DNA of 64,000 bases, taken from Corallococcus praedator (GTDB lineage Bacteria; Myxococcota; Myxococcia; Myxococcales; Myxococcaceae). Numbering within the stretch: position 1 is the stretch's first letter; every line of letters begins with the position of its first letter. Positions 1-64,000 of this stretch are shown piece by piece. The position numbers were made by a program, and so were the translations under genes. The notes under the pieces were generated by a model. The model was not told the origin of the DNA. It made no database searches and saw only the letters and a list, made by a program, of their open reading frames with translations. Where the stretch lies: assembly GCF_003612125.1 (NCBI RefSeq), contig NZ_RAWI01000006.1:1-64000 (forward strand), written 5' to 3'.

Positions 1-552
1 CACCACGCCCACCCGCTTTCCAGGCCCCACCTGCTGGCGGCGCAGGGGGGAGTACGTGGTGATGCCCGCGCACAAGAGCGGCGCGACGGCCGCCGGATCC
101 AGGTTCGCGGGAATCCTCAGGGCGAAGTCCTCGTCCACCACGATGGCTTCCGAGTAGCCGCCCAGGGTGCGCGTCTTCCCGTCCTTCTCCAGCGCGTTGT
201 AGGTCTGGACGTTGCCCGTGGTGCAGTACTGCTCCAGCCCCTCCTGGCAGCTGTCGCAGGTGCGGCAGGAATCCACCAGGCAGCCGACTCCGGCCAGATC
301 CCCTGTCTTGAACTTCTTCACGTCGCGGCCCACGCGAACCACGCGGCCGACAATCTCGTGTCCCGGCACCAGCGGGAAGCGGGAGAAGCCGAGCTCGTCG
401 TGGGCCATGGTCAGGTCGCCATGGCAGACGCCGCAGTAGAGGATGTCGAGCTGCACGTCGCGCGGACCGGGCTCCCGACGCTCGAAGTGGAAGGGGGCCA
501 GGGGAGAGCGGGCGTCCTGCGCTGCGTAACCTCGAACGGGAATCATGGGCAT
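1..552 (-). CDS. zinc-dependent alcohol dehydrogenase, partial (C-terminus outside window)
   Basis: Medium-chain NAD(P)-dependent alcohol dehydrogenase, expected to interconvert primary alcohols and aldehydes in the cytoplasm. Only the N-terminal 184 residues lie in the window. Visible residues: catalytic-zinc Cys43 in GVCHGD, His65 in PGHE, and the structural-zinc cysteines 96, 99, 102 and 110 (SCRTCDSC...QYC). The Rossmann part begins to appear at KRVGVV on the edge. The start is one of two nearby ATGs, 552 or 546; I took the longer. It is divergent from the LysR gene at 650, which suggests that regulator controls it. The spacing of the motifs fits the YahK/cinnamyl-alcohol type. The substrate cannot be read from the sequence. 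Confidence 0.93.
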   Translation of the reverse strand, partial: MPMIPVRGYAAQDARSPLAPFHFERREPGPRDVQLDILYCGVCHGDLTMAHDELGFSRFPLVPGHEIVGRVVRVGRDVKKFKTGDLAGVGCLVDSCRTCDSCQEGLEQYCTTGNVQTYNALEKDGKTRTLGGYSEAIVVDEDFALRIPANLDPAAVAPLLCAGITTYSPLRRQQVGPGKRVGVV

Positions 553-556
553 GGGC

Positions 557-581
557 TCCTGGGGACTGCGTGACGCCAGGA
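557..581. promoter_or_regulatory. inverted repeat between ADH and LysR genes
   Basis: TCCTGG at 557-562 and CCAGGA at 576-581 form a 6-bp inverted repeat with a 13-bp centre. It lies directly upstream of the dehydrogenase start and about 70 bp upstream of the LysR gene. LysR proteins bind partly symmetric sites in such divergent spacers, so this is a candidate operator. Six-base arms in GC-rich DNA can occur by chance. Confidence 0.3.
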
Positions 582-649
582 ATGATGGAGAAGGCCCATG
601 CTTCGCGAAACGGATGGAATCGACACGCGGAATGTAGGAAAGCTTCCGA

Positions 650-1555
650 ATGGCCTTCACGCCCCTCAATGCCTTGAACGCCTTCCTGGTGGTGGGCCGC
701 CGTCGCAGCTTCGCCGCCGCCGCCAACGAGCTGGGCATCTCCCCATCCGCGCTCAGCCAGTCGGTGCGTCAGTTGGAGGCGCGGCTGGGCGTGCCGCTGC
801 TCACCCGGACGACGCGGAGCGTGTCGCTGACGGACGCGGGCCAGCGCCTGCTGGAGCGCGCGGGCCCTTCCGTGGAGCACGCCCTGGAGGCGCTGCGGAC
901 GGCCACGGCCAGCGCGGGCGAGGTGACAGGGCGCGTGCGCTTGTCCGTGCCCACCATCGCGCTGTCCACCGTCGTCACGCCCATCCTGCTGCGCTTCGCC
1001 GCGCGCTACCCGCGCGTGGAGGTGGAGCTGCGCGTGGAGGACCGCTTCGTGGACATCGTGGCGGAGGGGCTGGACGCCGGCATCCGCCCGGTCGAGGCCC
1101 TGGAGCGGGACATGGTGCAGGTGCGCCTGTCCAAGCGCTACCGCTTCATCGTGGTGGGCTCGCCCGCGTACCTCAAGCGCAAGGGCATCCCCCAGCGCCC
1201 GGAGGACCTGCTGGACCACGACTGCGTGAACATCCTCATGCCCTCCTCGGGCGTGAGGTACGCGTGGGAACTGGAGCGCGGCAAGAAGACCTGGCGCATC
1301 CCCGTCCGGGGGCCGCTGCTCTGCATCAACGAAGCGACGTTGATTGTCATGGCGGAGGCGGGGCTCGCCTTGATGTATGCCTTTGAACCCACGGTGATGC
1401 CGAGCCTGAAGCGCGGCACCCTGCGGTGTGTCCTGGAGCCCTACGCGGCGACGGTGGACGGACTCTTCCTCTACTTCCCCAGCCGCGCGCAGGTGTCCCC
1501 CGCGTTCCGCGCCTTCCTGGACGTGGCCCGCGAGGTGACAGCCGAACGGCCCTGA
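650..1555 (+). CDS. LysR-family transcriptional regulator
   Basis: 301 residues, the usual length for the family. The N-terminal winged helix-turn-helix spans roughly residues 5-62 (FAAAANELGISPSALSQSVR then LEARLGVPLLTRTTR). The remainder is the two-lobed periplasmic-binding-like effector domain (GRVRLSVPTIAL onward, ending in FRAFLDVAREV). An AGGAAAG ribosome site sits just before the ATG. It is divergently transcribed from the alcohol dehydrogenase across about 100 bp holding an inverted repeat, so it probably regulates that gene and itself. The effector is unknown; a small aldehyde, alcohol or aromatic would be a guess. Confidence 0.95.
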   Translation: MAFTPLNALNAFLVVGRRRSFAAAANELGISPSALSQSVRQLEARLGVPLLTRTTRSVSLTDAGQRLLERAGPSVEHALEALRTATASAGEVTGRVRLSVPTIALSTVVTPILLRFAARYPRVEVELRVEDRFVDIVAEGLDAGIRPVEALERDMVQVRLSKRYRFIVVGSPAYLKRKGIPQRPEDLLDHDCVNILMPSSGVRYAWELERGKKTWRIPVRGPLLCINEATLIVMAEAGLALMYAFEPTVMPSLKRGTLRCVLEPYAATVDGLFLYFPSRAQVSPAFRAFLDVAREVTAERP

Positions 1556-1557
1556 CG

Positions 1558-3030
1558 TCAGTCGCGCGGCGCCCTGCGGCGGCGGTCCACGACGCCCGTG
1601 CTGATGTCCTCCGTGCCCGACTCGCCCCTCAGGCCCAGCTGGGGAAGGGTGGCGGGGACGCCCGCCCACGCGCTCAGCCGCTCCAGGGCCACGGCCCGGT
1701 CCGCTGCGGGCAGGAACCGGATGCTGGAGCCGTGGTTGCCGCCCGGCACGTAGAACCGGTACGAGTCATTGCGCGAGCGCACGTCGAACGCGCCCGTCGA
1801 CCAGGGGTCGTTCTCCCCGTACACGAAGAGGATGCGCTGCCCGAACGCCTTCACCCAGCCTTCGATGAGCGGCATCGCGAAGGGGTTGAACTTGTAGGGC
1901 TTCATGTCGAAGGGCACGAGCGCCCTCGGTTCATACTGACCGGGGTAGCGCTGGACGCCGCGCAGGTGGCGCTCGTCGGACGCGTAGCTGCCCAACTGCG
2001 TGGCCGCCTGGAAGTCATAGGGCGCGTAGTAGTCCATGTCGGAGTCGCTCATGTACGAGAGCCCGACGACCTCATCCATCAGGTCCACCAGCCCCTGCGC
2101 GGGCCCACCTGCGGGAGGAAAGGCGTCGCACAGCGAGGCATTGCCGTACTGCCAGAAGGCGAAGGCGAACTCGAGGAGGGTGAACTCCACCGCCTTGTCC
2201 ACGCCGAGCAGGTTGTACGTCAGCCCCTGGGATTGGCCGGCCTCCACGAAGAGGGGCTCCACCTCCGCGCGCCGCTCCAGCACCTCGCGCTGGAAGCCGC
2301 GGATCCGCTCACGACACTCGGGCGTGCCCAGCTTGCTCAGGAACCGCACATAGCGCGGGTCCTGCGTGCCGTAGCTGTTCGGCGTGACGTAGGCCACCGT
2401 GGCGTCCACGTCGTTCGGGTAGAACGCCCGGTGGTAGATGGACGTCATGCCGCCCTTGCTGCCGCCGGTGCTGATCCACTTGCCGGCGAAGAGCGGCTTG
2501 AACGCCTGGATGATGCGGTGGTGGTCCGCCGCGGCCTGCTCGATGGTGAGCAGCTTCCAGTTCGCGGGGTTGGGCCGGGAGGGTTCGAAGAAGCGGTGCT
2601 CCACCAGCAGCTGGTTGGCCTGGAGCAGCGACGTGGGCTCCAGCCGGTAGGACTGCGTGCTGATGGCGTAGCCGGTGCTGCCCAGCACCATGGGCGCCTC
2701 CGCGCTGACGAAGCGCAGGGTCAGCCGCTGCTGGAACCGGGTGCCCTCCGGGTGCCAGTGGTCCGCGGGCTGGTCATAGGTCATCACGAAGTGCCGCACG
2801 CCCGGGGCCGGCGGCGGGGCTTCACGCACCACCGTGAGGCCTGGGATGGCCTGCAGGGCCGTGAGGATGTCGCCCGGCACCGCGTCCTGGAGGAGTTCCT
2901 GCGCGCGGGCCACGGTTTCGGACGGGACGGGAAGCACCTCGTCGGCGGCGACCTCAGTGCCGCCGCAGGCCTGGAGCCCCAGGGCGAGCGCGGCCGCGAG
3001 AATCGAGGGACGTCGGAAGAATCGAGTCAT
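1558..3030 (-). CDS. S37-family aminopeptidase-like lipoprotein
   Basis: 490 residues starting at the ATG at 3030, chosen because AGGAGG precedes it and a lipoprotein signal follows at once (LALGLQAC, lipidated Cys22). The body matches the serine peptidase S37 (tripeptidyl aminopeptidase) family: FVMTYDQPADH near the N-terminus, the nucleophile elbow GGSKGGMT, and a late catalytic region around FVYGENDPWS and PGGNHGS. It probably trims peptides at the cell surface, in keeping with an extracellular digestion lifestyle. A frame upstream of 3030 stays open but lacks a ribosome site and would bury the signal. It ends 3 bases from the convergent LysR gene. Confidence 0.88.
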   Translation of the reverse strand: MTRFFRRPSILAAALALGLQACGGTEVAADEVLPVPSETVARAQELLQDAVPGDILTALQAIPGLTVVREAPPPAPGVRHFVMTYDQPADHWHPEGTRFQQRLTLRFVSAEAPMVLGSTGYAISTQSYRLEPTSLLQANQLLVEHRFFEPSRPNPANWKLLTIEQAAADHHRIIQAFKPLFAGKWISTGGSKGGMTSIYHRAFYPNDVDATVAYVTPNSYGTQDPRYVRFLSKLGTPECRERIRGFQREVLERRAEVEPLFVEAGQSQGLTYNLLGVDKAVEFTLLEFAFAFWQYGNASLCDAFPPAGGPAQGLVDLMDEVVGLSYMSDSDMDYYAPYDFQAATQLGSYASDERHLRGVQRYPGQYEPRALVPFDMKPYKFNPFAMPLIEGWVKAFGQRILFVYGENDPWSTGAFDVRSRNDSYRFYVPGGNHGSSIRFLPAADRAVALERLSAWAGVPATLPQLGLRGESGTEDISTGVVDRRRRAPRD

Positions 3031-3137
3031 GTGTGAAAGCCCTCCTGGGTGGAATACCCGGCGGAAGATGCCGGGTTCGCATTCCAGGCAGAAGGACCTT
3101 CCAGGTGCGGACGGCCAATGCTTGCTCACGGAAAGCG

Positions 3138-3761
3138 TCAACCTTCGCGCAACAGTTCCTTGCCTTGACACAGGCGCTTCGCGAGGTCTGGGTAGGAACA
3201 GGCTCCGCCCTGCTCCGCGTCCCAGGCCTGCGCGTGCAGCACCTTGCCCAGCGCCTCGGAGATTTGACGGGAGTGCCCGACGAGGTGCGTGTCCGCGCGA
3301 ACCACGTCCACGGCCTCCGCCCGGTCATCGGCCACCACCACCCGGGCCGTCAGGAGGTCCGCATGGGTGGAGTAGTCGTTGTAGTAGGTCCACGCCACGC
3401 CCTTCACAGCGATGCGCTCCAATGACACCAGTTCGCCGTGGAAGAGCAGGTTGTTCGCCGTGAGCGCGCCGCCGACGAAGAGCAGGGCGTAGTCGAAGCC
3501 TTCGTTGACGATGTTGCCCTCCACCACCAGGTCGCCCGCGACGAGCAGGCGGGACTGCTCATCGAGGATGAGGTGGCCCTTCACGTGGACGCGGCCCTCT
3601 TCGAAAAGCAGGTCCTGGGCCTCGGAGAGCTTCAGGTCTCCGTCCACCTGCCGGGTGGTGGGGGTGGGCGTCAGCGTGGCCTTGAGTCGCGCCCGCTTCA
3701 CGGCCGTCCCACACACGTCGTGGAGCGAGGCCTGTGCGAGCAGTTCCTGGAGGGGTGACAT
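3138..3761 (-). CDS. conserved hypothetical protein with bactofilin-like beta repeats
   Basis: 207 residues with no signal peptide or membrane segment. The centre (about residues 40-130) carries short repeated hydrophobic strands with glycine turns (VHVKGHLILDEQSRLLVAGD, LVVEGNIVNEG, LLFVGGALTANNLLFHGE). This is the pattern of a right-handed beta-helix, as in polymer-forming bactofilins. The C-terminus (VLHAQAWDAEQGGACSYPDL) is less regular and contains cysteines. No catalytic motif is visible and I do not recognise a named family, so the bactofilin comparison is structural only. It is divergent from the oxidoreductase at 3852 across 90 bp. Confidence 0.7.
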   Translation of the reverse strand: MSPLQELLAQASLHDVCGTAVKRARLKATLTPTPTTRQVDGDLKLSEAQDLLFEEGRVHVKGHLILDEQSRLLVAGDLVVEGNIVNEGFDYALLFVGGALTANNLLFHGELVSLERIAVKGVAWTYYNDYSTHADLLTARVVVADDRAEAVDVVRADTHLVGHSRQISEALGKVLHAQAWDAEQGGACSYPDLAKRLCQGKELLREG

Positions 3762-3851
3762 GGCGGATAGCTAGCATTTTCAACGCCCGTCCCGAAGGGA
3801 GTCGAACCGCCGCGAGCGCGGCCCCCGGGGCTGGATTAGAAATCCCCCACC

Positions 3852-4865
3852 ATGAACGTCTATGAGATTCGCGGTGCCTTCGGACTGGACCATCTGGTGC
3901 GCGCGGAGCGGCCGGACCCCACGCCCGGCCCCTTCCAGGTGCGCGTGCGGGTGAAGGCCACGAGCCTCAACTCGCGCGACCTGATGATGGTGGAGGGACG
4001 CTACAACCCGCGCCAGAAGCTGCCGCTGGTGCCCAACTCCGACGGCGCGGGCGTGGTGGACGCGGTGGGCCCGGGCGTCACGCGCGTGAAGCCCGGTGAC
4101 CGGGTGATGACGCTGTTCGCGCAGGCGTGGCAGTCCGGCGGGCCCACGAAGGCCATCACGGCCACGACGCTGGGCGGGCCGCTGGACGGCGCGCTTTCGG
4201 ACACGATGCTCCTGCACGAGGACGGCGTGGTGCTCACGCCCGCGTACCTGTCGGACGTGGAGGCCGCCACGCTGCCGTGCGCGGCGGTGACGGCGTGGAG
4301 CGCGCTCGTCACGCAGGGCAACCTCCAGGCCGGTGACACCGTGCTGCTCCAGGGCACCGGGGGCGTGTCCATCTTCGCGCTTCAAATCGCCCTGATGCAT
4401 GGCGCGCACGTCATCCTCACCTCCAGCCGCGACGACAAGCTGGAGCGGGCGCTGAAGATGGGCGCGCACGAAGGCATCAACTACACGACCACGCCGGACT
4501 GGGAGAAGGCGGCGCGCACGCTCACTGGCGGCGTGGGTGTGGACCACGTGGTGGAGGTGGGCGGCGCGGGCACCTTCGAGCGTTCCCTCAAGGCGGTGCG
4601 CGTGGGCGGCACCGTGTCCCTCATCGGCGTGCTGGCCGGGGGCGCGGGCTCGGTGTCGCTCATCCCCATCCTGATGCAGAACCTGCGCGTGCAGGGTGTG
4701 CTCGTGGGCCACCGTCAGTCCTTCGAGGCCCTCACGCGCGCGTTCGCGCTGCACGACGTCCACCCGGTGGTGGATCGCGTGTTCCCCTTCGCGGAAGCCC
4801 GCGCCGCCTTCGAACACCTCAAGAGCGGCGCGCACTTCGGCAAGGTCGTCATCCAGGTAGGCTGA
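3852..4865 (+). CDS. zinc-free medium-chain NAD(P)-dependent oxidoreductase (quinone oxidoreductase-like)
   Basis: 337 residues, typical for the family. The N-terminal GroES-like domain (VKATSLNSRDLMMVEGRY, NSDGAGVVDAVGPGV) is followed by a Rossmann domain with the dinucleotide motif GTGGVSIFALQIA and the later DHVVEVGGAGT. The zinc-binding Cys/His set of true alcohol dehydrogenases is missing, as expected for the quinone-reductase branch. It probably reduces enones or quinones with NADPH in the cytoplasm. Its last 17 bases overlap the 3' end of the convergent TonB-like gene. Confidence 0.93.
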   Translation: MNVYEIRGAFGLDHLVRAERPDPTPGPFQVRVRVKATSLNSRDLMMVEGRYNPRQKLPLVPNSDGAGVVDAVGPGVTRVKPGDRVMTLFAQAWQSGGPTKAITATTLGGPLDGALSDTMLLHEDGVVLTPAYLSDVEAATLPCAAVTAWSALVTQGNLQAGDTVLLQGTGGVSIFALQIALMHGAHVILTSSRDDKLERALKMGAHEGINYTTTPDWEKAARTLTGGVGVDHVVEVGGAGTFERSLKAVRVGGTVSLIGVLAGGAGSVSLIPILMQNLRVQGVLVGHRQSFEALTRAFALHDVHPVVDRVFPFAEARAAFEHLKSGAHFGKVVIQVG

Positions 4866-5253
4866 CCCACGCGAAGTGGAAATGCGCCTCCAGCGTGGCG
4901 GACGCGGTCGTCTTCGGCAGCGGAGGGAAGGGCGCTGCCTTCTTCACCGCGGCGAGCGCGGCGGCGTCCCACGCCTTGGAGCCGGACTCCGTGAGGACGG
5001 CGGTGGAGAGCAGCTTGCCGTCCTTGTCGAGGATGGCCTGGACGATGGTCTTCTTCCCCAGCGCCGGCGTCCCCTTGGGGCCCGGCTGCTTCCAGTGCTT
5101 CGCGACGCGCTGGAAGGTCTGCTGTTGGTAGGTGGGGCTGTCCACCGTGCCCTGGAAGTAGGTCTGCAACTGGGGGCTGCCGCTCGCGGCCAGCGCCCCG
5201 GACGCCAGGGCCAGCGCGAGCACCGCCACGGCGGGTGTCGGGATGCGGAGCAT
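4849..5253 (-). CDS. small exported protein with TonB C-terminal-like domain
   Basis: 134 residues. A Sec signal peptide occupies about the first 23 residues (VAVLALALASGALAASG), and the rest matches the TonB C-terminal fold (VQAILDKDGKLLSTAVLTES, AWDAAALAAVKKAAPFPPLP, HFHFAW). It lacks the proline-rich spacer and the retained N-terminal anchor of a working TonB, so it is a periplasmic stand-alone TonB-C domain rather than an energy transducer. Such orphan domains are common in myxobacteria and are of unknown role. The 3' end overlaps the convergent oxidoreductase gene. Confidence 0.82.
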   Translation of the reverse strand: MLRIPTPAVAVLALALASGALAASGSPQLQTYFQGTVDSPTYQQQTFQRVAKHWKQPGPKGTPALGKKTIVQAILDKDGKLLSTAVLTESGSKAWDAAALAAVKKAAPFPPLPKTTASATLEAHFHFAWVSLPG

Positions 5254-5273
5254 GGGGCGAATATAGGCCCCGC

Positions 5274-5855
5274 TCAGCTCCGGGGCTCGGGGCGCTTGTC
5301 GGCGGTCTTGTCGCCCTGCCAGGTCAGGTCGTACACGGCCGCGTCGCCCGCGCTGCGCATCAGCACGACGGACGGGCTCTTCGCGCCGCTCATCTCCAGG
5401 CCCGCCGCGAACAGGCCCCGGTAGAAGCCCGCCACCACCACCGGCCGGCAGGTGAGCACGTAGCGCGTGGGGCCCGTCTGCTCCAGCCGCGCCTCCAGGT
5501 AGTTGGTGCCCGTGCGCAGGTTGCGCGTCATCCGCTCCAGCATCCGGTGCGGGCCCAGAAGGCGCACGCCCGCGAGCAGCGCGCTGCCGATGAGCGTGGC
5601 CCCGTAACCCTCCAGGAAGCGCCGGCCCACCACCTCCGCGCCGTCATCCAGCGGGGCCGCCGGCGCCAGCACCGACGCGGCCAGCTTCAGTGACTCCACC
5701 CACACCTCCAGTGGGTAGGCCACCGACAGCTTCCCGCGAGGGTCGATGCCCGCCTCGCGCAGCTGCTGGGCGCACGGCTCGTCCAACTGGTCACCCAGGG
5801 CGCGAATCAGCCCTTCGAAGCTCTGCTGGAAGACAAGGCGTTCGGTCCCTGGCAT
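5274..5855 (-). CDS. TIGR02265 (DUF2378) family protein
   Basis: 193 residues, the normal size of this myxobacterial paralogous family. Recognisable parts are the N-terminal LVFQQSFEGLIRAL, the central YPLEVWVESLKLAAS and GRRFLEGYGATLIGSALL, and the late NLRTGTNYLEARLEQTGP. It is soluble and without a signal peptide. The biochemical function of the family is unknown. Myxobacterial genomes hold many copies scattered among regulators. It lies directly upstream of, and divergent from, the sigma-54 activator at 6008. The family restriction is strong evidence for the taxonomic assignment. Confidence 0.88.
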   Translation of the reverse strand: MPGTERLVFQQSFEGLIRALGDQLDEPCAQQLREAGIDPRGKLSVAYPLEVWVESLKLAASVLAPAAPLDDGAEVVGRRFLEGYGATLIGSALLAGVRLLGPHRMLERMTRNLRTGTNYLEARLEQTGPTRYVLTCRPVVVAGFYRGLFAAGLEMSGAKSPSVVLMRSAGDAAVYDLTWQGDKTADKRPEPRS

Positions 5856-6007
5856 GTCTTGCCACGCTACCCGTGAGCCCGGGGCTGTCTCAACCCGTGA
5901 GGTTCCCTGGATTCAAGAACTTTCCGGGGATTGTTCGAAAACGCGGTGCGGCAGTCGGGTCGACGGGTCGCAGGGGCCCGTGGGCGGGTGCGCTAGGCTG
6001 CGGGGTC

Positions 6008-7615
6008 ATGCCGCACGCCCCCCTCGCTGATGTCTCCACGGCCGCGATGCAGGAGCGCGGCGGCGCGGGGCGCGCGCCCCGTGTCATCCCCGCGCTGACG
6101 GTGGTGTCCCATCCGATGCCCCGGCGGGTGGGCGCCCGGTTGCTGCTGGACGCGGTGGCGGCGGGGCGCACGGTGGCGCTGTCGCGCAACGCGCCGGACT
6201 TCGTGGCGCCTGGGGACTCGCTGGGGTTGCCGCTGTCGGATCCATTCATCAGCCGCAAGCCCCTGGAGTGGAAGCCCGCACCGGACGGAGGCGTGCGGCT
6301 GCTGGTGCCGGAGGACGGCACGCACGTGGCGCTGGCGGGTGTGCCACTCCAGGGGGAGCACGACTTCGGGGCTCGGGCACTGGCGGACGGCGTGGCGCTG
6401 GAGCTGGCGGGCCGCGTGGTGGTGCTGCTGCACACGGTGGAGCTGGACGGGGAGGGCGCGGCGGACACGCTGGGCATGGTGGGGGAGAGCACGGGCCTGC
6501 GGAAGCTGCGCCGGCACATCGAGCGCGTGGCGGACCTGGACGTGTCGGTGCTCATCCGGGGCGAGACGGGCACGGGCAAGGAACTGGTGGCGCAGGCCAT
6601 CCACCAGCGCGGGCCGCGCCGGGCCGGGCGCTTTCTCAGCGTCAACCTGGGGGCGATTCCCAAGGAGCTGGCGGCGGCGGAGCTGTTCGGTTCGCACAAG
6701 GGGGCGTACTCGGGGGCGACGCGCGACCGCGAAGGCTTCTTCCGCGCCGCGCACGGCGGCACCCTGTTCCTGGACGAGGTGGGCGAGGCCCCGCCCGAGG
6801 TGCAGGTGATGCTCCTGCGCGTGCTGGAGACGGGGGAGCTGTACCCGGTGGGCGCGAGCAGCCCGGTGACGGTGGACGTGCGCCTCATCGCCGCGACGGA
6901 CGCGCACCTGGAGGAACAGATTCGCGACGGGCGCTTCAAGGCGCCGCTGCTGCACCGGCTGGCGGGCTACGACCTGCGCGTGCCGCCCCTGCGCGAGCGG
7001 CGGGAGGACATTGGACGGCTGTTCTTCCACTTCGCGCGCGAGGAGCTGGCGGCCCTGGGGGACGCGGGCAGGCTGGACACGGAGGACCCGCACGCGGAGC
7101 CGTGGTTGCCCGCGTCGCTGGCGTCGCGGCTGGTGCGGGCGGCGTGGCCAGGGAACATCCGGCAGCTTCGCAACCTGACGCGGCAGTTGGTCATCGGCAG
7201 CCGGGGACAGGCGCGGCTGCAAGCGGACTCACAACTTGATGAGGCATTGGGGGTGCCGGATGCGGTGGCCCCCGTCGTCGCGGCGGTGAAGGCACCGGAA
7301 GCCCGCGAGCCGGCCGTGCCCCGGCGCAAGCCCTCGCAGGTGACGGAAGCGGAGCTGCTGGCCGCGCTGCGGGAGCGCGCCTGGGACCTGAAGGCGGCGG
7401 CGGATGCGCTCGGGATTCCCCGGCCGTCCGTCTATGACCTCATCGACAAGAGCCCGAACCTGCGCACCGCGGGCGACCTGGGCGCGGACGAAATCACCCG
7501 CTGCTTCGAGGCGTGCGGCGGCGACCTGGACGCGATGGTGCGCACGCTGGAGGTGTCGAAGCGCGCGCTGGGGCGGCGTCTGAAGGAGCTGGGCCTGGCG
7601 GCGAAGGGGACATGA
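6008..7615 (+). CDS. sigma-54-dependent activator with FHA-like N-terminal domain
   Basis: 535 residues from the ATG at 6008. The frame is open further upstream but shows no ribosome site or conserved sequence there. An FHA-like domain at about residues 40-135 (GRTVALSRNAPDF, PFISRKPLEW) would bind phosphothreonine, linking it to Ser/Thr kinases. The central AAA+ domain has Walker A GETGTGKE, Walker B GGTLFLDEVGE and the arginine region RAAWPGNIRQLRN. The sigma-54 contact loop reads GAYSGA rather than GAFTGA. Two helix-turn-helix segments follow: LKAAADALGIPRPSVYDLI and LDAMVRTLEVSKRALGRRLK. It should open sigma-54 promoters in response to phosphorylation. Target genes are not evident nearby. 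Confidence 0.92.
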   Translation: MPHAPLADVSTAAMQERGGAGRAPRVIPALTVVSHPMPRRVGARLLLDAVAAGRTVALSRNAPDFVAPGDSLGLPLSDPFISRKPLEWKPAPDGGVRLLVPEDGTHVALAGVPLQGEHDFGARALADGVALELAGRVVVLLHTVELDGEGAADTLGMVGESTGLRKLRRHIERVADLDVSVLIRGETGTGKELVAQAIHQRGPRRAGRFLSVNLGAIPKELAAAELFGSHKGAYSGATRDREGFFRAAHGGTLFLDEVGEAPPEVQVMLLRVLETGELYPVGASSPVTVDVRLIAATDAHLEEQIRDGRFKAPLLHRLAGYDLRVPPLRERREDIGRLFFHFAREELAALGDAGRLDTEDPHAEPWLPASLASRLVRAAWPGNIRQLRNLTRQLVIGSRGQARLQADSQLDEALGVPDAVAPVVAAVKAPEAREPAVPRRKPSQVTEAELLAALRERAWDLKAAADALGIPRPSVYDLIDKSPNLRTAGDLGADEITRCFEACGGDLDAMVRTLEVSKRALGRRLKELGLAAKGT

Positions 7616-7783
7616 GCGGCGCGCGCCGCCTGACGTGGTGAGCGTCTGCCCATGGAGGGTGCGCCGGGCCCTCATCGCGTGTCCCATGCGCGCCATTCAT
7701 CCTCTGGGGTATGCTGGGTGGATTGATGACAATGTGGGTTCGCGGTGCTCAGGACCCACGCGTCTTTTGATGGAGGCAGGCCC

Positions 7784-8881
7784 TTGATCAGCTCGCTCAT
7801 CCGGCAGGTCGTCACCGCGGTCCAGACGGCGGTCACGAAGACCCCGGCGGCTCCGCCTCCAACGCCAACGCCGCCCCCCGCGCCCTACTTCCAGGATGCC
7901 CTGGAGAAGACGCGGCAGAGCCCCGTGAACCTCAGCGGTTACGGGAACGCGCCCTCGCCCACGGCGGCTTCGCGCGTCACCTCCGAGCCGACCCAGGCGG
8001 CCCGCGGTGAGACCGACGGCCCGCCGATGCTGCATCTGGATGCAGGGTGGACGCCGCAGGGGCAGGGCTACGACGCCACGCGTGGCGAAGTGCTCACGAC
8101 CTATTACAACGACGACCACGACGTGCTGCTCTCCGTGCAGGACAAGGACTCGGGCGGCGAGACGCTCCAGGTCCAGCTCGGAGGGGCCAGCGGCACGGGC
8201 CCCGCGCCCACGCACGGTGGCGGGGTCTCGACTGACGGCGAGTTCGTCTACGTCTCCGACACGGACCACATCTTCGTCTATACGCGCGAGGAGCTGGAGC
8301 GGGCAGCGAAGAGCGGAACCGAGGCCAGCGCCTGCCAGGTGATGGATGTCCCGGAGCGCGACGGGGTGAAGGATCCGGCCACCGGCCTCGACCTCGTGTC
8401 CGCTGGCAGCTACATGACCGTGAAGGACGGCTACGCGTACATCGGCGGCTACAGCGCGGACGGCGATGGCAAGGCGGGCGCCGTCTGGCGGTACAAGCTC
8501 GACGAGAAGACCGGTGCCCTCATCGAGGACTCGCGCGAGGGGCCCATCCGCGCGCCGGACCGCGCCCAGGGCATGACGGTGGTGGACGGCGGCATCCTGT
8601 TCACCACCGGCGACCACAAGCTCGTCTACCAGCCGTTCGAATCCACAGAGGACTCCTTCAAGGCGGACATCGATGACCGGGTGGACATCAGCAACGGGCT
8701 CATCGACCCCTACGCCCAGGGCGTGAACGTCATCGATGGCGAACTCTGGGTGACGTACGAGAGCGGCTCGCACAAGTACCGCGACAAGGTCGATGAGCCC
8801 CGGGAGCACATCCAGCGCATCCCGCTGGAGGACCTGGACCTCGCGGCGGCATGCCTCACGCCGGAACAACTCGAGGACTGA
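7784..8881 (+). CDS. hypothetical protein with Pro-rich leader and propeller-like body
   Basis: 365 residues from a TTG at 7784, chosen because GGAGG sits 7 bases upstream; an in-frame GTG at 7745 has no such site. Residues 1-80 are low-complexity and proline-rich (TPAAPPPTPTPPPAP), with no hydrophobic signal. The rest has repeated strand motifs of a seven-bladed propeller kind (STDGEFVYVSDTDHIFVYTR, YMTVKDGYAYIGGYSADGDG, VNVIDGELWVTYES). I recognise no family and no catalytic site. The leader resembles in composition those of the proteins at 18466 and 26633. It may be exported by a non-Sec route or remain in the cytoplasm. Confidence 0.75.
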   Translation: MISSLIRQVVTAVQTAVTKTPAAPPPTPTPPPAPYFQDALEKTRQSPVNLSGYGNAPSPTAASRVTSEPTQAARGETDGPPMLHLDAGWTPQGQGYDATRGEVLTTYYNDDHDVLLSVQDKDSGGETLQVQLGGASGTGPAPTHGGGVSTDGEFVYVSDTDHIFVYTREELERAAKSGTEASACQVMDVPERDGVKDPATGLDLVSAGSYMTVKDGYAYIGGYSADGDGKAGAVWRYKLDEKTGALIEDSREGPIRAPDRAQGMTVVDGGILFTTGDHKLVYQPFESTEDSFKADIDDRVDISNGLIDPYAQGVNVIDGELWVTYESGSHKYRDKVDEPREHIQRIPLEDLDLAAACLTPEQLED

Positions 8882-8919
8882 GCACCGACCGGGGCCCCTG
8901 AGCCGTCCAGCCGGGGGCG

Positions 8920-9564
8920 TCAGGAGCGGGGCGCAGGTCCCTGGGGCGCGCGCTTCGACAGGAGCAGCGCCTCCAGCGTTCGCGCCTGATGCGCCAGCAC
9001 CTTGCGGCGCCGGGCGGTGTCGTCGTGGAGCAGATTCGCGAGCGCCAGGCCCCGGAGCAGGTCGAGCGTCGCGCGCACGGCCTCGCGGACCTCGCGGTCC
9101 CGCTCATCCACGCCGAGCAACTGGAGGGTGAGCCGGTGCATCTCCCGGCCCACCTGCTGCTGCAGCGGCAGCAGCAGCGCCTTCAGCTCCGCGTCGGCCA
9201 CGGCCGCCACCCACAGGTGGGTCGCGGCCATGAAGAGCGGGCCGGCATGCACCTCCGACAGCAGGTTCAACAGGGGCTCTACCCGCCGCCGGCTCTCCGG
9301 CAGGCCCTTCGCCCGCCGCATGATCTCCTCCACCTGCTGGTGGAACACGTGCTCGACGGCGGCCGCGACCAGGGCCGCGCGCGTGGGGAAGTGGTGCTGG
9401 CAGGCGCCACGGGACACCCCGGCCCGCTCGGCGATGGCGCCCGTCGTCGCCCCGGCCCAGCCCTGCTCCACGAGCACGTCGATGGCCGCCGCCATCAGCT
9501 TCTGCCGCGTCACCCGGCTGCGCTCCTGCTCCTGCCGCGTCGTTGAACCCGCCGGACCGCCCAT
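8920..9564 (-). CDS. TetR-family repressor, AtuR-like
   Basis: 214 residues from the ATG at 9564 (a GTG at 9570 is an alternative). The N-terminal helix-turn-helix is clear (GATTGAIAERAGVSRGACQH, then FPTRAALVAAAVEHV). The C-terminal ligand domain is helical. It is divergent from the AtuA-family gene, and a perfect 26-bp palindrome lies in the 100-bp spacer. That is the arrangement of atuR/atuA in Pseudomonas, where the TetR-type AtuR represses terpene-utilisation genes. I infer the same role here. The effector is probably an acyl-CoA or terpene derivative, but nothing in the sequence names it. Confidence 0.92.
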   Translation of the reverse strand: MGGPAGSTTRQEQERSRVTRQKLMAAAIDVLVEQGWAGATTGAIAERAGVSRGACQHHFPTRAALVAAAVEHVFHQQVEEIMRRAKGLPESRRRVEPLLNLLSEVHAGPLFMAATHLWVAAVADAELKALLLPLQQQVGREMHRLTLQLLGVDERDREVREAVRATLDLLRGLALANLLHDDTARRRKVLAHQARTLEALLLSKRAPQGPAPRS

Positions 9565-9589
9565 GCCCACACCGTGTTGCGCCGCTCGG

Positions 9590-9615
9590 AAAAAAGCAAT
9601 CATGATTGCTTTTTT
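9590..9615. promoter_or_regulatory. perfect 26-bp palindrome, likely TetR operator
   Basis: The 13-base half site AAAAAAGCAATCA (9590-9602) is followed immediately by its exact complement (9603-9615). It stands out as AT-rich in very GC-rich surroundings. It lies 26 bp upstream of the TetR start and 49 bp upstream of the AtuA start, so binding would shut off both. The length and unbroken symmetry exclude chance. Confidence 0.88.
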
Positions 9616-9663
9616 AAGGGGTGGGGAGATACGACCTGACTTCCCCCGGCACGAGAGGTGAGC

Positions 9664-11358
9664 ATGGACGCTCGAACGCTGCGCATCGGCAATGCTTCCG
9701 GTTTCTACGGCGACCGCTTCTCCGCGTTCCGGGAGATGCTGGAGGGCGGTCCGCTCGACTTCCTCACCGGCGACTACCTGGCGGAGCTGACGATGCTCAT
9801 CCTGGGACGCGACCGGCTGAAGAACCCGGCGGGCGGGTACGCCCGGACGTTCCTGCGTCAGTTGGAAGCGACGCTGGGCCTCGCGATGGAGAAGAAGGTC
9901 CGCATCGTCGCGAACGCGGGCGGCCTCAACCCGGAGGGGCTCGCGAACGACCTGCGCGCGCTCGCGACGAAGCTGGGCCTGTCCGTCCGCATCGCGCACG
10001 TCGAAGGCGATGACCTGGTCGGACGCGCGGACGAGCTCGGCTTCGGCGAACCCATCACGGCGAACGCGTACCTGGGCGCCTGGGGGATCGCGGCGTGCCT
10101 CGACGCGGGCGCGGACATCGTCGTCACGGGGCGGGTGACGGACGCGTCGCTCGTCGTCGGGCCCGCCGCGTCCCACTTCGGCTGGAAGCGCGATGACTGG
10201 GACCGGCTCGCGGGCGCCATGGTCGCGGGGCACGTGCTCGAATGCGGGGCCCAGGCCACCGGGGGCAACTTCGCGTTCTTCGGTGAGGTGGACGCGCGCC
10301 GGCCCGGCTTCCCGCTCGCGGAGGTGTTCGCGGACGGCTCGAGCATCATCACGAAGCATCCGGGCACGGGCGGCGCCGTCACCGTCGACACCGTGAAGGC
10401 CCAGCTCGTCTATGAAATCACCGGGGCGCGCTATGCAGGCCCCGACGCCACGGCGCGCTTCGACACCATCGCCATCGAGTCCGCGGGGACCGACCGCGTG
10501 CGCCTGTCCGGCGTGCGCGGTGAGCCGCCTCCGCCGGACGTGAAGGTGTGCCTGAACCGGCTCGGCGGCTTCCGCAGCGAGGCCAGCTTCATCCTCGTCG
10601 GCCTGGACATCGAGGAGAAGGCCGCGCTCGTCCGGGCGCAGCTCGACGCGACGCTCAAGCCCCGGCCGGCGGAGGTCGTCTACACGCTGGCGCGCACCGA
10701 CCACGCCGACGCGCCGAGCGAGGAGCAGGCCTCCGCGACGCTGCGGGTCGCGGTGAAGGACGCCGACGCGAAGGTCGTCGGCCGGTCCTTCAGCGGTGCC
10801 GTGGTGGAGCTCGCCCTGGCCAGCTACCCCGGCTTCTGCCTTCCGGCGCTGCCCGGTGACGGCTCGCCCTTTGGCGTCTACACGCCGGCCTTCGTCGATG
10901 CGCGCAAGGTGCCGCACGTCGCGGTGCTCCCGGATGGCAAGCGCCTGGACGTGGCGCCCACGGAGGACTCCCGCGGGCTGGAAGCGGTGGCCATGCCGCC
11001 GCTGCCGGAGCCTCTGCCGGCGGGGCCTGTCCGGCGCATGCCGCTGGGCCGGGTGGCCCTGGCCCGCAGCGGGGACAAGGGCGGGGACGCGAACATCGGC
11101 GTGTGGGTCCGCACCGACGAGGCCTGGCGCTGGCTGGTGCATGCCCTCACGGAGGAGCACCTGCGCACGCTGCTTCCGGAGACGCACGGGCTGGTCATCC
11201 ACCGGCACGTGCTGCCGAACCTGCGCGCCCTGAACTTCGTCATCGAGCGCCTCCTGGGGGAGGGCGTCTCGTCGTCCACCCGCTTCGATGCCCAGGGCAA
11301 GGCGCTCGGCGAGTGGCTGCGCGCGCGCCACGTCGACGTGCCGGAATCGCTGCTCTGA
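9664..11358 (+). CDS. acyclic terpene utilisation AtuA family protein (DUF1446)
   Basis: 564 residues from the ATG at 9664, preceded by GAGAGG (a GTG at 9658 is possible). It matches the DUF1446/AtuA family: RIGNASGFYGDRFSAFREML at the N-terminus, the conserved VANAGGLNPEGLA and DIVVTGRVTDASLVVGPAA, and GGNFAFFGEV. A C-terminal extension of about 100 residues (RVALARSGDKGGDANIGVWV) is the second domain common in these proteins. AtuA is needed for growth on citronellol and geraniol in Pseudomonas, but its reaction is unknown. The other atu genes (geranyl-CoA carboxylase, dehydrogenases) are absent here, so it may serve a different branched substrate. Confidence 0.93.
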   Translation: MDARTLRIGNASGFYGDRFSAFREMLEGGPLDFLTGDYLAELTMLILGRDRLKNPAGGYARTFLRQLEATLGLAMEKKVRIVANAGGLNPEGLANDLRALATKLGLSVRIAHVEGDDLVGRADELGFGEPITANAYLGAWGIAACLDAGADIVVTGRVTDASLVVGPAASHFGWKRDDWDRLAGAMVAGHVLECGAQATGGNFAFFGEVDARRPGFPLAEVFADGSSIITKHPGTGGAVTVDTVKAQLVYEITGARYAGPDATARFDTIAIESAGTDRVRLSGVRGEPPPPDVKVCLNRLGGFRSEASFILVGLDIEEKAALVRAQLDATLKPRPAEVVYTLARTDHADAPSEEQASATLRVAVKDADAKVVGRSFSGAVVELALASYPGFCLPALPGDGSPFGVYTPAFVDARKVPHVAVLPDGKRLDVAPTEDSRGLEAVAMPPLPEPLPAGPVRRMPLGRVALARSGDKGGDANIGVWVRTDEAWRWLVHALTEEHLRTLLPETHGLVIHRHVLPNLRALNFVIERLLGEGVSSSTRFDAQGKALGEWLRARHVDVPESLL

Positions 11359-11448
11359 CCCTGGGGCGGAGTAGGCTTTCCGCGCGGTCACTCCGGCCGC
11401 GCCCGGTGCGGGGATGCACGGGCGGCGTGCCTTGCGAGGCAGGGTGTG

Positions 11449-11982
11449 ATGATCGAGGAAAAAATCCTCAACGTGGTGTTGGTGGGAGGCTGGGGCCTCT
11501 TCTTTCTTGGGGTCCTCGGGTTCTGCGGGTACCTGATTCATCGGCAGTGGAAGCACGGCCAGATTCGCCAGCATGGTTTGCCGGCGGAGGCCACGGTGCT
11601 GCGACTCCAGGGCACCCCGATCCGCATCAACCGCAGCCAGGTCTTCGACTTCCTGCTCGAAGTGAGGCTGCCCGGTCACGCGCCGTATCAAGTCCGGTTG
11701 AGGAGCCGGTGGAACGACTGGAACGTGCGGGTGATGGACGTGGGCCTGCGGCTGAAGGTCAAGGTCGACCCGAATGACCTGCAGAAGCTCGTCGTCCTGG
11801 GGCCCGTCGTCCCGCAGGACCTGAGCAGGCTCTTCAGCGGCCTGGACGCATTGGGGCCGGCCGCTCCAGCGCCGGGGGATCCGGTGAAGAGCCTGTCGGA
11901 CCTCCAGCGCATGGCGGACGAGGGGCTCGTCACCCCGGAGGAATACGCGCGCAAGAAGGCGGAGATCCTCGACCGGCTCTGA
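11449..11982 (+). CDS. membrane protein with SHOCT domain
   Basis: 177 residues from the ATG at 11449 (GTG at 11446 is an alternative). One N-terminal transmembrane helix (VVLVGGWGLFFLGVLGFCGY) is followed by a basic segment and a beta-rich region of roughly residues 40-110. A C-terminal SHOCT motif (LQRMADEGLVTPEEYARKKA) completes the protein. SHOCT segments occur at the ends of many small membrane or phage proteins and may mediate oligomerisation. No enzymatic role is visible. It is the last normal-GC gene before the AT-rich island. Confidence 0.83.
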   Translation: MIEEKILNVVLVGGWGLFFLGVLGFCGYLIHRQWKHGQIRQHGLPAEATVLRLQGTPIRINRSQVFDFLLEVRLPGHAPYQVRLRSRWNDWNVRVMDVGLRLKVKVDPNDLQKLVVLGPVVPQDLSRLFSGLDALGPAAPAPGDPVKSLSDLQRMADEGLVTPEEYARKKAEILDRL

Positions 11983-12033
11983 GCCGCCTCCTGCGTTTCG
12001 CGCCCATGGGCTGCGGTAGGGACGAAGGCGGAA

Positions 12034-12189
12034 GCAAAGAAGGATCGCACGCACTGGCAGGATGGGGCCCGGCTGCTGCGCAGGACGTTCGGGCTGAACG
12101 TGTTCGCCTGCGAGAGGTGTGAAGGCAGGCGCCCGGTGCTTGTGTACTTGACGGCACCCAACAGGAGCGCGCTATTGAGGAAGCGATGA
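12034..12189 (+). pseudogene. 3' remnant of IS91-type transposase
   Basis: A frame ending in TGA at 12187-12189 reads RTHWQDGARLLRRTFGLNVF, then ACERCEGRRPVLVYLTAP. This is the Cys-rich C-terminal end of the IS91-like (Y2) transposases that are common in myxobacteria (usual pattern: W..LLRR.F.LDVL.C..CGG). Only about 50 codons remain, and the catalytic domain is absent. It lies immediately upstream of the AT-rich three-gene cassette, so it is a plausible scar of the element that delivered or rearranged it. The family assignment is from motif memory. Confidence 0.6.
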
Positions 12190-12220
12190 CTGTTTCCGGC
12201 GGTGGCGATAGTCTCAGGGT

Positions 12221-13435
12221 ATGTCGCCTCCTTCCGCTCTCGTCGTTTCCCGCTACCGCGCCTTTGCCGGTGAGGAGACGCTGCCCCTACGACCGCTTAC
12301 ACTGCTCTACGGGCGCAACAATTCCGGCAAGAGCGCTCTTGCTCGCGCACTTGCCTTCATTGGGGCCTCCCTGTCAGAGGATGCGCCTAGTGCGTTGGTC
12401 ACCCCACGTGAGGTTATCCGCGAGGGGGCCTTTACGGACCTCGCTTGGCAAGGGGACGCAGGCGACTATTCCTTCGACTTGGGACTTCGCTGGAACGATG
12501 GGAAGGTACGGGAAGTCCGCTACACCTTAGACGGTGGCTCAGGTCGTTCGACCTACGTCAAGGAGCTATTTCTCCGAGGCGAGGGTGGTGAACTGCTATG
12601 GGCAGGTGTCGCGCCGCCCAACCGCCCGATGCTCCCACAGGGAGAGTACGGCGGTGGTGAACTGCGCCTTGTTGGACTGGTGCCTCGGCATTCGGAAGTG
12701 CCTGTCCTCCAAGAGTTGGCGACGCGCATGGATGCCCTCCGTGGGCGCGTGCAATGGATTGATGGTGTGCGAGTACGCCCCAAACGCGACATTCCACGTA
12801 CTGGAACCACCCTCGTGAATCTGGCTACAGATGGTAGCAATGCTGCCGATATTCTCGTCGAGCGACCTGAACTTGTTGAGGAGGCTCGGCGATTCTATGC
12901 AGATCTCACCCCCCCCCGTGATCTTGAGGTTAAAGAGGTACTTGAGTCGAGCCATCGAATCACGCTCAACCCCAAGAGCCAGGGAAGTTGGAGAATCGAC
13001 CTTGTAGACACTGGCGAGGGTATGGCTCAGGTGCTTCCAGTGTTGGTGGCCGCGACACTTGCGGCGCGCGAAGCGCCTAGTGGCATTCTTGCTGTGGAGG
13101 AGCCGGAAAGCCATCTTCATCCTGACGCGCAGGCTGCTCTAGCTCGCTATCTTTGCGACATAGCGGCGCGCCCAGCGCCTCCGACGTTGGTAATTGAAAC
13201 ACATAGTCGGGTATTCCTATTGGGGGTGCAGCTTGCTGTTGCTGCAGGGCGTTTGCCTCCTGAGCGCGTCGGATTGGCATGGATTGATCAGGACGCGGTT
13301 GGGCGCAGTAGTATAACTGCTGTTCAGTTAGAGTCTAGTGGTCATCCGCGTGCTGGTTGGCCGGTCGCAGCCCTCGCAGAAGACCTACGTCTTGCCAGGG
13401 AACTGGCTATGCTTGATCTAAAGCGTCGGGACTGA
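12221..13435 (+). CDS. AAA/ABC-type ATPase with DUF3696-like C-terminus
   Basis: 404 residues. Walker A YGRNNSGKS at about 30-38, the ABC signature-like DTGEGMAQVLP near 263, Walker B ILAVEEPES near 289-296 with a following D-loop (HLHPDAQ), and the switch histidine in IETHS near 328. The last 80 residues (VGLAWIDQDAVGRSSITAVQ, then GW PVAAL) match the DUF3696 pattern. There is no fused nuclease domain, and the length is that of a stand-alone SMC/RecF-like motor. Such ATPases partner with nucleases in OLD, Gabija, PARIS and related defence systems. It starts the AT-rich operon, and the next gene begins 2 bases after its stop. The ribosome site is weak. Confidence 0.9.
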   Translation: MSPPSALVVSRYRAFAGEETLPLRPLTLLYGRNNSGKSALARALAFIGASLSEDAPSALVTPREVIREGAFTDLAWQGDAGDYSFDLGLRWNDGKVREVRYTLDGGSGRSTYVKELFLRGEGGELLWAGVAPPNRPMLPQGEYGGGELRLVGLVPRHSEVPVLQELATRMDALRGRVQWIDGVRVRPKRDIPRTGTTLVNLATDGSNAADILVERPELVEEARRFYADLTPPRDLEVKEVLESSHRITLNPKSQGSWRIDLVDTGEGMAQVLPVLVAATLAAREAPSGILAVEEPESHLHPDAQAALARYLCDIAARPAPPTLVIETHSRVFLLGVQLAVAAGRLPPERVGLAWIDQDAVGRSSITAVQLESSGHPRAGWPVAALAEDLRLARELAMLDLKRRD

Positions 13436-13437
13436 AT

Positions 13438-14613
13438 ATGCGCATTTTAATCGACCGCGCACTGTTTGCTGCGAAATCCGAGATTGAGGCGCTCGCCCTT
13501 GTGGACCTCCTTACCACGGTTGCTCGCGATACTCATTCCCTCCACTCAGTCATTACCGACCCTCCCTATATGCAAGGCGAGGATAATGGTCCAATTGATG
13601 CTTGGTTGAATTATCGTGACCCAATCGAGGCACGCGCTTTTAGATCGCTGCTGGCTAATGGATTGCTTGTCAATGCTGGACGCTCAGTTGGTGTGGGAGT
13701 GTCGGATTCACTGAAGCCGCGACGCTGGCACTTGGAGGGATGGTTGTCGGTCCGCGTAGAGCGCCGGGAAGCAAGCGACTGGAGAAGTCGTAGCTTAACT
13801 ATTGGCGATGCAGTTGATCTGCTTAGAGAGCCAATTCATCTGGTTCTTGAGAACGAGCGGACGGAACTCGCTTTTGTCGGCCTGCTGGCTGCCCCGACTG
13901 ACGCGAAAACGCTGCGCGAATTAGTCGAAGGGCCTGGGAAGACCAAGGTCCACAGTGGTGGCGGTGGCGAAGCCAAGAAATGGATTGAGGCATTAATAGA
14001 CGGTCCGCCAACTGCTGCTGTCTGGCGTAAGTTATTGCGGGCTTGGGTGCTTTTTGACAAGGATGCTGGGAATGCGGATGCCTGTCATCTGTCCAAGAGT
14101 GCCAGCGACCTTGTCGATCTATGCGAGAAGGTGGTGGAAATCTACGGCAATGGGTTGTCGTGGATTTGTCTTCTCAGGCGTGAACTTGAGTCATATGTTC
14201 CTGATACCGGGCTTGCAGCAGAGGCCCTCAAAGGGCAACAGGATTTTGTTGGCCATGTTGCTTCATGGCGCAAAGATCCGGAGAGAGAGCACTGGGCTTG
14301 GTCGCTGGATCTTAAGAAGGGACTTCGAGGCGACCTCCATGTGGATGTAAGCGACGCAGTCCGCACGCTTCTCAAGGATTCTAGAAACAAGCATCCTCTA
14401 GAGGCGCATATGCTCAAACTCCCCTTTGCAGGGATCTCTTCTCCGGCGGAACTTAGTGCCTTGAAGTATGGGTTGGGTGATCGCTTGGGCGAGGCTCTTC
14501 GTGCAACGCCTCCGCGGCAGTGGGCTGCCGATCTTTCCACGGAGTACGACCGTGGCCCTCATGATCAAGTCCCTCGACTCGCCTTCGTTCAGTCTTTTTT
14601 AGATCGGATGTAG
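13438..14613 (+). CDS. uncharacterised protein with TOPRIM-like motifs, defence operon gene 2
   Basis: 391 residues, of no family I can name with certainty. Ordered acidic motifs suggest a TOPRIM or DUF4435-like nuclease fold: LVLENERTELAF (acidic residues 138 and 140), then WVLFDKDAGNAD (Asp207 and Asp209), then LRRELESYVP (248-255). The last resembles the RReiEnYL motif that follows the DxD in OLD-type and DUF4435 TOPRIM proteins. The N-terminal 130 residues are unassigned and contain VITDPPYMQG, which resembles a DNA-methylase NPPY motif but without supporting motifs. Its start follows the ATPase stop by 2 bases and its stop overlaps or abuts the DUF262 start, so the three proteins are probably made in fixed ratio. 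Base composition is clearly AT-richer than the flanks. Confidence 0.82.
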   Translation: MRILIDRALFAAKSEIEALALVDLLTTVARDTHSLHSVITDPPYMQGEDNGPIDAWLNYRDPIEARAFRSLLANGLLVNAGRSVGVGVSDSLKPRRWHLEGWLSVRVERREASDWRSRSLTIGDAVDLLREPIHLVLENERTELAFVGLLAAPTDAKTLRELVEGPGKTKVHSGGGGEAKKWIEALIDGPPTAAVWRKLLRAWVLFDKDAGNADACHLSKSASDLVDLCEKVVEIYGNGLSWICLLRRELESYVPDTGLAAEALKGQQDFVGHVASWRKDPEREHWAWSLDLKKGLRGDLHVDVSDAVRTLLKDSRNKHPLEAHMLKLPFAGISSPAELSALKYGLGDRLGEALRATPPRQWAADLSTEYDRGPHDQVPRLAFVQSFLDRM

Positions 14614-14615
14614 TG

Positions 14616-16178
14616 ATGGAACGGAAGATGTTTGATACCCCTGTGTTGCCTCGGTTGGAGACAATCCTTGCAGAAGTGAAGTCCGGCGATTTGATTGTCC
14701 CAGAGTTTCAGCGTCCCTTTGTCTGGGATGATGACCGACGCCTGACTTTACTGGATAGCATAGTTAAGGGCATGCCCATCGGCAGCTTACTCGTCTGGCG
14801 CACGAATAGGCGTGACCTTCATACCTATAAGAAGGTTGGTGGGGTTCGACTTGGGGGCGCGCGCAAGGGTGATGAGAAGGTGAACTACCTTATTGATGGC
14901 CATCAGCGGATATCGACCCTCTTCGGCGCACTGTACTCGGGTGATCGTGAGCCGACTAGTGACGATAATGTACGCTGGCCGCTGTATTACGAGCTAGGAG
15001 CGGATAATCGCCCTGCTTTTCGTGTGCCTCCGCGGCGAAGGAGTGTGCCAAGCAACTGGCTGCCGCTCAATATACTGCTCGACGGTGATAAACTTTTCGA
15101 TTTTACTCAGCAATTGCGCCAAGGTGGCAAGCGGGAGTTGGCTAAGGAGGCGGAGCGTTTGGCTAATGTTTTTAGAGATTATATCATCCCTATTGTTCCT
15201 CTGATAACTGAAGAGTTGGATGTGGTTACGGATGCGTTTGTGCGCATCAACAGCCAAGGCAAAGGCATGAGTGAGGCTCATATGCTGCGAGCACTCACCC
15301 ACGCAGGGGGAGTTGATACGGATCGTTATTTCGCGGACGTTCGTGCCCGCTTGGAGCCTCTCGGTTGGGGGGGGCTGGACGCACAGATTCTAGTCAACGT
15401 TCTTAAGGCGCAACTTGATTTGGATGTCTATGCGGCTGGCGTACGCGGTCTGCACGCGAAGCTGTTGGAGGACCCGGCGCCACTGAAGAAGCTCGCGAGT
15501 GTGCTAGTCGAGACGGTGGAGTTTTTGGCCGCTATTGGGGTTCGCGGACCCGGCGCACTCCCATATACATATCAACTGGTCACGCTGGCAACGCTGGTAG
15601 CGCGGTTTCCAGGCAAGCTGTTGAAACCTAAAATCCATAAGCGCCTGCGAAATTGGTTCTGGGTTACGACGTATACAGAATATTTTTCAGGTAGCACTGG
15701 TAGTCGTATTCGAGATGAGATTGATGGGCTGGCTGGGGAGTTGGATGGAGGTTCTCCTTTGAAACGCGAGCCTGTTCCAGTCAAGCCACTTACGGAAATT
15801 CGGATGTCTACTGTTCGTGCTCGTGCGTTCCTTCTGTTCATGGCGGGGCTTCCTGAGCATGAGAGCGCATGTCAGAGCCGGCAAGAGTGGTTGGGCACAG
15901 GTGATACAAGGGCGGTACCCAGCCTTCTTTCTAGTACAACGGGAGTGGATCCCGGCAATCGTGTTATCGCAAATCCAGCGGAGTTGAGAACCCTGCGAAA
16001 AGCTATTCAAGAGAATGAGGTTTCGCCCACGATGGCTGACGAATTCGCCATTCCTTTGGGGGCCCTTCGCAATCTGCAGGATGAAGACAAATTCTTGCTT
16101 GAGCGTAGGAAGTGGTTGAGGGAGAAGGAAAGGCTGTTTATTGAGGGATTTGGTCTTTCGGTGAGTGACAGCGAGTAG
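14616..16178 (+). CDS. DUF262 (GmrS/ParB-like) protein, defence operon gene 3
   Basis: 520 residues from the ATG at 14616. A GTG at 14613 overlaps the preceding TAG, so coupling holds either way. The DUF262 hallmarks are all present: VPEFQRPFVWDDDRR at about 28-42, the nucleotide-binding YLIDGHQRISTLFGAL near 91-106 (usual DGQQR), and DAFVRINSQGKGMS near 206-219. The C-terminal half is helical and shows no HNH motif of the DUF1524 kind, unlike full GmrSD nucleases. DUF262 domains bind NTPs and regulate or deliver nucleases against modified phage DNA. With the ATPase and the TOPRIM-like protein this makes a plausible three-part anti-phage system. Confidence 0.92.
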   Translation: MERKMFDTPVLPRLETILAEVKSGDLIVPEFQRPFVWDDDRRLTLLDSIVKGMPIGSLLVWRTNRRDLHTYKKVGGVRLGGARKGDEKVNYLIDGHQRISTLFGALYSGDREPTSDDNVRWPLYYELGADNRPAFRVPPRRRSVPSNWLPLNILLDGDKLFDFTQQLRQGGKRELAKEAERLANVFRDYIIPIVPLITEELDVVTDAFVRINSQGKGMSEAHMLRALTHAGGVDTDRYFADVRARLEPLGWGGLDAQILVNVLKAQLDLDVYAAGVRGLHAKLLEDPAPLKKLASVLVETVEFLAAIGVRGPGALPYTYQLVTLATLVARFPGKLLKPKIHKRLRNWFWVTTYTEYFSGSTGSRIRDEIDGLAGELDGGSPLKREPVPVKPLTEIRMSTVRARAFLLFMAGLPEHESACQSRQEWLGTGDTRAVPSLLSSTTGVDPGNRVIANPAELRTLRKAIQENEVSPTMADEFAIPLGALRNLQDEDKFLLERRKWLREKERLFIEGFGLSVSDSE

Positions 16179-16243
16179 TTCTCTAGCCTTCAAATTGAAA
16201 GTATTTCGGGAGAGTGGCGAAGTGATTCGCCTCCGTCCCAGGC

Positions 16244-16275
16244 GGTCCCCGGCGCCGTCATGGCACCGGGGGACC
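16244..16275. terminator. GC-rich hairpin between convergent genes
   Basis: GGTCCCCGG at 16244-16252 pairs with CCGGGGGACC at 16266-16275, with a one-base bulge. It lies between the DUF262 stop and the stop of the convergent sugar dehydrogenase gene. Position and symmetry suit a bidirectional terminator. No T-run follows, so it may not be Rho-independent. Confidence 0.45.
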
Positions 16276-16285
16276 CGGTTGCTGC

Positions 16286-18355
16286 CTACTGCCCGAGCAC
16301 GACGCGGAAGAGCTTCTCGTTGCTGTTGTCGGGGATGCTGTCCTTGTCGCCCTGGTTGGTGGTGGTCATCCACAGGTTGCCGTCGGGGGTCGGCTCGACG
16401 GTGCGCAGCCGGCCGTAGGTGCCGACGAAGAACTGCTGCACGTTGGTCAGGCTGGAGCCGCTGATGACCTCGCGGTAGAGGCGCGAGCCTCGGGCGCAGG
16501 CCACGTAGAGGACGTCGCGGACCACCGCGATGCCGGAGCAGGAGCCTTCCGCCGTGGAGTAGGTCTGCTTCGGGGCGATGTACCCGGCCGTCGCGCAGCC
16601 TGAACCGCCCTGGGACACCGTGCCCTCACAGTTCGGCCAGCCGTAGTTGCCGCCCTTCTGGATGAGGTTGGTCTCGTCCATCACGGAGTTGCCGAACTCC
16701 TGTTCCCACAGGCGGCCCTGGGAGTCGAAGGCCAGCCCCTGCGGGTTGCGGTGGCCGTAGCTCCAGACGTAGTTGCCGAAGGGGTTGTCGGACGGGAGGG
16801 TGCCGTCGGCGTTGAGGCGCAGCACCTTGCCGGCCAGGTTGTTGATGTCCTGCGCGTAGGCGCCGTTCTGGGCATCCCCGGTCGACGCATAGAGCTTCCC
16901 GTCCGGTCCGAAGCGCAGGCGCCCGCCGTTGTGGAACTTGTTGCGGCCGATGCCCTGGAGCAGCACCTGGAGCGAGGCGGTGTTGAGCGCGCCGTTCTCA
17001 TACCGCAGGCGCACGATGCGGTTGTCGGTGGGGGAGGTGTGCATCACGTACAGCCAGCGGTCGGTGGCGAAGTTGGGGGAGAGGGCCAGCCCCATCAGCC
17101 CGCCCTCGCCGTCGGTGCTCTGCACGTTGGGGACGGTCCCCACGGACGTCTTCACCCCCGTCGCCGGGTCCAGGCGCACGATGTTCTGCGCGTCCCTGCG
17201 GCCGTAGAGCACGGTGCCGTCCGGCAGGTTCACCAGACCCCACGGGATGTCCGTGTCGGTGGCGACCTGGGTGACGGAGCAGACGGCGTTCGTGCAGGCC
17301 TGGCCGGTGGTGACCGTCGCGGCCGCGCTCTGGGCGGACGCGTTGCCCTGGGCGTCGCGGGCGAGCACGGCGTAGGTGTAGGTCGTGTTCGCGGCGAGGC
17401 CGCTGTCGACGAAGGACGTCCCGGGCGGCGAGCCGGGCACCGTCGCGATCTGCACGCCTCCTCGGAACACGGCATAGGCGCTCACGCCCAGGTTGTCGGT
17501 GGACGCGGTCCAGCTCACGGTCACGCTGGTGCCCAGGGCGGTGGCGGTGACGCCGGTCGGGACGGTGGGAGCCTGGGTGTCCACCTGGCACGGCGGCGGG
17601 GTGATGGAGAGCGTGGCGCTGCCTTGAGAGACATTGCCCGCGGCGTCCCGCGCATTCACATACAGGCCCCAGGTCGCGCCGGGGACCACGGTCAGCCCGG
17701 TGGACACCGTGGCGCCGGAGACGGACTTCATGAGCTGGCCGTCGTGGTAGACGTCATAGAAGGCGACGCCCTGGTTGTCCGTGGAAGGCGACCACGTGAG
17801 CGTGGCCGAATTGCACGTCACGTTGGACAGGGCAAGCCCCGTGGGCACGGTGGGGGCCTGGGTGTCGGCCGGGAACGACCACTGCTGGTTCGTCTGGCCA
17901 TTGCAATTCCAGACGACCACCGGCGAGCTGTTGGCAGTGGCCTGACCGGACACGTCGAGGCACAGCGAGGACGGCGTGTGGACCACCGCGCCGCTGGCGT
18001 TGCGGACCCACCGCTGGTTCGCTGCCCCGGTGCAGGCGGCGATGACCGCGCTGGCTCCGGCGCTGGCGGTCGCGGGCTGGACGCACCAGGCGCCGTCGAA
18101 CACGCGCAGCTCGCCCTCGGGCGTGAACAGGAACCGCTGGTTTCCCTGCCCGTGGCAGTCGTAGATGTGGAGCACCTGCCCCGCGGTCTGGCTGTTCTGG
18201 GCCACGTCGAGGCAGCGGCCGGACTGCGCGCCGATGAGCCGGGTGCCCGCGGTCACCGCGGCGGTCTGCGTTTGGGGTTCGGGGCCGTTCTCCGGTTGCA
18301 CTCCACAGGCAACGACGGCGGCGAAGAGTAAGGCGGGCAGGTGACGAACGTTCAT
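16286..18355 (-). CDS. PQQ-type sugar dehydrogenase lipoprotein with ricin and FN3 domains
   Basis: 689 residues from the ATG at 18355, preceded by AAGGAG. Lipobox VVACG (Cys17). A ricin-type beta-trefoil lectin domain (about 35-165, with repeated QxW-type motifs NQRFLF, NQRWVR and NQQWSF) is followed by two fibronectin type III domains, each introduced by DTQAPTVPTG. The C-terminal 340 residues form a glucose/sorbosone dehydrogenase propeller (DIPWGLVNLPDGTVLYG, GEGGLMGLALSPNF, YGHRNPQGLAFD, NYGWPNCEG). It probably binds polysaccharide through the lectin and oxidises released sugars at the surface with PQQ or a similar cofactor. The multidomain build is typical of secreted myxobacterial enzymes. 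Confidence 0.92.
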   Translation of the reverse strand: MNVRHLPALLFAAVVACGVQPENGPEPQTQTAAVTAGTRLIGAQSGRCLDVAQNSQTAGQVLHIYDCHGQGNQRFLFTPEGELRVFDGAWCVQPATASAGASAVIAACTGAANQRWVRNASGAVVHTPSSLCLDVSGQATANSSPVVVWNCNGQTNQQWSFPADTQAPTVPTGLALSNVTCNSATLTWSPSTDNQGVAFYDVYHDGQLMKSVSGATVSTGLTVVPGATWGLYVNARDAAGNVSQGSATLSITPPPCQVDTQAPTVPTGVTATALGTSVTVSWTASTDNLGVSAYAVFRGGVQIATVPGSPPGTSFVDSGLAANTTYTYAVLARDAQGNASAQSAAATVTTGQACTNAVCSVTQVATDTDIPWGLVNLPDGTVLYGRRDAQNIVRLDPATGVKTSVGTVPNVQSTDGEGGLMGLALSPNFATDRWLYVMHTSPTDNRIVRLRYENGALNTASLQVLLQGIGRNKFHNGGRLRFGPDGKLYASTGDAQNGAYAQDINNLAGKVLRLNADGTLPSDNPFGNYVWSYGHRNPQGLAFDSQGRLWEQEFGNSVMDETNLIQKGGNYGWPNCEGTVSQGGSGCATAGYIAPKQTYSTAEGSCSGIAVVRDVLYVACARGSRLYREVISGSSLTNVQQFFVGTYGRLRTVEPTPDGNLWMTTTNQGDKDSIPDNSNEKLFRVVLGQ

Positions 18356-18465
18356 TGAAAGGCTCCTTTGCCTTCCCCCTCCTTCCCGGTATTCCGGGTT
18401 GAGCTCAAGCAAACTTTGTGGGCCCGCCTGAGCAGGTGTTGAACCCCAAGCATCTGGCACCCCGC

Positions 18466-20034
18466 TCACTGCTGGATGAGGGAGTACTGACCGGGCAGCA
18501 CCACGCTGCCCGTGCCGAAGTCGGACTGCCACGCGCCGAGCTGCGCCATCCGCGCCGTGACATCCGTGGACTGGTTGTTCCCCGTGGGCGTCATCAGCAC
18601 GAGGAAGGCCTCCTCGGGCGTCCTCGCCATGGCCACCGTCTGCACCCACGGGGCCGGCGCGTCCTTGAAGCCCGGGCGCTGCTCCCGGTAGAGCTGCATC
18701 CGGTCCTTCGCGATCTGCTGGAGCTGCTTCGCCTCCTCGGGCGTGAAGGTGAAGATCGCCGTGTCTCCGGTTCCCGTGGCGCCCGGGAAGCTCTGCTTCA
18801 TGGTCTCCGCTTCCCCGGAGGGCACCCAGACCAGCGTGGCCTCGTAGGTCTGTGAGGAAGGGACGGTCGGGTCACCGCTGATGACGACGGAGGCGGGCCC
18901 CTTCTGGCCCGTGTACTGGAACGACTCCCGCCCGTCGTCGTAGTGGGTGTGGATGTACTCGTCGTGCTCCAGGGTGGACTCCCCGAAGTTGAGGCCGAAG
19001 GTGACCTCACGGGTCATCTCTCCGGTGACGATCTCCACGGTCGCCGCGTTCGATGTGCCGCTCGCCGGGTCGTTCTTCGGCAGCTCCCCCGTGGCAAGGA
19101 AGCGGTTGTAGGCGGCCTGGCCCTCGGGCGTGGAGATGTCGAAGTCCACCTGCTTCGAGCTCAACTGGCCTTCCACGCGCGCCGTGTCGGACACCCCCAC
19201 ATTGAACTTGCGCACGCCGATGTTGGCTTCGAGCGTGTGCGCCACCGCGGCGGTGGGGCCGACCGTCACGCGGACCGTCTTGTCGTCCAGCTTGGTGACC
19301 GCGAGGGCCATGCCCTGCGACCGCTCATCGCTGAAGCCCGCGGAGATGTCGAAGTGGCCGAAGAGCTTCTTGATGTTCACCTCCATGCCCGCCGACAGGA
19401 AGCCCTCACCCGTCATCGTCACGGTGGCGCCCACCGGCAGGTTCTGGGGGAGGCTGGGGTTGAGCTGCTCGGCGGAGGTGACGCCCCCGGCGGCCGTGGT
19501 CGGCAGCGTCACCTCGTAGCTGCCGCGCACGCCGGCGGTCCCGTTGACGGTGACATCGGCGGCCTCCACGTCGATGCCAATCCCCCCCTCCACGCCGGCT
19601 TCCGCCTCCACGGTGAAGGTCGTCATGCCCGCGGCCCGGGCGTAGGCGGCATCCACCTGGAGATACCCGGTCACGGACACCGTGAAGATGCCCAGCTTGC
19701 CCTTCGCTTCGATTTCAGGGGTCACGCCGCCAGCGATGCCCAGGGGCGGCAGGGCGGGGGCCTGGGCGTTCGCGTTGGAGGCGGCGGCGGACGGCTGGCG
19801 CGGCGCCGTGAAGGTGAAGGGCGCCGGGAAGTCCGGCGGGAACAGGGGGTTGCGCCGGGGAGCGGTCGGCGTGCTCCCCGCGAAGCTGTCGGTGGGCGCT
19901 TTCCCACCGGAGCCCGTACCGGCCGTCTGCGACGGAGGGGCCGCCGGCCCCTGCTGGGGGGCACTGACGGGGGCGCTGCCCTGCGTCTTCGCGTTCCGGA
20001 TGAATTGCTGAAAGGCCCCAATCACGGTCGTCAT
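18466..20034 (-). CDS. hypothetical protein with disordered N-terminal leader
   Basis: 522 residues from the ATG at 20034, preceded by GAGGGGGA. Residues 1-100 are rich in Ala, Pro, Gln and Thr, with no hydrophobic signal; APTDSFAG falls near residue 46. The body is beta-rich with long amphipathic strands (TPEIEAKGKLGIFTVSVTG, GVEGGIGIDVEAADVTVNG), perhaps a beta-barrel or solenoid. A helical C-terminal segment follows (PEEAKQLQQIAKDRMQLYRE). I recognise no family. The leader resembles those of the proteins at 7784 and 26633. It may be a secreted or surface protein that uses an unconventional export route. Confidence 0.78.
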   Translation of the reverse strand: MTTVIGAFQQFIRNAKTQGSAPVSAPQQGPAAPPSQTAGTGSGGKAPTDSFAGSTPTAPRRNPLFPPDFPAPFTFTAPRQPSAAASNANAQAPALPPLGIAGGVTPEIEAKGKLGIFTVSVTGYLQVDAAYARAAGMTTFTVEAEAGVEGGIGIDVEAADVTVNGTAGVRGSYEVTLPTTAAGGVTSAEQLNPSLPQNLPVGATVTMTGEGFLSAGMEVNIKKLFGHFDISAGFSDERSQGMALAVTKLDDKTVRVTVGPTAAVAHTLEANIGVRKFNVGVSDTARVEGQLSSKQVDFDISTPEGQAAYNRFLATGELPKNDPASGTSNAATVEIVTGEMTREVTFGLNFGESTLEHDEYIHTHYDDGRESFQYTGQKGPASVVISGDPTVPSSQTYEATLVWVPSGEAETMKQSFPGATGTGDTAIFTFTPEEAKQLQQIAKDRMQLYREQRPGFKDAPAPWVQTVAMARTPEEAFLVLMTPTGNNQSTDVTARMAQLGAWQSDFGTGSVVLPGQYSLIQQ

Positions 20035-20175
20035 GTGCACTTCCCCCTCTGCGACAGCAGTCATGGGGGTTGTCGCGCGGAACGCCGCCGGGGATGCATT
20101 AAGCCGAGTTAAATCCGCGGGCGCGGACGCGGTGACGAGGGGCATGGCCCCTCCCCACCGCGTCCGCCCGGAGCC

Positions 20176-21258
20176 TCAGGGGCAGAGCCGCTCGACCGAC
20201 TTGATCCGCACCGCTCCGTCGACGTTCGGGTCGTTGGTCTGGTCCCCGATGGCGATGGTGCCGGTCGCCGTGAAGTTGTTCCGCGTGAGCTTCGCGACGC
20301 CGTCGATGCTCACCGTCGCGACCTTCGCTGCATCCAACGCGAGCTCGTAGACATGGTACGCGCCGTCGGTCACCGGGAACGCCGCGGACTGGGTGTCGTC
20401 CGCCCAGCCGATCGCCGCGTTGTCCAGGTAGATCATCTGCGAACGATCCGTGCTGTTGCCAAACGGTGGCGTGAAGCTCCCCAGGATGGCCGCGCCGCTG
20501 TCGAGCGAGTTGTGGGTGTTCGCCAATTCGACCTGCATCGTCACCCGGAGCTTGACCGGCTTCGTGGCGTCGAACGCGTTTGCCCGCGTGATGAGCAACT
20601 GCCCGCTCGTCCGCGCCCCGGTGTTCGTCGACGTCTCAAGGCGAACGTGGTCCGTGCCGTACGTGAGCGTGTTAGGCGCCTGCGTGACCGTCGTCCAGCC
20701 CTGCGCCGTGATGTCGGTGCCGCCGACCAGCAGCGGAACGCTCGCGCGCGGCGACCACGTCGACGTTGACGTCGCCGGTGCGCACGTCTCGCAGGCGTTC
20801 GCCGGGTTCGGTGCACCCGCGGCGTAGAACGTCCCGTCAATGAAGCACTGCGGGCTGCACGCGCCGGCCGAGCAGACCTGCCCCGCGTTGCACGACGTCC
20901 CGTCCGCGCGTTGCGTCCAAGTGGTCGAGGACAGCGCCGGCACGCACTGTTCGCACGCATTCGCGGTGTTCACCACCCCGTCAGAGACCACCTGGCCGCC
21001 GATCCGACAGACCGCGACGCAGACGGCGCCCTCACAGATATCGCCGGTCGCGCAGGCCGTGTCGCAACCCCCACAGTGCTGCGGGTCGGTCGCGGTGCTT
21101 ACGCAGGTGTCACCGCACAGCGTTTCGCCGACGGTGTCGCACTTCAGTGGCACGGACGCGTCAGGCTTATCGATGGGGGGGGTGGAATTGTCGCCGCAAG
21201 CAGCGACGAAGCCGAGGACGAGGATGCAGCGGAGAGCGCTAGATCGAAGGGAGATCAT
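20176..21258 (-). CDS. Cys-rich lipoprotein with lamin-G/concanavalin-like C-terminal domain
   Basis: 360 residues from the ATG at 21258. Lipobox GFVAACG. A cysteine-rich stretch (residues 35-170) has repeated units ending in CEGAVCVAVC, NACEQCVP, CSAGACSPQC and NACETCAP, a pattern of disulfide-stabilised modules frequent in myxobacterial surface proteins. The C-terminal 190 residues are a beta-sandwich (VKLRVTMQVELANTHNSLDS, YHVYELALDAAKVATVSIDG), like the laminin-G/concanavalin fold. It probably binds a surface or extracellular ligand. No catalytic residues are evident. Confidence 0.83.
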   Translation of the reverse strand: MISLRSSALRCILVLGFVAACGDNSTPPIDKPDASVPLKCDTVGETLCGDTCVSTATDPQHCGGCDTACATGDICEGAVCVAVCRIGGQVVSDGVVNTANACEQCVPALSSTTWTQRADGTSCNAGQVCSAGACSPQCFIDGTFYAAGAPNPANACETCAPATSTSTWSPRASVPLLVGGTDITAQGWTTVTQAPNTLTYGTDHVRLETSTNTGARTSGQLLITRANAFDATKPVKLRVTMQVELANTHNSLDSGAAILGSFTPPFGNSTDRSQMIYLDNAAIGWADDTQSAAFPVTDGAYHVYELALDAAKVATVSIDGVAKLTRNNFTATGTIAIGDQTNDPNVDGAVRIKSVERLCP

Positions 21259-21395
21259 GGAACCCGCCACCTTACGCGACCCCTTGCCCGCGCGGCGTGT
21301 GCGGATGAAGACGTGATGGATGAAGCACATCTTGTCGGGGGCAAGGCGCGCCCCCTTCCGCAACCGCTCCACACGGAAATGACAGGACGGCCGGC

Positions 21396-21632
21396 ATGGG
21401 ACTCGATGCGCGCTACCAGGCCCTGCCTGGCACCTCCGCGCTCCTGGAACTGGCCCGCAAAGGGACCCCGGCGTTGGCGGATGGCTGTCGTCCCTGAGCC
21501 GCCTGCCGCGGAGCCGCCCCGACCTGGCGACACAGCAGGTCTTCCTCCACCACGGGTGGAATCACCTCCCCCCGGGAGCTGCTGCTCCCGGAGGGCCATG
21601 ACCGTTGTGTCCGCTGGATGCCGGCGTGGCGA
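21396..21632 (+). pseudogene. frameshifted remnant of a DUF1877-like gene
   Basis: An ATG at 21396 opens MGLDARYQALPGTSALLELA and stops at 21495. The coding look continues in a second frame (LSRLPRSRPDLATQQVFLHH, then GWNHL) and in a third (RELLLPEGHDRCVRWM). The order suggests a gene of the MGxDARY.AxP type (DUF1877/YfbM-like, with a VFL..GW.xLH core) carrying two shifts and lacking its end, which runs into the 3' end of the convergent protease gene. The family match is from memory and tentative. The 374-bp gap at 21259-21632 holds nothing else I can see. Confidence 0.4.
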
Positions 21633-22997
21633 CTACGGGCTGAGGGTGAAGCTGCCCGCCCAGGCGCCGTAGGAGGACGTGGTGATGCCGTTGCGGGTGG
21701 TGCCCGTGTAGCTGGCCTGTCCCGGCTGGATGGTGACGAGCACCGCTCCGCCGGAGGCGGGAATCACACCGGCGTGCACCGCGGCCACGCAGGCATTCGA
21801 GTCATCGGTGTAGATGTCCGTCCCCCACACCGCGCCGCCGCCCACCGCCGGGCAGCCGCACCGGATCTGCGTCCCGTTCTGCCCCCGGTAGGACGTGAAG
21901 CTGTAGGTCGAGCAGCTGGCCGGAGGGGGCGTCTGACCGTTGATGGAGAAGCTGCCCCCCCAGGCGCCGTAGGAGTTCGTGGTGATGCCGTTGCGGGTGG
22001 TGCCCGTGTAGCTGCTCTGGCCCGGCTGGATGGTGACGACCACCGTTCCGCCGGAAGCGGGAATCGCGCCGGCATGCGCCGCGGCCGCGCAGACACTGGA
22101 GTCGTCGGTGTAGAGGTCCGTCCCCCACACCGTCCCCCCGCTCCCCGTCGCGCAGCTGCACCGGATCTGCGTCCCGTTCTGCCCCCGGTAGGACATGAAG
22201 TTGTAGCTGGAGCAGCTCGCGACCGCACTGCCGGGGTAGAGGTCATCCAGCGCGGTGGTGTCGGAGCTGGTCCACTCGCCCGTCTCCGTCGAACGGAAGC
22301 AGGAGTTCATGATCGACCCGCCCACGGTCGCCGTGGTCGGCGTCCCGGGGATGTGGATGGCGCCCACGCCAGCATCGCCCTCGTCGCCGCCGGCACCGCA
22401 GCTGATGCTGCGGTTGTAGTAGTCCGAGTGGCGGAAGCCGATCGTGTGGCCCAGCTCGTGGGTGATGACGTGCTCGTTCACGTCCACGCTGTAGCTGTTC
22501 AGGCCGGTACCGATGAAGAAGTTCCCGTAGGGCAGGCCGCCGGACGGAAAGCCCGCCTGGCCGCCGGTGCCGCCCGTGGTCTGCGCGGTGATGGTCGCCG
22601 TACAGTCAGCGGCCGGGCCGCGCGCGAAGGTGATCCGCAAGCCCCGCTCATTGTAGTTGGCGATGGCCAGGTCGAGCCCCTGGCTCAGGTTGGTGTAGCT
22701 GTCGAACGTGGAGGTGGGGTTGACGCAGATCTTCGTCACGCTCGAACCGACGAGGTTGGTCGTGCGGTACTGCTCGGCGCTCCCTTCGGGGGCCTGGAGC
22801 ATCTCGCGGGACGCCTCGAGGGTCACGTGAGCGTCACGGCCCACGTACACGGCACCGTCCGCGACCAGGATGTCATTGGCCGGGAACCCGGCTTCGATCA
22901 GGTTGGAGACGATCTCCTGGCTCTCTGCCTCCGGATCGACACCACCACAGCCGACGAGGATGGCACCGACCAGCAATGACATTGAAAGCTTATGCAT
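21633..22997 (-). CDS. M57 (dual-action HEIGH) metalloprotease lipoprotein with two LCCL domains
   Basis: 454 residues. Lipobox VGAILVGCGG (Cys17). The zincin motif THELGHTIGFRHSD supplies three zinc-binding His and the catalytic Glu, as in the Peptidase_M57 family first described from Myxococcus. A Met-turn-like GGSIMNSCF follows. The C-terminal 180 residues are two LCCL modules, each with VWGTDxYTDDS and the AAxHAGxIPASGG signature; they are nearly identical to one another. LCCL domains bind lipid or carbohydrate, so they probably attach the enzyme to prey or matrix. It is likely an extracellular or surface protease. Confidence 0.93.
   Translation of the reverse strand: MHKLSMSLLVGAILVGCGGVDPEAESQEIVSNLIEAGFPANDILVADGAVYVGRDAHVTLEASREMLQAPEGSAEQYRTTNLVGSSVTKICVNPTSTFDSYTNLSQGLDLAIANYNERGLRITFARGPAADCTATITAQTTGGTGGQAGFPSGGLPYGNFFIGTGLNSYSVDVNEHVITHELGHTIGFRHSDYYNRSISCGAGGDEGDAGVGAIHIPGTPTTATVGGSIMNSCFRSTETGEWTSSDTTALDDLYPGSAVASCSSYNFMSYRGQNGTQIRCSCATGSGGTVWGTDLYTDDSSVCAAAAHAGAIPASGGTVVVTIQPGQSSYTGTTRNGITTNSYGAWGGSFSINGQTPPPASCSTYSFTSYRGQNGTQIRCGCPAVGGGAVWGTDIYTDDSNACVAAVHAGVIPASGGAVLVTIQPGQASYTGTTRNGITTSSYGAWAGSFTLSP
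21651..22220. repeat. two near-identical direct repeats of ~270 bp encoding LCCL modules
   Basis: The segments 21651-21920 and 21951-22220 align at an exact 300-base offset with few differences. Each encodes one LCCL domain. The DNA-level likeness points to a recent internal duplication or gene conversion within the protease gene. Confidence 0.85.
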
Positions 22998-23156
22998 GGG
23001 GCTTCCTTTTCGAAGGACGACGGGGCGTGGACGCTGCTGTCTGGGATTCCAGCCGCGACCGCACGCACGTATAGATGAGCAGTCCTTGAAGCCATATCCG
23101 GATAAGCCTGGAAAATTTGATTAGCTGACATTCCGGGTGGTCGCCGGTACGAGAGG

Positions 23157-24077
23157 TCAGCGTCGGCGCAGGGGCTCCCGAGCGGCCAGCCATGGCGCGG
23201 GAATGGATGCGTGGCCCGCGCTCAGGGCGACGATTCCCCCCACCATGGCGCAGGTGGTGTCCCGGTCTCCGAAGCCGGCCACCGTGCACCAGAGGGCTTC
23301 CTCGAAGGAGCCGGGGTGCCTTGCCGCGCACCACACGGCGAAGGGCACGGTGTCCTCGGAGAGGACCTTCTGCCCGCTGCCCAGCGTGCGCGCCGCCGAG
23401 GAAGGGCTGGCCTCCAGCGACCAGGCCCGGGCCTTCTCCAAACCCTGACGTGTGGCGCCGGCGGGCGTGCAGTCCAGCACCGTGTCGAAGAGCTCCAGGG
23501 CGGAGCCCCGGGCTTCCGGCCACTGGCAGGCCCACGCGGCGGCGACCGCGATGGCGATGGCTCCCGCCTGTCCCTCCGGGTGCAGGTGCGTCACCTCCGC
23601 TGACGCGCGCGCCTCGGACACCACCCGGTTGAGGTCTCCCGCGAAGTACGCGCCCAGGGGCGCCACGCGCATGGCCGCTCCGTTGCCCATGGAGCCCTGG
23701 CCCTCGAAGACCTCCGCGGACACCTCACGCCAGGGCAGCCCGAGCCCCAGCTTCCACAGGATGTCGTGCGCGGTACCGCCATAGCCTCGGTTCTTGTCGC
23801 GGCGGTAGCGCTTCGCGAAGAGGCGTGCGAGCTCTTCCTGGTCGACGTGGCCGTGCTCTTCCAGCACCTGGACGACGGACAGCGCCATCTCCGTGTCGTC
23901 GGTGTACGCCCACGGTGAGTGGGGCACGACACGCTCCGCCACCCAGGGCTGCACGAGTTCGTGCGGGCCGAAGAAGCGCTCGCCAAAGGCATCACCGACG
24001 GAAACGCCGTCCAGCGAGGCGAGGGCGCGAGCCATCCGCGCCGAGGCATCCATCGGTTTCCGTGGGATATCGCTCAC
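23157..24077 (-). CDS. ADP-ribosylglycohydrolase family protein
   Basis: 306 residues from a GTG at 24077, which has GGAGG 6 bases upstream; an ATG at 24053 is the alternative. Family landmarks are the N-terminal LDGVSVGDAFGERF, the metal-binding YTDDTEMALSVVQVL, the central QGSMGNGAAMRVAPLGAYF, and the late metal ligands in GFGDRDTTCAMVGGIVALSAG. It removes ADP-ribose from proteins, as in DraG, or from small molecules, using two magnesium or manganese ions. All key acidic residues look present. No partner ADP-ribosyltransferase is nearby. Cytoplasmic. Confidence 0.93.
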   Translation of the reverse strand: MSDIPRKPMDASARMARALASLDGVSVGDAFGERFFGPHELVQPWVAERVVPHSPWAYTDDTEMALSVVQVLEEHGHVDQEELARLFAKRYRRDKNRGYGGTAHDILWKLGLGLPWREVSAEVFEGQGSMGNGAAMRVAPLGAYFAGDLNRVVSEARASAEVTHLHPEGQAGAIAIAVAAAWACQWPEARGSALELFDTVLDCTPAGATRQGLEKARAWSLEASPSSAARTLGSGQKVLSEDTVPFAVWCAARHPGSFEEALWCTVAGFGDRDTTCAMVGGIVALSAGHASIPAPWLAAREPLRRR

Positions 24078-24179
24078 ACCATGCCTCCAAGCATGCCGGC
24101 GACCCGGAAGCATCGCCCGGTCCGGACAGGTCCATCAGCGTACCCCGGGGCTGCCCCCGTCTTCGACATGGGCCAGGGC

Positions 24180-25169
24180 TCATCCTCTCTGCGTCGCCAC
24201 CGCCAGGGCCGTGGGGATCTTCTCCCGCATCAACTCCACGAACTTGCGCAGCCTCGCCGGATGGAACCGCGCATGGGGATAGAGCAGGTACAGGGGCAGG
24301 GGCGCGGCCCGCCAGCCTGGCACCAGGTGCACGAGTCGGCCCTTCGCCAGGTCCTCCTGGAGCACCCAGGACGATGCCACGCAGACGCCGAGCCCCTTCA
24401 CCGCCGCGCTGCGGATGGCGTAGAGGCTGTCGGTGCTCACGCGCGGCTGGAAGACGATGGGCTGGACCTCGCCGGTGGCCACGTGGGTCAGTGAGATTTC
24501 ATTGCGGTAGAACGAGCGCAATGACAGCCACGGCAGCCGTGCGAGTTCGTCGGGATGGGTCGGCACGGGGATGCCCGCCAGCACCGACGGCGCGGCCACG
24601 ACGATGCGCGGCACCTCCGCCACGCGGAGCGCCACCACGCTGGGGTCATGCACCTCTCCAAGGTGGATGGCGCAGTCGATGCCGTCCGCGACGAAATCCG
24701 CTGCCCGGTCGTGCAACAGCCATTCGACCGAGACCCGCGCGTGGCGCCCCAGGTACTCCGTCAGCGGCTCCACCAGCATCTGCTGCCCGAACGCATGGGG
24801 CACCACGACGCGCAGCGTGCCCTCCGGTTCGTCGCTCGCGCCCCGCAGGTCGGACTCGAGCAGGTCCCAGTTGGCCAGCAACTCCTTCGCCCGTCCGTAG
24901 CAGCGCGCTCCGTCCTCGGTGAGCTTCATCGCATGGGTGGAGCGCTGAAGCAGCCGCAGCCCCAGTGAACGCTCCAGCGCCTGGAGCCGGCGACTCACCG
25001 TCGGCTGCGTGGTGCCCAGCTGCGCGGCGGCGGAGGACAGGCTCCCCGCGTCGACGATGCGGATGAAGGTCTGCATCAGCTCCAGCCGGTCGGCGGTGGC
25101 TGGCGCGCCAGGTGGGGGAAGCCGCTTCCGGGAAACACGCGGCCGGGACGGCTTTGACGGGTTGGGCAT
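24180..25169 (-). CDS. LysR-family transcriptional regulator
   Basis: 329 residues from the ATG at 25169. A basic, proline-rich N-terminal extension of about 25 residues (MPNPSKPSRPRVSRKRLPPP) precedes the helix-turn-helix (GSLSSAAAQLGTTQPTVSRR). The effector domain follows (LRVVVPHAFGQQMLVEPLTE), ending in ARLRKFVELMREKIPTAL. It is divergent from the MFS transporter. A 15-bp inverted repeat with the T-N11-A form lies 23 bp upstream of its start, so it most likely controls the transporter and itself. The effector is probably a compound the pump exports. Confidence 0.94.
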   Translation of the reverse strand: MPNPSKPSRPRVSRKRLPPPGAPATADRLELMQTFIRIVDAGSLSSAAAQLGTTQPTVSRRLQALERSLGLRLLQRSTHAMKLTEDGARCYGRAKELLANWDLLESDLRGASDEPEGTLRVVVPHAFGQQMLVEPLTEYLGRHARVSVEWLLHDRAADFVADGIDCAIHLGEVHDPSVVALRVAEVPRIVVAAPSVLAGIPVPTHPDELARLPWLSLRSFYRNEISLTHVATGEVQPIVFQPRVSTDSLYAIRSAAVKGLGVCVASSWVLQEDLAKGRLVHLVPGWRAAPLPLYLLYPHARFHPARLRKFVELMREKIPTALAVATQRG

Positions 25170-25191
25170 GGGAGCGACTTCAGATTGATGG

Positions 25192-25206
25192 ATACGTGGG
25201 ACGTAT
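25192..25206. promoter_or_regulatory. LysR-type T-N11-A box
   Basis: ATACGTGGGACGTAT is a perfect inverted repeat (ATACGT/ACGTAT, 3-base centre). T at 25193 and A at 25205 are separated by 11 bases, the classic LysR box. It sits in the spacer between the LysR gene and the MFS gene. Confidence 0.7.
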
Positions 25207-25289
25207 AACCGCTGTGCGGAGCACGCTACTACCGACTCCTCCTCCTCTGGCGCACTCTTGCTTCGACTCGCAGCGCCAGGGAGAACCAC

Positions 25290-26582
25290 ATGTCCTTCAT
25301 TCGTTCCGTACATGGAGCCGCCGGGAGCGGAACATCGCCTGCGGGGGGCACCGTCGCCATGGCCCGCGCGTCCCAGCCCGCGCCCGCCAGCCACGGCGGC
25401 AGTGAGCCCTTGTCGAGCGGCCTGCGCCTGTTGCTGGCCTCCGGAGCTGGACTGTCGGTGGCGTCGATCTATTACAGCCAGCCGATGCTCGGGGTGATGG
25501 GGGCCAGCATCGGCGCCTCCGACACCACGGTGGGCCTGGTCCCCACCCTCACGCAGTTGGGATACGCGCTGGGCATCCTGCTGCTGGCGCCCCTGGGTGA
25601 CCGCTTCGACCGGCGCCGCATCATCCTGGTCAAGGCCGCGCTGCTGAGCGTGGCGCTGCTCCTGGGTGGCATCGCCCCGAACATCGGGCTGCTGCTGGCG
25701 ATGAGCTTCGCCGTGGGCCTGACGGCGACCCTGGCGCAGGACATCGTGCCGGCCGCCGCGACCCTGGCCCCCGAACACGAGCGCGGCAAGGTGGTCGGCA
25801 CGGTGATGACCGGCCTGCTGCTCGGCATCCTGTTGTCCCGTGTCATCAGCGGTGTGGTCGCCGAGCACTTCGGGTGGCGCGCCATGTACCTGGTCGCCGC
25901 CGCCAGCGTGGCCCTGGTTGGCGTGGCGGCCTGGCGCGGCCTGCCTCGCTTCCGTCCGACCAGCACGCTCTCGTACGGTGCCCTGCTGGGTTCGCTCGCC
26001 AGCCTCTGGAACAAGCACGGCGCCCTGCGCCGGGCGGCGCTGGCGCAGGGGTTGGTGTCGGTTGGCTTCAGCGCGTTCTGGTCCACGCTCGCCGTGATGC
26101 TGCACGGCGCGCCGTTCCACCTGGGGAGCGCGGCCGCCGGTGCCTTCGGTCTGGCGGGCGCGGCGGGGGCGCTGGGCGCGCCGATCGCGGGCCGCGTCGC
26201 GGATCGCTTCGGCCCCGAGGTGGTCACCCGCCTGGGCGCGGCGCTGGCCGCCCTCTCCTTCGCCGCGATGCTCGCGGTGCCGTGGCTCGAACCGAACCAC
26301 CGGCTGTGGCTGATTGCCGCCAGCGCGATTGGCTTCGACCTGGGCGCACAGATCATGCTCGTGGCCCATCAGACGATTGTCTTCGGCATCGACCCCGCCG
26401 CGCGCAGCCGGCTCAACGCGGTGCTGTTCGTCTGCATGTTCATCGGCATGTCCGTCGGCGCGGTGAGTGGCAGCCTCGTGCTGGCGCGGTGGGGATGGAT
26501 GGCGGTGACGCTGCTGGCCACCGCCTCCGCGCTGGCGGCCTTGGCCGTCCGCCTCTTTCCGGGAGCACGCACGGCCCGCTGA
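25290..26582 (+). CDS. MFS transporter (drug/metabolite efflux type)
   Basis: 430 residues with about twelve hydrophobic helices. After a 50-residue polar N-terminus come LRLLLASGAGLSVASIYYSQ, the loop-2 motif LAPLGDRFDRRRII (motif A), and later SRVISGVVAEHFGWRAMYLV and GRVADRFGPEVVTRLG. The IYYSQPMLGVMGASIG region recalls the YnfM/arabinose-efflux group. The mid-helix acidic QDIVPAAATL suggests proton coupling. The divergent LysR gene and its T-N11-A box suggest ligand-induced expression. The substrate is unknown. Confidence 0.94.
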   Translation: MSFIRSVHGAAGSGTSPAGGTVAMARASQPAPASHGGSEPLSSGLRLLLASGAGLSVASIYYSQPMLGVMGASIGASDTTVGLVPTLTQLGYALGILLLAPLGDRFDRRRIILVKAALLSVALLLGGIAPNIGLLLAMSFAVGLTATLAQDIVPAAATLAPEHERGKVVGTVMTGLLLGILLSRVISGVVAEHFGWRAMYLVAAASVALVGVAAWRGLPRFRPTSTLSYGALLGSLASLWNKHGALRRAALAQGLVSVGFSAFWSTLAVMLHGAPFHLGSAAAGAFGLAGAAGALGAPIAGRVADRFGPEVVTRLGAALAALSFAAMLAVPWLEPNHRLWLIAASAIGFDLGAQIMLVAHQTIVFGIDPAARSRLNAVLFVCMFIGMSVGAVSGSLVLARWGWMAVTLLATASALAALAVRLFPGARTAR

Positions 26583-26632
26583 TTCACTCCAGCGCGGGCC
26601 GCGCCTCGCCGCCGTGTTCGGCTGGCGTCAGG

Positions 26633-27085
26633 CTACTCCAGGCTCGGGACCTGGCTCATGCCGGCCATCATTCCCTGCAGCGGGTTGGCTTCCTTCGACA
26701 TCGAGGTGGCGTCGAGCGACACCGGCGCCTTCTCCTCCGCACCCTGGAAGCTGTCGGAGAAGGGCGAGCCGCCCGAAGCGCCCTGGGCCCCCGTGGCGCC
26801 CTGCACGCCCGCGGCGACGGTCTGCAGCAGCTGGGTGATGCCGCTCAGCACCGAGAGCGCGCTCTCCAGCAGCTTGCCCAGCGACTCCGCCTTGCCCGCG
26901 CCACCGGCGTCGAAGCCATCCATCTTCAGGGCGTCCATCAAGGGAGAACCCTTGGCGCTCGCCTTCGTCCCGGAGGCGGAGGCATCCACGGCGCCCGGGA
27001 GGCTGGGAGCGCGGAGCGCGGGAGACTCCATGGCGGGCGAACGGCTGACCGAGGCGGGGCTGCTGCGAACGGAGGAGATGCTCAT
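26633..27085 (-). CDS. small Ser/Ala/Gly-rich hypothetical protein
   Basis: 150 residues, of no recognised family. The N-terminal 60 residues are Ser/Ala/Pro-rich (SISSVRSSPASVSRSPAMES) with no signal peptide. A central amphipathic helix pair (AESLGKLLESALSVLSGITQ, LLQTVAAG) is followed by a Gly/Ala stretch and SPFSDSFQG. The C-terminus is Met-rich. It resembles the leader portions of the proteins at 7784 and 18466 and may be a secreted small protein or chaperone-type partner. The overlapping frame at 26628-27137 has the Arg-rich look of a shadow. Confidence 0.6.
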   Translation of the reverse strand: MSISSVRSSPASVSRSPAMESPALRAPSLPGAVDASASGTKASAKGSPLMDALKMDGFDAGGAGKAESLGKLLESALSVLSGITQLLQTVAAGVQGATGAQGASGGSPFSDSFQGAEEKAPVSLDATSMSKEANPLQGMMAGMSQVPSLE

Positions 27086-27240
27086 GGCGGAGCTCTTTCA
27101 GAAGGGGAGTGCTGCGTTCAGCGACGAGGACTCCCATAGCAGCGGGCGTGCCAGGGCCCCGGTCCCGGCAGGGCGCTCACAAGTCGTTGATCTTGTTTGG
27201 ATGCGCGTGACTTCGCCTTCGCGCACGGGAGCCCGCCCTG

Positions 27241-27277
27241 GTGACTTCGGTCACATGCTGGTGTTTGCAGTCACCAG
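27241..27277. promoter_or_regulatory. two adjacent inverted repeats upstream of methyltransferase
   Basis: GTGAC-ttcg-GTCAC at 27241-27254 and CTGGTG-N8-CACCAG at 27258-27277 lie 45-80 bp upstream of the methyltransferase start. They could be an operator or a hairpin in the leader. I cannot tell which. Confidence 0.3.
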
Positions 27278-27321
27278 GACCGTGACACGATGCCAGGGCC
27301 TGCCTGGAAAGGTCGTGAGAC

Positions 27322-28059
27322 ATGTCGGCGCAGTATGACCAGATTGGAGAGAAGGTCGCGGACTGGGATGTCCTGCCGGTGCGCTCGGAGTACATCGAGG
27401 GCCATACCTTCTTCAAAGCGCTCGGCTCCGTGGAGGAGCGGAACGTCCTGGACCTGGCGTGTGGCGACGGGCTGTACACGCGGCAGCTCAAGGCGCGAGG
27501 CGCCAACCGGGTGGTTGGCGTGGACATCTCGGAGGAGATGATTGGCGGCGCCCGGCGATACGAAGAGGCCCAGAGGCTGGGCATCGAGTACCACGTGTCG
27601 GACGTGGCCGACATGGCCCCGCTGGGTGTCTTTGATTGCGTGACGGCCGTCTATCTCCTGCACTACGCAAACTCGCCCGAACACCTGCTGCGAATGTGCC
27701 GGAACATCCATGCGCACGTGAAGCCAGGGGGCCGCTTCGTCACCTATTCCTTCAACCCCGGGTTCAGCGCGAAGGGGCCCAACAGCACCCGCTATGGCAT
27801 CACGATGTTGGACTTTCCGGAGTCCCCTCGGGAAGGGCAGGCGATCTCCGCGGAGCTGCACACGAAGACTCCCTTCACCATCCACTTCTCCTACTGGAGC
27901 CGGGCCACCTACGAGCAGGCGCTGCGCGAAGCGGGATTCCGCCAGCTCACGTGGATGTCTCCCGAGTGCTCTCCCGAGGGCATCGCCCGGTACGGCCGGG
28001 CGTTCTGGCAGGACTACCTGGACAACCCTCACGCGGTCGCGCTGCGCTGCGAGCGGTGA
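27322..28059 (+). CDS. class I SAM-dependent methyltransferase
   Basis: 245 residues. SAM-binding motif I VLDLACGDGLYTRQL near residue 43, the acidic motif II end VVGVDISEEMI, and motif III-like DVADMAPLGVFDCVTAVYLL, then HVKPGGRFVTYSF. The Methyltransf_11/25 fold is clear. The substrate-side residues give no hint; a small-molecule target (ubiquinone-like or secondary metabolite) is most likely. Convergent with the FAD monooxygenase at 28076, with which it may share a context but not an operon. Confidence 0.93.
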   Translation: MSAQYDQIGEKVADWDVLPVRSEYIEGHTFFKALGSVEERNVLDLACGDGLYTRQLKARGANRVVGVDISEEMIGGARRYEEAQRLGIEYHVSDVADMAPLGVFDCVTAVYLLHYANSPEHLLRMCRNIHAHVKPGGRFVTYSFNPGFSAKGPNSTRYGITMLDFPESPREGQAISAELHTKTPFTIHFSYWSRATYEQALREAGFRQLTWMSPECSPEGIARYGRAFWQDYLDNPHAVALRCER

Positions 28060-28075
28060 TCAAGCCCCCTCCGTC

Positions 28076-29308
28076 TCAAGGCGAGGTGTGGCCCTGGAGG
28101 CCAGGGGCGCTTGTGAGCGGTGTGAGGTAGCGCGGTTCGACGGGGGGCACGTCCCCCGCGCCCTGCATCTTCTTGCCCGCGAACCACATCACCGCGCCCA
28201 GGAGGGTGAACATCATGTGCAGCACGCCGAGCGGCTTGAGCACCATCTGTCCCGCGCGCGTCTGCCCTGCCTGGACCCGGTCGATCTCCGGCTGGCGCTC
28301 GTCCTGGATCCGCTGGAAGACCGCCGCATCCAGCGGGCGCTCCGCCTGGAGGGCCTCCAGCAGGTGGTTGGCGGCCACGAACGTGTCGCGGAGGGCCAGG
28401 TTCAATCCCTGTCCGCCCGACGGTGACATGGTGTGCGCCGCATCCCCGAGGAAGAGGACGCCCGGTGCGTGCCATTGGCGCACGCGGTCGACGAGGATCT
28501 TCAACACCTGCCACTCGGTGTTTTCGTCGAGCTTGCGCTCCACGTGGGGCCGGAGCGCCTCCGGCAGCGTGGGCAGCAGCCGCCGTCGCAGCTCCGGGAG
28601 GTCCTTGCGCAGCCGGTTGAGGTCGCCCGGCTCGCTGTAGGCGAGGTGCAGCCGGTGGCCCGTGGAGCGCTGGAAGACGACGACGAGCCCCTTGCCGAAC
28701 ATGTGAACCTGGAGCGACTCGGGCAGCGCGTCCGGTGCGTCGGAGAGGTCGAAGCGCAGCCAGAGCGCGTCGGCGGTCGTCGCGAACTGTTCGGTCTCCA
28801 GGCCGCAGGACTTGCGCAGGTGGCTGTTGCGCCCGTTGCAGACGATGAAGAGGTCCCCGTCCACGCGGTCCTCCACGCCGTCATGGCGGGTCTTCATCGC
28901 GACGACGCGCCCGTCTTCCTGGAGGGCGTCGAGCACGGTGGTGCCGAAGTCGAGGCGGTAGTGGGGATGGCGCATGCACAGCCCGTGCAGCAGCGCGAGC
29001 ATCCCCGGCTGCGACACCACGGCCCCGCGCTCCTGGGGGCCTGGCACGCGGACCGTGCGGCGCTTGCCCACGTACATGCGGCGCTCGATGTCTGGCAATG
29101 CCAGCCCCCGTTCGAGCAGCGCGGAGAAGAGCCCCGCGCGTTCGAGCGCTTCGACGACCGGCGCCTGCAGGAGTTCGCCTCGGAACTCGCGATTGAAGTC
29201 CGGGTGGCGCTCCAGGACGCGGACCGGAACGCCGTTCGTCACGAGCTGGTAGGCGAGGAGCATTCCGGCGGGTCCACCACCGACGATGACGATGCGAGGA
29301 GGCTTCAT
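28076..29308 (-). CDS. FAD-dependent aromatic monooxygenase-like oxidoreductase
   Basis: 410 residues. N-terminal FAD-binding IVIVGGGPAGMLLAYQL, central second FAD contact near DGDLFIVCNGRNSHLRKSCG, and the C-terminal VLFLGDAAHTMSPSGGQGLN (GD motif binding the ribityl chain). This is the UbiH/p-hydroxybenzoate hydroxylase class, which hydroxylates aromatics with NAD(P)H and O2. The C-terminus has an amphipathic or membrane-like stretch (LGVLHMMFTLLGAVMWFAGK) that could tether it to the membrane. The substrate is unknown; ubiquinone-type or a pigment precursor are possibilities. Confidence 0.92.
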   Translation of the reverse strand: MKPPRIVIVGGGPAGMLLAYQLVTNGVPVRVLERHPDFNREFRGELLQAPVVEALERAGLFSALLERGLALPDIERRMYVGKRRTVRVPGPQERGAVVSQPGMLALLHGLCMRHPHYRLDFGTTVLDALQEDGRVVAMKTRHDGVEDRVDGDLFIVCNGRNSHLRKSCGLETEQFATTADALWLRFDLSDAPDALPESLQVHMFGKGLVVVFQRSTGHRLHLAYSEPGDLNRLRKDLPELRRRLLPTLPEALRPHVERKLDENTEWQVLKILVDRVRQWHAPGVLFLGDAAHTMSPSGGQGLNLALRDTFVAANHLLEALQAERPLDAAVFQRIQDERQPEIDRVQAGQTRAGQMVLKPLGVLHMMFTLLGAVMWFAGKKMQGAGDVPPVEPRYLTPLTSAPGLQGHTSP

Positions 29309-29400
29309 GGCGGACCTTCTACCGGACTCCCGCCGGTTCCGGTGCCACCCTGTTCAAGGCCTTCGCCTGCCTCCTGTTCGACCACCGTGTTTCACGCGCG

Positions 29401-31053
29401 TCAGCGTGACCAGGGCGGAAGGACGTCCTGCGCCGGACGGCCTTCCTGGCGCGCCAGGTGGTACTCCAGCTCCCGGTGGATGCCCGGCGAGCAGAAGCCT
29501 TGCAGTGCCGCGTCGAGCAAGGCGGAGCGGTCCTCGGCCGTTCCCAGCCGGGAGAGGGCCCAGGCTGCTTCGTCCGCGCCGGAGGCGTGATTCCTGGGCG
29601 AAGACGTTGCCGCCCCGGCGAGCACCTGCTCCAGCACGGGCCGGCTGGCCTCCGCGTCCACCTGGCCGAGCCAGCGCACCGCCTCCGCGCGCAGCCCCCG
29701 CTCTGGTGGTTCCAGGGCCGCCTGTCTCAACATCGGGAGCCATTCACGCTGGCCCTCCCGGATAAGGCATGCGGCCGCGCGGAGGCGCATGCGCTCGTCG
29801 CTCGAATGCACCAGCGAAGTGAGCCGGTCGCGCCAGCCAGCGCCCGACTCGCCCAGCGCGAACAACCCCTCCAGCGCGAAGACCTGGGTCTCGGCGTCCT
29901 CGCCTTGCAGCGCGGCCAGGAACAAGGGCCGGTCTCCGGGCGCGGGCTGCCGGGCCGCACCCTGGAGAACGAAACGGACGAGGGCCGCGTTGTCGGGATA
30001 CCGCATCGCTGCGAGCGCCCATCGGACCGCCATGGCGCGGTCGTGGTCGAGGAGGTGGTTGAGCAGCGAGTGCCGCACTCCGTCCGCGATGTCGAAGTCG
30101 CAGAGGAGCGAACGGAGGAGCGGGCGAGCCTCGCGCCACTCCACCAGCAGCTCCAGGGCCCGGAAGCTCCCAGGCGGACTCGGCTGGATGCCATGGGCCA
30201 CCTTCTGGGCCACGCTCTCAGCGCGCACGATGCGATGGATGAGGCGCAGCAGCGCTTCCTGTCCGAAGGATGCAAGCAGGTCCGGCAGTGGCAGCAGCAA
30301 CAGCGCGTCGACCGACTGTTGGAGCCGGGGCTCCGCACGGGAGAGCTGGCCCAGCACCTCCGCGGCCATGTCGCGCCCCCATGCATCAAGGAGCATCCTG
30401 GCTTCCGGGCGCTCACGGTGCGCCACCGCCACCTGGAGATTCGCCCGTGGGTCCCAGTCATCTCCCTCCGCGAGCGGATGGCGGTCGTGCAGGAACCAGC
30501 GCGAATAGAGCCACTCGACGAGCCGTGGGGACAAGCGGGTGTGTTCCGTGGACGCGAGCACGTGCGCGCGCATCTGGGGCGAGTGCTTCAGCAGTGCGGC
30601 CTCGGCGGCCTCCCACGCGTCCTCCGTTCGCGCCAACGTGAGAACCTCTTCGGTGGACGGGGAACAGCAGGGGCACATGAGCGGAGAGACGTCGATGATC
30701 CGGGTGATGTCCGGACCGGAGAGCGGTGCGCCTTGCTTCACCAACGCATGGAGCGCCCTCTCACGAGTGGAGAACCCCTCCCGTTCATCGAAGAACCGTT
30801 CGAGCAGGAGGGTCGTCAGCTCCGGCCCTCCGAAAACACCGAGCAGGCGGACGACGCGATCTCGAAGGGCGACGCTCTCCAGCGGAACCGTTTCGAGGAG
30901 GGACAGCAGTTGCGCGCGGATGTTCTCGCGCGACGACCACACCAGACTGGGGACTGAGGACAATCCAGACGCCGAGTTGGGACCGGCTGGCGAGACCGGC
31001 TGCGTGGATGCAGGGACTTCCACGAAGGTAGCTGCCCCGTGGCCCTGCCGCAA
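29401..31053 (-). CDS. HEAT-repeat-like protein
   Basis: 550 residues from a TTG at 31053. The start is uncertain: no ribosome site is seen there, and a GTG at 31023 is also possible. The protein is a series of paired helices with HEAT-like signatures (LRDRVVRLLGVFGGPELTTL, VFALEGLFALGESGAGWRD, RLRAAACLIREGQREWLPML, LRAEAVRWLGQVDAEASRPV), making a superhelical scaffold. A CPCC motif near residue 135 is unusual and could bind a metal or form disulfides. There is no signal peptide. It is likely a protein-protein adaptor. I recognise no specific family. Confidence 0.8.
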   Translation of the reverse strand: MRQGHGAATFVEVPASTQPVSPAGPNSASGLSSVPSLVWSSRENIRAQLLSLLETVPLESVALRDRVVRLLGVFGGPELTTLLLERFFDEREGFSTRERALHALVKQGAPLSGPDITRIIDVSPLMCPCCSPSTEEVLTLARTEDAWEAAEAALLKHSPQMRAHVLASTEHTRLSPRLVEWLYSRWFLHDRHPLAEGDDWDPRANLQVAVAHRERPEARMLLDAWGRDMAAEVLGQLSRAEPRLQQSVDALLLLPLPDLLASFGQEALLRLIHRIVRAESVAQKVAHGIQPSPPGSFRALELLVEWREARPLLRSLLCDFDIADGVRHSLLNHLLDHDRAMAVRWALAAMRYPDNAALVRFVLQGAARQPAPGDRPLFLAALQGEDAETQVFALEGLFALGESGAGWRDRLTSLVHSSDERMRLRAAACLIREGQREWLPMLRQAALEPPERGLRAEAVRWLGQVDAEASRPVLEQVLAGAATSSPRNHASGADEAAWALSRLGTAEDRSALLDAALQGFCSPGIHRELEYHLARQEGRPAQDVLPPWSR

Positions 31054-31121
31054 GCCGGCCGCGCCAGCTTGCGCGGCGCGGGGTGCCTCAGCTCATGCGA
31101 CGACGACCTCGACGCTCGCCG

Positions 31122-32012
31122 CTACGGAGTCGTGAGGACATCGATGAAGTAGTAGTCCGCTGCGTAGGGCACCCGCTGGCGGCTGCCCACGTCCGGGGCG
31201 CCGGCGCAGCCCGTCGTTGGCGCGATTCCTCCTACGGTGTTGAGCCGGAGCACGTAGCCCTTCTGGATTCCGTCGGACGTGGTCCGCGAGAACACCTCGG
31301 ACGGGAGTCCCCGGTCGATGCGCGCGACGTTGGCGAGCCGCAGCAAGGGGACGTTGGCAGGCCCGTTCGCGACCGTGGCCTCGACACTGCCGATGAAGAG
31401 GGTCTGGCCGGAGGTGGTCGAGCCCTGGTCAAGCACTGGCGCCGACACGCGCCAGGCCGGGCCCACAGGCGGCGCGCCGGTGGGCGGCCCGTAATCAATG
31501 CCAGCCGGGTAGCGGAAATGGTCGAGGACCAGCAGCTCCAGCGCCGGGATGGGCTGGGGGGTGATGGGTTGGAGACCTGCTTCAGGTTGGAGGAAGGTCC
31601 AGGCGAAGCTGGTCCCGTTCTGGCGGCACTCGTAGACCTGGGCCGCTGGCGCCGCCCGCGTGGAGTCCGGGAGAACGGCCACGTCACTGGTTCCAAAGGG
31701 CGGTGGGTCCGCGGGCGTGGAGCCCGTCTGGTAGGCGGCCACGATGTGGGCGGAGGGCCGCGATTCGGAGGGGCGGCTGATCAGCTCGCGGAGGTTGTAC
31801 TCCACGCCTCCCAGGGTCACCCGCAGGACGTCGTCCGGCACATTGGCCGGCAGGCTGGTGGGGGCGTTCTGGGCAATCTGCTTCACGGCTTCAGTGGCGG
31901 CCTCGAACTCATCGTCACCGTCATCATCGTCATCGTCGCACCCTGCGAAGGCCACGGCGGCGAGCGCGAGTGTGGCGATGACACGGACGGGGCTCGTTCG
32001 AGCAGGCTTCAA
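31122..32012 (-). CDS. hypothetical lipoprotein with poly-Asp segment after the lipidated Cys
   Basis: 296 residues from a TTG at 32012, preceded at good spacing by GGGAGG; an ATG-like start further up has no site. Lipobox ALAAVAFAGC is followed directly by six Asp, then GDDEFEA. The rest (YNLRELISRPSESRPSAHIV, QPIPALELLVLDHFRYPAG) is of unknown fold. The acidic stretch could bind calcium or set sorting of the lipoprotein. In E. coli, Asp after the Cys keeps a lipoprotein in the inner membrane; it is not known that myxobacteria follow this rule. Confidence 0.75.
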   Translation of the reverse strand: MKPARTSPVRVIATLALAAVAFAGCDDDDDDGDDEFEAATEAVKQIAQNAPTSLPANVPDDVLRVTLGGVEYNLRELISRPSESRPSAHIVAAYQTGSTPADPPPFGTSDVAVLPDSTRAAPAAQVYECRQNGTSFAWTFLQPEAGLQPITPQPIPALELLVLDHFRYPAGIDYGPPTGAPPVGPAWRVSAPVLDQGSTTSGQTLFIGSVEATVANGPANVPLLRLANVARIDRGLPSEVFSRTTSDGIQKGYVLRLNTVGGIAPTTGCAGAPDVGSRQRVPYAADYYFIDVLTTP

Positions 32013-32128
32013 GGTGGGCCTCCCTCGGAAACGAGCAACGGTGAAGGAAGCCTTTCGTGCCGGCAACCCGTCCAGGTGGAGGAACGCGTGTCTTCCTCAC
32101 GACGCTCTGGGGACGGACCGACCGCCAG

Positions 32129-32800
32129 TCATCGAGCGTTCGCGCGTCGCCAGCGGAGCGAGAGCCCGGCATGGCCGGTCACCTGACGGCGGCCTTCTCT
32201 CAGGTCGAGTGGAAGCTCAAGGCCGGCCTCGGCTCGAATCTCAAGGGACTTCCCCAGACGGTACGCAACGCCCAGCGAACCGCCCGGTAAGGCAAGCAGG
32301 TGCGAGCCGTTGAACCTGCCTTGAAAGACGGTCAGCGGTCCCGCGAAGGCCCCCATCAGCGAAGCGCCCCCGGTGAGCGTCCACGCGGGACTGAGCCGAT
32401 AGTCAACCAGCGCCTGCCCCCCGAGGCGAAGGTTGACGGGCTCCGTGGAGTTGTTCGTGACGGGCACGTACCAGACACCCGCGCTCGGGGCGAGCGACAG
32501 CGTCCAGGGTGACCGTTCGACAAGCCGATGCCGGGTCCCAAGCTCCAGGCCCAGCAAGGTGAGGCGACCGCCCCAATCCCAGTTCTCACCAGCGCCCTTG
32601 CGGAAGGTGAGCTCGGGATTGGGCAGATACGCCCGCTCCCGGCCGTGCTCGAAGGCGAGCGCGTTCAGGGAAACGCCGACCTCGGTCGTCCCGACGGGGG
32701 TCGTCGCCGCGCCGAGGTTCCTCGCTCCGCTCAGACAGCCAGGAGCCAAGAGGAGAAGTCCACCCAACCACAATGACCGCATGGCCTTCCGCAGCGTCAT
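32129..32800 (-). CDS. small beta-barrel-like lipoprotein
   Basis: 223 residues. The start at 32800 is chosen because its ATG overlaps the TGA of the upstream endonuclease-fold gene (ATGA), showing translational coupling. Lipobox LLLLAPGC. After it come alternating strands rich in aromatic and Gly residues (TEVGVSLNALAFEHGRERAY, WTLSLAPSAGVWYVPVT, LEIRAEAGLELPLDLREGR), as in small outer-membrane barrels. Probably outer membrane. No known family. It likely works with the coupled endonuclease/exonuclease/phosphatase-fold lipoprotein. Confidence 0.75.
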   Translation of the reverse strand: MTLRKAMRSLWLGGLLLLAPGCLSGARNLGAATTPVGTTEVGVSLNALAFEHGRERAYLPNPELTFRKGAGENWDWGGRLTLLGLELGTRHRLVERSPWTLSLAPSAGVWYVPVTNNSTEPVNLRLGGQALVDYRLSPAWTLTGGASLMGAFAGPLTVFQGRFNGSHLLALPGGSLGVAYRLGKSLEIRAEAGLELPLDLREGRRQVTGHAGLSLRWRRANAR

Positions 32801-33723
32801 GGCGGCCACGCGAAGCGCACCCAGACCGGATGGTGATCACTTCCAGCGGGACGCCTGTCCACGCCGCGCTCCACCGCAGAGAGCCCCTGGGTGAAGACGG
32901 AGTCGAGCGGCAATCCGCCAATCACGGAGTCCACGGTGTCACCCACGCCTTCCGACGCCCATTGGAATCCCCGCCCCGAGAACAGCTTCACGGTCTGGTT
33001 GAGGCTCCCCGGGTCGGAGGTGTTGAAGTCGCCAGCGATGATCTGCAACGGCCCCGCTCCGTCGAGCGCGTTGATGATCGTCTCCGCCTGGTCAAGCCGC
33101 CCGCCGAGCCCGACGATGGGGGTCGCGTTGTGCACGGAGACCACCTGGATGGGCGTCCCCCGGATGTCCACCGTCGCGGCGACGGCGATGCGGTGCTGCT
33201 TGCGGTACGGGTCGTCGTGAGGAAGAGGGATCTTCCAATCCGCGGTGATAGGCCACCGGCTCAAAACCGCGTTCCCGAAGTCACCGCCATCCACCTGCAC
33301 GGAGGCAGGATAGTAGACGTAGGTCAGTCCCAGCTCCGTGGCGATCCGTTCCACGGCGGGCGCGTCCATCTCCTGCATCACGATGATGTCCGCATCCGCG
33401 AGCGGAGGTCTCGTGAGGGCTGTTATCGCCTCGGTGACCTGCTCAGCGAAGGCGAGGTTGAACGTCACCACGGTGACCGAGGAGGGATCCTCCGAGGAGA
33501 CGGCCCCCGGAGTCCGATGGTCTCCGCTGTACCTCGGTCCGCTCGCGTCGGTGTAGTTCTCCGCGAGCGGGCAACCGGTCAGGAGCGCGAGCAGGAGGGC
33601 TGCCCACGGCAGCGCGACGAGCGGGCCCTTGCGTCGGGAGCGACGTTTCCACGCATGCGAGCTGTCAGCCGCCTTCTGTGGCTCAGGGCTTCTGCACGGA
33701 TTGGTCTGCGAAGACTGACTCAT
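32797..33723 (-). CDS. endonuclease/exonuclease/phosphatase-fold lipoprotein
   Basis: 308 residues. A basic N-terminal stretch leads to a lipobox (LLLALLTGC, Cys about 51). The EEP fold motifs are VVTFNLAF, IIVMQEMD (metal Glu), GNAVLSRWPI, VSVHNATPIVG, IIAGDFNTSDPGS, and the C-terminal SDHHPVWVRF with the catalytic His-Asp. The substrate may be DNA, a phosphoinositide or sphingomyelin; the family does not let me choose. As a surface lipoprotein it would act on extracellular DNA or prey lipids. It overlaps the following gene by ATGA. Confidence 0.88.
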   Translation of the reverse strand: MSQSSQTNPCRSPEPQKAADSSHAWKRRSRRKGPLVALPWAALLLALLTGCPLAENYTDASGPRYSGDHRTPGAVSSEDPSSVTVVTFNLAFAEQVTEAITALTRPPLADADIIVMQEMDAPAVERIATELGLTYVYYPASVQVDGGDFGNAVLSRWPITADWKIPLPHDDPYRKQHRIAVAATVDIRGTPIQVVSVHNATPIVGLGGRLDQAETIINALDGAGPLQIIAGDFNTSDPGSLNQTVKLFSGRGFQWASEGVGDTVDSVIGGLPLDSVFTQGLSAVERGVDRRPAGSDHHPVWVRFAWPP

Positions 33724-33809
33724 CGCTCACAGAACGGTGAGAAAGCCCCAAGATTCCTGGAGGAGGGGCCGCCTGGAGCGTGTGCCTCCAGGCGGCTGAA
33801 CGGTGCGGG

Positions 33810-34706
33810 TCAGCGCCAGAGGCAGCGCGTGTCCAGGTGGTAGAAGTCCGAAGGCGTGAACGGATCCCACGTCTGCCGCACGAAGTAGAGGTGGCGCAGG
33901 TCGCGGCTCAGTGTGGGGTGGAACTCATCCTTCTCCGTGTTCACCGAGGGCCCGAGGTTCACGGCCCGCGTCCACGTCCCCGCGATGTTGAAGCTCACGT
34001 AGAGGTCTCCCAATCCATACCCGCCGGGCCGGTTCAGCGAGGCGAAGACGAGGACCTGACCATCCGGCGACACCCACGGGTTGTATTCCCACGAGTCAGC
34101 GCTGTTCACCGCAGGCCCCAGGTTCTCGGGCGCGGCGTAGCGGTTGCCCTGGCGCCGGGCGCGATACATGTCGAAGTCCGTGTCGAACGTGCCGCTCGCG
34201 AAGTAGAGCGTCCCGTCGCGGGTCACGCTCACGTAGAGCTCCTGCTTCGGCGTGTTCACGAGCGGGCCCAGGTGCTCGGGCGCCCCCCAGCCATCCCTCA
34301 CGCGGTGCACGACCCAGAGGTCGGTGTCCTCGCGCTCGGCGCCGCCATTCACGGGGCGGGTGGAGGAGAAGAACAGGGACTGCCCATCCGGTGAGATGAA
34401 CGGATCCGAGTCCTTGTACGTGCCGGAGAACGACACCACCTCACCGGGACCGAAGCGGCCGTTGCGCAGGTGCGTGACGTAGATGGCCTGGAACGGCGGC
34501 GTGTCCGAGTCGACGTGGTAGTACGCCGTCCTCCCATCCGCGGAGAGCGCGAGCCGGTACTCGGAGCGCTCTTCCAGGGAGATCTCATCGGGCGCGAAGA
34601 GGCTGCCCCCCGGCTCGCACTCCTGGGCCCCGGCGGAGCCCGACACCGTCACCAGGGAGACGGCGAGGAGGAGGTTCATCGACCACTGCTTGGCGAAACG
34701 ATGCAT
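33810..34706 (-). CDS. secreted PD40/TolB-like beta-propeller protein
   Basis: 298 residues from the ATG at 34706, preceded by AAAGGAG at 6 bases; the ATG two codons earlier is too close to that site. A signal peptide (MNLLLAVSLVTVSGSAGAQE) is followed by repeats of the WD40-like PD40 kind: ALSADGRTAYYHVDS, FISPDGQSLFFSS, SVTRDGTLYFAS, WVSPDGQVLVFASLNRPGG and TLSRDLRHLYFV. Five to six blades are visible. It is likely a periplasmic or surface binding scaffold. It lies 100 bp downstream of the LytS/LytTR pair, which may regulate it. Confidence 0.85.
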   Translation of the reverse strand: MHRFAKQWSMNLLLAVSLVTVSGSAGAQECEPGGSLFAPDEISLEERSEYRLALSADGRTAYYHVDSDTPPFQAIYVTHLRNGRFGPGEVVSFSGTYKDSDPFISPDGQSLFFSSTRPVNGGAEREDTDLWVVHRVRDGWGAPEHLGPLVNTPKQELYVSVTRDGTLYFASGTFDTDFDMYRARRQGNRYAAPENLGPAVNSADSWEYNPWVSPDGQVLVFASLNRPGGYGLGDLYVSFNIAGTWTRAVNLGPSVNTEKDEFHPTLSRDLRHLYFVRQTWDPFTPSDFYHLDTRCLWR

Positions 34707-34806
34707 GTGCATCTCCTTTGTTGAAAGCACCGTCGCCCGGCGGCGGCGATGGGGTCCAAGGAGATGTGACGAACCGTGGAGGGTCTGGGACGAACGGTGG
34801 AAGCGC

Positions 34807-35586
34807 CTACGTGGGCAGCCCGAGCGCACGTTGCACCTGCGCGCGATAGCTGCGGCCCGAGGTCAGCCGGGTGCCGCCCCGCAGGATGAATGCGTACTCA
34901 CCGGGCGGAAGCGGCTCCACTTCCTCGATGCGGTCCAGCCGCACGATGAAGGAGCGGTGCGCGCGCAGGAACTGCTTCGGGTCGAGCTTCTCCTCCAGCG
35001 CGGACATCGTCTCGCGCGTGAGGTGTGACTGCTTGCCCACGTGCACGGAGACGTAGTTCCCCTCCGCCGTCAGGTAGTCGATGTCCTCCACCTGGAGGAA
35101 GCGCATGCGCCAGCCCACCTTGGCCACGAGCCGCGTCACATACGGCGTGGGGGACTGGCGCAGCGACAGGGACTCCAGCCGCGCGAGCAGCTCCGCGTCC
35201 AGGGTGGACGGCACGGCCCGATGACGGTCGCGCGCACGCGCGAGGCTCGTGCGGAAGCGTTCTCGGTCGAACGGCTTGAGCAGGTAGTCGAGCGCGTTGG
35301 CCTCGAACGCCTGCACCGCGAAGTCGCGGTGGGCCGTCACGAAGATGACCGCGGGCGTGTGCTCGGCGGGGAGCGCCCGGAGGACGCCGAAGCCGTCCGG
35401 CCCGGGCATCTGCACGTCCAGCAGCACGAGGTCCGGACGCTCGGCGCCAATGGCCGTGATGGCTTCGTGGCCATTGCGGCACTCCCCGATGAGGGCCATG
35501 TCTGGGGCTTCGGCCAGCAGGTCCTTCAGGCGCTGACGGGCGAGCGGCTCGTCGTCGACGATGAGCACGCGCATGGGGGCGCTCAC
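34807..35586 (-). CDS. LytTR-family response regulator
   Basis: 259 residues. The receiver domain has the acidic pocket VDDE, the phosphoacceptor in LVLLDVQMPGPDGFG and the Lys switch in YLLKPFD. The C-terminal LytTR DNA-binding domain is YLTAEGNYVSVHVGKQSHL, then FLRAHRSFIVRLDRIEEVEP. The GTG start at 35586 overlaps the TGA of the sensor kinase gene (GTGA), so both are translated together. LytTR regulators often control surface or exported proteins. The target may be the nearby propeller or lipoprotein genes. Confidence 0.94.
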   Translation of the reverse strand: MSAPMRVLIVDDEPLARQRLKDLLAEAPDMALIGECRNGHEAITAIGAERPDLVLLDVQMPGPDGFGVLRALPAEHTPAVIFVTAHRDFAVQAFEANALDYLLKPFDRERFRTSLARARDRHRAVPSTLDAELLARLESLSLRQSPTPYVTRLVAKVGWRMRFLQVEDIDYLTAEGNYVSVHVGKQSHLTRETMSALEEKLDPKQFLRAHRSFIVRLDRIEEVEPLPPGEYAFILRGGTRLTSGRSYRAQVQRALGLPT

Positions 35587-36635
35587 AGGGAGGGCTCCGT
35601 GCGGAAGGGGATGGCCAGCGCCACCGTGGTGCCGCCGCCCACGGCGTCCCGGAGCTCCAGCCGGTGGGCACCGCCATGGAGTTGCAGGAGCCGCTCCCGG
35701 GTGATGCGCAGCCCCCGGCCGCCTCCCGTGCCCCGGGAGACATCCGCCGGATGCTCCTTGAGGCCGATGCCGTCGTCGCGGACCTCCAGGTGCAGCTCGG
35801 TGCCCTCACGCCGCGCGACCAGCGTCACCGTCCCGGGCTCGGTGCCCGGTGCGATGCCATGCTGGATGGCGTTCTCCACCAGGGGCTGGAGCACCAGGTG
35901 GGGGACGCGGGCCGTGAGGGCCTCCTGCGCGATGTCCTGCTTCACCGTGAGCCGGTCGGCGAAGCGCACCCCCTGGATGTCCAGGTAGGGCTGCAGCGAG
36001 CGCAGCTCCTCCTGAAGAGACACCTCCTCCGTGCCCGCGGCGTCGAGCGTGCTCCGGAGCAGGTCGCTCAGTTGCGCGATCATCCGCTCGCTCCCGTGGG
36101 GGTCGCGATGCACGAGGGCGGCGATGGAGTTCAGCGTGTTGAAGAGGAAGTGGGGGTGGAGCTGCGCCTTGAGCGCGTGCAGTTGTGCCCGGGCAAGCTG
36201 GGTGTCCCGGAGCTGAAGCTGATCCGCGTAGTAGACGGCGTGCGCCACGCCGAGCACGGTCAGGTAGATGAACGGGTTGGTGAACAGCGCGTGCGTGAGC
36301 ACTTCCGGGAAGGGGGGACGCTGCGCGTACCAGCCGACCCAGGGGTCCAGGGAGAAGATGATCGCCGCGCGGATGGACGCGACGACAAGCACGCCGGCCA
36401 CGTGGAGCGCGACCCGCGAGGGCCAGCGCCGCCGCTCGATGGGGAAGCGCAGTCCGAGCTGGAGGATGGCGATGGTGAGCGGGACCCAGAGCAGGTGGGC
36501 CGTCATCGACGTGAGCAGCGCGTGCCCCCAGCCCACGCCACCCACGGAGTGTGCTTCGCTCGCGGAGACCAGGCCCGCGAAGGTCCAGTAGGCGAGCGCG
36601 GCCGCCCACCCCTGCCAGAATCTGCGACGTCCCAT
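35583..36635 (-). CDS. LytS-type membrane sensor histidine kinase
   Basis: 350 residues. Four membrane helices in the first 140 residues (AAALAYWTFAGLVSASEA, LLWVPLTIAILQLGL, VALHVAGVLVVASIRAAI, FIYLTVLGVAHAVYYA), then a short coiled coil. The His_kinase domain of the LytS kind follows: LKAQLHPHFLFNTLNSIAAL with the phosphorylated His, LVENAIQHGIA (N box), DDGIGL and GRGLRITRERL. It pairs with the overlapping LytTR regulator. The signal is unknown; no extracellular sensor domain is large enough to suggest one. Confidence 0.94.
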   Translation of the reverse strand: MGRRRFWQGWAAALAYWTFAGLVSASEAHSVGGVGWGHALLTSMTAHLLWVPLTIAILQLGLRFPIERRRWPSRVALHVAGVLVVASIRAAIIFSLDPWVGWYAQRPPFPEVLTHALFTNPFIYLTVLGVAHAVYYADQLQLRDTQLARAQLHALKAQLHPHFLFNTLNSIAALVHRDPHGSERMIAQLSDLLRSTLDAAGTEEVSLQEELRSLQPYLDIQGVRFADRLTVKQDIAQEALTARVPHLVLQPLVENAIQHGIAPGTEPGTVTLVARREGTELHLEVRDDGIGLKEHPADVSRGTGGGRGLRITRERLLQLHGGAHRLELRDAVGGGTTVALAIPFRTEPSL

Positions 36636-36713
36636 GGGCTGGCACTATGCAGGACGCCGCGCCGGACGACGAGGGGCGGGGGCCACAGCCCCTCGCCGCC
36701 GTGTTGAAGGGGC

Positions 36714-38222
36714 TCAGTCCGGCCAGTTGCCTTCGATGGGATGCGGGCCGTCGGTGAAGGCACGCACCAGGTGGGTGCCGCCGACGAAGGCGCCCGCCCA
36801 CGAGCCGCCCTTGCCGCCGAAGGACTCCTCGCGGTCGCCTCGCGAGCGCAGCGCGTTGATGCCGACCTTGAAGGCGTGGAGTCTCGCGGCGATGCGCTGG
36901 GCGAGCTCCGGGTCGTCCGTCGCCACCGAGGCCACGAGCGCGCCGTTGGAGACATTGGCCTCCCGCACCAGCTCCTCCTCGGAGTCCACCGACACCAGGA
37001 CGTCGACGGGGCCGAAGGGCTCGCGCAGGTACAGCTCACTGTCCTGCGGGACGCCGAAGAGCAGGGTGGGCGGCAGATACGCGCCCCGCTCCTGCCGCGC
37101 GGTGAAGGCGTCCTCCGCGAGCGCCCCCTGATACAGCACCGCCGTGCCCTGTTCCCGCGCTTCGGCGATGAGTGCGCGCAGCTCCTCGGCCTTGCTGGAG
37201 GCGATGAGCGGCCCGTAGTCCACGTGCGCGCCCAGGACCGGATTGCCGACGCGCAACGTCGAGACGGTGTCCACATACATCCGGACGAACCTGGGAACGA
37301 GCGACTTCTCGACGACCCAGCGGGTGTAGGCGGTGCAGCGCTGCTTGCCGAAGTCGAAACCCGCCCGAAGCTGCTGGCTGAGCGTGTCCCAGTCCGTGAA
37401 GTGTGTGATTGCGTAGGCGTTCACACCCTCCATCTCCAGCGCGTAGCGCTTGTCCGTTTCGCGCAGGCGGCGGTGGACCTCGGCCCCATTGGCGCGACCG
37501 CCGATGAAGGCGACACCCGCGATGCGAGGGTGGCCGACGAGCGCCTCGGAGAGGTCCCTGCCGCGCCCGCCGACGAGCGAGACGGGAAGGCCCGCGCGGC
37601 GCAGCAGGGCGAAGGCGAGGGTGAGTGAGACACCGCCGCCCTGGGTCGGAATCTTCGCGATGACCGAGTTGCCCGCGAGCGACTGCACGAGCACGTTGAG
37701 CAGCAGCACGGAGAAGGGGTAGTTCCAGGAGGCGATGTTCGACACCAGGCCGAGCGGCTTCCGGCCGTCGAGCATCGGGCCCACCTGCTCCAGGTACCAT
37801 GCGATGCCCGCGATACACCGGTCCACGTCGTTGGAGGCCGTGGGCAGCGTCTTTCCGATGTCCCACGCCAGGATGCGGATGAGCAGGTCGCGGTGCATTT
37901 GAAGCTGCACCACCGCCTCCGCGACAGCCAATGCGCGGTCCTCGAGCGGACGGGCGGCCCAGGGCGTGGACTCCGCCGCTGCCTGCTCGACGCCGGTGGC
38001 GACCTGGGCGGCGCCAAGCAGCGGCAGCTCGGCGATGACGCTGCCGTCGATGGGTGAGACGGCATTGAACCAGGCGGGCGGACGGGCCCACCTTCCAGCG
38101 ATGGGTGACAGCAGCCGCCCCTGGTCGTCGAAGGCTTCCGGGACAGCCCTCCGGGCTTCGGCCAGCAGGCGGCGGCTTTCAAGGTGATGAAGGGGCTCGC
38201 CAATGATTTCAGTGTCCAGCAC
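36714..38222 (-). CDS. aldehyde dehydrogenase family protein
   Basis: 502 residues, standard for the family. The catalytic set is VSNIASWNYPFSVLLL (oxyanion Asn), the general-base Glu in ALEMEGVNAYA (the usual ELGGK reads EMEGV) and the nucleophile Cys in GKQRCTAYTRWVV. The late motifs LYLREPFGPVDVLV and NVSNGALVASV are normal. It oxidises an aldehyde to the acid (or a CoA ester) with NAD(P). The altered ELGGK motif makes the substrate range uncertain. It lies upstream of the sensor kinase, 78 bp away and on the same strand. Confidence 0.92.
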   Translation of the reverse strand: MLDTEIIGEPLHHLESRRLLAEARRAVPEAFDDQGRLLSPIAGRWARPPAWFNAVSPIDGSVIAELPLLGAAQVATGVEQAAAESTPWAARPLEDRALAVAEAVVQLQMHRDLLIRILAWDIGKTLPTASNDVDRCIAGIAWYLEQVGPMLDGRKPLGLVSNIASWNYPFSVLLLNVLVQSLAGNSVIAKIPTQGGGVSLTLAFALLRRAGLPVSLVGGRGRDLSEALVGHPRIAGVAFIGGRANGAEVHRRLRETDKRYALEMEGVNAYAITHFTDWDTLSQQLRAGFDFGKQRCTAYTRWVVEKSLVPRFVRMYVDTVSTLRVGNPVLGAHVDYGPLIASSKAEELRALIAEAREQGTAVLYQGALAEDAFTARQERGAYLPPTLLFGVPQDSELYLREPFGPVDVLVSVDSEEELVREANVSNGALVASVATDDPELAQRIAARLHAFKVGINALRSRGDREESFGGKGGSWAGAFVGGTHLVRAFTDGPHPIEGNWPD

Positions 38223-38376
38223 GGGTGCTCCTCCTCGCGTGTCGGATTCGCTCCGAATCCGTTGGAAACCCAGCTCATGACAAGCTGCGGCATGAACTGA
38301 ATATCGTCACGCGCGTTCCACCTGTGTGGGCAGGCAGGCAAGGCCCCGGCAGCCGAACGCCCCCGCCGGCCCGAGC

Positions 38377-38740
38377 TCAACAGTCGAGCGGATAGAGCTT
38401 GATGTCCTTGTTGGGTGCGATGACCCGAAGGGTGTTGGTGCACTTCGGAGGGGCCCTCCGCGAGTGCGGTTCCCAGGGTGAGCTGCGTCACTCCCCCCAG
38501 GGAGACCTTGTCTCCTGTTCGACGGCTCTCCAGTTCGGCGAGGAGGTCCGCCTCCCACGCCCGCTGTTGAGACTCCGGCAGCTCGCCCACGAGCTTCACC
38601 ACGGGCCCGCCCAACCGCCGGATCCAGGTCACGAGGTCGCTCGCATCGCGGGACTCCACGACGGGGACCTCCATCTCCTCGGAAGCCTCGCGAGGGCTGT
38701 CTCCAAACCCGTGGGGTCCGCGTGGCGGAACACCCCAGGC
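38377..38740 (-). pseudogene. frameshifted remnant, family unrecognised
   Basis: One frame, open below a TGA at 38741-38743, reads VPVVESRDASDLVTWIRRLG, then GELPESQQRAWEADLLAELE and KVSLGGVTQLTLGTAL. Around 38455-38475 the sense moves to another frame ending KCTNTLRVIAPNKDIKLYPL, DC and TGA at 38377-38379. Both pieces have a coding look, so a single indel is the simplest explanation. No start codon or ribosome site is convincing and the 5' part seems lost. I cannot name the family. Confidence 0.4.
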
Positions 38741-38748
38741 TCATCCCT

Positions 38749-39654
38749 CTAGCTGCCGTAGAGGCTGAGCTGCTGGCGGATCCATGGGATGTAATTGGAG
38801 ACCCGGGCGTAGACACCTGGCAGGCCCGGCCTCGCACAGCCAACGCCAAAGCTCGTGACTCCCTGGAGCGTGTAGCCGCGAGCCCCCTTGATGACCAGCG
38901 GCCCTCCACTGTCGCCCTGGCACGAGTCCTTGCCCCCTTGGGCGTACCCGGCCCCAAGCATGGCCTGTGAGTCGATATGGATACCTTGTGACGAGTACAT
39001 CCTCGCCAGTTGCTGAGCGTTCACCGTGGGGACTCCCACCTGCATCAAGAGGTCGGACGTATCGTAGCCTCCCTCACGGGTCAGGCCCCACCCCGCGCTC
39101 GTTGCCATCGTGTTGTCCGCGACCTGCTCTCCCGCGGCCGGGAGACATACAGGTCCTATCGCGAGTCCAGATGCGAGTTCAGAGGTCAGATTGGGGCGCA
39201 TCTGGGGGGATTGGCCGCATCCGCCCGCCAGGGATGAATTGAACTTGATGGGGCTTGCGAGCTGGAGGACGGCGATGTCGTTCATCGTCGTGTCCGAGTT
39301 GTAGTTCGGATGAGAGACCACGCGCTTGACGCGGACGCTGACCTGCCCGGCCACGGGCCGCGTCAGTTGATGCGCCCCCGCGACCACCGTGTCGGGAGGG
39401 CCATCCGCGACACAATGGGCCGCCGTGAGAACGATATTGCTCTCCTCCCTGGCGCCAATCCTGACGAGGGAGCCACCACAGAAATGGCTTCCATTGTTTT
39501 GCAGGCTGACAATCCACGGGTGGCTGCCTGGACGCGCCTCGACGCCTCCCACGATCTCCTGGCCGACGCTGCCCATCGCATCGACGCTGTCCAGCTCCGC
39601 ACCACCACAGCCCAGCAGACCCACCGCGACGACAACTCCACGCCCCAAGCGCAT
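38749..39654 (-). CDS. trypsin-like (S1) serine protease lipoprotein
   Basis: 301 residues from the ATG at 39654, preceded by ACAGGAG. Lipobox VAVGLLGCGG (Cys15). The zymogen cleavage-like QEIVGGVEARPGSHPWIVSL gives the new N-terminus IVGG. Catalytic triad: LTAAHC (His), NDIAVLQL (Asp) and KDSCQGDSGGPLV (Ser). The Asp before GDSGG in the S1 pocket region suggests trypsin-like specificity for Lys/Arg. Four or more Cys fit disulfides. It probably acts at the surface. An upstream frame stays open to 39783 but has no ribosome site. Confidence 0.94.
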   Translation of the reverse strand: MRLGRGVVVAVGLLGCGGAELDSVDAMGSVGQEIVGGVEARPGSHPWIVSLQNNGSHFCGGSLVRIGAREESNIVLTAAHCVADGPPDTVVAGAHQLTRPVAGQVSVRVKRVVSHPNYNSDTTMNDIAVLQLASPIKFNSSLAGGCGQSPQMRPNLTSELASGLAIGPVCLPAAGEQVADNTMATSAGWGLTREGGYDTSDLLMQVGVPTVNAQQLARMYSSQGIHIDSQAMLGAGYAQGGKDSCQGDSGGPLVIKGARGYTLQGVTSFGVGCARPGLPGVYARVSNYIPWIRQQLSLYGS

Positions 39655-39840
39655 CGACGTCTCCTGTCTCAAGTGGATCCGCCTATGGCAAACCGCATGC
39701 CACGTGGGTGCGAGGCACCTTCGAGGGAAGCCGTGCGACGTTCCGTGGAGGAGCGGGCGGGTTGACACGTCAAGACACGTCAACCGGCTCTCGGAACACG
39801 TCAGGAAGCGGTAGAGGCTGAGCGCTCCCTGACCCCGCGC

Positions 39841-41412
39841 TCACTTCCCGGTGGGCACGCCGAGCTTCTCGAGGACCTTCACGGCATTGGCATTTCCCGC
39901 ATCCAGTGCGAGCGACTTCTTGTAGCTCGCGATGGCCTCTTCCTTCCGGCCCTGCTGGAGCTGTGCCTCGCCCAGGCTGTCGTAGGCATTCGCATCCGTC
40001 GGGAAGAGCTTCACGTTCGTTTCGAACACCCGCACCGCGTCCGAGCCCTTGCCGTCCCCCAGCAACCGGTAGCCGAGCTGGTTCAGGTGCCCCGACTCCA
40101 GGCCCTTCATGCCCGCAGCGTGCTTCGCGGTGTACCAGGCGAGCGCGGCGTCGACGCCCTTGAGCCGCATGAGCACATCCACCTGGGTGGACGGCGACTC
40201 CGGCTCGGGCTTGAACGCGGTCCAGCCATACTCGGACGCCACGCTGGCGATGAGGCGGTCGAAGAGCAGGAAGCCGTTGTCGGAGTTGGCCATGACGACC
40301 ACGCCGCTGCCCGTGTCGCTGAAGGACGTCAGCGCCGCCTGGAACCCTTCGTCCGAGCCTCCGTGACGGAACTCGTTGGTGCCGGGGCCGACCTGGAAGC
40401 CCAGCCCGAACGTCTCCGACTGCTTCGTCAGCATCTGCTGCGTCATCGCCTGGGACAGCACGCGCGTGGACTTCCCCGCCTTCGCCTTGGACACCTCCAG
40501 GGCGACCCGCGCCAGGTCGGACGGCGTGGTCCACAGTCCGGCCGCGGCCATCTCCGGGTACACGTGCCAGCGGCCCGCGACGCTCTTGCCGCCGGAGTAC
40601 GTCCCGGTGGCCGTCCTGGCGGCACGGTCCGGAGGCAGGGGCTGCTCGTAGGAGCTCTGGGTCATGCCGAGCGGCTTCAGCACCGCCTCGCTCATGATTT
40701 GTGGGAACGGCTTCTGGAGCTGATCCACCATCATCAACTGGACGATGGACGTGCCGCCGCCGCTGTAGCGCGTCTTCGTGCCGGGAACGAGGTCGACGCG
40801 CACCGGGGAGGTGTTCGCGGGCTTCACGCCCTCCAGCACCTGCACCAGCGTGGGCACGGGGGCGCCGACGGCGTACCCGGGGAAGCCATGCACCGTCGTC
40901 CCCGCGCTGTGGCTGAGCAGCCGGCGCAGGGTGACCTTCTGCTCCTTCGTGAAGTCGTTCTCGGGGAGCTTCCACGAGCGCAGCCGGTCGTTGATGTTCT
41001 CGTCGAGCGACCACTTGCCCGCCTCGACGAAGTGCAGCGCCGCCATGGCCGTCACCGGCTTGCTGATGGAGCCCGCCTGGAACAGCGTCTCCAGGGTGAC
41101 GGGCTCCGAGCCGCCGGCTTCCTTCACGCCATAGCTCCTGGCCCAGACGATGGCGTGCTTGTCGAAGACGGCGATGCTCAACCCGGGGATCCGGTACAGC
41201 GCCATCCACTGCGGGAGCGTCAGGCTCTGGGGTTTCTCACCTTCGATGACGATGGGTGCCAACCCCGCTTCCACCCGCGCCGCGCGGGCCGTCTGGGCAG
41301 CGCTGGCCATCCATTGCGTGGCGGGCTTCTTCGTCCCCTCCGCCGCGAGGGCAGCACCCCCCGAGCCGAACAGGACGGCCACGAGGGCGAGGCGGGACAG
41401 GGGACGACGCAT
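39841..41412 (-). CDS. class C beta-lactamase-fold serine hydrolase with TPR tail
   Basis: 523 residues from the ATG at 41412. A signal peptide (LALVAVLFGSGGAALAAEG) precedes the penicillin-binding-like domain: GSISKPVTAMAAL with the SxxK nucleophile, YSGGGTSIVQLMMV in the YxN position (Tyr kept, Asn replaced by Gly), and HGGSDEGFQAA in the KTG position. The last 110 residues contain tetratricopeptide-type helices (ANAYDSLGEAQLQQGRKEEA, IASYKKSLALDAGNANAVKV). It resembles D-aminopeptidase/esterase family members rather than true beta-lactamases. It is probably periplasmic or secreted. Confidence 0.92.
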   Translation of the reverse strand: MRRPLSRLALVAVLFGSGGAALAAEGTKKPATQWMASAAQTARAARVEAGLAPIVIEGEKPQSLTLPQWMALYRIPGLSIAVFDKHAIVWARSYGVKEAGGSEPVTLETLFQAGSISKPVTAMAALHFVEAGKWSLDENINDRLRSWKLPENDFTKEQKVTLRRLLSHSAGTTVHGFPGYAVGAPVPTLVQVLEGVKPANTSPVRVDLVPGTKTRYSGGGTSIVQLMMVDQLQKPFPQIMSEAVLKPLGMTQSSYEQPLPPDRAARTATGTYSGGKSVAGRWHVYPEMAAAGLWTTPSDLARVALEVSKAKAGKSTRVLSQAMTQQMLTKQSETFGLGFQVGPGTNEFRHGGSDEGFQAALTSFSDTGSGVVVMANSDNGFLLFDRLIASVASEYGWTAFKPEPESPSTQVDVLMRLKGVDAALAWYTAKHAAGMKGLESGHLNQLGYRLLGDGKGSDAVRVFETNVKLFPTDANAYDSLGEAQLQQGRKEEAIASYKKSLALDAGNANAVKVLEKLGVPTGK

Positions 41413-41519
41413 GGTTTCACCGGAGGAAGGGAGGGGGACTGACGGTATACGGCCTCCACGCCCTGCCGATTGCCGGTCTGGACCCTTTTTCCGCGGCCCG
41501 GTCCCGGGCCGCGCCCGCG

Positions 41520-42458
41520 CTACTTCTTGCCCCGACCCTTCAGCACCTTCTGGCCCAGGGTGAAGAGCAGCACCAGCACGGCGCCGGCTCCCAGTCCCAC
41601 CGCGGCATTGAGCAGCATGGGGGCGAGCCCGCCCAGGATGCTGCCCACGCCCGGCACGCCCTTGGCCCAGGCGGTGAGGGACTCCTCCGCGTGGTGCAGG
41701 CCGGAGATGCCGTGCACGAGGATGCCGCCGCCCACCAGGAACATGGCCGCCGTCCCCGCCACGGAGAGGAACTTCATCAGCAGGGGCGCCGCGCGGAGGA
41801 TGCCCGCGCCCAGGCCACGCTGGAAGCCGCCGGACTGGCGGCTGAGATACAACCCCGCGTCGTCCAGCTTCACGATGCCCGCCACGAGCCCGTACACGCC
41901 CACGGTCATGATGAGGGCGATGCCCACCATCACCGAGACGCGGGTGGCGAAGTCCACCGTCGCCACGGTGCCCAGCGTGATGGCGATGATCTCCGCGGAG
42001 AGGATGAAGTCGGTGCGCACCGCGCCCTTGATCTTGTCCTTCTCCAGCGCCACCAGGTCCACGCTCGGATTCGCCAGCGCCTCGCGCAGCTCGGTGCGGT
42101 GCGCGCTGTCCTCTTCCTCGCTGTGCAGGAACTTGTGCGCGATCTTCTCGAAGCCCTCGAAGCAGAGGAAGGCGCCGCCCACCATCAGCAGCGGGGTCAC
42201 CAGCCAGGGCGCCAGCGCGCTGATGGCCAGCGCCGCCGGCACCAGGATGGCCTTGTTGACCAGCGAACCCTTCGCCACCGCCCACACCACCGGCAGCTCG
42301 CGGTCCGCCTTCACGCCCGTCACCTGCTGCGCGTTGAGCGCCAGGTCGTCACCGAGCACGCCCGCCGTCTTCTTCGCCGCCACCTTCGTCAGGATGGAGA
42401 CGTCGTCCAGGATGGTGGCGATGTCGTCGAGGAGCGCAATCAGGCTGCTGCCTGCCAT
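41520..42458 (-). CDS. DUF808 (YedI-like) membrane protein
   Basis: 312 residues with an N-terminal conserved soluble part ([40 protein letters not shown]), then at least six hydrophobic helices ([76 protein letters not shown]). It is the DUF808 family, of unknown function; YedI is the E. coli member. Probably inner membrane. It stands between the beta-lactamase-fold gene and the A2M gene, all on the minus strand. Confidence 0.92.
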
Positions 42459-42598
42459 GGAAGTCGTCCGGGCTGGAGGTGAGGGTCATCGCCTTGCGGC
42501 CAGAGCGGATTACCACAGCGGGGAACCCATGGGCACGGCTTCGCCTGCTCCCCCAGGCTCCCCGTCCGTCCCCAACAGGCCCCCTTCGTCCCTGGTGG

Positions 42599-45500
42599 TT
42601 ACGGCTTCGGAGCGATGGAGACCTTCACGCCCTCACTCCACGTCTTGTGCTCGTCCGCGTAGTACAGGTACGCGCGGCTGGCCGGGCCCGTGTACGTGCC
42701 GGGCACCGCGGCCACCAGGGACAGCGGCACGTCGATGCGCTTGTTCGGCTCCATGCCGCGCCAGTAGAGGACGACGTCGCGCCCGAGCACCTCGTAAGCA
42801 TCCACCACCTGCCGCTTCACCAGCTCCTTGAGCTGGTCGTGCCGCACCTCCAGCCCGCCCGGCACGCCGAAGATGGCGACCGCCGTGGGCAGCCGCTGGC
42901 CCGTGCGGTTGGCGATCCGCACCCGCGCTTCGGTGGGTTCGCCCTCGGTGAGGTCCGTCTTCGCCAGCGCGACCTCCAGCGCCACCTGCGTCTCCTTGGA
43001 GCTGTCCGGCATGAGCGCGCTGTAGGTGACCTCCACCGAGTATGGCAGCTCCGCGCCGCCCTCCATCCGCAGCTCCACGCGGCGCTCGCCCGCTCCGAGC
43101 AGCGCGCTCACGTCGGGCAGCTTGAGGGCCTCCTGGGTGGAGCCGTCGAAGCGCACCGGCTCGCCCACCGGGCGGCCCTCCACGTAGACGCGCACCAGGC
43201 CCGGGGTGAGCTTCGACGCTCTCGCCTTGTCGTAGGCGATGATGGCGCGCAGCGCGAGCACCGTGCTCTGCGTCGCCCCGTAGCGGCCACCGTCGCTGGA
43301 CTCCGCGAGGAACTTCATCGCCCGCTCCACGTTCCCCACGTGGGAGGGCTCGCGCATCCACGCCAGCGCCGCCAGCGCGGTGGTTTCGATGTTCAGCGTC
43401 TCCCCCGAGCTGCCCACGATGGACTGCGTCGAGCCGCCCACCACGCCGTCCTTGGCCTGCAGGGACGCGAGCCGGCCCATCAGCGCCCGGGCCTCGGAGG
43501 TGTCACCGGCGAGCGCCATCACATTGGCCGCCAGCGCCACCACGTAGCTGTTGGTGCTCTTCGCCGCCGCGGCCTTCACCGAGGCGACCTCGCTGGACAA
43601 CTGCTTCGCCTGCGAGGCCGGCTGTCCCGCGCTCTCCAGCAGCGTCCAGAGGATGTATGCGTTCGACGTGTCCGCGTCCTCCACCCACACGTGCAGCGCG
43701 CGGCGCTTGCGATTGAAGCCGCCCTGTCCGTCCCGCTGCTGGAGGAGCCACTCGCGCGTGCGCTCCAGCATCGCGGTGTCCACCTCGCGCACCTGGCGCA
43801 TGTCCGTGAAGTGCAGCAGGCCGAACGCGGTCAGCGCCTCATGGCCCGGGTTCTGCCCGAACCACTCGTAGCCCTTCTCGGACGTCTCGTAGCCCACCAG
43901 CCGCTGGTAGCCCCGCTCCAGCTTCTCCTTCGCGCTCGCCACCAGCTCGGGGTTCACGCCGGTGTGCGTCTGGAAGTACTGCTGCGCCATCGTCATCGGG
44001 TACGTCGTGGAGCTGGTCTGCTCGAAGCAGCCGGAGGGCTCCTGGATGAGGCGGGCCAGCGACTCGGTCATGTTGGCCAACGGGCCCGGGTACACGGCGA
44101 TGGACGTCCGCACGCTGCCGGGCACCACGCTTTCGGGGAGCACCACCCGGTGCGACGCCGGCCCCTTCGCCGACAGCAGCCCGCCGAAGGACACGCGGCC
44201 CGGGAAGCCCCGGGGCTTGATGGACAGCGTGCGGGTGACGACGTCCGTGTATTCACCAGCGCTCGCCGTGAGCTTCACGTCCACCGGCTTCGCCTCCTGG
44301 CCAATCTCCAGCGAGAACAACTGCCGGGCCCGCGCCTGTGAGGCCAGGTCCTGCGTGCCGCTGCCCGTCACCTTCACGTCCCCCTTCAGCTCCACCTTCA
44401 CCCCCGCGCCCGAAAGCCGCGCCTCCGTCCCGTTCACCATCGCCACCGGCAGCCGCACCACGTCTCCCGACGTCACCTCCAGGGGCAGCTTGGGCTCCGC
44501 GTAGAACGGCTGCACCGACTCCAGCTCCGCCACCGCCGAGCCGAGCGCGCCGTCCGCGCCCACCGCTCCCGCGAACGCCTTGAACGTCGTGACCGAGTCG
44601 CTCATCGCGAAGGACACCCGCACCTCGCCGGTGCGGGCATCCGTGCGCACCCCGGCGTTCCAGTAGAGCGTCTCCGCGAAGTCGACCCGGTCTCCCGCCT
44701 TGCGGTTCGGGCGCACCGTGTGCGCGAACTCGCGGAAGTAGACCGCCTGTCCCCTGAGGACACGCCGCTCAACGAAGTTCATGTCCCGCTTCGCGCGCCG
44801 GGCCTTGTCCATCATCGGCGCCTCCTCCTCCACCTCGACCAAGCGGTCCTGGGCCGCGACCACCTGGGCCGCGACCACCGGGGCCATGGGCTCCTGAGGA
44901 GGTGGCGCCGGAGCCGGGAGCACCGGGGCCGGGGCGGCCTGTGCCACGCTGGGGATCGCACCTCCCAGGGCCGCCCCCTCGCCAGCGAGCTCGTCGTCCG
45001 CGAGCAGCTCTTCCCGCGCCATCCCGGGCTGCGCGAGCCCGTTCTTCATGGCAGGGATGTTGGCGCCTCGACCGCCCCCGCGGGTGGACGGCCGGGGCCT
45101 CTGGACGGGCTCCTGCGGCCAGCGCACCGCGAGCACGCGCATCGCCGCGTCACCATGCCGGGCGAGGAAGCCCTGCGTGTCGGTCAGCGCGAAGCGCCGC
45201 CAGCCCTGCGTCCCCAGCAGCAGGTCCACCGCCAGCTTCGACTTCGGATTCTTCGCGTCGAGGTAGAGCTGCGCATCGGCCAGCTCCTTCACCTCGGGCT
45301 CCAGCAGCACCATGACCGGGAGCTGCGGCGCCTGGTCGCGCTTCTCCTGGAGCTCCAGCACCGCGTCATCCGTGACGGTGAGCATCACCAGCGCGGAGAC
45401 AGGCTTGCCGTCGCGCGTCGTCCGGGCCGTGAGCTGCACCGGGCCGCCGGGCACGTAGCGCGTGCGGTCCGCCTTCAGCTCCACATTTACCTCTTTGGAG

Positions 45501-46777
45501 GGCTGGCGGAACACCAGCCGTTCCGCGACGGGCCGCCCGTCGTGGTCCCACACGGTGGCGACGAGCACGCCATCCGCCTCGCCTGGATCCAGCGTCACCG
45601 GCCCGCCCTTCGAGTCCCCAAGCACCACCGAGGCGACGCGCACCTCGCGCTGGCTCAGCGTCACCGTCGCGCGGCCCACGCCGGTCAGTCCCACGGCGAG
45701 CTGCACCAGCTTGCCGGCGGGCACCACGTCCTCGCGCACGCGGATGACGGCGCCCCTCGGCTTCACCTCCGGCAGCGGGAAGGTCTTCTGGATGCCCGAC
45801 GGCGCGTCGATGCGCAGCGCATACCGCACCCCCTCCTGCGGGGTCAGCTCGAAGCGGCCACGGCCCTCGTGCTCCGAGCGCACGCGGGCGACCACCTTGC
45901 CGGAGCCCAGCTCCACCACCCGGCCCATCAGGTCCGCCGGCTTGCGCGCGGGCGTGCGCGCCTCGAAGTAGACGCGCGAGGTGAGCCCCGCCACCAGCTC
46001 GCCTCCCTCCGGGTACAGCGACAGGTCCAGCGTCTGGAGGAGGATGGGAATGGTCTTCGCCGCCGACTCCACCACGCCGCCGTCCTCGATGGTGAAGGCC
46101 AGCGTGCCCTCGCCGCGCTCCATCGCCGCGGGCAGCGGGAAGCGCACCGTGCAGCGCCCCTTGCCGTCCACCGTGCACGGCACCTGCGCCGCGGTGGCGC
46201 CGTCAACGAGCGCGGTGGCCATCACCTTCGCGCCCTCGGGCACGCCGCCCTCCGCGCGCTTCACGTCCAGCGTGGCGGTGACGGTGTCACCCGGCCCGTA
46301 GCCGTCCCGGAGGAACTCAATCTGTGACTTGAGCCGGGGCGCCCGGTAGGCGCGCACGTCGAACTTCCGTTCCGCGGGGGCGGCGCCCGTCCACGGGTAG
46401 GTGACGCGCAGGGTGTACTCGCCGCCGGCCTGTCCGGCGGGAATGGGCCAGGCGTAGCCCCAGACGGCGTCCGCCGTGGACAGGGTGGTGGTGGTGACGA
46501 CATCCCCCCGGGGGCCCCGCACCTCCAACTGCGCCTGGAGCGAGCCCGCGTACGGCTTGCGGCTCAGGGCCTCCAGCATCAGGCCCCGCGCCAGCACCTG
46601 CTCCCCGGGGCGGTAGAGCGGCTTGTCGGTGGTGACGTGGGTCACGTACCGGTCCGCGCCGCCCAGGGAGCGCGTGGTGGCCCGGGCCGCGAGGACGCGG
46701 GGCGACAGCAGCACGAGGGGGGTGGCGAACCCCAGGGTCAGGAGCACGTGCAGGGCACGCGGGACGTGGAAGGTCAT
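42599..46777 (-). CDS. alpha-2-macroglobulin family protein
   Basis: 1392 residues from the ATG at 46777 (a TTG at 46789 is possible). A signal-like N-terminus leads to macroglobulin domains starting VTHVTTDKPLYRPGEQVLAR. There is a long Ala/Pro-rich stretch (about residues 570-645, where a bait region is expected) and then the A2M domain (FREFAHTVRPNRKAGDRVDF). The thioester motif is GCFEQTSS, with the reactive Cys and Gln in place. After it comes an alpha-alpha toroid rich in Trp and Leu. It traps attacking proteases in the periplasm. The usual partner PbpC is not next to it. Confidence 0.93.
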   Translation of the reverse strand: MTFHVPRALHVLLTLGFATPLVLLSPRVLAARATTRSLGGADRYVTHVTTDKPLYRPGEQVLARGLMLEALSRKPYAGSLQAQLEVRGPRGDVVTTTTLSTADAVWGYAWPIPAGQAGGEYTLRVTYPWTGAAPAERKFDVRAYRAPRLKSQIEFLRDGYGPGDTVTATLDVKRAEGGVPEGAKVMATALVDGATAAQVPCTVDGKGRCTVRFPLPAAMERGEGTLAFTIEDGGVVESAAKTIPILLQTLDLSLYPEGGELVAGLTSRVYFEARTPARKPADLMGRVVELGSGKVVARVRSEHEGRGRFELTPQEGVRYALRIDAPSGIQKTFPLPEVKPRGAVIRVREDVVPAGKLVQLAVGLTGVGRATVTLSQREVRVASVVLGDSKGGPVTLDPGEADGVLVATVWDHDGRPVAERLVFRQPSKEVNVELKADRTRYVPGGPVQLTARTTRDGKPVSALVMLTVTDDAVLELQEKRDQAPQLPVMVLLEPEVKELADAQLYLDAKNPKSKLAVDLLLGTQGWRRFALTDTQGFLARHGDAAMRVLAVRWPQEPVQRPRPSTRGGGRGANIPAMKNGLAQPGMAREELLADDELAGEGAALGGAIPSVAQAAPAPVLPAPAPPPQEPMAPVVAAQVVAAQDRLVEVEEEAPMMDKARRAKRDMNFVERRVLRGQAVYFREFAHTVRPNRKAGDRVDFAETLYWNAGVRTDARTGEVRVSFAMSDSVTTFKAFAGAVGADGALGSAVAELESVQPFYAEPKLPLEVTSGDVVRLPVAMVNGTEARLSGAGVKVELKGDVKVTGSGTQDLASQARARQLFSLEIGQEAKPVDVKLTASAGEYTDVVTRTLSIKPRGFPGRVSFGGLLSAKGPASHRVVLPESVVPGSVRTSIAVYPGPLANMTESLARLIQEPSGCFEQTSSTTYPMTMAQQYFQTHTGVNPELVASAKEKLERGYQRLVGYETSEKGYEWFGQNPGHEALTAFGLLHFTDMRQVREVDTAMLERTREWLLQQRDGQGGFNRKRRALHVWVEDADTSNAYILWTLLESAGQPASQAKQLSSEVASVKAAAAKSTNSYVVALAANVMALAGDTSEARALMGRLASLQAKDGVVGGSTQSIVGSSGETLNIETTALAALAWMREPSHVGNVERAMKFLAESSDGGRYGATQSTVLALRAIIAYDKARASKLTPGLVRVYVEGRPVGEPVRFDGSTQEALKLPDVSALLGAGERRVELRMEGGAELPYSVEVTYSALMPDSSKETQVALEVALAKTDLTEGEPTEARVRIANRTGQRLPTAVAIFGVPGGLEVRHDQLKELVKRQVVDAYEVLGRDVVLYWRGMEPNKRIDVPLSLVAAVPGTYTGPASRAYLYYADEHKTWSEGVKVSIAPKP

Positions 46778-46851
46778 GGCCCCATTCAACGCGCGGGCGG
46801 GCCAGAAGTTCTAGGCTCCCTGCCGGGGCGCCCTGGCGACTGGACGCGCTG

Positions 46852-48183
46852 TCAGCGGAGCTCCTCTTCCAGGGCATCCCAATGGGCATCCACCCAGTCG
46901 TGGATGTATTTCACCTCGTCCTCGAAGCTGTTGATGTCCGTGCGCTGGTTCCAGACCGGGAAGTGGCGATAGGCCTCGCCCCAGTGGGCTTCATCCTTCC
47001 GGGCCGCGCGGCCGACCTCGGCGGCATAGGTGTCGATGAGCCCTTGGACGACGTCCCGGTGAAGCGAGGTGTGGAGCAGCGTGTGGAATCGCTCGCGGAG
47101 GGGCTGGCGGATGGCTGGATCCTCCATCATCCGGGTCCAGATGAGGTTCTGCTCCGGGAAGGTGGCCATCGGCCACGGGGCCCGTCTCGTGGTGTCCCAG
47201 TTCTGTCCGAAGCTGGCATCCAGGTCCCAGGGGATGTACCGCCATCGCTCCGCCGCTCCTTGCGCACGGAAGTGGTAGGCGTTCTTCGTCACGGAGTCGG
47301 ACAGGTCCGCCAGGTGGGCCAGCATCCACCAGTCCTCGTAGTCCTCCACTCGCATCCAGGCGCCTCGCTCCGCGCGGAAGCGCTCCGGAGGGGTATCCGC
47401 CACGAAGGCGGTGAACTGCTCGATGCTGGCGTAGGCCCCGTCTCCCATCTCGGGCTCGCCCTCCTTTTTCTCATGGCCCTGATGCAGCGGACTCTTGGGT
47501 CTGTTGAACGCATCCTGCCGGGAAAAGTTGGCGCCTGGGCCCACGGCCTTGAAGAGCTCTCCCCTGGCATCCATCCCCTGCGCCGCGAGCGAGTGACGGT
47601 CGACGTGGTCCGCCACCGTGAAGAGTCCGTGATAGCGCCCGTCCAGATAGACGACCGCGCTGAAGGTCTTCACCTGGAGGTGTTCGGAAGACATGCGGCT
47701 CCACAGGGTGAAGCCGAGCCGGGTGCGGATGTATGAATTGTCATTGAAGGGGCTGATCAACACCAGCTTGCGCCGGCCCGAGAAGCCGCCCGCGAGCAAG
47801 GGTTCGTCAAAGGTCTCTCCATCGCGGAAGTCGAGCGTGAAGCTGCGCTTGGGGAAGGCCTTGGACGTCGCCCCGCGATATCTGGCCCGGGCGACGTAGC
47901 AGCGCCCGCGATAGAAGACGCGCGCCGCCTGGTAGCCGTCATCGTCTGGCAGCGAGTCCGCCACGTAGAGGTGGAGCACCGGCAGCCCATCCTCTTCGAC
48001 GTAGCTCCGCGGATCCTCACCCTGGACGGGGGGGGCTCCTTCGATTGAGGCGCCCGCGGTCCCCGTGCACTCGGGAACGGAGGTCGTCCACGAACTCTGG
48101 GGCAGGCAGGCTGGCGCGGTCGCTCCCAGCGCGAGCACCAGGCCCATGGCCACGCGCAAGGCCCCATGCCTCGCTTGTCCCAT
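46852..48183 (-). CDS. CotH-kinase family lipoprotein
   Basis: 443 residues from the ATG at 48183, preceded by GGAGG. The signal ends in a lipobox-like LGATAPACLP. CotH landmarks are RYRGATSKAFPKRSFTLDFR at about residue 105, then KLVLISPFNDNSYIRTRLGF, LDGRYHGLFTVADHVDRH, and IPWDLDASFGQNWD, which contains the metal-binding Asp. CotH proteins are atypical protein kinases that phosphorylate spore-coat proteins in Bacillus. Here a surface role in modifying extracellular proteins or the spore coat is plausible, and myxobacteria do sporulate. It is upstream of, and codirectional with, the A2M gene. Confidence 0.9.
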   Translation of the reverse strand: MGQARHGALRVAMGLVLALGATAPACLPQSSWTTSVPECTGTAGASIEGAPPVQGEDPRSYVEEDGLPVLHLYVADSLPDDDGYQAARVFYRGRCYVARARYRGATSKAFPKRSFTLDFRDGETFDEPLLAGGFSGRRKLVLISPFNDNSYIRTRLGFTLWSRMSSEHLQVKTFSAVVYLDGRYHGLFTVADHVDRHSLAAQGMDARGELFKAVGPGANFSRQDAFNRPKSPLHQGHEKKEGEPEMGDGAYASIEQFTAFVADTPPERFRAERGAWMRVEDYEDWWMLAHLADLSDSVTKNAYHFRAQGAAERWRYIPWDLDASFGQNWDTTRRAPWPMATFPEQNLIWTRMMEDPAIRQPLRERFHTLLHTSLHRDVVQGLIDTYAAEVGRAARKDEAHWGEAYRHFPVWNQRTDINSFEDEVKYIHDWVDAHWDALEEELR

Positions 48184-48356
48184 CGACCCTCCTCCGCGCC
48201 TCGAAGCCAGCCACTGCCGGGGGAAGGTGAGACAGCCCCCCTGCCGCTGCCAAGGGCGTCCTTGGGGGCATGTCGAGCGACGGCGCTGGTGGATGACCTG
48301 AAAGCGAACCCCTGGGGGGCGACCGACCGGGTCCCCGCGAAGGCCTTGCTCCCAAC

Positions 48357-48389
48357 ATATCTAAGATATATCTAAGACCTATCCAAGAT
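48357..48389. promoter_or_regulatory. three 11-bp tandem repeats, likely PadR/YqjI operator
   Basis: ATATCTAAGAT (48357-48367), ATATCTAAGAC (48368-48378) and CTATCCAAGAT (48379-48389) are head-to-tail copies at 11-bp spacing, about one helical turn. The first also forms a 13-bp inverted repeat, ATATCT-A-AGATAT (48357-48369). The block is AT-rich in a GC-rich region, just upstream of the PadR ribosome site. Confidence 0.75.
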
Positions 48390-48417
48390 GGCTCTTGAGG
48401 AGCAGAGAGGACGCACC

Positions 48418-48975
48418 ATGCGAGGCAGACCCGGAAGAGGGCGGGAAGAGGGGGGAGGGCACTGGCACTCAGAGCGGGAGGACCACCGGGGGCCTCATGG
48501 CCATGGCGGTCGGCACCGGATGTTCGAGGGCGGCGAGCTGCGGCTCGTCCTGCTCCACCTCATCTCCCAGGAGCCCCGCCACGGTTACGACCTGATTCGC
48601 GCCATCGAGGGGTTGAGTCGCGGCGCGTACGTCCCCAGTCCCGGGGTCATCTACCCGACCCTCACCCTGCTCAAGGACATGGGCCTGGTCGGTGAGCCGG
48701 ACACCGACAGCCAGCGCAAGCTCTTCTCCATCACCGCGCAAGGTCAGGCGCTGCTCCAGGAGAACGCGAGCGCCGTTGCCGGCTTGCTTCAGCGGCTCGG
48801 CGCCGCCGCGGAGGTTCGCGAGCGGACCGACGCGGCCCCGGTCCGGCGCGCCATGCACAACCTGAAGGCCGTGCTGTTCGACACCTTGTCGGCCAGCACG
48901 GACACGAAGACCCTCCACGACGTGGCCGCGCTCATCGACGAGGCCGCGCAGAAGATTGAAAGGCTGCGCTCATGA
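48418..48975 (+). CDS. yqjI: His-rich PadR-family repressor (YqjI/NfeR-like)
   Basis: 185 residues from the ATG at 48418, which has GAGG upstream at good spacing; the earlier ATG at 48388 lies inside the repeat block and lacks a site. The N-terminus is His- and Gly-rich (GGGHWHSEREDHRGPHGHGG), as in E. coli YqjI, where it binds nickel or iron. The PadR winged helix follows (ELRLVLLHLISQEPRHGYDL, GVIYPTLTLLKDMGLV), then a helical C-terminus. The stop overlaps the start of the siderophore-interacting protein gene (ATGA). It probably represses this pair when metal is limiting or in excess. Confidence 0.9.
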   Translation: MRGRPGRGREEGGGHWHSEREDHRGPHGHGGRHRMFEGGELRLVLLHLISQEPRHGYDLIRAIEGLSRGAYVPSPGVIYPTLTLLKDMGLVGEPDTDSQRKLFSITAQGQALLQENASAVAGLLQRLGAAAEVRERTDAAPVRRAMHNLKAVLFDTLSASTDTKTLHDVAALIDEAAQKIERLRS

Positions 48976-49751
48976 ACCACCCGACCCTTCAGGACGCGGA
49001 GGCGCGAGGCGCGCCGCATCAGATGGTTCGCGTGCGCCACGAGCTGCGGCGGCGCGAGCTCACCGTCAGCGGCGTGGAGGCCCTGACCCCCCGGATGCGG
49101 CGGATCCGTTTCACGTCGCCCGAACTCGCGGGCTTCCAAAGCCCGTCGCCAGACGACCACATCAAGGTGTTCTTTCCTCGGCAGGGTGATGAAGCGGGGC
49201 CGCCGGTGATGCGTGACTTCACGCCGCGCGCCTTCGACCCCGTGGCAGGGACCCTGACCCTCGACTTCGCCCTGCACGGTGCCGGGCCCGCGACGGAATG
49301 GGCCGCGTCGGCGCAGGTCGGTCAGACGCTGGAGATAGGGGGGCCGAAGGGCTCATCCCTCATGCCCGACGACTTCGACTGGTACCTGCTGGTCGGCGAT
49401 GAGAGCGCGCTGCCAGCCATCGGTCGGCGGGTGGAGACGCTGCGCCCTGGCGTGCCCGTGTCGACCCTGGTGGCCGTGGCGCGTGCGGATGAAGTGCAGC
49501 ACTTCGAGACCCGGGCCGCGTGGCGGCGGGAATGGGTCGTGCGTGGGGAGCCGAGCGCTCAGGATGGACAGCACCTGCTTCGCGCACTCGCCGGATTCTC
49601 GCCTCCACCGGGGGACGGCTTCGTGTGGATCGCCGGTGAGGCTTCGCTCGTCCGCGAGGTGCGGACCCACTTCGTCGAGGAGCGCCGCCATCCGGGTGAC
49701 TGGCTCAAGGCGGCGGCCTACTGGCACCGCGGCGCGGATGAGGGGCACTGA
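48972..49751 (+). CDS. yqjH: siderophore-interacting protein (ferric reductase, YqjH/NfeF-like)
   Basis: 259 residues. FAD-binding N-terminal domain with RMRRIRFTSPELAGF and the conserved VMRDFTPRAFDP (the RxYTxR-like flavin motif), then GPATEWAASAQVGQTLEIGG. The NAD(P)H-binding C-terminal domain has WYLLVGDESALPAIGRRVET and VWIAGEASLVREVRTHF. It reduces ferric siderophores in the cytoplasm to release iron. The 4-base overlap with the His-rich PadR gene makes an operon, matching yqjI-yqjH of enterobacteria, although there the two are divergent. Confidence 0.94.
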   Translation: MNHPTLQDAEARGAPHQMVRVRHELRRRELTVSGVEALTPRMRRIRFTSPELAGFQSPSPDDHIKVFFPRQGDEAGPPVMRDFTPRAFDPVAGTLTLDFALHGAGPATEWAASAQVGQTLEIGGPKGSSLMPDDFDWYLLVGDESALPAIGRRVETLRPGVPVSTLVAVARADEVQHFETRAAWRREWVVRGEPSAQDGQHLLRALAGFSPPPGDGFVWIAGEASLVREVRTHFVEERRHPGDWLKAAAYWHRGADEGH

Positions 49752-49757
49752 TCCAGA

Positions 49758-50282
49758 TCAGCGGTCGCTGACGGCGTAGAGAAAGCGTGCGTAGCCAAGT
49801 TCGGCGGCGCTCTTGGTGAGCTCGACATTGGCCCAGGCGACGACGTCACCGAACGGACGGTCCTGGAAGGGCCAGCGTGTTCGTCGCGGCGAGCGCAGGT
49901 CTTCGTCCGTGGTCCGTTCGAGGACGTCCTGCCATTGGCCCTTGAGCTGGCCAATCCACTCGCGGACGGCGTCGGCATTGCCGGGCCACATCACGCTCTC
50001 TCGGGAGAGGGGCCCGCCGCCGAAGGAGTGGTCGAGCACCATGGACCACCAGAAGCCGAGGTGCCACGTCAGCCACGCGAGGCTGGACGGCCCGAGGTCA
50101 TAGCCCTCGTGCTCGGGCCAATCCGCGCGCCACGTTCCGTCCGGTAGCGGCTGCACGTGCAAGCCCTTGCGGGCAGGGCGCCACAGGCACTCCTCGGTCG
50201 TCAGTCCATCCAGATGGTACTGGGTGAGTGCCCACGCTGTTTCGAACTGGCGGAGCAGGTAGTCACGGGCTTCGTCGGCCAT
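49758..50282 (-). CDS. DinB-family protein
   Basis: 174 residues from the ATG at 50282. The four-helix DinB fold is recognisable from its metal-binding histidines: LTQYHLDGLTTEECLWRPAR, LAWLTWHLGFWWSMVLDHSF, and a weaker third site. The usual closing H-x3-H near the end is replaced here by WANVELTKSAAELGYARFLY, so metal binding may be incomplete. DinB-like proteins include thiol-S-transferases and many of unknown role. It is convergent with the SIP gene, 6 bp from its stop. Confidence 0.85.
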   Translation of the reverse strand: MADEARDYLLRQFETAWALTQYHLDGLTTEECLWRPARKGLHVQPLPDGTWRADWPEHEGYDLGPSSLAWLTWHLGFWWSMVLDHSFGGGPLSRESVMWPGNADAVREWIGQLKGQWQDVLERTTDEDLRSPRRTRWPFQDRPFGDVVAWANVELTKSAAELGYARFLYAVSDR

Positions 50283-50419
50283 GGGAGGAACTCTGGCACA
50301 GGGGCGGTACCAGCCCCACACCGCGCGGACGACTGCCGCTCGTTCGATTCGTAGCGCATCATGCCGACCTGCCTCCCCGCGGAGGACCACTGCCGGCGCA
50401 AGCCCTGGAGAACCACGCC

Positions 50420-50902
50420 ATGCGAATCCGAGTCCTCTTTCCCCTGTGCGTCACCGGGCTGCTGGCCTGTGCCACAGCCCCCCGTTCCACCGACGCTGCT
50501 TCGGCCGCGGTGGGTGACAGCACGCCGGTGCAGCCCTGCCCGACGCCCCCTCCGGGAAACCCCGGGGACGTGTTCATCACGGCCAACGCGGAGGGCAAGG
50601 TCCACTTCAGCACCACGACGGTGCAGGTGCAGGCCGGGCAGACCGTGACCTTCGTGTCCCAGGTGCAGCAGGACCGGTGCATCGGCGTGGCGGGCGAGTC
50701 GCTCTTCAAGGAGGGCTCGCAGAACCCGTTGCTGGTGCCTGCCTGCCAGAGCGCCTCGTGGACGCTGCGCGGCAAGGATCCACAGGGGAACCACAAGCTG
50801 TGGTCGTGCCCGATGAGCGACTGCTCGAAGTGCACGGAGCCCCAGGGCATCACCGAGACCATCAACGGCACCCTGGAAGTGACGGGGCGCGGCGAGGACT
50901 AA
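50420..50902 (+). CDS. Cys-rich cupredoxin-like lipoprotein (tentative)
   Basis: 160 residues from the ATG at 50420. Lipobox CVTGLLACAT (Cys17). The body looks like a cupredoxin-type beta-sandwich (GDVFITANAEGKVHFSTTT, VQVQAGQTVTFVSQVQQDRC) with late HKLWSCPMSDCSKCTEP. The classical His-Cys-His-Met copper set is not clear, and the Cys-rich tail suggests a different metal or disulfides. Probably outer membrane or periplasmic. Its stop overlaps the stop of the convergent kinase gene by 4 bases. Confidence 0.75.
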   Translation: MRIRVLFPLCVTGLLACATAPRSTDAASAAVGDSTPVQPCPTPPPGNPGDVFITANAEGKVHFSTTTVQVQAGQTVTFVSQVQQDRCIGVAGESLFKEGSQNPLLVPACQSASWTLRGKDPQGNHKLWSCPMSDCSKCTEPQGITETINGTLEVTGRGED

Positions 50903-53900
50903 TCGGGCGGAAGGCGCGCGAGGACGCGGCGCAGGTCCTCGCGCAGGGTGTTCGCGTCCTTCCAATGGGGGCGCGCGGTGAGCACTGCTTCGGTGAGCGA
51001 CAGGCCCCGCTGGAGTTGCTCCTTCGCGTCCTGTCCATGCGCCTCCCGCGCCGTGGCCCATTCACCGAGGAAGGCACCGAAGGCCAGGCGCTGCTCCAGG
51101 TTCTCGGGCTCCAGTTCCAGGGCCTTCCGGAAGGAGTCCGCCGCGAGCTTGAAGTCCGCGTCGGATGCAGGGCCCTTCAAGGCCTTCCAGCGCGCGTCCA
51201 CGGCCTGGACTTCTCCCTGCCAGCGCCACGCCTGCGCGAGCTTCGCGTTGAGCCCCAGCGCTTTCGTCAGAGCCTCCGTGGCACGTGCGGTGTCGGGCCG
51301 TGGGTCCCTGCCGCGCCTCAGCGCGAACGCGGCCAGCGTCTGGTGCACCTGCCCCAGGTTGGCCCACGGCTGCGCGATGTCTGGCAGCAGGGCGGTCGCC
51401 TGCTGGAGCGCGGCCTGTGCTTCCTTCGCGCTCGCGGTGGGGTCTTCTCCTCGCGCCAACTGCCAGGTGGCACGCCAGGCGCGGACCTCGCCCAGGTTGT
51501 TGTGCGCGAAGCCCACGGTGGGGGCCGTGGTGATGGCTTGCGTGAAGGCCCGCTCCGCTTCGTCCAACAGGGGCTCCGGCGCGTCGCCCCGGTCCCACGC
51601 CTCGCGCGCCTGGTCGAGCAGCACGGTACCCACGCCGTTGAGGAGCGGAGGCAGGCGCGGGTTGATGGCGACGCCCTTCCGGTAGCACTCCAGCGCCCTT
51701 GCGAGTCCGGGGCCCGCGTCGCCTCCGTGGTCGCGCACGCGCAGCGCGAGCGTGCGGTGGACGTCCGCCAGATAGAACCACGTCACGACGTGGCCGGGGT
51801 CCAGTTGGCTCGCGTGCTCCAGCGACCCCCGGGCTTCCTCCAGGTCTTTGTCCGGCTCCAGGGCCCGGGGATGGTTCGCGCGGTTCACGTACGCGGTGCC
51901 CAGGTTGATCCACGCCTCCGGCCGCTTCGCATCCAGACGCAATGCCTGCCGGTACGCGTCGATGGCCTTCCCCCGGAAGGGCAGTGAGTCCCCGCCGCGT
52001 CCGTCCTCGGAGTCCGCCCACACCTTGAAGACGAGGCCCAGGTCCAGGTGGAAGTCGTAGTCGCGCGCGGACTCGGGGATGGCGTCGAACGCGGCCACCG
52101 CGGCCTGGAGCTGTTCGCGCGGATCCCCGCCCCGTCCCTGCCGGTAGCGGGCCCACTGCCACCAGCCCATCGCCAGCGCATGGCGCGCTTCCACCTTGTC
52201 GGGCGCGAGCTTCAGCGCCTGCTTCGCCGCGTCGAGCGTGCGGATGAGCAGCGGTTCCACCTCGCCCCCGCTGCTGACGCGCACCTGCGCAAGCCGGCGG
52301 TGGAGGTGCGCTTCGAGCACCCATGTGTCCGCTTCATCCGGCGCCGCCACCAAGGCACGCGATACGGCCTCCATCCCTTGCGTGTACGCGGGCTGCACGT
52401 CGCCCTTCCCGGAGATTTCGAGGAGCAGGGCCTCCTGTTCCAGCTCCGCTCGCGCGCGGTGCACGGCGGACACGCTGCGTCCGATGTCGGCCGCGCTCGC
52501 GTAGGCCTGGCGCCCGGTCTCCAGGTCGCTCCGGGCCGCGTCGCGTTCGCTCGCCAGGGCGTGGCGCACGGCGCGGGCGAGCAGGATGTCGCCCCGGAGC
52601 AGCGCGGCTTCGTGGAACCACGGCAGGCGCGTACCCAGTGCGTCCAGTGACCTCAGGGCTTCATCGAAGCGGTCCTCGTAGAAGGCCCGGAGCGCGTCGG
52701 CGTATTCGGGCGCGGTCACCTCCGCGCCCTGGCCCTGCTTCAGGAACGCGAGCGCCGGGTCGCGTGAGCGGGACTGTGCTTCCTTCTGCTTCGCCTCGCG
52801 TTGAGGCGCGTCCGGGATCCGATCCGCCTCCAGCCGCTCGCGCTGATACCGATGCCCCAGCACCCGCGCGAGCGCATACGCCACGCGGGGCTCGTGGTTC
52901 CCCGCCGCCCAGGCCGCCTCCAGGTGCTGGAGCGCGGCGGCTTCGTCACCCAACGCGAGGAACCCTCGTCCCAGCGCGTAGTGGCCCGGCCCCTCCGCCA
53001 CGGTGCCGGCTTCGCGCATGGACGCTTCGATGTCGCGCATGCGTGAGCGCATGGCCTCGCGGTCCGGCCGCGTGTCGTGCAGCGGCGCCTGTCCGGAGTA
53101 GCGGGCCTGGGCCTCGATGCGCTCCACGCCCTCGGTGAAACGGCGGGTCAGGGCTTCGCGACGCGAGACTTCCCGACGGGCCATCACGCCCTGGCCCACC
53201 GCGCCCGCCGCCGCGAGTCCGACGAGGCTGGCCACCGCGACCGCTCGACGGTGCCGGGCCACCCACTTGCGCACGCGGTACGCGGGGCCGGTGCGCGCGA
53301 GGACCCGCTCGCCGGCGAGGAACCGCTCCAGGTCGTCCGCCAGCGCTCGCGCGGAGTCGTAGCGGCGGGCGCGGTCCTTCTCCAGGCACTTGAGGACGAT
53401 GGCCTCCAGGTCTGCGGGAACCTCGGGGGCCAGCTCGCGCGGCGGGCGGGGTTCATGGGTGGCGATGCGGCTGAACACCTCCAATCCATTGGCACCGGGG
53501 ACAGGCGGTTGGCCGGTGAGCAGGTGGTACAGCGTGGCGCCCAGGCTGTAGAGGTCCGCGCGCCGGTCCAGGCGGGTGACTTCGCCCCGGGCCTGCTCGG
53601 GCGCCATGTACTGCGGCGTGCCCAGCACCGTGCCGGTGGCGGTGAAGCCTTCGCTCCCGCTCCAATCGCGCGCCAGGCCGAAGTCCATGACGTAGGGGCG
53701 CAGGGCGCCGTCCTCCGCGCGCTCCACCAGGATGTTGGAGGGCTTGAGGTCGCGGTGGACGAGCCCCGCCTGATGGGCCGCGTGCACGCCCAGCGCGGCG
53801 TCGCGCAGCACCAGGGCCTTCTGTTCCACGGACAGCAGACCGGACAGGGCATGCAGCGGCTCGCCCGCGACGTACTGCATGGCGATGTACGCGCGGCCCT

Positions 53901-54522
53901 GGACCTCACCGACCTCGTACACGCGGCAGACGCGCTCGTGGTCCACGCGGGCCTGTGCGCGTGCCTCGGCGACGAAGCGGCGCGACAGCTCCGGGTCCTC
54001 GTCGCGCACGAACTTCAGCGCCACGTCACGGTGCAGCCGCACGTCGTGCGCCAGGAACACGCGCCCCATGCCGCCCTGCCCGAGGAAGCGCACGGGACGG
54101 TAGCGCTCCCAGAACGGCACCGGGAAGGCGGGGCCGTCCACGCTCCTGGACGGAGCCCCTCCCGGAGGAAGCGTGTCGTCGGACATCACGGGGCGGGGGC
54201 CCGCGTCGCCGGGAGACCCCGCGACCCGGTGGGGCTGTTCCCGGTCGCTGTCGGCCCTGTCCCCACGCGGCTCGGCTGAGGCAGGGTGCTTCGTCGCCGT
54301 GGCACCGGAGGGCGATGCGTCCTCTTCCGAGGCCGCATCCGTGACGAGTTCCCGGCGCAGTGACACGAGCGAATCGACGGAGAGCCGTCCGCGCTCCACG
54401 AGGACCTGGAGCGGTGCGACACCGCGCCGCGCCGCCTCCTCGCGCAGGGCGTCCACTTCCTCGCGTGAGAGCAGGCCCTCGGCCAGGGCGAGCTTCAGCT
54501 CCGCTTCGTTCGGCTCATGCAC
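50899..54522 (-). CDS. Ser/Thr protein kinase with TPR-repeat C-terminus
   Basis: 1207 residues from a GTG at 54522; the upstream frame is open but shadow-like. A helical N-terminal segment of 60 residues (AELKLALAEGLLSREEVDAL) recurs in myxobacterial kinases. The kinase domain (about 140-395) has FLGQGGMGRVFLAHD, Lys170 in VALKFV, VHRDLKPSNI, MDFGLAR and GTPQYMAPEQARG. One transmembrane helix follows (AVAVASLVGLAAAGAVGQGV). The C-terminal 780 residues are TPR-like helical repeats (AIDAYRQALRLDAKRPEAWI, NLGTAYVNRANHPRALEPDK) that lie outside and probably sense proteins. All catalytic residues are present. Confidence 0.93.
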   Translation of the reverse strand: MHEPNEAELKLALAEGLLSREEVDALREEAARRGVAPLQVLVERGRLSVDSLVSLRRELVTDAASEEDASPSGATATKHPASAEPRGDRADSDREQPHRVAGSPGDAGPRPVMSDDTLPPGGAPSRSVDGPAFPVPFWERYRPVRFLGQGGMGRVFLAHDVRLHRDVALKFVRDEDPELSRRFVAEARAQARVDHERVCRVYEVGEVQGRAYIAMQYVAGEPLHALSGLLSVEQKALVLRDAALGVHAAHQAGLVHRDLKPSNILVERAEDGALRPYVMDFGLARDWSGSEGFTATGTVLGTPQYMAPEQARGEVTRLDRRADLYSLGATLYHLLTGQPPVPGANGLEVFSRIATHEPRPPRELAPEVPADLEAIVLKCLEKDRARRYDSARALADDLERFLAGERVLARTGPAYRVRKWVARHRRAVAVASLVGLAAAGAVGQGVMARREVSRREALTRRFTEGVERIEAQARYSGQAPLHDTRPDREAMRSRMRDIEASMREAGTVAEGPGHYALGRGFLALGDEAAALQHLEAAWAAGNHEPRVAYALARVLGHRYQRERLEADRIPDAPQREAKQKEAQSRSRDPALAFLKQGQGAEVTAPEYADALRAFYEDRFDEALRSLDALGTRLPWFHEAALLRGDILLARAVRHALASERDAARSDLETGRQAYASAADIGRSVSAVHRARAELEQEALLLEISGKGDVQPAYTQGMEAVSRALVAAPDEADTWVLEAHLHRRLAQVRVSSGGEVEPLLIRTLDAAKQALKLAPDKVEARHALAMGWWQWARYRQGRGGDPREQLQAAVAAFDAIPESARDYDFHLDLGLVFKVWADSEDGRGGDSLPFRGKAIDAYRQALRLDAKRPEAWINLGTAYVNRANHPRALEPDKDLEEARGSLEHASQLDPGHVVTWFYLADVHRTLALRVRDHGGDAGPGLARALECYRKGVAINPRLPPLLNGVGTVLLDQAREAWDRGDAPEPLLDEAERAFTQAITTAPTVGFAHNNLGEVRAWRATWQLARGEDPTASAKEAQAALQQATALLPDIAQPWANLGQVHQTLAAFALRRGRDPRPDTARATEALTKALGLNAKLAQAWRWQGEVQAVDARWKALKGPASDADFKLAADSFRKALELEPENLEQRLAFGAFLGEWATAREAHGQDAKEQLQRGLSLTEAVLTARPHWKDANTLREDLRRVLARLPPD

Positions 54523-54647
54523 GCGAAGATGCCCCCGTGGAACGCACAGCGTACCGGAGGGGCCGGTCGCGGCGCATCCTTCGCGGGGACGTACTCCTGG
54601 CGCGCCACGGCTTGCGGCGGCGGGCCGCCCGTTCCCAAGATGGGCGC

Positions 54648-55454
54648 ATGAGTTCCATGTGGGTCCTCGAAACGCCGCAGCCGCCGCCCGACGCACGCAT
54701 CGCGTACGGCGAGGCACCCCAGCAGTTCACCGAGCTGCGCAAACCCAAGGGCAAGGGCCCCCACCCGGTGGTGCTCTTCGTCCACGGTGGCTTCTGGCGC
54801 GCGGAGTACGGCCTGGAGCACGCGGGCCACCTTTGCGCGGACCTGGCGAAGCGTGGCTTCGCGACGTGGAGCGTGGAGTACCGGCGTGTGGGCCACGACG
54901 GCGGAGGCTTCCCCGGCACGCTGGAGGACGTCGCCTCCGCGGCGGATCATCTGGTGGACGCCGCGCCGTCGCTGGGCCTGGACCTGACGCGCGTGGTGGC
55001 CATGGGCCACTCGGCCGGCGGTCATCTGGCGATGTGGCTGGCCGCCCGTCACCGGCTCACCGCGCGTCAGCCGCTCTACCGCGACGCCCCCCTCAAGCTG
55101 AAGGGCGTGGTGTCCCTGGCGGGCGTGCTGGACCTGGCGAAGGGGGCCGCGCTGAATCTGGGCAACGGCATCGTGAAGACCTTCATGGGCGGCGCGCCGG
55201 AGCAGGTCCCCGAGCGCTACGCCGTCGCGTCCCCCGCTGCCCTCCAGCCCCTGAAGCTGCCGCAGGTGCTGCTGCACGGCACGGAGGACGACACCGTGCC
55301 CCTGGAGATCAGCGAGGGCTTCCACGCCCGGGGCGTCCAGCAGAAGGACCCGGTGCACCTCGTGCCGCTGAAGGGCGCGGGCCACTTCGAGCTCATCGAC
55401 CCGCGCTCCAAGGAGTGGCCGCGCGTGGTGCAGGCCGTGCGAACCCTGCGTTGA
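54648..55454 (+). CDS. alpha/beta hydrolase (kynurenine formamidase/BD-FAE-like)
   Basis: 268 residues from the ATG at 54648; the open frame further up is a shadow of the kinase gene. The oxyanion motif is HGGFWRAEYG, the nucleophile elbow GHSAGGHLAMWLAA, the acid LHGTEDDTVPLEI, and the base His in KGAGHFELIDP. The HGG motif and the short cap match the BD-FAE/kynurenine formamidase group of esterases. It cleaves small esters or amides in the cytoplasm; the substrate is not known. Divergent from the kinase across about 125 bp. Confidence 0.92.
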   Translation: MSSMWVLETPQPPPDARIAYGEAPQQFTELRKPKGKGPHPVVLFVHGGFWRAEYGLEHAGHLCADLAKRGFATWSVEYRRVGHDGGGFPGTLEDVASAADHLVDAAPSLGLDLTRVVAMGHSAGGHLAMWLAARHRLTARQPLYRDAPLKLKGVVSLAGVLDLAKGAALNLGNGIVKTFMGGAPEQVPERYAVASPAALQPLKLPQVLLHGTEDDTVPLEISEGFHARGVQQKDPVHLVPLKGAGHFELIDPRSKEWPRVVQAVRTLR

Positions 55455-55631
55455 GCGGTGGCGCGGCCTTCGGTGCCCGCCTTCGCCCGCCCCCCATGAC
55501 AGCAGGCAGCCAGCCGTGCCCCCCGTGGCCCGGTTGAGGCCCGGACGGGACGCACGGGCCTTCCGCCCGGACGGGCCTTCGGATGCGCACCCTCTCCTCG
55601 GTCCCGACGCAGGGACGGGAGGAGCGTTCGC

Positions 55632-56480
55632 ATGGCGACGATGGACGTGATGCGCGGGCCGGGGATGGAGCGGCTGTCGCGTGGGGCGAAGGAGGCCGCG
55701 AGCCACCCCTGGGCGAAGAAGCTGGGGCGGATGGGCTACGCGGCGAAGGGCGCCGTCTACGCCATCATCGGGGTGCTCGCGCTGAAGCTCGCGGCGGGCG
55801 AGGGCGGCCGCACCACGGACAGCCACGGCGCGGTGAGCACCGTGGCACATGGGCCCTTCGGCATCGTGCTGCTGTCCGTGCTGGTGGTGGGCCTGCTGGG
55901 CTTCGTCGTCTGGCGCTTCGCCCAGGCGTTCGCGGACACCGAGGACAAGGGCTCCGACGCCAAGGGCATCGCCACGCGCGCCATGTACTTCCTCAGCGGC
56001 GCCATCTACGCGTCGCTGGCCGTCTTCGCGCTGAAGACCGTGGTGGGCGCTTCACAGGGCCGGAGCAGGGGGACGCAGGGCTGGACGGCGACGCTGATGG
56101 AGCAGCCCTTCGGCCGCGTCCTGGTGGCGCTCGTGGGCCTGGGCATCATCGGCTTCGCGGTGAAGCAGTTCCACAAGGCGTGGAAGGGGAAGTTCCTGGA
56201 GAAGCTCACGCTCACCGGGCTCGCGGCCCAGCAGCGTCACTGGGTGGAGCGGGTGTCGCGCTTCGGCATCGCCGCGCGCGGCGTGGTGTTCTCCGTCATC
56301 GGCATCTTCCTGGTCCGCTCCGCCGTGGACGCGAACCCGGGAGAGGCCAAGGGCCTGGGAGAGGCCCTGGCCGTCGTCGCCCGCCAACCCGCGGGCGACG
56401 TGCTCCTGGGGGTGGTGGCGGCGGGCCTGGTGGCCTACGCCGCCTACCTGTTCCTCCAGGCGCGCTACCGGGAACTCTAG
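55632..56480 (+). CDS. DUF1206 membrane protein
   Basis: 282 residues, starting with a clear ribosome site GGGAGGAG. Three internal repeats of two membrane helices each: LGRMGYAAKGAVYAIIGVLA, then ATRAMYFLSGAIYASLAVFA, then VSRFGIAARGVVFSVIGIFL. These match the DUF1206 family, usually with six helices. Function unknown. The N-terminal 25 residues are cytoplasmic-like and basic. Convergent with the glutamine synthetase gene, stop codons 6 bases apart. Confidence 0.93.
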   Translation: MATMDVMRGPGMERLSRGAKEAASHPWAKKLGRMGYAAKGAVYAIIGVLALKLAAGEGGRTTDSHGAVSTVAHGPFGIVLLSVLVVGLLGFVVWRFAQAFADTEDKGSDAKGIATRAMYFLSGAIYASLAVFALKTVVGASQGRSRGTQGWTATLMEQPFGRVLVALVGLGIIGFAVKQFHKAWKGKFLEKLTLTGLAAQQRHWVERVSRFGIAARGVVFSVIGIFLVRSAVDANPGEAKGLGEALAVVARQPAGDVLLGVVAAGLVAYAAYLFLQARYREL

Positions 56481-56486
56481 AAGCCT

Positions 56487-57926
56487 CTAGAAGAGGTTCC
56501 AGAGGTACTGGTTCGTCACCTCGTGATGGAACTGGATCTCCGCTTCCTTCACGCGGGTGCCCAGCTGCTTGGGGCAGCGGTCCGCGGAGCCGACCTTCAG
56601 CTCCGCGTACTTGCCCTGCACCTGCTCACCCAGCGTCTGGGCGATGAACTGGCTGCCCTTGAAGAAGCGGATCGCGTCGTAGATGTTGTCCGGCAGGAAG
56701 CGCGTGCGGCTGCGCTTGGTCTCCGCGTCCTCCTGCGGCTGCGGGCCCTCCAGGCCGGTCTTCATCAGCGTGTAGAGCACCATGTACGGGTTGGCGTCCG
56801 GCGCCACCGAACGGCACTCGACGCGCGCGCTGCGCTCATTGCCGAACGGGATGCGCACCATGGCGCCGCGGTTGTTCGCGGAGGCCTTGATCTGGTTGGG
56901 CGCCTCGTAGTGCGGATCCAACCGGCGGTACGAATTCACGCTGGAGTTGAGGACGAGGCAGATGTCGTTCGCGTTGGTGAGGATGCGGTCGATGAACTCC
57001 CACCCCATCTGCGACAGCCCGTCCTGGCCCGCCTTGTCGTGGAACAGGTTCTTGTTGTTCTTCGACAGCGACATGTTGATGTGCATGCCGTTGCCGTTCA
57101 CGCCGGTGACGGGCTTGGGCAGGAAGCTGGCGGTGAGGCCCAACTGCGCGGCCACCTGACGGCAGAGCAGCTTGTAGAGCTGGATCTGATCCGCGGCGAT
57201 GATGGCCTCGCTGTACGAGAAGTTCATCTCGAACTGGCTGGGCGCGACCTCCGGGTGGTCCTTCTCGTTCTGGAAGCCCATGGCGCGCTGCGCTTCGGCG
57301 GCCTTGTCGATGAAGGTGCGCAGCGCGTCGCCCGGCAGTGCGTGGTAGTAGCCGCCGATGGAGATGAACTCGAACTTGCCTTCCTCGTGGTAGTGGCGCT
57401 CGGCGTCACGGCTCTTGAAGAGGAAGCCTTCGATCTCCGGCGCCGCGTGGAACACGGTGCCGTCCTTCTGGAACAGCGCGTCGGTGGCGCGCTTGAGCTG
57501 GCCGCGCATGTCCGAGTGGTACGGCGTGCCGTCGCGCTCCAGCACTTCGCTGAACGCCAGCACCTTGCCGGGCCCGAAGATGTCCGAGGGCAGCCAGTAG
57601 AACGCGCCCCAGTCGATGTTCAGGCGCAGGTCGCTCTCCGCCTGCGCGGAGAAGCCGCGGATGGAGGAGCCGTCGAAGGTGAGGTTGTCCGCGCTCTTGA
57701 GCAGGAACTTCTTGTCGTAGTCCAGCATGTGCAGCCGACCTTCCAGGTCGGTGAAGCACACGGTGATGGCCTTGATGCGCTTCTCGTCGGTCAGGTACTT
57801 GATGCGCTCGTCGCGCATCTTCTCCGGCGACACGCGCTGGATGCGCTGTTCCTTCACCCGGAGGTTGAGCTCCTCCAGCTCGTCGTAGGGAATCTCAAGG
57901 AAGTCCCGCAGCGGCTTCTGCTCCAT
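56487..57926 (-). CDS. glnA: glutamine synthetase, type I
   Basis: 479 residues from the ATG at 57926, preceded by GGAGG; normal for GS-I. Motifs: FDGSSIRGFSAQAESD (ammonia site), EIEGFLF (metal), EVAPSQFEMNFSYSEAIIAA (metal Glu), VNGNGMHINMSLSKNNKNLF (catalytic His/Asn), HYEAPNQIKASANNRGAMVR (ATP and Glu loop), RVECRSVAPDANPYM and the NIYDA loop. The Tyr in NIYD occupies the place of the adenylylated Tyr in NLYDLPP, so control by adenylylation is possible but the surrounding sequence has diverged. It makes glutamine from glutamate, ammonia and ATP. The AT-richer 90 bp near 57975-58055 probably hold its promoter. Confidence 0.94.
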   Translation of the reverse strand: MEQKPLRDFLEIPYDELEELNLRVKEQRIQRVSPEKMRDERIKYLTDEKRIKAITVCFTDLEGRLHMLDYDKKFLLKSADNLTFDGSSIRGFSAQAESDLRLNIDWGAFYWLPSDIFGPGKVLAFSEVLERDGTPYHSDMRGQLKRATDALFQKDGTVFHAAPEIEGFLFKSRDAERHYHEEGKFEFISIGGYYHALPGDALRTFIDKAAEAQRAMGFQNEKDHPEVAPSQFEMNFSYSEAIIAADQIQLYKLLCRQVAAQLGLTASFLPKPVTGVNGNGMHINMSLSKNNKNLFHDKAGQDGLSQMGWEFIDRILTNANDICLVLNSSVNSYRRLDPHYEAPNQIKASANNRGAMVRIPFGNERSARVECRSVAPDANPYMVLYTLMKTGLEGPQPQEDAETKRSRTRFLPDNIYDAIRFFKGSQFIAQTLGEQVQGKYAELKVGSADRCPKQLGTRVKEAEIQFHHEVTNQYLWNLF

Positions 57927-58167
57927 GTCCGTGCCTCCAGGCTGCGTCCCACTGCCGGCTTCCCGGCGAAGGGACATCAAAATCACGCGCGCAGGTATTT
58001 ACATTCCGCGCGTTGAAATCAAGCCTAAATTCTGCGGACTGAAGGTTAAAGGTTGTGTCGGGACTGCCACGAACGGCCCTACGTCAAGGGACGGGAGGCT
58101 TGTCGCCCCGGCCAGTGGACAGTGCGCGCCGCGATGCGTCGTCCTCCTGTCCGCCTCTGGACGCAGG

Positions 58168-59427
58168 CTAGGGCAGCGGTTCCATCCCCTGCGGGGGCAG
58201 GGCGGTGCCGGCGGGCCAGAGCACGTACGCGGCCCCCCGGGAGTGCTGCCAGGCACGCCACAGTTCGGCGCGCCGGTACGTCGCGCTGGTGGTTTCGTTG
58301 GAGGAGAAAGCAGGATCATTGACGACGACGTCACCGTCGGCGGTGAAGCCCTTCACGACGATGAGGTGGCCGTCGGTGCGGCGGGAGGCGCCTCCGGAAA
58401 GCTCCCCGGGTTCGTACGCGATGCTGATGCTCACGGGGATGCCGGCGGCGATGAGGCGCTCCACGGGGGCGAACGAGTCGAAGCGGGCGACGAGTCCGTG
58501 CAGCGCGCCCTGGGACATGCCGGCGGCGTAGGCGGTGTTGAAGCTCCAGTTGCCGGTGCCCTTGTAGACCCAGTCATAGGTGTGGGCGGCGGCGGTGGGC
58601 ACGGGGTGCTCCAGGTCCGCGCGGCCCAGCTTCCGGCTCCAGTAGCCCAGCAGCATGGTGGTGGACGTGGGGGAGCACCAGACCTCGCCGCCGTCGGGGT
58701 AGATCATCTGCGAGTAGCCCGGCACGTCCAGCACGGTGCCCCACGCGGTGCGGTCCGCGGTGGCATCCTCGGGCTTGCGGCGCGTGTCGGTGACGGCGGC
58801 GGCGAGCGAGCGCAGGCGCGGGCTTGCGTCCGGGCGTTCGGAGAAGAGGAACACGGTGACGCGCAGGGCGTCCGCGCGGCGCTTCAGGTTGAGCGTGTCG
58901 GTGAGCACGTTGCCGTCCGCGTCCCCCTGACCGTCCACGCTGTGGCGCGCGACGGTGTCCGCGTCGAAGGCCCAGACACCCAGCTCATAGTCCTTGGTCC
59001 AGGTGCCCTCGATGCGCGCGGCGACGGTGAGCTTCACCCACGTGCCCGGAGGCGTCTGCGCGTCGAAGGACGGCACCACGCTGTCGAAGCCGCCGGGGAC
59101 GGACTGGACTTCGGAGGTGGCGGTGCCGAAGCGGAAGGTGCCGCCGTTGTAGAAGCTGCCGCCATCCAGCCAGCCGCCCGCGGGGAACGGGTCGCTGCCT
59201 TGCTTCGCGGTGGCGTCCAGCTCCAGCGCGCCGTCCGCGGCGACGCGGGTGCCGTCGCGGGTGAAGCGCGCCAGGTCGCCCGTCGCCGCGCCGCGCTGCC
59301 ACAGGCGGGCGGGAGAGCCTGCTTCCGGCGTCGGCGCGTCCGGGGACGGGGACGAAGGCGAGGAGGCACAGGCCCAGACGAACGAGGCCAACAGGACGGC
59401 GGAGAAGACGCGAGCGCGGGCGTTCAC
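58168..59427 (-). CDS. C39-like peptidase lipoprotein
   Basis: 419 residues from a GTG at 59427; earlier starts give only shadow-like sequence. Lipobox LLASFVWACAS. The first 210 residues are a beta-rich domain (GTWVKLTVAARIEGTWTKDY). The papain-like C39_2 domain has the catalytic Cys in GGEVWCSPTSTTMLLGYW, the His in TDGHLIVVKGFTADGDVVVN and the following Asn/Asp (VVVNDPA). In ABC transporters such domains cleave double-glycine leaders, but here no transporter is attached. It probably cleaves surface or prey peptides. Confidence 0.9.
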   Translation of the reverse strand: MNARARVFSAVLLASFVWACASSPSSPSPDAPTPEAGSPARLWQRGAATGDLARFTRDGTRVAADGALELDATAKQGSDPFPAGGWLDGGSFYNGGTFRFGTATSEVQSVPGGFDSVVPSFDAQTPPGTWVKLTVAARIEGTWTKDYELGVWAFDADTVARHSVDGQGDADGNVLTDTLNLKRRADALRVTVFLFSERPDASPRLRSLAAAVTDTRRKPEDATADRTAWGTVLDVPGYSQMIYPDGGEVWCSPTSTTMLLGYWSRKLGRADLEHPVPTAAAHTYDWVYKGTGNWSFNTAYAAGMSQGALHGLVARFDSFAPVERLIAAGIPVSISIAYEPGELSGGASRRTDGHLIVVKGFTADGDVVVNDPAFSSNETTSATYRRAELWRAWQHSRGAAYVLWPAGTALPPQGMEPLP

Positions 59428-59527
59428 GCCCGCGATTCTCTCAAACGCACGTGTGGGCTCACAAGGTGGAAACCAGGAAAGTCCGGTGGCGTACGAGTGC
59501 GCGCCCGACGTGCGGCGTCGGCTTGCG

Positions 59528-60709
59528 TCATCGCTTGCGCGAAGGCCGCAGGTACTTGCGGAAGAGCGGACGCAGCTTCGCGTATTGGGGCACGTGCTGG
59601 ACGGCGGGGAAGGGCTTTTGCGCGTCGGCGCCGGCTTCGAGCAGGAGCGGTAGCACGCGCACTCCGGGCTCATCGAGGGCGAGGAAGAGCGGCATGACGC
59701 TGTCGGGGTGCTGGAGGTTCACGTCCATCCCGGTGCGGATGAACCGCTCCGTCGCCTCCCGGTGGCCGTGGAACACCGCTTCGTGCAGGGGCGCCCATTC
59801 GTAGGGCTTGTGGAACCCGTCCAGGGGGGCGCCCGCGGCGATGAGCACGTCCATCACCTCCACGTGGTTGTTCCGGGCCGCCAGATGGAGCGCCGTCGTC
59901 CCGGAGCGGCGGAGCTTCGCCTTCACCCTGGCTCCGTCCTTGAGCAACCGCTTCACGCGCGCGACGTTCCCGGTCGCGGCGGCTTCGTGCAGCGGGGGCA
60001 GGACGGGCGGAGGTCCTGGCTTCTTCGGGGCGGGCAGCCCGTGGGGCTGGAGGATGGGACGCAGCAGGGCGTACTTCTCATCGTTGGCGATTTCGCGCAG
60101 CAGCGTCCGGGGGATGCGCTTGAGGCGGGCGCCCGCCGCCATGAGCACCGGCACGACGTCCTCCCAGGCCTCCTCGTTCAGCAGGGCGGTGCCGAGCGGG
60201 GTGATGCCGTGCTTGCCAGGCGCATCCACCGCCATGCCCGCGCCGAGCAGCTTCTCGACGACCTTGGTGTGTCCATGGGCCACGGCGGCGTGGAGCGCCG
60301 TCCAACCGAACCGACCGTGGGGCTGGCCCAGGGGCGCGCCCGCGGCCAGGAGCACCCTGACCACCGCGACACGGCCTTTCGTCGCGGCCATGTCGAGCGG
60401 GGTCGTCCTGGAGCGGTGGACTCTTGCCCCCACGTCCGCACCCGCGGCGAGCAGCAGCTTCACGGCTTCAAGCCGACCGTTCAACGCGGCGTAGTGCAGC
60501 GCGGAGTACCCGGTGACGGGGTCCCTCGCGTCCGCGTCCACGCCGCGTGCAAGCAGGGCTCGCAGCTTCACGCAGTCGCCGTCGTCCGCCGCCGCTGACA
60601 AGCGTTGTTCATCACCAAGGACCGCGAGGGATGTCGCCGGAGGCTTCCTTCGCGGGGTGGCCTTGCGTGACGTCGGAGGCTTCAAGGGCTTCTGCGTCTT
60701 CGCGGTCAT
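59528..60709 (-). CDS. ankyrin-repeat protein
   Basis: 393 residues. A basic N-terminal tail (MTAKTQKPLKPPTSRKATPR) precedes two blocks of ankyrin repeats: LHYAALNGRLEAVKLLLAAG, PLDMAATKGRVAVVRVLLAA, ALHAAVAHGHTKVVEKLLGA; then LHEAAATGNVARVKRLLKDG, ALHLAARNNHVEVMDVLIAA and PLHEAVFHGHREATERFIRT. About eight to nine repeats in total, with a linker near residues 195-235. There is no signal peptide, so it is probably a cytoplasmic adaptor. Partner unknown. Confidence 0.92.
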   Translation of the reverse strand: MTAKTQKPLKPPTSRKATPRRKPPATSLAVLGDEQRLSAAADDGDCVKLRALLARGVDADARDPVTGYSALHYAALNGRLEAVKLLLAAGADVGARVHRSRTTPLDMAATKGRVAVVRVLLAAGAPLGQPHGRFGWTALHAAVAHGHTKVVEKLLGAGMAVDAPGKHGITPLGTALLNEEAWEDVVPVLMAAGARLKRIPRTLLREIANDEKYALLRPILQPHGLPAPKKPGPPPVLPPLHEAAATGNVARVKRLLKDGARVKAKLRRSGTTALHLAARNNHVEVMDVLIAAGAPLDGFHKPYEWAPLHEAVFHGHREATERFIRTGMDVNLQHPDSVMPLFLALDEPGVRVLPLLLEAGADAQKPFPAVQHVPQYAKLRPLFRKYLRPSRKR

Positions 60710-60745
60710 GGGGCCTGGAGGAACGTGGGGATGCAGCGCGCCCCC

Positions 60746-61441
60746 CTACGGATTGGACATGTCCAGGGAGCAGTCGGCCTTGTAGTGCCGCATGACGTGG
60801 TGTTCCAGCTCGCGGACCTCGCCAGTGGCGGACACCTGGGTCACGTACTGCACGATGGCCGGGCCTTCACCGCAGTCGGAGTACTTGTAGCCGATGACGT
60901 TGAACGAGCCGTCCGGATTGGCCTTCACGCCGCCTTGATCCACCTTGTCGCAGAGGAAGGCGTAGTCGGCCGCGTAGGCCAGGAACACGGCCTCCTGTTC
61001 GGTGTCGACGGTGCCCAGCAGCTCCCGGAGGGACTCCACCGTCGTGTAGAGCTTCACCTCGTCCCCGCGCGTGGTGAGGGCGAAGTATTCAGAACAGTCA
61101 CCGTGGTAGCAGGACCGGTGGAACCCCGAGGTGGCTCGTGCCTCCTCCACCGCGGCCTGACAGGTGGCGACGTCGGTGGCGGTCGCGCAGGGTTCGCCCC
61201 TGGTGGCGGAGAGAAAGACGGAGGGCGGCTCCGTTGAATTCTTCTTCAGGCCGATGGAGTACAGCAGGAAGGCGTCCGGCACCGGGGAGATCCGCAGGTC
61301 ATCGATGTGGGGACGGTCCCTCGTGCACGCGATCTCCGTGTAGCCCTCCACGTCCGCGAATTCAGGGCCACAGCCGGCCAGCGCCAGCGGGAGGGACATC
61401 AGCAACGGTGAGAAGACGCAGCGCCATCGGAGTGCGTTCAT
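60746..61441 (-). CDS. lipoprotein, short paralogue of the ferritin-linked lipoprotein at 62076
   Basis: 231 residues. Lipobox LPLALAGCG (Cys24). It is clearly paralogous to the N-terminal part of the gene at 62076: both have GEPCATATDV or GQPCATATDV, TTRGDEVKLY or TARGDEVKTH, and LLGTVDTEQEAV. It ends soon after a Cys (ADCSLDMSNP) and lacks the ferritin-like extension found downstream of the other copy. Six or more Cys suggest disulfides. Function unknown. Confidence 0.85.
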   Translation of the reverse strand: MNALRWRCVFSPLLMSLPLALAGCGPEFADVEGYTEIACTRDRPHIDDLRISPVPDAFLLYSIGLKKNSTEPPSVFLSATRGEPCATATDVATCQAAVEEARATSGFHRSCYHGDCSEYFALTTRGDEVKLYTTVESLRELLGTVDTEQEAVFLAYAADYAFLCDKVDQGGVKANPDGSFNVIGYKYSDCGEGPAIVQYVTQVSATGEVRELEHHVMRHYKADCSLDMSNP

Positions 61442-61470
61442 GGGAGGTGCTCCAGGGAAGGAGGGTTTGT

Positions 61471-62075
61471 TCAGGCCCAGTGCTCCTGCTCCAACGTGTC
61501 CAGGAGGCCAAGGGCGACTTCAGGCGTGGGAAGGCCCGCGGCGGTGACGAGCCCAGGTCGAGTGGCACGGCGACCTCCGCGCGCAGCAGGGCCACCGCCT
61601 GGCGTTGGGCCTCGCGCAGCGTGTCCCGCTCCTGGGAGGAGAGGCGCGATCGTGCCCATTGGTCGATGTCCCAGGAGAGGCCCGCGTGGCGCGTCTCGTC
61701 CTCGGCGATGCGGACCATGGCCTCGCGCACCTCGGTGTCCTGCGCGTGCAGGGCCTGGTAGTGGGCCACCAGCGCGCCGTACGTCTCCCTCACGCAACCC
61801 TCCACGGCATTGTCCAGGGCCACGTCGAGGAGCGGGCGCAGGGGCAGCGCGGTGACGACGGGACGCTGGGGCGTGGCACCGAAGCGACGGGCGATGCGGC
61901 CCGTCACGTCGGTGTGCATCACTTCATCCACGGCGCTGCGGCGGGCCGCGTCCTGGAGGCTTGCGTCGGCGCCGTGTAGGGCCAGCTCATCGCGCAGTCT
62001 CAGGAAGGCGTGGACGGAGGCGGCCTCCAGGTGCGCGGCCTCCGCGAAGTAGTGCCCCAGCGCGTCCGTGCCCTC
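61471..62075 (-). pseudogene. ferritin-like domain, cut off by an in-frame TGA and carrying a frameshift
   Basis: Directly after the TGA at 62076-62078 the same frame continues DALGHYFAEAAHLEAASVHA, VDEVMHTDVTGRIARRFGA, LDNAVEGCVRETYGALVAHY, then MVRIAEDETRHAGLSWDIDQ. These are the E..H ligands of a four-helix ferritin-like domain. Near 61550-61560 the sense moves to another frame, RPGLVTAAGLPTPEVALGLL, then DTLEQEHWA and TGA at 61471-61473. No start codon other than a late GTG (61931) follows the TGA. It looks like the second half of one gene with the lipoprotein ORF at 62076. Confidence 0.7.
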
Positions 62076-62801
62076 TCAGGGGGACGCGTCCTGGAGCCCC
62101 GCGGGGCGCCGGCCGATGTTGCAGCTGTCGCTGCCCTTCTCCAGGACATGGCGCTCGACCTCGCGGAGCTCCCCGGCGGCGGACACCTCCAGCACGACCT
62201 GCTCCAACTGCGAGTCCTTCCCGCAGGAGAAGCCCTCGTAGGTGACGACATTGAAGGTGCCGTTCGCGTTCTTCTTCACCGCGCCCTGCTCGAGCGTCGA
62301 GCAGCTCATGGCGTGGCCCGAGGCATGGGCGAGGAGCACGGCTTCCTGTTCGGTGTCCACCGTGCCCAGCAGGGACTTGAGGGCCTCCGGCGTCGGGTGC
62401 GTCTTCACCTCATCGCCGCGTGCGGTGACCAGGAAGGTATAGGTCATGACAGTGGGGCAGAAGCCCTGGCAGGTATCGACGAAGCTCTCGGTGGTCGTCG
62501 CGTTCGCCAGGGCGCTCTGGCAGGCGGGGACGTCGGTGGCCGTCGCGCAGGGCTGGCCGGAGGTGGTGCGGGTTTGGGCGTTCGTGGGGTCGGAGGTGCT
62601 GTAGATGGAGCGAAGCTCGACGTAGTCCGGTGGGGGCGAAATCTTCAGGTCGCTGAGCACGGGGACACCGTTGTCGCAGGTGATCCGTGAGTAGCCCTCC
62701 AGGTCCGCGGAGGATCCGCAGCCCGCCAGCACCAGCGGTATGGCGAGCGAGGAGGTGCGCAGGACCCGTGAGAAGAGGTGGCGCAGTCGGAGGGTGTTCA
62801 T
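62076..62801 (-). CDS. lipoprotein, N-terminal part of an interrupted ferritin-like gene
   Basis: 241 residues from the ATG at 62801 to the TGA at 62076. Lipobox AIPLVLAGCG. The body parallels the protein at 60746 (GQPCATATDVPACQSALANA, LLGTVDTEQEAVLLAHASGH). It ends CNIGRRPAGLQDASP and stop. In related myxobacterial proteins, as I remember them, the GRRP stretch leads straight into a ferritin-like domain. Here that domain lies in the same frame after the TGA (61471-62075). So the product is either truncated or made longer by readthrough, or the TGA is an assembly error. Confidence 0.75.
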   Translation of the reverse strand: MNTLRLRHLFSRVLRTSSLAIPLVLAGCGSSADLEGYSRITCDNGVPVLSDLKISPPPDYVELRSIYSTSDPTNAQTRTTSGQPCATATDVPACQSALANATTTESFVDTCQGFCPTVMTYTFLVTARGDEVKTHPTPEALKSLLGTVDTEQEAVLLAHASGHAMSCSTLEQGAVKKNANGTFNVVTYEGFSCGKDSQLEQVVLEVSAAGELREVERHVLEKGSDSCNIGRRPAGLQDASP

Positions 62802-63177
62802 GGGCGGCCTTTCTGGAAAGAGGTGCCGGGCGCTACAGCAACAGCGATGCCAGCACTCCGTCACAGGGAAGGGTTGCTCTGGAGTGCGGTGTCACGTGCT
62901 CGGAAACCCGAGGGATGCACAGAAACCTGAGGGGCACTTCACGTCCAGGGCGCTACCGGGTCGTCCTGCTGGCGACGGTCCGCGAGCGCTTCGGGGAAGG
63001 GGACCGTTCGATGAGCACGGCCCGTCCATTCAGCACGCGTTCGAGTCCGAAGCAGCCCGCGCGCAGGACTCGACGCGCCCGAGCCGCCCGGTAGGGATTT
63101 CCCCAGCGCTTGAGAGGACGCACGAAGGCAGCCAGGACGTTTGCCGGATGTCAGACCGAGTGGATAGCGTGCAGTCC
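62802..63177. other. 376-bp stretch without a visible gene
   Basis: This is the divergent spacer between the lipoprotein gene and the MoxR ATPase gene. Short open frames here have no ribosome site or family likeness. It presumably holds promoters for both sides. I see no clear operator or terminator. Confidence 0.5.
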
Positions 63178-64000
63178 ATGCCGGACATCCGCCTGCCTGC
63201 CGAAGCGAAGTACAAGAACGAGCTGGACGCCCTCGCGGCGCATGACGACAAGCCCCGCCCACCGGGTTGGGCGCTGTCGCCCCGCGCGGTGGAGACATAC
63301 ATCCTGGGAAGTCCCAAGCCCGTGGGCGGCGTGACCATCACGCCCAAGTACGTGGGCGACCGGGGCATCGTGCAGGTGTGCATCGCGACGCTGGCGTCGG
63401 ACCGGGCGCTGATGCTGGTGGGTGAGCCGGGCACCGCGAAGAGCTGGCTGTCCGAACACCTCTCCGCGGCCGTCAGCGGCACGTCCGGGCTCGTCGTGCA
63501 GGGCACGGCGGGGACCAGCGAGGACCACATCAAGTACTCGTGGAACTACGCGCTGCTGCTCGCGCAGGGGCCGTCGCCGGAAGCGCTGGTGCCGTCGCCC
63601 ATCCTGCGGGCCATGCGCACGGGCAAGTTCGCCCGCTTCGAGGAGGTGACGCGCACGTCGCCGGAGATCCAGGACTCGCTCATCTCCATCCTGTCGGAGA
63701 AGCAGGTGTCGGTGCCGGAGCTGGGGGAGATCACCAGCGCGCAGCGGGGCTTCAACCTCATCGCCACCGCGAACACGCGCGACCGGGGCGTCAACGAGAT
63801 GAGCGCCGCGCTCAAGCGCCGCTTCAACTTCGTCACCGTGCCGGTGGTGGAGGACCTGGAGCAGGAGATTCAAATCGTCACCAAGCGCGAGGCGGAGCTG
63901 CGCACGGACTACCAGGTGGGCGTGCCCCCGCCGGAGGAGCTGTCGCGGGTGCTGCTGACGCTCTTCCAGGAGCTGCGCAAGGGCGTGACGAAGGACGGCA
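63178..64000 (+). CDS. MoxR-type AAA ATPase, partial (C-terminus outside window)
   Basis: 274 residues in the window from the ATG at 63178. Walker A LMLVGEPGTAKSWLSEHL near residues 80-97, then GTAGTSEDHIKYSWNYALLL. The Walker B region is replaced by the diverged FARFEEVTRTSPEIQDSLIS. Sensor 1 lies in FNLIATANTRDRGVNEMSAA, then LKRRFNFVTVPVV with the arginine finger. The pattern fits the MoxR branch found in gene clusters with DUF5682 and VWA proteins rather than classical MoxR. Such ATPases remodel partner proteins with VWA domains. The neighbours that would identify the system are outside the window. Confidence 0.9.
   Translation, partial: MPDIRLPAEAKYKNELDALAAHDDKPRPPGWALSPRAVETYILGSPKPVGGVTITPKYVGDRGIVQVCIATLASDRALMLVGEPGTAKSWLSEHLSAAVSGTSGLVVQGTAGTSEDHIKYSWNYALLLAQGPSPEALVPSPILRAMRTGKFARFEEVTRTSPEIQDSLISILSEKQVSVPELGEITSAQRGFNLIATANTRDRGVNEMSAALKRRFNFVTVPVVEDLEQEIQIVTKREAELRTDYQVGVPPPEELSRVLLTLFQELRKGVTKDG

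Follow-up and report, generated by a model that had tools for sequence, protein, structure and literature searches.

A horizontally acquired three-gene cassette of Corallococcus praedator and its proposed place in the candidate system PDC-M55

The first 64,000 nt of contig NZ_RAWI01000006.1 of Corallococcus praedator (this whole stretch is referred to as the window) include three closely packed genes, and the question raised by the locus is whether they make up one imported anti-invader system, which known system it resembles and how it might work. All three lie on the + strand and encode a protein classed from its sequence as an OLD/AriA/NsnB-type ABC ATPase (gene A, nt 12221-13435, 404 aa), a predicted TOPRIM nuclease subunit (gene B, nt 13438-14613, 391 aa) and a DUF262 protein of the GmrS/BrxU type (gene C, nt 14613-16178, 521 aa). 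The spacing described in an earlier note on this DNA was recovered with the ORFs: A and B are 2 bases apart, and the TAG stop of B overlaps the GTG start of C by 1 base. An alternative start for C is possible at ATG 14616. The three ORFs are intact, as are the predicted active sites of A and B and the NTP site of C. The start of the cassette, previously put at nt 12190, is corrected to about nt 11988 if the insertion is meant, or to nt 12221 for the operon.

That the cassette is richer in AT than either flank was reproduced. Its GC content is 55.4%, whereas the other 4-kb intervals of the window average 69.7% (SD 1.4, minimum 66.9), and its genes have GC3 values of 0.53-0.55 versus 0.88-0.94 in the flanking genes. 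A congener (G030, contig C370, L152) has an empty site at this place, its two flanks being joined by 70 bp; homology to this genome ends on the left at window position 11987 and resumes on the right at 16269, and in three further congeners without the cassette at this place (G021, G024 and G025) right-flank homology resumes at 16234-16246. From these end points the inserted segment, consisting of a transposase remnant and the three genes, therefore spans nt 11988-16233 (about 4.25 kb, no strand assigned). The remnant (nt 12001-12189, + strand; frame translation GARLLRRTFGLNVFACERCEGRRPVLVYLTAP) bears out the transposase scar reported upstream of the genes, as its translation resembles the C-terminus of a zinc-binding transposase, probably an IS91-like one. 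For part of its DNA (nt 12041-12160), matches, mostly at 75-85%, were found in many places across the genus, which suggests many decayed copies of one element, and the remnant predates or accompanies insertion of the cassette. Copies of the same stretch are also found at several other places in the window's own genome. The terminator-like hairpin noted downstream (nt 16242-16278, - strand) is real, with a fold energy of -33.2 kcal/mol (z -3.1), but is not part of the cassette; it lies in ancestral flank DNA, beginning at nt 16234-16246, that is common to the cassette-less congeners, and so represents the terminator region of the convergent flank gene. The B profile is present in 7 of 195 genomes of the phylum, and a search of 96 genomes of the family with the B protein of the window hit that protein or a relative in 4. 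The empty site, the GC deficit and this patchy presence, together with nearest relatives outside the family, support horizontal acquisition.

A search of the three proteins together with PADLOC returned PDC-M55A, PDC-M55B and PDC-M55C as the best matches, in that order (5.4e-47 over the full length, 1.4e-9 and 1.1e-77, respectively). The match of gene B covers positions 85-259 of the 315 in the PDC-M55B profile, and all 69 of the B sequences scanned match that profile. Judged by E-values and gene order, the three genes belong to PDC-M55 as a divergent member; PADLOC lists this system as a computational candidate with no function given, and no mention of it was found in the literature searched. 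The C profile retrieved 207 relatives from a collection of species representatives, and in 70 of the best 80 loci, which were those examined, A, B and C occur on one strand in the same order, with spacings mostly of -17 to +6 (A-B) and -4 to +26 (B-C). These loci come from Myxococcota, Gammaproteobacteria, Betaproteobacteria, Actinomycetota, Verrucomicrobia, Bacteroidota and others. Across these large distances and phyla the three proteins co-evolve, with tree-distance correlations of 0.915 (A-B), 0.943 (A-C) and 0.863 (B-C) and a permutation maximum of 0.14. The nearest kin of the window's cassette are in Polyangium and Sorangium, followed by Chromatiaceae (purple sulfur bacteria), and not in Corallococcus, Archangium or Pyxidicoccus; its B shares 60% identity with the Polyangium protein and at most 28% with those of other Myxococcaceae. 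Of 69 relatives, 63 have a cassette that is poorer in GC than its own flanks. Distribution, co-varying trees, low GC relative to the flanks and the identity of the nearest kin together indicate that the three genes are inherited as a unit and have been transferred horizontally more than once.

Corallococcus llansteffanensis has another such cassette, which is distant from that of the window. It lies (L020:1913-9761) between HslV/HslU-like ORFs and a tyrosine recombinase-like ORF, at a site that differs from the window's. A search of plasmids with B gave no match, while annotated phages gave two weak C-like matches and no full cassette. Among viral contigs there was one A-B-C locus (L158, IMG/VR), which is identical to a locus of Azospirillum sp. 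B21 (L061); this locus was not counted as carriage by a phage, the nearby ORFs including no obvious phage genes. A defence island in the window was likewise discarded, the strong matches being mostly to generic kinase models (PD-T4-6 and other kinase models). In the flanks of 38 related loci (118 ORFs), single proteins match various defence and mobile-element families (type IV restriction, PsyrTA, NsnA, DRT, DpdF, resolvase, IS66 and pSAM2-type RepSA), and others are housekeeping genes; in this uncontrolled comparison the matches were not taken as proof.

Protein A carries a Walker A motif (G31xN33xxG36K37S38), a signature-like sequence (D263xGxGxxQxLP), a Walker B motif (EEPE, E293) and an H-loop (ETHS, H328), and motif conservation over 69 sequences shows Walker A, Walker B and the H-loop to be intact. 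After PDC-M55A its PADLOC matches are NsnB (2.8e-34, the best named relative) and AriA (2.7e-19), and its Pfam matches are AAA_21/AAA_15, in keeping with the SMC/OLD-like ATPase proposed earlier. The more specific label of a DUF3696-type ATPase had to be dropped, since Pfam DUF3696 has no match in A, whereas a genuine local Menshen NsnB does match it.

Protein B matches no Pfam family, PADLOC models of AriB do not match it at E<=1, and a search of its profile against PDB sequences gave no TOPRIM protein and no credible match. Its AlphaFold2 model, built from the 69-sequence alignment, has a pLDDT of 94.8 and is predicted to comprise an N-terminal domain (residues 1-127) and an OLD-type TOPRIM/helical domain (128-391). 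The VIA-align 2 lists mainly cover residues 33-391 of B (and 3-385 of C), and for B the top five rows are all TOPRIM domains of OLD proteins (6nk8, 6njv, 6njw, 6njx and 6p74; Z 8.3, 7.3, 7.2, 7.1 and 6.4). The best of them, 6nk8, aligns over 175 residues at 3.9 A with a Z of 8.3 that is near the background level of the tool; lumazine synthases come next (Z about 6), and AriB (8ux9, Z 5.3; 8v46, Z 5.0), the TOPRIM protein of retron-Eco2 and GajA stand lower in the list. Foldseek E-values are weak, the best AriB row having 0.067. E138, D207, D209, R248 and G174-G175 are each present in 69/69 sequences, position 143 is acidic (D/E) in all 69 (E143 in the window), E251 occurs in 67/69 with D in the other two, and K293 in 67/69. 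In Bp OLD, two-metal catalysis uses the set E400, E404, D455, D457, E508 and K562 (PMC6755086), and E138, E143, D207, D209, E251 and K293 of B follow the order of that set. The guess of a TOPRIM-like middle protein, made from the sequence, is thus supported by predicted structure, and B is modelled as an OLD-type TOPRIM nuclease.

An ATPase and a TOPRIM protein on split genes recall AriA and AriB of PARIS, in which AriA controls the TOPRIM nuclease AriB (PMC12839542), and AriB is a two-metal tRNase (PMC12409363). The cassette might then be an abortive system of the PARIS kind, in which A (with C) would detect a phage protein and free B, and host tRNA rather than DNA would be cleaved. The AriA match of A and the presence of AriB among the fold matches of B speak for such a system. 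It is nevertheless on the unlikely side, as the top structural matches of B are OLD DNA nucleases, NsnB outscores AriA as the PADLOC match of A, PARIS has no DUF262 partner, and B has an extra N-terminal domain of 127 residues while the catalytic glutamate of AriB is E26.

Protein C, by its Pfam match to GmrSD_N (5.5e-24) and the NTP-binding motif DG[HQV]QR in 69/69 sequences, is the DUF262 protein that had been expected in third place. Its AlphaFold2 model (pLDDT 93) aligns over its length with BrxU (7p9k; 466 residues, Z 16.3), although domains are strongly shifted, and the C-terminal domain of SspE matches its C-terminal part at Z 9.0; the PADLOC match to NsnA is weak (9.5e-8). An HNH motif of the DHIYP type, the meaning of which is given in PMC8565348, occurs in 0/69 C sequences. 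Protein C is accordingly modelled as a BrxU/SspE-like DUF262 protein that is without its HNH nuclease motif, and for this reason B is probably the only nuclease of the cassette. In three loci of Myxococcaceae, A and B are kept and form their own clades, and the third gene (L022:10459-11631, L023:8400-9557 and L024:8185-9333) is shorter and encodes a degenerate DUF262 protein that lacks DG(Q/H)QR and FQRxFxW and carries CxxC...GCQxD and RLHTPGYERAR elements. The retention of A and B beside this short variant suggests that the effector, B, stays constant and that C, as a sensor or regulator, can be replaced.

Two other sets of DUF262 proteins were seen. A further gene, the product of which is about 28% identical to C, is present at G000:C420:19922-20896 and in 15 further genomes, which makes all of those searched in the genus, and looks like a core gene that was not horizontally acquired. 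DUF262 proteins of 530-575 aa without A or B, often with RDPKP near the N-terminus (L079, L091, L094, L102 and L111), are possibly an independent DUF262 family.

The likeness to BrxU, a restriction enzyme for modified cytosine, raises the prospect of type IV restriction, in which C would recognise modified phage DNA as BrxU and GmrSD do and recruit the A+B nuclease, with no cell suicide. An intact NTP motif in a protein that has no HNH motif, and that therefore needs a partner nuclease, would fit. This explanation is doubtful, however, as no recognition pocket was identified in C, and the short variant, with CxxC and no NTP motif, implies that something other than DNA modification could be the trigger.

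The reading that is favoured, and which is held to be somewhat better than an even bet, is that these genes, acquired horizontally, make up a complete anti-invader system of three components, in which A and B form a split OLD protein gated by C. By analogy with AriA-AriB, A and B would assemble into a split OLD nuclease complex, A holding B inactive. C would sense a cue of infection, either modified or foreign nucleic acid or a nucleotide state, and by NTP binding or hydrolysis would license A to release B, which would then cleave DNA (as OLD and GajA do) or tRNA (as does AriB) by two-metal catalysis. Complex formation, gating, trigger and substrate, as well as the anti-phage activity itself, are steps that we infer from the components. 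It is also proposed, with more hesitation and as an idea that may well prove wrong, that PDC-M55 represents a widespread class of immunity with a new mechanism, whereby a DUF262 NTPase devoid of nuclease activity serves as a sensor that can be exchanged and gates a split OLD nuclease; if so, the short variant, with its degenerate NTP site and CxxC element, would be a case of the sensor having been swapped while A and B stayed constant.

That the genes are not concerned with phage at all, and instead act against plasmids, in addiction or under stress, or are the decaying passenger of a transposon, is improbable. The transposase remnant adjoins the cassette, other defence genes are absent from the window and the defence function is itself a proposal, all of which would suit such a reading. 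Against this, the ORFs and predicted active sites are undamaged, co-evolution of A, B and C extends over large distances and phyla, and every component has close relatives that act in anti-phage systems. Membership in Menshen (NsnABC), with an NsnC that has diverged or been replaced, is suggested by the matches of A to NsnB and, weakly, of C to NsnA, and a 2025 study of domain polymorphism in Menshen (reference 74 of PMC12839542) may overlap with the present analysis. This reading is very improbable and was dismissed, as B matches no NsnC, the gene order differs, A is without DUF3696 and C is nearer to BrxU/HEC-05 than to NsnA.

PDC-M55 was previously catalogued by PADLOC as a name only. The model-based placement of its unannotated middle subunit among OLD-type TOPRIM nucleases, and the finding that its DUF262 subunit has lost the HNH motif, together turn the name into a testable model with B as the nuclease, A as the gate and C as the sensor. 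The occurrence in several phyla, conserved gene order, co-evolving subunits and GC-poor islands suggest a common system that is missing from the experimental literature searched, and one that links two large themes of defence, OLD/PARIS and GmrSD/BrxU.

In comparison with known systems, the closest is PDC-M55 itself, since three adjacent genes match M55A, M55B and M55C in the same order, the difference being that the window's B is divergent and covered in part by the M55B profile. Menshen shares an NsnB-related ATPase, a DUF262 protein and a three-gene layout, but its order is DUF262-ATPase-NsnC and that of the cassette ATPase-TOPRIM-DUF262, and C is long and BrxU-like. The middle subunit is unrelated to NsnC, no PADLOC model of which matches gene B at E<=1, and hhalign of B with three NsnC sequences gave a probability of 0.3%. 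Of the two possibilities raised in the earlier note, a Menshen-like member and a relative with a different middle subunit, it is the second that agrees with these results. Genuine Menshen operons, in NsnA-NsnB-NsnC order, occur in two congeners and in another member of the family (L026:3410-6789, L027:5379-9819 and L028:6689-9981), and their NsnC proteins end in a conserved WHxKxExHxxRxHxHP...HLPLP motif. With Gabija GajA and OLD the cassette has in common the ATPase family and the TOPRIM catalytic set, but it splits these parts into two genes, and its partner is a DUF262 protein where Gabija has the UvrD-like helicase GajB and OLD has none; the cassette contains no GajB-like helicase, and the adjoining genes are flank genes common to the empty site. 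Like the DUF262-DUF1524 proteins BrxU, GmrSD and SspE, C aligns along BrxU and keeps DG(Q/H)QR, but it differs from them in lacking HNH DHIYP in all 69 sequences and in belonging to a unit of three genes, one of which encodes a TOPRIM protein. PARIS, a proposed class 4 OLD system, also has an OLD-type ABC ATPase and a TOPRIM nuclease on separate adjacent genes, with AriA models matching A below M55A and NsnB and with AriB in the fold list of B, whereas the cassette has an additional conserved DUF262 gene and a B protein that has an N-terminal domain and fits the OLD TOPRIM better. Because of this extra gene and the lack of an AriB sequence match the cassette is not filed as PARIS, but it may work like PARIS.
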